Source of the DNA: a virus
IMG/VR virus record: IMGVR_UViG_3300048777_000077
Location: 1-22,842 of that record
DNA length: 22,842 bases
Reading direction: 5' to 3' (one strand)
The translations under genes and the position numbers were made by a program. Positions 1-22,842 of this stretch are shown one piece after another; position 1 is the first letter of the stretch; the number at the start of each line of letters is the position of its first letter. The notes under the pieces were generated by a model that was not told where the DNA came from, ran no database searches, and was given only the letters and a program-made list of their open reading frames with translations.

Positions 1-3000
1 CACTTCGGGGGGGACAGTCTTGCCGCCAGAGCCAACCATCGTATGCGTGAGAGCGGATGGCTTTTCCATTGCACCCTGAATATCCCTGATTCGCTTCCGG
101 GCCGCTTCTCCGCGATCAATCCGTTCGCCTCTGGTTGAAGTAACAAAACTCTCAGGGACGTTGTCTAGAGCTTGACCGAGTCCTCCAGCGTTCTGGTACT
201 GAATCGCCTCGGCCAGATGTGCCAGAGTTCTCTTCGGAGCGCCGTCAATCTTCTGTTCCGCTTCCGCTATGCGCAGAGCCTCTCCCAGATCGGCGTCTAA
301 ATGGCCTTGTGTGCGGTAGCGATCCCAGAGTATGCCTTCATCCTCTGATAGAGTTTTCCTCAACTCTTTGTCGCGTTCTTTGGCTTTGATCCCACGCTCG
401 ATGTAGGCGGCATACTCCTTTTCCTCTTTCTCCACAGGCTTTTCAACTGGCGTAGATACCGGCTTGCTCTCCTTCGGAATCGTCTTCCCCTCAATCGACT
501 GTGCATAGTCGTACTCGGTCTTGGAGACGATCCACTCGGTTCCATCCGCGCTCTTGATTCGGTACGACGGAACCTTGATACCAGCCTTCTGCTGCGCGAG
601 CATCTCCCGGTACTTGATCGTCTTGGGGTGCATCTCGTTTCCGGTCGGCACTCCAGCCTTGCGCATTGCGCCGATTTCACGGTCCAGTTTGCGCTCTGCG
701 GCGTCGTCCTGCACCTGCTTGATCGATGTGGTTCCACCGCCAGCCATGCGCTCGTCGATGATCGCGCGGCGCGTGAGAACCTGACCGGACTCCCGGCGAA
801 CCTGGGTGTCGAGGTACTTGTCGGCCTTGGCCTGGACCGCCCGCTTGAACCGCTCCGCAGAGGTCTCTATCGGCTTGGGAGATGGCGTTACTTTCGGAGA
901 TTCATTAGGCTTAGGCTCGTACTTGGCCGGAACCTCTACGCCCGGCTTACCAATGGCGTCGGTACGCGCGGGGCGGTCCATGACCTTCGCCCCCATCGGG
1001 CTCGTCCCGGCCATGGGCGCTATCTGGGGCGTCGGAGGCTTGTAGAAGGAGGGCTTGGGCTTCTCGGCTGTAATCTTCCGCCACGCCTCTATGTAGAGCC
1101 TGTTCGCCTCTGGGCGCGAAATGTCCAACTGCTTCGCAATCTCATCTACCATCCCGCCAGGGTTGAACTTATCCATGTCGGGGTTAGCCTTGATGATTGC
1201 CGCAGCGCGGGAGACATTGTCCTTTACTTCTTCTTTCCCTTCCCCACCGCCCTGCTGGTCCAGTGGCTTTTCTTCGCCGGCGGTTGGGGCGCCTTCTCCG
1301 GCAGGTCCATTCCCTTGCTGGCCTGGTTGAATTCGTCCACCACCGCCGGCCCGATCTTCTTGCGGTTGGCGTTGAAGTACCCTCTCTGTTTCTGGCTCGC
1401 GTATGGCATCGGTTTTCCTCCCTGCACCTTCTGGCGCATCATCGGCGCGTGGCTGGCCGCCGTTCCGAGGTTCATTGACATTGGCTGGTTCCTTTCTTGG
1501 TCCATAAAAAAGCGTGTCGTCGAAATCGACGTAGAGAGCCTTCCCCGCAGGGATGGGCGGGATCACCATCGGCTCGTTCACGTCAGGCTTCACGTTCACG
1601 AGATTGTCGAGGATGGCGCCAAAGTCCGGTCCCTTGATGTTGGTCACCGGCAATTGGCCGAGCCCGACAGCGGAGAGCGCTTGGTGGACGGCCGGGTTGT
1701 CAGCCTCAGCGGAGAAGATGACGACCTTCTGCCCGGTGGCAACCAGTTTCTTGATCTGCTCGACGCGGGCCGGGATCGGAGCACCTACGGGATGCGCAGT
1801 GCCGGGCGCGGGCTGGCCCTGCTGGACCGGGGCGTGCGCGGGTGCAGCCTCTCCGCCTACCGGCTTCAATCCGGCCAGCGGCTTCCACACTTGGGCAAAC
1901 TTGTCCTGAACCAGTGCGCGGTCGCCATCGACCCGCACGATCCTTGCCGGGCGCGGCGTGCCCTTGTTCGTCTGGTATTCAACGGCGTCGCCGGGCTTGA
2001 ATGGCGCGGCGGCTTCCGGCTTCGCAACGTCGAACCTGGGTTGTACGGCTGACGTCTCGGGCTTCGGGTTGCCGAGTTGCGTCTGCTCCGGCGACTCGGA
2101 CAGCACGGCGCGGCCTTGGTTCTCTGGTTGCTTGGCGTCCTGAGCCTTGGCCTTGTCCATCGCAGCCTTGATCTGCGCGCCAATCTCGTCCGCCTCTTTC
2201 TGCGCCGCCTTCTGCTGCCAGCTTCCAGGTGCGGCGGCCTCAGCCTCAGCCTGCGCCTCTTTCTGGCGATCATAGTCCGCATCGCTGGCCTTCATCGCGG
2301 CGGCCTGCGCCGGGCCGGGAACGACCTGCAACTCCGAAACCTGATTCGGCTCGCCGGGCTTGCCCGTCTGCACCCCGTACTGGGTGACGTTTAGCCCGTT
2401 GTTCTCGATCTTCTCCTTCGAGACCACCGGCAGCGTGCCTTCGATAGCCTGCTCAACAGCCGGTGCGGCATCCGGACTGGGCGCCACAACGCGCGCGCCG
2501 AGGTGGTCGATATTCGTTTCTGAGGGCTTTCCCCGATCTTCCTTGTTCTCCTGCGAGTCAGGCGTCTTGACGCGCGGGCCAGCCACTTCGGCGCCGGGTA
2601 CGGCTGAGGCGACCTGAGAGGCCATGTTCTCAAGCGTTGGTTTCTGTTCCTGCGCGGACTGGCGCAGGTCGGCAGGGTTGGTGCTCGCCTGAACGACTGA
2701 ACGCTGGCCGTCCTGTTGGCCCTGTGGTACGGCTGGTTGCTGGGTTAGGGGATTGGCCTGCGGCGACGGCGCGGCGGTCTCTGGCACGGCAGGACGCGCA
2801 GCAGATGGGGGAACCATCACGGCAGACGTGGCCAACTGCGGAGAGGGAGCGGCCTGGACGGGCGCGGGCGGCGGGACGATCTTTGGGATGATCGGCCTGA
2901 CTCTTCCGGCGGTCTCCCCCGGAGGCGGCAGGCCGGGACGGTTTACCAGCGCATTGCCATGCTCGTCGACAATCACGCCGCGGTCGGCAGGAATCTCAGG

Positions 3001-4236
3001 GGGGGGAGCGAACCGTGTTGGCGGCGTAGTGCGTTCAACGGCGGTTGCGGGATTGACCGGGGGCGGGGAATTCTGTGGGTTAGGAGGCGCTTCGCCGGGG
3101 GTCGAGGCTTGCAGCCGGGGCGCGCCAGAGGGTTGAAGCGGGAGCATGGGAGATTCTGGCGCGAACTCGACGGGTGGTAGAGGGCCGGGACGTACAGCCA
3201 GCGAGGTGTCGGGTGGTGTCGGAAGTTGCCGCTGCGCAAACTCTGCGCCCTCGGGCGTGGGATATGGTTGCGTGACGGTGGGGCGGCCACGGTCGATGGG
3301 CATTCCCTTGACGACCGAATGGGCCATGAGCCCGGCCATCGCAGCATCCAGCACCGCCTCTGTGATGTCCCCCGCTACCTTGCCTTTTTGCTGACTGCGG
3401 TGGGCGTCCCATGCTTTTTGGAAGTCGGCATCCGAGATTGGGTGGTCCGGATCGCCAAGCATATTGACTATCTCCCGATAGCTTTTCTGAGCTTCCGGGT
3501 TGTTGCCCTCACTGTAGTCTTTCCTGGCCTTCTCGATGCTGTCGTAACTCCCCTTTGCCGACTGGGCGGTAAATATCCCAGTGAGAATATCCGAGACCTT
3601 GCCCAGTTTGCCTAATGGGCCTGCGGCTGCCAGAGCCAAGCTCTCCGGGCTCGTTAGGGATTCTCCAAACTTATTGACTTTCTCGACAATGTTTGCGGCG
3701 ATAGGATGCGCAGCATCAAAGTATGCGTTTGCTCGGCCCTGCCGTTCCCACTCCTTTTGGCGCAGCGCCCTCCCCTCCTCCGAATAGCTCCGAGGGTCGG
3801 CTATATTTTCAAGCCAATCCATTCCCTGTTTCACCTTGGGCCAAGTCGGGGTGGACACCCATGCGGGACGTTGCGGGAACGAAGTCTTGTCCTGCTGGTA
3901 GGTGGGAGATGATTCACTCTCGGTTGGCTGGAGATGCAGGGCGGAAGCCAATCTCGGCGATGACGACTGAAGGGTGTGACCGACAACACTGTTCGCAACC
4001 GACTCGCGGGCGCGTTCGAGGATGCCCGGTTGTGGGGCGGCTTGCATCGTGTCCTGGCCGGTGAGGCGCGGCGACGTCGCCTGAAGCTGTGCGGGCTGTT
4101 GTGGCGCGGCGGCAGGCGCGGCATTCGCTTTCGGGAGCGGGATCAGGGGACTGTTGTCATCAAACTCAGGTCCAGCCGATTTCCCGAGCGGAATGACTGG
4201 ACTCTGATCATCAAAGACTACAGGGGCCGTCGTCAT
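1..4236 (-). CDS. Giant multi-domain virion/ejection-type protein, partial (C-terminus beyond left edge)
   Basis: I checked every codon from the ATG at 4236 to base 1 and found no stop, giving at least 1412 residues; the 3' end lies outside the window. The start overlaps the TAA of the upstream gene (TAATG), so translation is coupled. Residues 1-36 hold two copies of FDDxSP[VL]IPLxK. About 150-350 is helical, with an Ala/Leu/Gly-rich patch at 199-212. About 350-740 is Pro/Ala-rich and probably disordered, with a charged coiled coil near 645-705. About 745-795 looks like a small SH3-like barrel (PGDAVEY, then ARIVRVDGDRALV). About 815-912 carries HAD-type motifs: S842 (VVIFSAE), K868 (PVTNIKG), D877 (AILDN) and D904-D906 (DFDDT). 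From about 1005 a helical segment begins (MVDEIAKQLDIS). Giant multi-domain phage proteins near ejection genes are often packaged and injected; that role is inferred. Residues 919-1004 overlap another gene in a different frame, so this stretch may be a linker or a frameshift artefact. Confidence 0.8.
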   Translation of the reverse strand, partial: MTTAPVVFDDQSPVIPLGKSAGPEFDDNSPLIPLPKANAAPAAAPQQPAQLQATSPRLTGQDTMQAAPQPGILERARESVANSVVGHTLQSSSPRLASALHLQPTESESSPTYQQDKTSFPQRPAWVSTPTWPKVKQGMDWLENIADPRSYSEEGRALRQKEWERQGRANAYFDAAHPIAANIVEKVNKFGESLTSPESLALAAAGPLGKLGKVSDILTGIFTAQSAKGSYDSIEKARKDYSEGNNPEAQKSYREIVNMLGDPDHPISDADFQKAWDAHRSQQKGKVAGDITEAVLDAAMAGLMAHSVVKGMPIDRGRPTVTQPYPTPEGAEFAQRQLPTPPDTSLAVRPGPLPPVEFAPESPMLPLQPSGAPRLQASTPGEAPPNPQNSPPPVNPATAVERTTPPTRFAPPPEIPADRGVIVDEHGNALVNRPGLPPPGETAGRVRPIIPKIVPPPAPVQAAPSPQLATSAVMVPPSAARPAVPETAAPSPQANPLTQQPAVPQGQQDGQRSVVQASTNPADLRQSAQEQKPTLENMASQVASAVPGAEVAGPRVKTPDSQENKEDRGKPSETNIDHLGARVVAPSPDAAPAVEQAIEGTLPVVSKEKIENNGLNVTQYGVQTGKPGEPNQVSELQVVPGPAQAAAMKASDADYDRQKEAQAEAEAAAPGSWQQKAAQKEADEIGAQIKAAMDKAKAQDAKQPENQGRAVLSESPEQTQLGNPKPETSAVQPRFDVAKPEAAAPFKPGDAVEYQTNKGTPRPARIVRVDGDRALVQDKFAQVWKPLAGLKPVGGEAAPAHAPVQQGQPAPGTAHPVGAPIPARVEQIKKLVATGQKVVIFSAEADNPAVHQALSAVGLGQLPVTNIKGPDFGAILDNLVNVKPDVNEPMVIPPIPAGKALYVDFDDTLFYGPRKEPANVNEPRNGGQPRADDAPEGAGRKTDAIREPETERVLQRQPQEDRAGGGGRIQPGQQGNGPAGEGAPTAGEEKPLDQQGGGEGKEEVKDNVSRAAAIIKANPDMDKFNPGGMVDEIAKQLDISRPEANRLYIEAWRKITAEKPKPSFYKPPTPQIAPMAGTSPMGAKVMDRPARTDAIGKPGVEVPAKYEPKPNESPKVTPSPKPIETSAERFKRAVQAKADKYLDTQVRRESGQVLTRRAIIDERMAGGGTTSIKQVQDDAAERKLDREIGAMRKAGVPTGNEMHPKTIKYREMLAQQKAGIKVPSYRIKSADGTEWIVSKTEYDYAQSIEGKTIPKESKPVSTPVEKPVEKEEKEYAAYIERGIKAKERDKELRKTLSEDEGILWDRYRTQGHLDADLGEALRIAEAEQKIDGAPKRTLAHLAEAIQYQNAGGLGQALDNVPESFVTSTRGERIDRGEAARKRIRDIQGAMEKPSALTHTMVGSGGKTVPPEV
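1224..1481 (-). CDS. Small phage protein with MPYAS-KQRGYF motif, nested in the giant frame
   Basis: This 85-residue protein reads in a different minus-strand frame from the giant ORF that contains it. The ATG at 1481 has AAAGGA upstream at good spacing; the frame is open to an ATG at 1505, which lacks a ribosome site. The motif MPYASQKQRGYFNAN, then KIGPAVVDEFNQASKG, resembles small phage proteins of unknown function that start MPxAS-x-KQ and continue with a VxEFxxASKGxxLP stretch; this is from memory. The C-terminus is very basic (GKGKKK). Coding signal is strong: in 1321-1380 the presumed third codon position is G or C in 19 of 20 codons in this frame, against 6 of 20 in the giant frame (hand count). 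It may be a separate gene or, if a frameshift exists at the A6 run 1506-1511, the C-terminal part of the upstream protein. Confidence 0.75.
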   Translation of the reverse strand: MSMNLGTAASHAPMMRQKVQGGKPMPYASQKQRGYFNANRKKIGPAVVDEFNQASKGMDLPEKAPQPPAKKSHWTSRAVGKGKKK

Positions 4237-5768
4237 TACTTCACCGCCGATATAGCTCTGCCATGGCCGTCAACGTAGTAATACTTACCATCTTTGGCTT
4301 GCCGCATTCCAGCCGCGCCAGATGGCGGTGCGGTGGTGGGCGTCGGCGGCTCCGATCTCTTGGCCGGGTTCGCGGATGCAGTTGGGTTTTGAGTTACTGC
4401 CGCTGGTGCCGCCGCGGGCGCCTGTGCCGGTTGCGCGCCGGGCTGCGTTCTACTCATCTGTTCGCCTTTGGAGTTGCGCCAGATGAGATCAGATCCGACT
4501 GTCAAATGCTCGGGGGTTTGACCATGTTCGGTTAACTCTTGTTCGTAACCGTCCTGAGCGTCTTGCATGGCGTCCATGGCAGCTTTTTGATTCACCATGC
4601 TATTCGGTGCCTTGTCGAGTAAAGCCTGAGCTTTCGCCACTGCATTATTCTTGGCGACTCCGGCACGGTCGATGGCTGCTCTGTCCGCGCGTGCATTGGT
4701 TTGGTCGTTGCGCGTATTCGCCCTGGCGGCCGCCGCGTCCGCGCCTTCCTCCTTTAGAGACCTGCGAAGTTGCAGCGCTTGGGTGTACATTTTTCTCTTG
4801 GCGGGGTCGGTTTCAGAAGCGACCTTCATCACAAGTTCTATGTCGGTTTTCGGCAGCGGATCGGCTTTCTGGTCTGCCAACTGCTGTTGGATGCCAACCA
4901 GCTTATCCTTCACGCCCTCAACCTGCTGGTTGTAGTCGGCCTTCTGCTCTGCCGTCTGCTGCGCCGTGGAGGTCTTTGCTACGTCCTGGTACCCGGTCGC
5001 CACAGCGCGCAGATCGGTCCCGATCTTGCCTAGGCGCTCGCTGTCGGCCTTCTCATTGGCGATGTTGCGTTGCTCCTCCTGCGAAATCTGACCCGCCGCA
5101 GCCTGCCGGGCGGCCTCAGCCGCTCGATAGTTCGCATTTGGATCACCGTAAGCAGTCCCACCTACATCCTTGGGGTCGAACGCGCCCATAGCCCCGCCAC
5201 GCCTTACAGCGTCAATGCCACGCACGATGCGAGTCCCGATACCTGGCTTGTACAGTTTCTCCGGGTTGATTTGCTCACCTGTTACTGGGTCGGTGGCCGA
5301 AGTCAGAACCTTCCCTGTTGTCTGATTGCGGTACGGGATCGGTGCCGCAAAGGATTGGCGGCGTTGTTCGAGCGTAGCGTTCAGGCTTGTCGCGCTCGGT
5401 TGGTTTTGAAGAGCAGCCGCGGCAGACTGCGCCTGGTCCATCGACTGCATAGACTTGTCATTTGCCGAACGCACATAGTCTGCCCAGGTCTTTGGCGGTG
5501 CCCCTACCGCTGTTGGGCCTGCTCCCGATGGCGTGACGCTGGTTGGCGTCGGCGTTGGAGGCTTGACCGCTGGCACGGGAGACGGACCCGGTGCCGGTGT
5601 TTGTGTGAGAGCGGCAGCGGCGGGGCGCGGACCGGGGGCCGGAGAGGCCGTGGGCGGCGGCTGCGCGCCAGCTTGCGCTTGGGCAGTCTGGTCGGGAGGG
5701 GGGTTGATGACGTTTTTGACCAATTCCCCGTAGCGGTCATCTGGTGAAATGTAGTCTGCCGGTCCCAT
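4236..5768 (-). CDS. Pro-rich, coiled-coil probable internal virion/ejection protein
   Basis: This 510-residue protein is unrecognised by family. After a short ordered N-terminus (DYISPDDRYGELVKNVINPP) there is a Pro/Ala/Thr-rich disordered stretch at about 23-95. A globular piece follows at about 95-210, then a long charged Ala/Gln/Lys helical and coiled-coil region at about 212-412. A second Pro/Ala-rich linker (443-485) leads to a C-terminal tail with DGKYYYVDGHGRAIS. There is no signal peptide or clear membrane segment. The start follows AAGGG at good spacing. Its TAA overlaps the ATG of the giant gene, so the two are translationally coupled and probably work together. Its position after the tail genes and its helical, low-complexity composition fit an ejection or internal core protein of a short-tailed phage. 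That is inference; a minor tail protein is the alternative. Confidence 0.85.
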   Translation of the reverse strand: MGPADYISPDDRYGELVKNVINPPPDQTAQAQAGAQPPPTASPAPGPRPAAAALTQTPAPGPSPVPAVKPPTPTPTSVTPSGAGPTAVGAPPKTWADYVRSANDKSMQSMDQAQSAAAALQNQPSATSLNATLEQRRQSFAAPIPYRNQTTGKVLTSATDPVTGEQINPEKLYKPGIGTRIVRGIDAVRRGGAMGAFDPKDVGGTAYGDPNANYRAAEAARQAAAGQISQEEQRNIANEKADSERLGKIGTDLRAVATGYQDVAKTSTAQQTAEQKADYNQQVEGVKDKLVGIQQQLADQKADPLPKTDIELVMKVASETDPAKRKMYTQALQLRRSLKEEGADAAAARANTRNDQTNARADRAAIDRAGVAKNNAVAKAQALLDKAPNSMVNQKAAMDAMQDAQDGYEQELTEHGQTPEHLTVGSDLIWRNSKGEQMSRTQPGAQPAQAPAAAPAAVTQNPTASANPAKRSEPPTPTTAPPSGAAGMRQAKDGKYYYVDGHGRAISAVK

Positions 5769-5793
5769 TAGTTTTTCCCTTCTCGCCCGATAG

Positions 5794-6363
5794 TTAGCTG
5801 CTTACCTGGTGTCCGCCCGCAAATTCCGCCGCTTCCTTGTTCCAGATGTTCGCGGCCGGATCGGTCCAGTCTGCCGCCTTCACCATACTTCCGAGCGCGC
5901 TGTTGGCTGCTCCCGACATGGCCCCAGTCATGCCCTCGGCGAATTGTGCCGGGTACTCCGTGGCGCCGAGCACGCTCTTGTTGTATCCTGCCTGGCCACT
6001 GATACGCTCCTGGTTAGCCTTTGCCTCTTCAGCGGACAAGTCTCGCGTTCCCTGCTGCTCCATCTTTTCAGTGGTCGCCACAGCTCCGGCGGTATTCTGC
6101 CCCGTGCGTTCCGCCTGACCTTCGAGAGCTTCCCCCGCCGACCGTGCGCCAGCATCTGCCGTGTCCGCCAGAACCTGATTGGTCGTCTTCTGGAACTCGC
6201 CACCCTCCCCAAAGGGATTGCTGGCAGCATACTTCGAGAGCTGGTCTTTGTAGTCACCGATGTCGTTTTGGGCTTGGGTGTAAGAGTTTTGGGCTTCCTG
6301 ATAGTAGCCCTGGTTCTGGACTGCCGATGCTGCATCTGCTCTCTGCGCCGCTGCACGTCCCAT
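5794..6363 (-). CDS. Ala-rich helical probable internal virion (ejection) protein
   Basis: This 189-residue protein is rich in Ala, Gln, Glu and Gly. Residues 1-50 form a Gln/Asn/Tyr-containing amphipathic helix region (AAAQRADAASAVQNQGYYQ). The middle is predicted helical with few hydrophobics, and a more hydrophobic, Gly/Ala-rich patch at about 140-165 (EGMTGAMSGAANSALGSMV) could contact a membrane. Small Ala/Gln-rich helical proteins directly after the tail genes are typical of the smaller ejection proteins of short-tailed phages (T7 gp14 and P22 gp7 are functional analogues). I see no sequence signature proving homology. GAGGG precedes the ATG at suitable spacing, and only 11 bases separate it from the acetyltransferase-like gene upstream, so it belongs to the same operon. 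Confidence 0.82.
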   Translation of the reverse strand: MGRAAAQRADAASAVQNQGYYQEAQNSYTQAQNDIGDYKDQLSKYAASNPFGEGGEFQKTTNQVLADTADAGARSAGEALEGQAERTGQNTAGAVATTEKMEQQGTRDLSAEEAKANQERISGQAGYNKSVLGATEYPAQFAEGMTGAMSGAANSALGSMVKAADWTDPAANIWNKEAAEFAGGHQVSS

Positions 6364-6374
6364 GATTTATTCCC

Positions 6375-6797
6375 TCATATCTCTCTGAAAAAACTGGCAA
6401 AACGTCCATCGTCGCGCCTGAAGCCAGCTTCCTTCATCGCGTCTTTGACCTGCTTCACGATCTTGCGTGTGACCAAACATCTGATCCAGTTGAATCCCAT
6501 TGCACGCAATGTGTACAACACTCCCGGCGCGTGCTTGCCCACCGTCAGAGTCACCCGAGGATTGCAGCCGACCAGCATCATCTCGACGCCCTTGGACTCG
6601 AAGACGATGGCCCCAAAGACTTCACCTCCACGCTCGACCACATAGGCCAGCGGGATGTTGTCGGCCTGCCGGCCGTCCTCGTCGAATATCTCTGGCAGCG
6701 GGTAGTGCGTCCCATCGCGCAGGTTCTGCTCGGCCAACTTGTGAAGCAGCGTGGGAATGTCGCGGGGCTCGACCAACCGGAGAGTGGTTTCGCTCAC
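6375..6797 (-). CDS. GNAT-like N-acetyltransferase in the tail/ejection cluster
   Basis: This 140-residue protein starts at a GTG that overlaps the previous stop as GTGA; the frame remains open upstream, but that part shadows the neighbouring gene. The layout fits a GNAT fold: an N-terminal LRLVEPRDIPTLLHKLAEQ helix region, a central strand pair AYVVERGGEVFGAIVFES, a strand-turn region GVEMMLVGCNPRV, and a C-terminal VKQVKDAMKEAGFRRDDG with FFREI at the end. The classical Q/RxxGxG/A acetyl-CoA loop is not obvious, so the protein could be a divergent or inactive member. GNAT-like genes of unknown substrate occur beside tail genes in many short-tailed phages. AAGG precedes the GTG at about 10 bases. 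The substrate is unknown; a virion protein or a host protein are both possible. Confidence 0.75.
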   Translation of the reverse strand: MSETTLRLVEPRDIPTLLHKLAEQNLRDGTHYPLPEIFDEDGRQADNIPLAYVVERGGEVFGAIVFESKGVEMMLVGCNPRVTLTVGKHAPGVLYTLRAMGFNWIRCLVTRKIVKQVKDAMKEAGFRRDDGRFASFFREI

Positions 6798-7075
6798 GGC
6801 TTGCTCGCCTTGGCAACCGGGATGTTGTGCCGCTGCACATAGGCCGCGCTCTGCATCCGGCTCTGTTCGAGGTTGGCCAGTTCCTCTTTCAGAATCGCTT
6901 TGAAGTCCAACTCGCCAGTATTCGTCTTCGGCTTGACGTGCCCGCATGTCGGGCAGGAGTCGTGTCCGGTATGGATCACGATGTGATGCTCTGCGCCTGT
7001 CGCTGGGTCGTGGAGCACGGCATAGTGCCTCCCCACTTGATGATCGAAGTCGTGATTTTTCAGTTGCCAAGCCAT
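6794..7075 (-). CDS. Small zinc-finger-like phage protein
   Basis: This 93-residue protein has an N-terminal beta-type segment (RHYAVLHDPATGAEHHIVIHTGH) followed by C41-P-T-C44, with H35, H38 and H46 nearby, a likely single zinc site of mixed Cys/His ligands. The C-terminal half is a charged helix (LDFKAILKEELANLEQSRMQ). I chose the ATG at 7075 because GGGAAGG lies just upstream, although the frame stays open to 7114. The stop overlaps the GTG of the acetyltransferase-like gene by four bases, so the pair is coupled. No family is recognised. It may be a small structural or adaptor component of the tail; the evidence is only context. Confidence 0.82.
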   Translation of the reverse strand: MAWQLKNHDFDHQVGRHYAVLHDPATGAEHHIVIHTGHDSCPTCGHVKPKTNTGELDFKAILKEELANLEQSRMQSAAYVQRHNIPVAKASKP

Positions 7076-7088
7076 TGTTTGCCTTCCC

Positions 7089-7901
7089 TTAGATTGCGGT
7101 GAGACGCGCTCCATTACCGCCCTTGATTCCGCCGCCGCCCGGAGTCCCGTTGACCTGCGCCAATCCGACCGGCTCCCACGAATCTTTCAGCACCCCAGGC
7201 AGCACCGGACTGATCTGGAACCGCTTGCCGTCAAAGGCAACGATCTGGTTCTCGGAGTAGTCGGTGTTGAGGATCGTCGCCGAGGGCCTGCTGACCTGCG
7301 TTGTGCCGCGGCCTGCCGTGTAACCGTGGTAGGGGCCATTTGGCCCGTAGACCTGGATCAAGGGAACCTGCCCAGGCGCGCCCTGGCCCACCACATTGGC
7401 ATAGTTCCAGTTGTTCAGAACCGTCCCCGGCTCACATGCCGCACTTGATTGCAATCCGGCCTGAACAGCCGTCTGCTGGATGAGCTGGTGCGTGTTCCAA
7501 GTGGAACCATCGTAGCTTGACCGGATGCGCACAAACGGCGCCTGGCCCGGCGCCGGGATACTCACCGTGTTGTTTGCTGACACCGGAAGAGTCGTCACGC
7601 CCTGCGAGAAGTTCTTGACCGGCGAATAGCTGACCTCGTGATAGATGGTCGCCTTGGCCGCCTGAGTCGGGTTCGTGATCTGTAGGCTGATGACTCCGTT
7701 CGCGCCCTGGGCCGCTGCGGTTGCCGCTGGCGGCGGCGTCGTCGAGGACGGCAGCGTTCCCGATGTCGGTGACACCCAATTGGTCCCCGTTACCTGATGG
7801 GCCTGGACATGCTCGTTCATGAACTGGAGAAGGAGGTTGCGCATGTCTTCGCGGTTGCCTCCGACTGCTGACTCAATCATCGACCGGATCTCTGCGCTCA
7901 T
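7089..7901 (-). CDS. Putative minor tail protein with beta-sandwich domain
   Basis: This 270-residue protein begins with a helical segment (residues 1-37, EIRSMIESAVGGNREDMRNLL), followed by a Pro/Thr/Ala-rich linker (about 40-68). A beta-rich domain follows at about 68-165 with alternating strands (GVISLQITNPTQAAKATIYHE, then FVRIRSSYDGSTWNTHQL). The phrase RIRSSYDGSTW is typical of fibronectin-III-like modules in phage tail proteins. The C-terminus is Gly-rich. The ATG follows GGAGG and overlaps the upstream stop as ATGA, so it is translationally coupled to the 1155-residue tail protein and probably shares its structure. Function is inferred from context and fold impression; host binding or decoration of the tail are both possible. 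Confidence 0.85.
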   Translation of the reverse strand: MSAEIRSMIESAVGGNREDMRNLLLQFMNEHVQAHQVTGTNWVSPTSGTLPSSTTPPPAATAAAQGANGVISLQITNPTQAAKATIYHEVSYSPVKNFSQGVTTLPVSANNTVSIPAPGQAPFVRIRSSYDGSTWNTHQLIQQTAVQAGLQSSAACEPGTVLNNWNYANVVGQGAPGQVPLIQVYGPNGPYHGYTAGRGTTQVSRPSATILNTDYSENQIVAFDGKRFQISPVLPGVLKDSWEPVGLAQVNGTPGGGGIKGGNGARLTAI

Positions 7902-10900
7902 CCCCCGGCCTCCGATTCATCCCGCGCTTGATACATGGGGATCGTGTACATGGCGAGCCATTTCAACATGAAGAACGCTCCCGGCACTCGCCCATTTGTG
8001 AACCGCATCCGCCAGCGCTCGCTGAGTTTCGACGGAACCATTCGGCTCAGTCCCTCACTTTCCATGATGTCCAAGTCGATTGGCCGGCATGGAATGATTG
8101 TTCCGTGGAGCGGTCCGAGTTGGTTCTCGCCTGTAACCACGGTGCGCCCGGCCAAGAAGTAGGGATAGAGCGTGCCGTTGCCTCGCGCGTTGAGAGTGAA
8201 TCCCTCGATCTTGCACAGCGCCATCGTCGTCTGAGGGCACACGGTCTCGAAGATGCAGTCGATCCCGGCCCCGTTGTCGCTGAAGATTCCCGGTGTGACT
8301 GCCTGCACGGTCCCATCGGCCGCACTGGACCCGTAGACGAGCTGGGAAGTATTGTACGTCGTGTCGGGGAACGGGATGCCCACTTGGCCCTGCGGCGGCT
8401 GCCCATCGGGAACTGGAATCGACCTCTCAATCCTGTCGCAAACGAATCCCTGCACGTCGTTGATGGAGAACTTCCGCACTTCGGCGACGGCGATCTCCTT
8501 CTGGGAGAACGTCGAGAAGTGAACCGGCTGTTCCCAGCCTTCGAGGTAGTTGAGAACGACTTCCTGGTTCGGTACAGTCGAGTTGCCCACCGGCACCAGG
8601 ATATGAACTTCGTGCTTCTCTTGGTCGATCTTGCAACAGATCGTCTCGGCAGCCAGCCAGTTGATCGTCCGCCAGAAGTAGGGGATTTCCTTGGTCACAA
8701 GCTCGGGAGTGGTCTCCGTGTAGCGATAGATGCCGCTTCGGTGGACGAAGATGATGAAATCCCCACAGGCATCGAAGGCCCGCGGCCCGCATGGCCCGCG
8801 CTCACTCCACCGCTTAGTTGCCGTCCATGACTGGGGATTGTTCGGGTTGGCCGAAAATGTGAACCCAGACCGCTCCCTAACCCCGTAGACCGTCCCGCGG
8901 TATTCCAGTGTGCCCCACGCACGCTCGCCGTCGTCCGAGCCCACGGAGATGTAGCTCAGGTCGGCATAGTAGCTCTCGGGGTCGCCGGCCAGCGACACCC
9001 ACCAGCCGGAATAGTAGCCGGGCACGCTAGCCTGGAAGATGCGGTCCACGCTCGGGCAATACGCGACATGCACCGCCTGGTTCGGCCAGATCACATTCAG
9101 CCGGTCGGTCACGTCGTTGGAGACGTCCAGATATTCGTCGGTGAAGTTGAACGTTCCGTTCGTCGTCACATTGTCTTGGAAGGCGGTCGCGCTCTGGTTG
9201 ATCGTGTCCGAGAGGAACGTCTGCGGGTAGACGAAATTCTTGGCGGGGATCTGGAGATTGACGTTGCCTATCCACCAGAATGGCCCGTCATTCGAGCCAT
9301 CTGCTACCGAGAAAGCGGCGATGCGCGCCAGGACGTAAGCCGGGCCGGTCGCAACCTTGAAGATTCCTAACTCCCATCCGTCTTCGTCCACATCGTATTG
9401 GATGACAGAGTTCGCGGTGAAACCAGAAACCGTAAAATTCTGGTTCATGTACATCAGAGCGGCGTATCGATAGCCCTGGGTGCCGTTGATCCCGCCGGTT
9501 GATGTGTCGGCGGCGATGTTTCCGCCGGAGCCAGTGCCGTTCACGATTGGCGGATTAGGCCCGGTCGCCGATTCAAGGATGAACGGCTGCGCCTGGGGCT
9601 GGTAGTAGCCAACCAGCGCAAAGGCGGTCGACGGAGGCGCTGGTGCCCCGGTCGCTACATCGGCCTCATAGATGCCCACTGATGCGATGGTGTAGAGGTC
9701 GTTGTTGTTGTCGTCCTGGGGAACCGCCACGGTCACAAGGGTGGCATCTCCGGCATTCGTGTTGACGATGAGATTAAGCGGGCCGAGCATCGTCTCGCCG
9801 TTGCCGTTGGTGTAGGTCTGTGCCACATATACATCACGCCCGGCGGGGAATAGCCCAGATGGGAGCGTGGCGGTATTGTTTGCGGGAGGTTGCACTCCAC
9901 TCGCTTGAGTCGTGATAACTGGCGTGCTGCCCAGCGCGAAATAGCCAACCAGTTTTAGGTATGCCGGCTGGCCGCCGCCTGTGGGAATATTCCACTCATA
10001 GACATTGACGCCCTGGACCGTTGGCCCGTAACTGCTCGCCAAATCCACCTGGACACCTTGGCCTCCCGCCGTGGTCTCAATCTGCGCCCACGCGCCCTGG
10101 GTCGTCTCGCCATAGGCATTAACGAGCGTCAATCCAACCGTCACGACCTGTCCGGCGCCGAAACTCCCGCCGCCATTCACAAGGGACAGACCCGGTGCGT
10201 TCGGAGGAGCTACCGTGCTGCCTGCGGGGATTCGCTGAATTTGAACCTCGGCGTCTGGGGTTGGAAGCTGGCCGGGCGTGATGCGTGCCGTGCAGAGGGA
10301 AGGAGGAGCGCCAGCCGCGATAGCGCCTGTGCAGTTGTAATTGGTACCAAGAGCGATCGGCGTCCAGTTCGCCTGCTCGTATGTCGAGATGGGCGGGGCG
10401 GCGGAGCCGTGGGCGACGCTGGCCGTGTAGACGTTGGCGCCGTTCGGGATGTAGGCAGCCGAAAGCTCCGAGAGCCATCCGGGGAGCGCAGCGAGAGCCG
10501 GTATCGGCACGACCACGGTAGTTGCTGCCGCCAAGGTGGTAATCATCACCGGAGCACTCGGCAGTGTTTGACCCTGGTTGTTGACCAGCGTCATCACCAT
10601 GTATACGTCGAGGTTGGCTGCCCAAGTCCCACCGCCTGCCAGCGTCAGGACGAAGTTGCTAGGCGGCGGCGCCACTCGGTTGGCAAGAACAGCCGTGTAC
10701 TCCTGCCATTCCGCAGAACCGTCGTAGACTGTTCCTCCTTCGGTGAGCGGCCAGGCCGGCTGCACCGCCCCTGTCACGCCCGCCTGGATGCAGCGATAGG
10801 TATGGCCGTTGCCGCTGGGCGTGTTGGGCGTGGCCATCTCTCCAACCAGGACCGGCGTGTTGGCCACCCAGTTCCACCCGAACGGCTTCATCCCATAGGG

Positions 10901-11365
10901 CCAGACGTTTTTGGTTCTGGGATCGATCACCGCCATGCCTGAGAGCGGCGTGCTCAGGTCCGAGAAGGCAGCGAAGACCTTGTTGTAGGTCTGCGCCGCG
11001 ATCATGTGGGCATCGGCTGGGGGAGTAAAGCTGGAGTTGAGCTGAAAGGCATTCATGCGGCCGGAGCCCACTGGAATTTCGTACTGCAAGGAGCCCGCCA
11101 GGTCGAAGATGATCGGCACCTGGAGGAACTGCTCGGCCGCCGTCTCTGGGGTGTAGAGAGCACCGACCAGGCCCGTGATGGGGCTTTGGTTGATGCCCTG
11201 CATAGTGGTGTTGATGCCGTCGCGGGTGCGGACTGAGGTCAGGCCGTCGTAACAGCAGTTGCGGACCAGCGCGGCCAGTCCTGTCGGGAGATTGGTCTCA
11301 TCGTCGTTATCGTTGTAGCCGAGGAACCGACTTATGATCGCCGGCGTTCCGCTGAACTGAGCCAT
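7898..11365 (-). CDS. Large tail protein, probable nozzle/stabilisation protein with tandem Ig-like modules
   Basis: At 1155 residues this is the largest complete gene. Residues about 1-160 start as a tail protein (ISRFLGYNDND, then GLTSVRTRDGIN). Residues 188-223 carry a pattern common in phage tail proteins, YRCIQAGVTG-x3-PAWPLTEGGTVYDG. Three related beta-sandwich modules follow, marked by LVNNQGQTLPS (260-270), LVNAYGETTQG (414-424) and YTNGNGETMLG (518-528). The C-terminal third (about 750-960) is rich in WP, YRGTVYGVRERSGFTFSAN and FIIFVHRSGIYRY strand repeats, as in the propeller-bearing tail nozzle proteins of short-tailed phages (T7 gp12 and P22 gp10 as analogues). Homology is inferred. 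GGAG lies four bases before the ATG. A terminator-like hairpin sits immediately upstream. The stop overlaps the next gene as ATGA. Confidence 0.88.
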   Translation of the reverse strand: MAQFSGTPAIISRFLGYNDNDDETNLPTGLAALVRNCCYDGLTSVRTRDGINTTMQGINQSPITGLVGALYTPETAAEQFLQVPIIFDLAGSLQYEIPVGSGRMNAFQLNSSFTPPADAHMIAAQTYNKVFAAFSDLSTPLSGMAVIDPRTKNVWPYGMKPFGWNWVANTPVLVGEMATPNTPSGNGHTYRCIQAGVTGAVQPAWPLTEGGTVYDGSAEWQEYTAVLANRVAPPPSNFVLTLAGGGTWAANLDVYMVMTLVNNQGQTLPSAPVMITTLAAATTVVVPIPALAALPGWLSELSAAYIPNGANVYTASVAHGSAAPPISTYEQANWTPIALGTNYNCTGAIAAGAPPSLCTARITPGQLPTPDAEVQIQRIPAGSTVAPPNAPGLSLVNGGGSFGAGQVVTVGLTLVNAYGETTQGAWAQIETTAGGQGVQVDLASSYGPTVQGVNVYEWNIPTGGGQPAYLKLVGYFALGSTPVITTQASGVQPPANNTATLPSGLFPAGRDVYVAQTYTNGNGETMLGPLNLIVNTNAGDATLVTVAVPQDDNNNDLYTIASVGIYEADVATGAPAPPSTAFALVGYYQPQAQPFILESATGPNPPIVNGTGSGGNIAADTSTGGINGTQGYRYAALMYMNQNFTVSGFTANSVIQYDVDEDGWELGIFKVATGPAYVLARIAAFSVADGSNDGPFWWIGNVNLQIPAKNFVYPQTFLSDTINQSATAFQDNVTTNGTFNFTDEYLDVSNDVTDRLNVIWPNQAVHVAYCPSVDRIFQASVPGYYSGWWVSLAGDPESYYADLSYISVGSDDGERAWGTLEYRGTVYGVRERSGFTFSANPNNPQSWTATKRWSERGPCGPRAFDACGDFIIFVHRSGIYRYTETTPELVTKEIPYFWRTINWLAAETICCKIDQEKHEVHILVPVGNSTVPNQEVVLNYLEGWEQPVHFSTFSQKEIAVAEVRKFSINDVQGFVCDRIERSIPVPDGQPPQGQVGIPFPDTTYNTSQLVYGSSAADGTVQAVTPGIFSDNGAGIDCIFETVCPQTTMALCKIEGFTLNARGNGTLYPYFLAGRTVVTGENQLGPLHGTIIPCRPIDLDIMESEGLSRMVPSKLSERWRMRFTNGRVPGAFFMLKWLAMYTIPMYQARDESEAGG

Positions 11366-11376
11366 TCTGCTCCAAT

Positions 11377-11406
11377 AGAAAAGCCGCCTGGTTGGGCGGC
11401 TTCTCT
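11377..11406 (-). terminator. Terminator-like hairpin before the large tail gene
   Basis: On the minus strand arms 11395-11406 and 11377-11388 form a 12-base-pair stem with one G-U pair and a 6-base loop; the distal arm ends in TTTTCT. The ribosome site (GGAG) of the 1155-residue tail gene begins only about five bases further on. The 150-base spacer holding it contains no other convincing gene. Confidence 0.7.
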
Positions 11407-11515
11407 ACGCCGGCTCTCGGAGTCCGGCTCTCTTGGGGTTTTACTGTGTGGGCAGGTTTATTGCCTCGTTTAAGATGGCGGCCTTGGACTCCGCAACATC
11501 CCCACTGCCGGAATT

Positions 11516-11878
11516 CTACCGCAGCGGAAGCCTGACGACAAGCGTCCCCGCCGGGTACGCCCCAGTGCCAAACTCGCTGCCCTCCGAGTTCCAGAGCGTG
11601 ATCTTGTTCGCGTTGAGGGTTGCGCCCGGAGTGAGTTGTGCGTACACACCGTTGGCCAGCGCGCAACCTTCAATCGAAGGCGGGGTCACCGGCTGATTCA
11701 AGGGCTCGCCCAGAACGCCCACGCCGTTGGGATCTGCGAACTTTCCCGGATTGAGGTCAACGGTGGTGCCGCCGACGCCGGTCGTGTAGTTGCCGCTCGG
11801 CACGGCATTGAGCAGCACCGAATCCGGTGAGCCGATGCTCGGTTCGTACTTCAGAACCTGAAAGGTTATTCCAGCCAT
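11516..11878 (-). CDS. Small beta-rich virion-type protein
   Basis: This 120-residue protein is unrecognised. It is predicted beta-rich, with Gly/Pro/Thr turns: FQVLKYEPSIGSPDSV, GGTTVDLNPGKF and a C-terminal strand AGTLVVRLPLR. It has no charged helix, signal peptide or membrane segment. AAAGGAGA lies ideally before the ATG. It sits between the adaptor-like gene and the large tail protein and is followed by a hairpin, so it is the last gene before a possible transcription attenuation point. A head-decoration, head-closure or tail-completion protein would fit this size and place, but nothing in the sequence decides. The TAG stop is followed in frame by 24 open codons before a TAA (see findings). 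Confidence 0.85.
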   Translation of the reverse strand: MAGITFQVLKYEPSIGSPDSVLLNAVPSGNYTTGVGGTTVDLNPGKFADPNGVGVLGEPLNQPVTPPSIEGCALANGVYAQLTPGATLNANKITLWNSEGSEFGTGAYPAGTLVVRLPLR

Positions 11879-11916
11879 GAGATTGTTCTCCTTTGTGAGA
11901 TTGGGTTAGAGGTTGA

Positions 11917-12627
11917 TTACCACTGGCCACGGAAGCCGCGCCGACCGCCGCCGCTCACTCGTCCGAGTCTACTGCTGGTTCCTTGTTGTTGCCGAACGAG
12001 TGTGGCCGCGATGTCGTCCAGCGTATTCGTGGCCTGGGTGCCATAGTTCTGGACATAGCCCGCATTGCCGCGCTCTGCGCCGATCAAGGCCGCCGTGGAA
12101 AAAGCTAGGGCATAAGCCATCATCGGATGTATCGCTATCGGGTCCGTGTCCTTCACCAGAGCTGCCGGCCGGAACTCGCCGCGGATGCGAATGTCCGCGG
12201 CAAAGCCCAACCCGGTGATGTAGACCACGTAGCTTCTCCACTCCCAGCAGACGCTCCCAAACCAGTTCATGAGCGGCTGGCCAGGAGCATAGTTAGAACT
12301 GTTGGGCAGGATGTCTTTTCGGGTGGCCATGACGTAGTTCGTTTCCGGCTGCCCGGCCTGCTTCACTTCGAGGTCGAGAGGGTTAACCAGGCCAAAGAAA
12401 GGCTGGTTGGGCTTTTGGAGTTCTGCCAGGCTGCTTGTGCCAAGGGGCACGTTGGCAGCCACTTGGAGTTGGGTGATGAAGGGGGAGCATGTGCCCGCCA
12501 GATACGTGATCGCGCCATCGTAGGCCTGGTTCACCAATGGCAGCAAATACGCATCCGTCGCAAAATCAGCGTCAGGGTCTCCGATAAGCGACCGGACTCT
12601 TGTCTTTACATCGAGCAGAACGTTCAT
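11917..12627 (-). CDS. Putative head-tail adaptor protein
   Basis: This 236-residue protein opens with LLDVKTRVRSLIGDPDADFATDAYLLPLVNQAYD broken over residues 4-37, the pattern of phage adaptor/connector proteins: a first helix ending in a GDP/GD turn, then a second helix with LxxLVNxA. A long beta-containing middle follows (residues about 60-165), then another helix (MMAYALAFSTAALIGAE), and a Gly/Arg-rich tail (RVSGGGRRGFRGQW). Adaptors of this kind bind under the portal ring and join it to the tail nozzle (T7 gp11 and P22 gp4 as functional analogues). Its place between the capsid genes and the large tail protein agrees. GGGGA precedes the ATG. The assignment rests on pattern and context, not on a database match. 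Confidence 0.83.
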   Translation of the reverse strand: MNVLLDVKTRVRSLIGDPDADFATDAYLLPLVNQAYDGAITYLAGTCSPFITQLQVAANVPLGTSSLAELQKPNQPFFGLVNPLDLEVKQAGQPETNYVMATRKDILPNSSNYAPGQPLMNWFGSVCWEWRSYVVYITGLGFAADIRIRGEFRPAALVKDTDPIAIHPMMAYALAFSTAALIGAERGNAGYVQNYGTQATNTLDDIAATLVRQQQGTSSRLGRVSGGGRRGFRGQW

Positions 12628-12642
12628 GCTTCCCCTTCTGGT

Positions 12643-13647
12643 TTAGATACCGGCCCGCAGTGCCTTGCGCCGCGCTTCTTCCTTCTGCACAACCGGCCAA
12701 TCCTTTTCCTCAAGCCTCTCCATTGACGGATGGCTTGCGGGGATTTCCTTGGCCATGTAGGCAGAGAATGGATCGTAGACGCGCGCGCACTTCCAGCACG
12801 CGAAGGCCTCGACGCGCTTCTTGGGCTCCCCGCATCCGGGGCAAGTCACGGCCGATTCGGTTGTCAGCGTCACCCACGGCGCCGCAACCTGCCGCCAGCC
12901 CATATCCATCTCGTACTGGTGCCAGATCCGATGGACCGGCGTGATGTTGCCGCGCTGGTCTTCCTTGTCCCAATACGACTGCGCTTCCTGCGTCTGGAAG
13001 TTCGCGTAGCGCTTCTGGAGCTTCAGGGACGCACCGACTATCTCGTCGAAGTCCTTGGTCTCGGTGATGTACTCGCGAGTCCTGTTTTCCAGGCGGATGT
13101 AGGTCGGGACTCGAACCTCGATCCTCTTGGTCTTCTCGCGCATGATTTGCCGGCGGTCTCCCTCGAAGGCCACCACGCCGCCCATGCCGACCGCGCTGCC
13201 CAGCGTGCCGAGGGTGTAGGCGACAAAAAAGCAGTGCGCGATCTCAATCTGCTTGCAGGCCTTGACCTCGTAAATGCCGCTGGCGATCTCGTCCTCGACT
13301 TTCACGTCCTTGATCTGGAGGAAAGTCCGCGGCTCGCGGATGGTCAGAACCGACGCCTTGTACTCCCGTCCTTCAAACTTGTAGAAGAAACGGTTGTCGT
13401 CGAGAACCGACTCATCGAGGATGGATGGAACCTTGAAGCCGATTCCTCCGTCGAGCGCCAACGCGACGGGGTTGAAGTTTAAGATTGTGGCCGGCTGGGC
13501 GAGGCCCGTTGCCTTGAGAGAGGTCAGAAGGGCTTGGCGCTCTACCGCCAGCCTCCGCATCTCCTTGCCGTTCTGCATTTTGTCCAGAACGTTGGCCAGG
13601 TATGGGTTTGCCACTGGATTAGCTGCTGCGAATGATGGTGTTCCCAT
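12643..13647 (-). CDS. Conserved-looking virion-cluster protein with C-terminal zinc ribbon
   Basis: This 334-residue protein is unrecognised. The N-terminal 50 residues are helical (NPYLANVLDKMQNGKEMRRLAVERQ). The middle is beta-rich (YKASVLTIREPRTFLQIKDVKVEDEI), followed by a hydrophobic segment with small residues at about 149-170 (VAYTLGTLGSAVGMGGVVAF) that is not long enough to call a transmembrane helix. The C-terminus has four cysteines in two CxxC pairs, C269/C272 and C284/C287, a classical zinc ribbon, followed by a helical tail. The start is fixed by AAAGGAGA about 10 bases upstream. It lies between the major capsid protein and the adaptor, so a head-completion or minor capsid role is likely, but this is inference from position only. 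Confidence 0.84.
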   Translation of the reverse strand: MGTPSFAAANPVANPYLANVLDKMQNGKEMRRLAVERQALLTSLKATGLAQPATILNFNPVALALDGGIGFKVPSILDESVLDDNRFFYKFEGREYKASVLTIREPRTFLQIKDVKVEDEIASGIYEVKACKQIEIAHCFFVAYTLGTLGSAVGMGGVVAFEGDRRQIMREKTKRIEVRVPTYIRLENRTREYITETKDFDEIVGASLKLQKRYANFQTQEAQSYWDKEDQRGNITPVHRIWHQYEMDMGWRQVAAPWVTLTTESAVTCPGCGEPKKRVEAFACWKCARVYDPFSAYMAKEIPASHPSMERLEEKDWPVVQKEEARRKALRAGI

Positions 13648-13682
13648 GGTTCATCTCTCCTTTGTGTTGCGGGCCTGCTGGG

Positions 13683-14396
13683 TTAGTTGCCGTCTGCGTC
13701 GTGGACTGCGCCGAGGTGTTCGGTAAGACCACACGCTGTTTGCAGTTCGTTGCGGAACCGCTGCGCTGCGAGTGATCCACTCTTGAGCACCGGAACGAGT
13801 TCGTTCTTGCGCATGTAGGCGAGGTCGGCTTCGAGCTTCGCCCGTCGGGCCTCCCGCGCCGTCTCCTCGTTCTTGATGGTTTGCTTAAACAAAGCAGCGT
13901 AGTTGGTGGGGCGGTTCTCCATGGCCTGCTGGTGCATGGCAATGGAGCATTCAAGATCCCCAAGTTCGGGAATTTTCGGGAACGGGCCGCCGACAATCCA
14001 GTAGTCGCCGCGAGACGGAAACTCGCCCTGCATCATCGTGCTGCCGTCTTCCGGCTTGTGCGACTTCCACTGCTCTGGGTTGCCCCAGGTCTCCGCAGGG
14101 AACCAGCGCTCGATGATCCAGCCCTCCACCGGATACTTGGCGACCTCAACAACCGAAGCCGACGTTACCCGGTCGCTGAGTCGGTTCTCGACGACCTTGC
14201 CGTTGGCGCCGACGGCGAAGATGGATTGCTCCTCCGCGCCGAGGTCATGGAAGATGCCGCCGGCTTTGATGAGGCAGTTCTCTGCCAGCACAATTCGGAA
14301 CAGCGCGCGATCCTGCCCAGGCACCTTGCCGCCGATCTTGGCGAGGAATGCCTGCACTGCTTTTGGTGCATCGTTTTCTGGGTTCGTTACGCTCAT
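13683..14396 (-). CDS. Hypothetical protein downstream of the major capsid gene
   Basis: This 237-residue protein is unrecognised. Residues 1-120 appear mixed alpha/beta (IVLAENCLIKAGGIFHDLG, then VAKYPVEGWIIERWFP). A Trp/Pro-rich middle (ETWGNPEQWKSHKPEDG) is followed by a strongly helical charged region at about 175-215 (KNEETAREARRAKLEADLA). AAAGG lies upstream of the ATG. The gene follows the major capsid gene after an 85-base spacer with two small hairpins and precedes the zinc-ribbon protein by 35 bases. It has no signal peptide or membrane segment. It may be a minor head protein; the sequence gives no further clue. Confidence 0.83.
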   Translation of the reverse strand: MSVTNPENDAPKAVQAFLAKIGGKVPGQDRALFRIVLAENCLIKAGGIFHDLGAEEQSIFAVGANGKVVENRLSDRVTSASVVEVAKYPVEGWIIERWFPAETWGNPEQWKSHKPEDGSTMMQGEFPSRGDYWIVGGPFPKIPELGDLECSIAMHQQAMENRPTNYAALFKQTIKNEETAREARRAKLEADLAYMRKNELVPVLKSGSLAAQRFRNELQTACGLTEHLGAVHDADGN

Positions 14397-14425
14397 TGCG
14401 GCCTTTCAGTAAACAGGAAGTTGGT

Positions 14426-14480
14426 GGCCCAGCCGAAGCTGAAGCCGAGCCGCCAAGTTGTGACCCGATTGTTACCGGGT
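14426..14480 (-). other. Two small stem-loops after the major capsid gene
   Basis: The 85-base spacer after the capsid stop has one stem acccg/cgggt (14463-14467 with 14476-14480, 8-base loop) and one CAGC-UUCG-GCUG hairpin (14430-14441). The second shares its 12-base core with the hairpin before the scaffold gene. Neither is followed by a T-run, so they look more like mRNA 3'-end stabilisers or processing sites than terminators. Confidence 0.35.
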
Positions 14481-14481
14481 G

Positions 14482-15774
14482 CTAATTGCTGAGGATGGGC
14501 TGCACGCCCAAACCGTAGATCGATCCGGAAGCCCACGGGAGCGAGCTGTAGTAGTTGAGCGAGTCCTGGAACATGGCGTCGGACTCAGCGACCCAGAGGC
14601 CGCCGGCCTGCCGCGGCCAGAAGATTCCCTCGACCATGCCGGGAATGAAGGCCATGGAGCCGGGGTAGCGAACCCGCTTCATCACGCCCTTGTCGATCCA
14701 GCGCATCTTGTCGGTGGCGCACATCGAATCCTCGACGACTTCGATGCCGGCCAGCATCCAGGTCGCAAAGGGGTTGACTGCAACGTCATAGCTGTCGGGA
14801 GTCTTGCCTGCGCCTGCGGTGAAGAGGGTCTTCGAGAATCCGAGGATGTCAGCGGAAACCTTCTGCGCGGGATGAGCGTACCAGACATTCCGTTTGCGCT
14901 GCTTGAACCGGGCGGTGCCCAGAGCCTGCTGCATACGGGTCATGAACGCCGAGACCATGCCGAGGGTCAGGTAGGCGCCGTTGGCGTTGTAGGTGGGTGA
15001 CTGGACGTAGGAGTTTGCGCGGGCAATGCCGCAATACTCCAGAGCGCTCGACCCGTTGATGATGTAGTCGAGGCCGTTCACGCCGATGGGATTGCCGGAG
15101 GCAAGGCCGATGGGCAGGAAGTAGTAACCCGCCGCGGTCCCGCCGGGGACGGCGTCCACGGTCACGGTGTCGATCGTGCCAACGCCATTCTTCTCGACAT
15201 CCAGCACGTTCACATTGCCGATCTGATTGAAGTTGCCGTCAGTGACACTGTAGTAGCCGTTTCTGTCGAGCAGACGGCCGCCAAAGGGCGGGGTGAGCAG
15301 CGGGATGGTGGTGCCGCCGGCGTAGGTGCTGTTCACCTGGGCCAGAATGCCGTTGTTGTAGCCCTGGAGGTAGGCGTTGCGGGTGTGCGCAGTCTTGTCC
15401 TTGACTTTGGAGATCATGCGCGCAATCCAGTTGTCCACGGTGATGTCGCGGCCGCCCTTGGCGATGCGGCGCGCCAGTTCGGTTGCGGAGATGGCGACCA
15501 TGATCGGCAGAGGAGCGACGATCATCTGGTCAACCTGGTTGCCCTGGCCCTGGAAGTAGGAGCCGCCATCGGGCTGGTAGTAACCAACAACGCCGCCAAC
15601 TTCGGTTTCGAGGGGGTGGCGGTACTGCTGAAGGCCGATCTCTTCGGTGGGTGCTTGGGAGAATAGGGAATCGCCGGCCATGTCCAGGTTCTCCGAAATC
15701 TGAACGTCCGAGTTGACTTTCTGAAGCATCCATGCAGTTTGCTGGGATGCGGCTCCGAGGTTTTGCTGAGCCAT
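14482..15774 (-). CDS. Major capsid protein, probable HK97 fold
   Basis: This 430-residue protein is called from its place immediately after the scaffold and from its architecture. A helical N-terminal arm (about 1-45) leads to HPLETEVGGVVGYYQPDGG (53-71), resembling the arm/E-loop region of a family of phage capsid proteins with a PL-x4-GG-x-pDGG pattern. A long spine-helix-like region follows (ELARRIAKGGRDITVDNWIAR), with a beta-rich core, Gly-rich loops (GAYLTLGMVSAFM) and a C-terminal strand set (FIPGMVEGIFWPRQAGG). Length is usual for an HK97-fold subunit. AGAGG lies upstream of the ATG. It ends in TAG and is followed by small stem-loops. I expect several hundred copies to build the head; the family match is from memory. 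Confidence 0.88.
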   Translation of the reverse strand: MAQQNLGAASQQTAWMLQKVNSDVQISENLDMAGDSLFSQAPTEEIGLQQYRHPLETEVGGVVGYYQPDGGSYFQGQGNQVDQMIVAPLPIMVAISATELARRIAKGGRDITVDNWIARMISKVKDKTAHTRNAYLQGYNNGILAQVNSTYAGGTTIPLLTPPFGGRLLDRNGYYSVTDGNFNQIGNVNVLDVEKNGVGTIDTVTVDAVPGGTAAGYYFLPIGLASGNPIGVNGLDYIINGSSALEYCGIARANSYVQSPTYNANGAYLTLGMVSAFMTRMQQALGTARFKQRKRNVWYAHPAQKVSADILGFSKTLFTAGAGKTPDSYDVAVNPFATWMLAGIEVVEDSMCATDKMRWIDKGVMKRVRYPGSMAFIPGMVEGIFWPRQAGGLWVAESDAMFQDSLNYYSSLPWASGSIYGLGVQPILSN

Positions 15775-15824
15775 GGTGTGCCTCTTCTGGCCGCTCTTCT
15801 ATCGAACCATTGCGGCATCGGTGG

Positions 15825-15932
15825 TTAGGGGCACTGCTTGGCGTCGCGCTTCTGCCGGTCTTTGGTATCCGCCGGGAGCGGTTTGTATGTTCCGTTGATG
15901 GGCTCGACTTTGTAGCTTGCGCAATTTCGCAA
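15825..15932 (-). CDS. Probable tiny gene (35 aa, TTG start) between scaffold and capsid genes
   Basis: The 221-base spacer between scaffold and major capsid gene contains a frame ending in TAA at 15825 that encodes a plausible small protein: NCASYKVEPINGTYKPL, then PADTKDRQKRDAKQCP at the C-terminus, with two cysteines. A TTG at 15932 is preceded by AGGG six bases upstream. Third-position G+C by hand count is 26 of 35 codons in this piece, and about half in the 21 codons further upstream. The frame is also the scaffold frame, so reading through the scaffold TAG would append 56 residues ending in this sequence. A separate small gene is the simpler reading. No family is recognised. Confidence 0.45.
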   Translation of the reverse strand: MRNCASYKVEPINGTYKPLPADTKDRQKRDAKQCP

Positions 15933-15995
15933 TTTTGTCCCTGCGCCTCCGGGAAGGCGATTACGCCGGTGGGATTGCGGGATAGCGCGCGGCTT

Positions 15996-17696
15996 CTACC
16001 GTCCTCCCATGATCTCGTTCTTCTTGATGAGGGCCTTTTCAGTCCTGCTGCTCGGATCGATGTCCGGGAATTGCTGGTCAACCCACTGGTAGGCCTGCTG
16101 CATCGCGTCCTGTGGGGTCAATGGTTTGGGAGTGCCAGCGCTTCCGCCGGCTCTCGGCTCGCGCTCGGCCAGTTGCTCGCGAATATCGGATCTTCCCTGG
16201 GTGCGTTCCCGGTCAGACCGTTCCCTCGCCTGGACCTTGCGAAATTCCTTCTCGAAGATTGCTGGTAGATGCTCGTCGATCAGCCGTTGAGCGGTATCGA
16301 CGCGCGCCAGTTCGGCTTCTGGCGACGGTGGACGCCGCGCCAACATGCGGGCCTGGTCGCGAATGAAGGCCACGCCGCCAATAACCTTGCCGGTTGCCCT
16401 ATCGACGCGCCCGTAGGTCATCTCCTCAAACTGATCCATGATGGTCTTGGCGAAGACGCTGATCCCGGTCACGGGGTCTTTCGCTTCCATCACATAACTC
16501 GGGATGAAGGCGCCCACCTTCGCCTTTTCGTCCAGCATGGCTTTAAGTGTGCTTCCTACCGCTGCCCCAACCTGACGGGCAACGGACTGTTCGTAGTTTG
16601 TCCGTGCTTGCTGGCGCTGCTCGACGGTCTGGGTCTTCTCCTTACCGCCCAGCGCAGCCTCACGCTCGGCCAGTTCCTGCTCTTTCCGCTCGTAGTAGGC
16701 TTTGGCCTCGGGGTCCATCCCGCTGAGGTCGGGCTTTTCGCCGTCTGTCTTTCCAGCGCGCCAGTCCTTGATATATTTGAGCGCCTGGAGCGCCATGTCG
16801 TCGGCGCTGCCGTCGCCGTTTGCAAAGCGGCCTGCCTGCTGTGCCGCCTCAAGGTCGCCGATTTCAACGTCGTGGTAGGTATTCACGACGTAATCGTTGA
16901 GCATGTGGAAGTCGTCGCCAAAGGTCGGATTGCCCTGGGCGTCCAGAACCGGCTTGCCGTCCTTGTCGGTGATCGCAAACTGCTCGGCGAATTGCTCAAA
17001 TGCTGCGGGAAAACTCTCGGGGGTATCCACAGCCTCGAGAAAGCCGGCGCGCAGGTTGACCGCCACGTTGGCCTGGTCCGCTGCGAACTTGGCCGACTCG
17101 ACGTTCGGGAAGACTTCCAGAATGGGTGCGGCCTTGGCATTGGTGCGCGCCATGGCAAAGAGCGCATTCTTGACCTCGGGGTTGGCGTCGAAGGCCGCTT
17201 GCAGTTCGGGACTCTTTGCCGCCAGGGCATTGAGAGCCTCGGGTGTGACAGCCTCTGCCGGCTCCGCGGCGACCGGTTGCTGCTCGCCCTCTGCCGGCTT
17301 GTCAACCTCGGCCGCGGGCTTCTCCTGGTCTGCGGGCTGGGCCTCGGCCGCAGTGACGGCGGGCTGCTCGTCGATCTGCCCCTCCTTTTCCCACTCCCAC
17401 TTGTTGTGGGCTTCGAGGAAGGAGACAACATCGCCGGGAAAGTCGTCCTGTTTAGGCTCTGCGCCGGCTGCTGTGCCTGCGGCGGCGGCTGGTGCTGGGG
17501 TAGCCTCACCGGATGCGCTTGGCGCGGCTGGCGGCCCGCCCGCTGCCGGGGCGCTAGGCTCTGCGACGGGAGCCGATGCCGCTGGGGCGGAGGTTACGGG
17601 TGTCGAGGGTGCGGAGGTTGCTGCTGGTGCGCTCGGTGCTGGTGCGGCTGGTGCGGCTGCTGCGGGGGCTGCGGGGGCTGCGATTCCATAGGCCAT
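15996..17696 (-). CDS. Scaffolding protein
   Basis: This 566-residue protein begins with an extreme Ala/Pro/Ser-rich leader (about residues 5-85) that must be disordered, then an acidic segment with FPGDVVSFLEAHNKWEWEKE. The middle has helices (LNALAAKSPELQAAFDANPE), and the C-terminal half is highly charged and helical (YYERKEQELAEREAALGGKE; AREQ/R-rich coils). The last 30 residues hold QQAYQWVDQQFPDIDPSS and end IKKNEIMGGR. Position directly before the major capsid gene plus acidic-helical composition is the standard signature of scaffold proteins, which guide capsid assembly and leave the head. I start at the ATG at 17696 because AAGGAGA lies just upstream; the frame is open to 17768 but that part covers the hairpin. 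The Ala/Pro leader is unusually long. Confidence 0.86.
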   Translation of the reverse strand: MAYGIAAPAAPAAAAPAAPAPSAPAATSAPSTPVTSAPAASAPVAEPSAPAAGGPPAAPSASGEATPAPAAAAGTAAGAEPKQDDFPGDVVSFLEAHNKWEWEKEGQIDEQPAVTAAEAQPADQEKPAAEVDKPAEGEQQPVAAEPAEAVTPEALNALAAKSPELQAAFDANPEVKNALFAMARTNAKAAPILEVFPNVESAKFAADQANVAVNLRAGFLEAVDTPESFPAAFEQFAEQFAITDKDGKPVLDAQGNPTFGDDFHMLNDYVVNTYHDVEIGDLEAAQQAGRFANGDGSADDMALQALKYIKDWRAGKTDGEKPDLSGMDPEAKAYYERKEQELAEREAALGGKEKTQTVEQRQQARTNYEQSVARQVGAAVGSTLKAMLDEKAKVGAFIPSYVMEAKDPVTGISVFAKTIMDQFEEMTYGRVDRATGKVIGGVAFIRDQARMLARRPPSPEAELARVDTAQRLIDEHLPAIFEKEFRKVQARERSDRERTQGRSDIREQLAEREPRAGGSAGTPKPLTPQDAMQQAYQWVDQQFPDIDPSSRTEKALIKKNEIMGGR

Positions 17697-17730
17697 GCTG
17701 AATCTCCTTGAGTGGTTCGGTGTTGCGGGC

Positions 17731-17759
17731 AAACGAAAGGGCCAGCCGAAGCTGACCCT
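17731..17759 (-). terminator. UUCG-loop hairpin upstream of the scaffold gene (terminator or attenuator)
   Basis: A 9-base-pair stem with one G-U pair (17751-17759 with 17738-17746) carries a UUCG loop (17747-17750). The following bases, CCCTTTCGTTTG in minus-strand sense, are only partly T-rich, so termination would be incomplete. It lies between the SH3-like gene and the scaffold ribosome site, a place where partial termination or transcript processing could set scaffold and capsid levels. Confidence 0.55.
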
Positions 17760-17781
17760 ATTGGTCAAGCATTTTGTCAGA

Positions 17782-18294
17782 TTACTTCGAAGAATCGTCG
17801 ATAGGGTCGTTCGAAGTTTCCTGCTCGGCCTCCTTTGGTGCGGGCGCAGTTCCTGCTACACCGGAGAGGTAGGTTCCACCATCGGGTTGCGGTTCTCCCG
17901 GCTGGCCGCCAATATCAATCGCGTGCGGCGACTCGGGCGCGCCGGGCTCGACCGGCCCAAAGACCGCATCGGCCGCCTTGGCCGCGTCCTCGGGCGACAG
18001 CCGGCCGGTATCCTCTCCGCATTCCGCCGACGGCTCACCGCCAATAGGCAGGGTGGGCTCAGGCAGTTCCTTCCACCCGAACGTCTTCCCCTCGGTCAGC
18101 GGCGACACAAACGCCGTGGCAATCGCCTTCTCGACGTTCGTCCCGCTGAGCAGCGGGCTGGCCATGGCCGGATCGAGGTAGGCGACCATCATGTGCTCAC
18201 CGTCCGCCTGGGTGTGAGATTGAACAACCGGCGCGTTGACTGAATCCTTGCCGCGCTGATAAAGAACGACATCGCCAAAAGCGTGTTTCGTCAT
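17782..18294 (-). CDS. Small protein with SH3-like N-terminus between portal and scaffold
   Basis: This 170-residue protein has an N-terminal segment FGDVVLYQRGKDSVNAPVV followed by MMVAYLDPAM, which looks like a small SH3-like beta barrel seen in unnamed phage proteins at this location. The C-terminal half (about 80-170) is acidic, Pro/Gly-rich and probably disordered (GEPSAECGEDTGRLSPEDAA; EAEQETSNDPIDDSSK). AGAGGAGA lies upstream of the ATG, and the portal stop is 13 bases away. A head-assembly helper is likely by position. No function is established from the sequence. Confidence 0.85.
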   Translation of the reverse strand: MTKHAFGDVVLYQRGKDSVNAPVVQSHTQADGEHMMVAYLDPAMASPLLSGTNVEKAIATAFVSPLTEGKTFGWKELPEPTLPIGGEPSAECGEDTGRLSPEDAAKAADAVFGPVEPGAPESPHAIDIGGQPGEPQPDGGTYLSGVAGTAPAPKEAEQETSNDPIDDSSK

Positions 18295-18307
18295 GACGTC
18301 TTCTCCT

Positions 18308-20857
18308 CTACTTCTGTTGTGCTGCTGCTTTTTGAGCGTCGAGAGCCCCTTTCAGGAGATCATACGATGCTGTGACTTGAGGGGTGATATTGACGCCCGG
18401 TGGCTGGGGAGGCATCTCTGAGAGCTGTTGGAGCCGGTCCACCGCGCGCGCCCCATCTTGGGTGAGCAACTGAAGCGCCTGCTGCTGCTGCGGGTCAGGC
18501 GGCGGTGCCGGTGGCATTCCGGCGGCCTTCACTGCCATTTGCCTTTTTGCCTCGGCGGCGGCTTCTCCCGCTTCCATCTGAATAGCCATGGCGTAGTAGG
18601 CCTTTGTCCGCTCCCACCCGCCAGGGTTCGACTTCCTGAAGTCCCCGTTCTCCTGCCAGAATAGCCGCATCGTGTCGCGGAGCGTGCCGAAGTCCTCGAC
18701 TTCCTGCTCCGGCATGACAGGCAACTGGTTGACCTGCTGGCCCGTCTGTGGGTCTTGCACGGCGATATAGTCGTTCTCCATGAGTGTGTTGATCGCCTGA
18801 AGCGTCCTCGCTCTCTGGGCAGCTTGGGGCAGCACCCATCCCGGCGGCGCGAGAGTAGCCATCATCGACTCTTGGTTAGGAACGCAATCGAGCATCGACG
18901 TGACGATTGGGTTCTTGCCGTCTGACATCTTGAGGAAGGTCTGCATCGTCTCCCGGATCTGCTGAGGGGTCTGCGGCAGTCCCTGATCGATATCCTGATA
19001 GACCTTGATGTGGCCCTGCATCTTGTTCCAGTTGACGTAGTTGTTCCGGAACTCAGAGCCATTGGCCTGGACCACATCCCAGATTTCTCCGACCGCGCCG
19101 GCCTGCATCAACTTCTGGAGGCACTCAAGAGCATTCTGCGCCGCCTGGGCATGTTCCCCTTTGGCGCCCTTCCAGTAGATATTCAGCTTACCGAGAGCAG
19201 TATTGAGCGCCTGTTCCTGGCCGCCCTTGGTCTCAATGCCCTCCTGGCCACCGCCGCCAAAGGTCTGAGGTGTCACCCCCGAAATGGTCTCGGCCATCTG
19301 GATCAGCATCGGCGGATAGTTGAAGACCTGCGGATCAAGATCAAATTTGAATTGCATAATCGCGTCTTGAAGAGGCTTGTCGATCCCGGCGCCCTTTGTC
19401 TGGACCCCGTTCAACACACCGGGCGACATGACCCGGCCCGCCATCTCCCGGCGGTCGATCTTGTTCGAGTCGTAGATCGTCATGCCCGCCGCGCACCGCT
19501 CAATCCAGTCGTCGATCAGGTCCATTACGTCGTTCAGACGGATATTGAACGGGACCACCAGGTCCGCAATCGACTCCGGGTACATCCCCACATTCTCATG
19601 CAACTGGCAGCAGGACCACTCTTTAGCGAGATTGGCCTTGCGCACGTCGGCAACCAGTGAACCAATCAGCGTTACCTTGGCGCCGTCGGGAAAGTTTTGG
19701 TGCATCCACGCAGCGAATTCTTTATCTCCTGTCCGGCCGTAAGAACTTGGCGCCATCCAATTCTGGCTGAGCGTCGGCTTTTGGTTCTGGGAGTCCGAGG
19801 TGTATCCCCACCCCATCGACGTGATTTCGTTCCTGCGCAGCTTCTCATAGGCTGCGTTGGGAGTTGTTCCCAGTTCCGCGCCTTCGGTGATCTTCTCAAA
19901 GATAGCCGGATAGGTCAGCCTCAGCGCCCCAATGTCGATCTCACGGTCGAAACTGAGTGTAGGCAATTCCTCAATGCAGTTCGCTTGCGGGTCAACATCG
20001 ATCTCCATCGGCCCATGGACGCTCCACTTGACCATCGCGCGCGGTACGCGCTTCTGCCCAGTGATTGCCGTCTCGGTGGAGACTTCCGCGGGAAAGAAGG
20101 CTTCCGGGCCAAGAGGCGCTCCGCATTTCTGGCAACTCTTCGCCTGGGCGGCCGGGAGTTCCGCGGCGGGAGTATTGGTTCCGCACTTGTAGCAATGGTA
20201 GCGGTCGGGCTTCTGGACCTGAATGTCACCGAAAACATCCTCATCATCCCAGCCGGCCCAGTCGCCATCCAGGACTGCACGCGTGTGCTTGAAGTAGACG
20301 CCGTACAGGTAGAGATTCCCGCTCTCAGCCATGAGCATCTTATCGCTTTTGTTCATTCGCTCAATGATTGAGATGGCTTCCTGAGAGGCTTTGGCCGTCG
20401 TGACGTCCGCTAAAATCTCAGCGTTCTCAGGCTTAACGATCACGGAAGGAACTGCACCAGCTATGACCGAGGAGAATCCTCCTTCGAGCATCTGTGTGAT
20501 GTTGTTGCTGTACTTTTCGAGGTAGGTGTCCTCAGCCTCAGCTTTTCCGTTCTGCCGGTTGTAGGCCAACACATCGACGTAGGTGTTGGAACTCGGGTCG
20601 AACTCGATGAGCTGACTACCGCGGAACATCAGGACATTGCGCATCCAGCCAGGAATGCGAAGCAGCCGGTCGGGTGCCCAGCCGCCGCGGTAGGTCGTGA
20701 TGGTCTCGACCATCTTCTCTTTGTACTCCTCGGGCAGTTGGAGCTTTTGTTCCTGCTGCTCTGGAGTTTCCATCATTGGATTGTCAGGACCATGGGAGAT
20801 GTCGGGCGCTGCTTGCTGCATTCCTGCGCTTCCCATCGTTACGGCTGGTGATGCCAT
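18308..20857 (-). CDS. Portal protein with zinc-ribbon insertion
   Basis: At 849 residues this is larger than most portals (P22 gp1 is about 725). The N-terminal part (about 25-200) includes YKEKMVETITTYRGGWAPDRLLRIPGW and a helix-rich wing. Residues 222-245 hold two CxxC pairs (C222/C225 and C242/C245), an inserted zinc ribbon, which is uncommon in portals. The central region has LNDVMDLIDDWIERCAAGM and a Gly-rich GVTPQTFGGGGQEGIETKGG loop (about 530-570), followed by long helices that fit the stem and crown. The C-terminus is Gln/Pro/Ala-rich helical (crown/barrel-like). The portal forms the dodecameric DNA gate at one head vertex. AAGGG precedes the ATG. Identification rests on size, architecture and its place before scaffold and capsid genes. 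Confidence 0.86.
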   Translation of the reverse strand: MASPAVTMGSAGMQQAAPDISHGPDNPMMETPEQQEQKLQLPEEYKEKMVETITTYRGGWAPDRLLRIPGWMRNVLMFRGSQLIEFDPSSNTYVDVLAYNRQNGKAEAEDTYLEKYSNNITQMLEGGFSSVIAGAVPSVIVKPENAEILADVTTAKASQEAISIIERMNKSDKMLMAESGNLYLYGVYFKHTRAVLDGDWAGWDDEDVFGDIQVQKPDRYHCYKCGTNTPAAELPAAQAKSCQKCGAPLGPEAFFPAEVSTETAITGQKRVPRAMVKWSVHGPMEIDVDPQANCIEELPTLSFDREIDIGALRLTYPAIFEKITEGAELGTTPNAAYEKLRRNEITSMGWGYTSDSQNQKPTLSQNWMAPSSYGRTGDKEFAAWMHQNFPDGAKVTLIGSLVADVRKANLAKEWSCCQLHENVGMYPESIADLVVPFNIRLNDVMDLIDDWIERCAAGMTIYDSNKIDRREMAGRVMSPGVLNGVQTKGAGIDKPLQDAIMQFKFDLDPQVFNYPPMLIQMAETISGVTPQTFGGGGQEGIETKGGQEQALNTALGKLNIYWKGAKGEHAQAAQNALECLQKLMQAGAVGEIWDVVQANGSEFRNNYVNWNKMQGHIKVYQDIDQGLPQTPQQIRETMQTFLKMSDGKNPIVTSMLDCVPNQESMMATLAPPGWVLPQAAQRARTLQAINTLMENDYIAVQDPQTGQQVNQLPVMPEQEVEDFGTLRDTMRLFWQENGDFRKSNPGGWERTKAYYAMAIQMEAGEAAAEAKRQMAVKAAGMPPAPPPDPQQQQALQLLTQDGARAVDRLQQLSEMPPQPPGVNITPQVTASYDLLKGALDAQKAAAQQK

Positions 20858-20860
20858 CGG

Positions 20861-21115
20861 TTATCCCTTCGATCCCTTTTGCATTTGGGCTTGTTTGAAT
20901 CGCTCTTCGGCGGCTTCCCGGAATTCTTTCCTGAGTTCAGCACCCAACTTCCGATGTGGACGTTGGGGTTCTGTCTGCTCTTCTGGTTCCAGCACTATAC
21001 CTTGAGTTGATTTGGATAGCGCCAGTTCCAGCAGTTTGGCGTTTGCCTCTTTCAGATCAGCAATCTGCTGGAGAGCATCCTCGAAGCGTGCTCTGGATAC
21101 AAATGGAAAAGTCAT
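20861..21115 (-). CDS. Small coiled-coil protein upstream of the portal gene
   Basis: This 84-residue protein starts at the ATG that shares one base with the KTSC gene stop (TGATG). The frame is open further upstream, but that part is a shadow of the KTSC gene. It has a heptad-like N-terminal helix (RFEDALQQIADLKEANAKLLELALS), a short acidic Pro/Gln linker, and a basic C-terminal helix (LRKEFREAAEERFKQAQMQK). AAGG lies eight bases before the ATG. Only three bases separate its stop from the portal ATG, so it is co-translated with the portal. It has no recognised family; a small assembly or terminase-like helper is possible but unproven. Confidence 0.78.
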   Translation of the reverse strand: MTFPFVSRARFEDALQQIADLKEANAKLLELALSKSTQGIVLEPEEQTEPQRPHRKLGAELRKEFREAAEERFKQAQMQKGSKG

Positions 21116-21315
21116 CAGAGAACCTTGAACTTTCCGCGGATGTGCTTGTTGATGAACTCGCCCTTGGATGGCGCAGCTTGGAGTTGCTCCCAGATCGCAG
21201 CCGGCACGCCGAGGTAGACAATCCGCTTCCCCGCCTTCGTGGTCACGGTGAGCAGGCCGCTGGAGAAGTCGATGCTCTGCACCCATGATGAATCGACAAC
21301 GAGAGGGTTAGCCAT
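21115..21315 (-). CDS. KTSC-domain protein
   Basis: This 66-residue protein is almost entirely a KTSC domain: VDSSWVQSIDFSSGLLTVT, then KRIVYLGVPAAIWEQLQAA and SKGEFINKHIRGKFKVL. The family pattern is a small beta fold with an SS-x-I start, a YxGVP turn and an A-x-S-x-G-x-[FY] helix entry. KTSC proteins are frequent in phages and plasmids, sometimes fused to enzymes; their biochemical role is unknown and RNA or nucleic-acid binding has been suggested. The frame stays open upstream to 21372, but I use the ATG at 21315, which lies just after the previous stop and is preceded by AAAGG. It overlaps the next gene by one base. Confidence 0.83.
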   Translation of the reverse strand: MANPLVVDSSWVQSIDFSSGLLTVTTKAGKRIVYLGVPAAIWEQLQAAPSKGEFINKHIRGKFKVL

Positions 21316-21320
21316 GGCCT

Positions 21321-21773
21321 TTAGAAATACTCCACGATCTCGATGGTGGTCGCTGTGGCGGTTAGAGAGCATACCTGGGCGAGCAGAGTAGCTGCTTGAT
21401 TGCCAATACCGGCGCCTGGGGCGCCCAGCGCGCCACCGCCAGGGTCGGACTGCGCCGGGCTGCCAAAGGCTTCGCCGTAGGGTCCGTGCTCGGAAATCCG
21501 ATTCCAGTTCTCGAACGCGGGGAAGTCGCCGGGCTCATTCGCTTCGCTCGCAGCGGGTCTGCCAAAGATTGTCGTGAACCCAGATGCAGACCCATCGTTC
21601 GGGATCTTGACCTCGAAGCCCTGCGGAGTGTTGGCCGCGGCGGCTGTGGTGAGGTTGCTTTCCTCGATACGCCACCCGCGCGTTGGGCCGGTCGCATAGA
21701 TCGCCGTGAATGCTCCGGCAATGCCAACATTGACAAGCCGTCGTCTGAGGTTTGGTCCACCTGCGTTAGCCAT
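21321..21773 (-). CDS. Hypothetical virion-type protein, first gene after the lysis terminator
   Basis: This 150-residue protein is unrecognised. It begins with a basic patch (NLRRRLVNVGIAGAF), followed by a beta-rich, Gly/Ala/Thr-rich body (GWRIEESNLTTAAAANTPQG; GFEVKIPNDGSASGFTTIFG) and a C-terminal strand (LTATATTIEIVEYF). It contains no catalytic signature, signal peptide or membrane helix. AGGAGA lies before the ATG. A strong terminator upstream (21821-21847) makes this the first gene of the morphogenesis operon visible here. A minor structural role is likely from composition and context alone. Confidence 0.8.
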   Translation of the reverse strand: MANAGGPNLRRRLVNVGIAGAFTAIYATGPTRGWRIEESNLTTAAAANTPQGFEVKIPNDGSASGFTTIFGRPAASEANEPGDFPAFENWNRISEHGPYGEAFGSPAQSDPGGGALGAPGAGIGNQAATLLAQVCSLTATATTIEIVEYF

Positions 21774-21820
21774 ACTTATTTCTCCTGTCTATTTCTGTTG
21801 GGGCGTCAAGGAAACCAGAC

Positions 21821-21847
21821 AAAAACGCCCATCCCGAAGGATGAGCG
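21821..21847 (-). terminator. Rho-independent terminator after the endolysin
   Basis: On the minus strand a 9-base-pair stem (21839-21847 with 21826-21834, one G-U pair) is capped by a UUCG tetraloop (21835-21838) and followed directly by five T residues (21821-21825). It separates the endolysin from the morphogenesis genes, so the latter need their own promoter or read-through. Confidence 0.85.
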
Positions 21848-21878
21848 CCTTGTGCTCTGGCTTTCCGCCGCGCCTCCT

Positions 21879-22292
21879 TCAAGTTGGATTGTTCCACAAA
21901 GCTACTTCCGAGGCCCGCCGCGCCGTCAGGGCCGCACTCACCACACCCTCACAATGGTTCCAGCGGGGGATCTGCTCCGGCACATTCTCAATGCCGTGGC
22001 CGCACAGCGTCTGAAGCGCACCGATGCCCAGGTTAAAGCCGAAGTCGATGAGCGCATCGAACTGGTTCTGGTTCAACGGCCAGCCTAGGCTGTTGACGGC
22101 GTTCTCCACCTTGCCTACATCCTGCGCCAGCAAAGCCCGAGCCTCTTCCCGCGTTATGCCCTCCGGGTAAGACTCGCCGGGGAGCAGGTCGTGGCCGTAG
22201 CCGATGGCCTCATGCCCCGCGTCCGGGTACACGGTGGCGCTAAATCCTTCGTTGCCCATGATGAGGGCGAGTCCTCGCTGACTGGTCTGCAT
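21879..22292 (-). CDS. Endolysin, GH24 (T4-lysozyme-like) muramidase
   Basis: This 137-residue protein is a phage lysozyme that would cut the peptidoglycan glycan chain at the end of infection. E15 lies in MGNEGFSATVYPD, D24 is eight residues later, and the IGYGHDL motif follows, matching the E-x8-[DC]-...-[T/S]IGxGH catalytic signature. The usual Thr or Ser just before IGYGH is Ala29. The C-terminal lobe carries LNQNQFDALIDFGFNLGIGAL and the expected RWN-x-LTARRASE-x2-LW region, so the fold looks complete, though the loop after GIGAL is slightly short. There is no signal peptide or N-terminal anchor, so export would need a holin. The ribosome site is weak (GAGAG). A strong terminator follows. 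Confidence 0.88.
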   Translation of the reverse strand: MQTSQRGLALIMGNEGFSATVYPDAGHEAIGYGHDLLPGESYPEGITREEARALLAQDVGKVENAVNSLGWPLNQNQFDALIDFGFNLGIGALQTLCGHGIENVPEQIPRWNHCEGVVSAALTARRASEVALWNNPT

Positions 22293-22337
22293 CGTCTCTC
22301 GCTTGCGCCCTTGATTCCCGCCTGCCGCTAGAGCGCA

Positions 22338-22397
22338 TCACGGCGCGGGTGTCAGACAAGGGATGTTACTGAACTGTGGAGTCGGAGACTCTGTCAT
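22338..22397 (-). CDS. Possible tiny open frame, 19 aa (uncertain)
   Basis: An ATG at 22397 with AAGGGG upstream encodes MTESPTPQFSNIPCLTPAP and a TGA. The good ribosome site is the only positive sign. Two other equally short frames overlap this spacer (ATG at 22477, ending soon after, and an ATG a few bases upstream encoding about 12 residues), so none stands out. I list it because the 181-base spacer between the endolysin and the next gene otherwise holds nothing recognisable. Confidence 0.15.
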   Translation of the reverse strand: MTESPTPQFSNIPCLTPAP

Positions 22398-22473
22398 TGG
22401 GCATCACCCCTTCCCTACTTCACCAGCATAAGCGCCTGCCAGGACGCGCCGATGCAGGTATGGCGGGCACGGG

Positions 22474-22731
22474 TCATGCTGTCACCCAGTTCTTCTCTTT
22501 CGCACCGCGTCTGGCGGGTTGAATCTCAGCGCGTTTCTGTCGGCGCTCAAGTGTCACATCCTGCCACGCCACATTTCTTCCACCCGGCCATACCTCGTAG
22601 GTGTAGGCTTCATGCCCATGCAGTTTTACCCACACCTTTTGCTCTTGCTGGCGAGCTACAGCGAGGGCCACGAAGATGTCTGCGAGACGGTATGGATGCC
22701 GCCAATCACGGCCTAACGGTTCACTCATCAT
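22474..22731 (-). CDS. Hypothetical small protein upstream of the endolysin
   Basis: This 85-residue protein is unrecognised. It reads MMSEPLGRDWRHPYRLADI at the N-terminus, then a helix (FVALAVARQQEQ), a strand pair (KVWVKLHGHEAYTYEVWPGG) and a basic tail (RRQKRAEIQPARRGAKEKN). I use the ATG at 22731 (22728 is an alternative) because the frame further upstream relies on a TTG at 22782 and would run back through a terminator-like hairpin. The upstream ribosome site is weak (GGTGA). It precedes the endolysin and could belong to the lysis module, but no transmembrane segment is present, so it is not a holin. Confidence 0.6.
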   Translation of the reverse strand: MMSEPLGRDWRHPYRLADIFVALAVARQQEQKVWVKLHGHEAYTYEVWPGGRNVAWQDVTLERRQKRAEIQPARRGAKEKNWVTA

Positions 22732-22741
22732 GATTTCACCG

Positions 22742-22777
22742 AAAAAGTCCCGAGCCACCACGGAAGGGCGACTCGGG
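22742..22777 (-). terminator. Rho-independent terminator-like hairpin
   Basis: On the minus strand an 11-base-pair stem (arms 22767-22777 and 22749-22759, two G-U pairs) with a 7-base loop is followed after AC by five T residues. It lies just after the stop of the gene at the right edge and just before the next gene's start. Confidence 0.6.
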
Positions 22778-22791
22778 TTCAAGTCAACTGG

Positions 22792-22842
22792 TTAGGCCGA
22801 TGGAAGCGCGTTCAGGATAGCGATTACGCCGTTGACGATGGC
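22792..22842 (-). CDS. C-terminal end of a gene running off the right edge
   Basis: Reading in from the right edge, an open frame encodes AIVNGVIAILNALPSA and stops at TAA (22792). The piece is hydrophobic and helical, as in a membrane protein or amphipathic C-terminus. A terminator-like hairpin follows immediately, which supports a real gene end. Sixteen residues are too few to identify it; a holin is tempting given the endolysin nearby but cannot be shown. Confidence 0.4.
   Translation of the reverse strand, partial: AIVNGVIAILNALPSA

Follow-up and report, generated by a model that had tools for sequence, protein, structure and literature searches.

The best-known examples of fully nested genes come from viruses with little room in their genomes. 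Among the internal overlapping genes of phages, gene E of phiX174 lies within gene D (PMC8227390). Likewise, Rz1 of phage lambda is nested within Rz. Phages and conjugative elements also encode large polyvalent proteins (Iyer et al. 2017, PMC5512222), for which packaging into the virion and injection with the DNA have been proposed (PMC5512222). Swapping of modules at fixed joints is familiar from polymorphic toxin-like proteins. Here, we describe a phage locus that, together with its relatives, shares features with each of these systems. As in the phiX174 E/D and lambda Rz1/Rz pairs, a complete gene occupies another frame of the same strand, so that one stretch of DNA would give two products. 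A search of the literature did not find this arrangement reported, although only open-licence papers were covered and this is no proof of novelty; the text of PMC5512222, searched for overlapping genes, does not mention them.

The window analysed here is a 22,842-base virus record, the IMG/VR phage contig IMGVR_UViG_3300048777_000077. ORF calling and homologous giants define a giant ORF on its minus strand (1–4236), which has at least 1,412 codons, is truncated by the window end and contains zero internal stops. The nested small gene (1224–1481, minus strand, stop included), identified as an ORF and by its homologues, encodes 85 amino acids (MSMNLGTAASHAPMMRQKVQGGKPMPYASQKQRGYFNANRKKI...GKGKKK) and lies wholly within the giant ORF, on the same strand and one base out of frame. 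Alignments place its conserved core, MPYxSxxQRxYFNANRxK...EFNxASKGxxLPEK, together with a basic tail, at 1227–1409 (minus strand). An AAAGGA (1490–1495, minus strand) that precedes the ATG at 1481 by 8 nt is its probable ribosome binding site. The nested frame is open over 1224–1505 on the minus strand, and a run of six Ts adjoining this interval (1506–1511, minus strand) had been proposed as a slippery site. From sequence alone, the ATG at 1481 is the likely start rather than that at 1505, as four relatives (L008, L012, L014 and L016) have a homologous N-terminus (M..NLG.AA.. / MNSG.AQ..) and a purine-rich, ribosome-site-like stretch at the homologous place, and as the T6 run found in the window is not conserved in relatives. 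A second possible nested start lies at 1409 (minus strand), with GGGAGG at 1417–1422. On recounting G and C at third codon positions, the giant frame had 18 of 20 in 1561–1620 and 6 of 20 in 1321–1380; the nested frame had 18 of 19 in the latter interval, and the giant-frame coding signal is back below about 1200. The preliminary description of this locus had reported a second minus-strand frame inside the giant gene, the T6 run and AAAGGA site, the third-position switch, and a giant-frame signal that resumes after 1224 without a stop. All of these held: both ORFs were confirmed open, and the claimed 19 of 20 for the nested frame differs from our count by an edge codon.

The window giant has homologues in L008, L012, L013/L014, L016 and L041, and had no match in Pfam, the protein being cut off by the window end. 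Immediately upstream of the overlap, alignment revealed a giant-frame domain (1483–1821, minus strand) with HAD-like motifs in an unusual order (IFSAE..LPVTNIKGPDF..LDN.VNV...GKALYVDFDDTL). The permuted order, with IFSAE/IFTAR and LPVTN.KG.DF..L.DN first and LYVD.D.TL last, is also seen at the homologous place of L008, L014 and L016, whereas L012 has the usual HAD order with GVDLDGTL first. A permuted HAD fold remains unconfirmed: the structure of the HAD-like segment was predicted, and searching for similar folds gave no significant match. Elsewhere on the minus strand, the window encodes an endolysin-like protein at 21879–22292 (phrog_7, E = 4.5e-32) and, at 7898–11365, a protein of 1,155 aa that includes a head-decoration-like stretch (phrog_20658, E = 2.1e-8). 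None of the remaining window proteins tested against PHROGs matched at E <= 0.001.

To place the nested gene among its relatives, we searched viral contigs with the small protein, two alignments of the small protein, the giant and the giant-frame linker, and ran one further search of genome contigs; together these gave loci L002–L135. The small-protein homologues follow the consensus MPYKSxAQRxYFNANRxKLExQGVxVxEWNxASKGKKLP. After removal of identical coding sequences, 79 distinct coding sequences (CDS) remain, not counting loci where the domain begins a longer protein (L006, L021, L023, L048 and L053). Of these 79, 36 are embedded in an open giant frame, and most of the giants have 1,000–3,250 codons. 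The relative frame is identical in all 36, with giant codons starting two bases after nested codons. None of the 36 contains a stop in the giant frame, which extends without interruption over 49 or more codons upstream and 319 or more downstream of the nested CDS (medians 931 and 1094). By contrast, 41 of the 79 are standalone or adjacent genes with 1–14 stops in the giant-type frame, and the mean over all 43 non-nested CDS (these 41 and two ambiguous ones) is 5.7. Third-frame stops are similarly frequent in nested and other CDS (means 2.6 and 2.4), so the difference is confined to the giant frame. When codons of the first 17 nested loci were resampled using local codon usage, 1.4–9.2 stops were expected in each and none was observed. 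The stop contrast is partly circular, as the nested class is defined by the open frame itself; no such circularity affects the linker-only search, the synonymous-rate tests or the homologous flanks. The nested loci are not all independent, as they represent about 9–10 recognisable giant groups.

The two ambiguous CDS (L035, 6964–7446; L047, 6886–7413) are short and GC-rich, with a giant-type frame open over only 161–176 codons. This could be due to chance, or they could be an early or decayed form. In two further loci (L008, 5848–6063; L012, 5968–6186) the nested ORF lacks the conserved core: its N- and C-terminal parts are kept, and a Pro/Gln/Met-rich stretch stands in place of the core. Among 25 records that bear a giant, the small gene is present exactly once, as the nested copy, in 23, and the other two (L011 and L012) hold the diverged form. 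No clear relative was found among cultured phages by tblastn.

The nested frame leaves a mark on the synonymous differences of the giant frame. Across the 9 distinct loci of cluster G, these differences occurred at a rate of 0.017 in the overlap versus 0.205–0.223 downstream, where the lowest 62-codon window had 0.138; the upstream rate was 0.147 (77 codons) and that of the nested frame 0.142. Third positions in this cluster vary most in the two flanks of the overlap, and their variability collapses inside it. In cluster C (9 loci), the giant-frame rate was 0.028 in the overlap versus 0.394 upstream and 0.225 downstream, the flank values being limited to pairs with less than 45% amino-acid difference. 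This means that the giant-frame synonymous rate in the overlap is cut about 8–14 fold relative to the flanks, and in these two sets of close relatives both flanks keep giant-frame periodicity. The tests rest on relatives from other clusters and not on close relatives of the window. A second synonymous dip in cluster G (columns 1000–1020) was considered as another nested gene and rejected, both other frames being filled with stops. A search with the giant-frame linker alone (49 aa) retrieved ten loci, three of their contigs being known before, and in all ten the small gene is intact in the other frame.

These comparisons show that a conserved small protein is encoded in the nested frame, that the giant frame is open through it and coding on both sides, and that the overlap exceeds chance in both the stop-codon and the synonymous-rate tests. 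A nested pair is expected to have one gene wholly inside another, on the same strand and in a different frame, and to have both frames held by selection. The locus meets the first expectation by its layout and the second through the synonymous rate in its relatives and the stop-free giant frame with coding flanks. We therefore regard it, with high confidence, as a true embedded dual-coding gene; this rests on comparative sequence evidence, and there are no expression data for either frame. Many nested loci have a nested-frame stop within 0–4 codons before the nested ATG, so the small product must initiate by itself. In the mechanism that we propose, internal ribosome entry on the giant mRNA at AAAGGA-N8-ATG (1495–1479) would yield the 85-aa basic protein, and ribosomes coming from the giant's own start would decode this stretch in the giant frame, giving an acidic disordered linker that joins folded modules.

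Two alternatives centre on the T6 run, and both had been raised in the preliminary description alongside an overprinted disordered linker. A programmed +1 frameshift, or slippage, at this run could fuse the upstream part of the giant to the small domain. In the window, the run directly precedes the first ATG of the nested frame, at 1505, and the nested frame passes through it without a stop. However, the run is absent from L008, L012, L014 and L016, which share the window flanks; the nested-frame stop a few codons from the ATG in many loci precludes a fusion from an upstream shift; and standalone homologues start at the same ATG. The conserved slippery site at the frame junction that programmed frameshifting calls for is thus missing, and this model can be set aside almost entirely. 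The run could instead be a homopolymer error: with one base fewer, the upstream part and the small gene would form one frame and the downstream giant would be separate. A T6 run is a classic error site and the window is a single metagenomic contig, but dozens of contigs from different samples show the arrangement without the run, and in L008 and the window alike the giant keeps its frame from one homologous flank of the overlap to the other. A sequencing error can likewise be set aside almost entirely. Of the three models put forward, only the overprinted linker is supported by the many relatives. The comparison of homologues that had been suggested as a check found both frames kept, no stop in the giant frame, and synonymous-site constraint.

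A harder objection is that translation of the overlap gives the small protein alone, the open giant frame there being incidental, and that the apparent giant is a pair of genes, the second of which starts in or after the overlap. In favour of this, giant-frame residues vary in the overlap and it is the nested frame that is most strongly constrained. Against it, the giant frame has no stops in the 36 distinct CDS, compared with a mean of 5.7 elsewhere, and continues into homologous downstream sequence. In addition, the nested third-position rate (0.142) is somewhat lower than that of the downstream giant (0.205–0.223), as a second constraint predicts, with the caveat that it equals the 77-codon upstream value (0.147). 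We consider the two-gene explanation very improbable, and dual coding remains the preferred reading.

Under dual coding, the giant-frame stretch that overlaps the nested gene (1224–1482, minus strand; giant residues about 919–1005) is a Gly/Pro/Glu/Gln/Arg-rich linker. Across 28 loci, order-promoting residues make up 14.7% of the overlap versus 29% elsewhere in the giants, and the giant-frame overlap consists of 53% Gly, Pro, Glu and Gln with a net charge of -0.09. The composition of these loci bears out the earlier view of a Gly/Pro/Glu-rich, linker-like sequence. The overlap of the giant is thus likely an acidic, flexible disordered linker, although this is inferred from its sequence. The product of the third frame, were it made, would be strongly basic (+0.32). 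The giant-type frame usually carries more stops in standalone homologues, yet it is always the frame that is used. Possibly, this constant choice exists because only that frame gives a near-neutral to acidic disordered linker, or it reflects a single ancestry.

Wider distribution is a criterion for recognising the older of two overlapping frames (PMC8227390). The small gene occurs standalone, as an N-terminal domain and directly after giant genes, and because of this wider distribution it is probably the ancestral frame, through which the giant frame was later extended. This refines the preliminary description in that the direction of overprinting was likely the reverse, with the giant linker as the overprint. 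Standalone small genes, with no giant at all, are found near the terminase large subunit or portal, as assigned with PHROGs, in eight loci (L010, L030, L034, L037, L040, L042, L046 and L051). As the N-terminus of longer phage proteins, the small domain is seen in L023 (7001–8353) and L048 (7001–7711), both with DUF6321, and in L021 (1095–2978), with DUF5872. In the small-protein tree, which rests on 48 columns and therefore too few, the nested label changes 10 times and supported branches force only 2 of these changes. The tree leaves it undecided whether embedding had one or several origins.

The giants that carry the nested gene are diverse. Disparate enzymatic domains within one polypeptide, a feature of large polyvalent proteins (PMC5512222), were met in three relatives: L002 (inorganic pyrophosphatase, strawberry-notch helicase and methylase-like matches), L008 (RelA/SpoT and 2H phosphoesterase) and L017 (GGACT and a weak zeta-toxin match). 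For several other giants no known domain was matched. The multi-domain giants thus resemble large polyvalent proteins; several other giants differ in lacking a known domain, and that of the window has no Pfam match. For 28 loci, we compared the 350 residues that flank the overlap on each side. Of 30 homologous pairs, 14 are homologous in both flanks, 12 in the upstream flank alone and 4 in the downstream flank alone, so that 16 of the 30 share a single side. The window giant is alike upstream only when compared with L014 and L016, and downstream only when compared with L012. Similarly, L045 and L130 have a common upstream and not a common downstream part, and L130 and L131 are near-identical downstream and diverged upstream. 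The overlap thus often lies where giants with one homologous half carry unrelated other halves, and the arrangement is not particular to the window phage but recurs in diverse giant genes, often at module junctions.

Standalone small genes also lie directly downstream of a giant gene (L082, L083, L103, L105, L108 and L112, near 6001), the giants before them having about 1,900–2,000 codons and being split in L105. The C-terminal half of the L103/L108 giant (about 2,000 codons) is homologous to the part of L019/L031 that follows the nested gene. This means that the small gene travels with giant genes, either inside them or directly after them. The overlap may act as a constant, frame-preserving hinge or recombination anchor, although a causal role in swapping has not been shown, and embedding would keep the small gene linked to the giant. 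A bolder reading, which we put forward tentatively and hold to be less probable than not, is that this is a widespread device, in which an ancestral small gene sits out of frame within the genes of giant proteins and its conserved DNA would be at once a gene, a disordered linker and a frame-preserving recombination joint for module swaps.

The function of the small protein is less clear. It is basic, and AlphaFold predicted only two short helices (mean pLDDT 61.8), too weak a model for fold search. Nothing significant was found in Pfam, PHROGs, NCBIfam or the PDB, the best PHROG being 16906 (E = 0.031). Judging from neighbourhood only, the role that we favour is that of a virion or packaging accessory acting with the giant, but this is the least secure part of our reading, and we rate it as less likely than not.

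As in phiX174 E/D and lambda Rz1/Rz, disorder would ease the conflict between frames. Unlike in those pairs, the embedded gene appears to be old and the host linker new. Furthermore, the host belongs to large dsDNA phages and is a giant of 1,000–3,250 codons, and otherwise unrelated giants repeatedly have the overlap at their domain-swap junctions. Polymorphic toxin-like proteins likewise join interchangeable modules to a constant stretch, but here the constant stretch doubles as a gene of its own, and the variable part can lie on either side.

Our comparison defines a small phage protein family without a Pfam, PHROGs or NCBIfam match, which annotation that disfavours overlapping genes is likely to miss. 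It reveals that diverse lineages of large dsDNA phages retain a nested gene within giants whose modules turn over fast, and that its relative frame is constant. The dozens of natural cases, together with their non-nested controls, can serve to study how overprinted linkers evolve, and to ask if embedding guards against gene loss and if conserved overlaps serve as joints for recombination.
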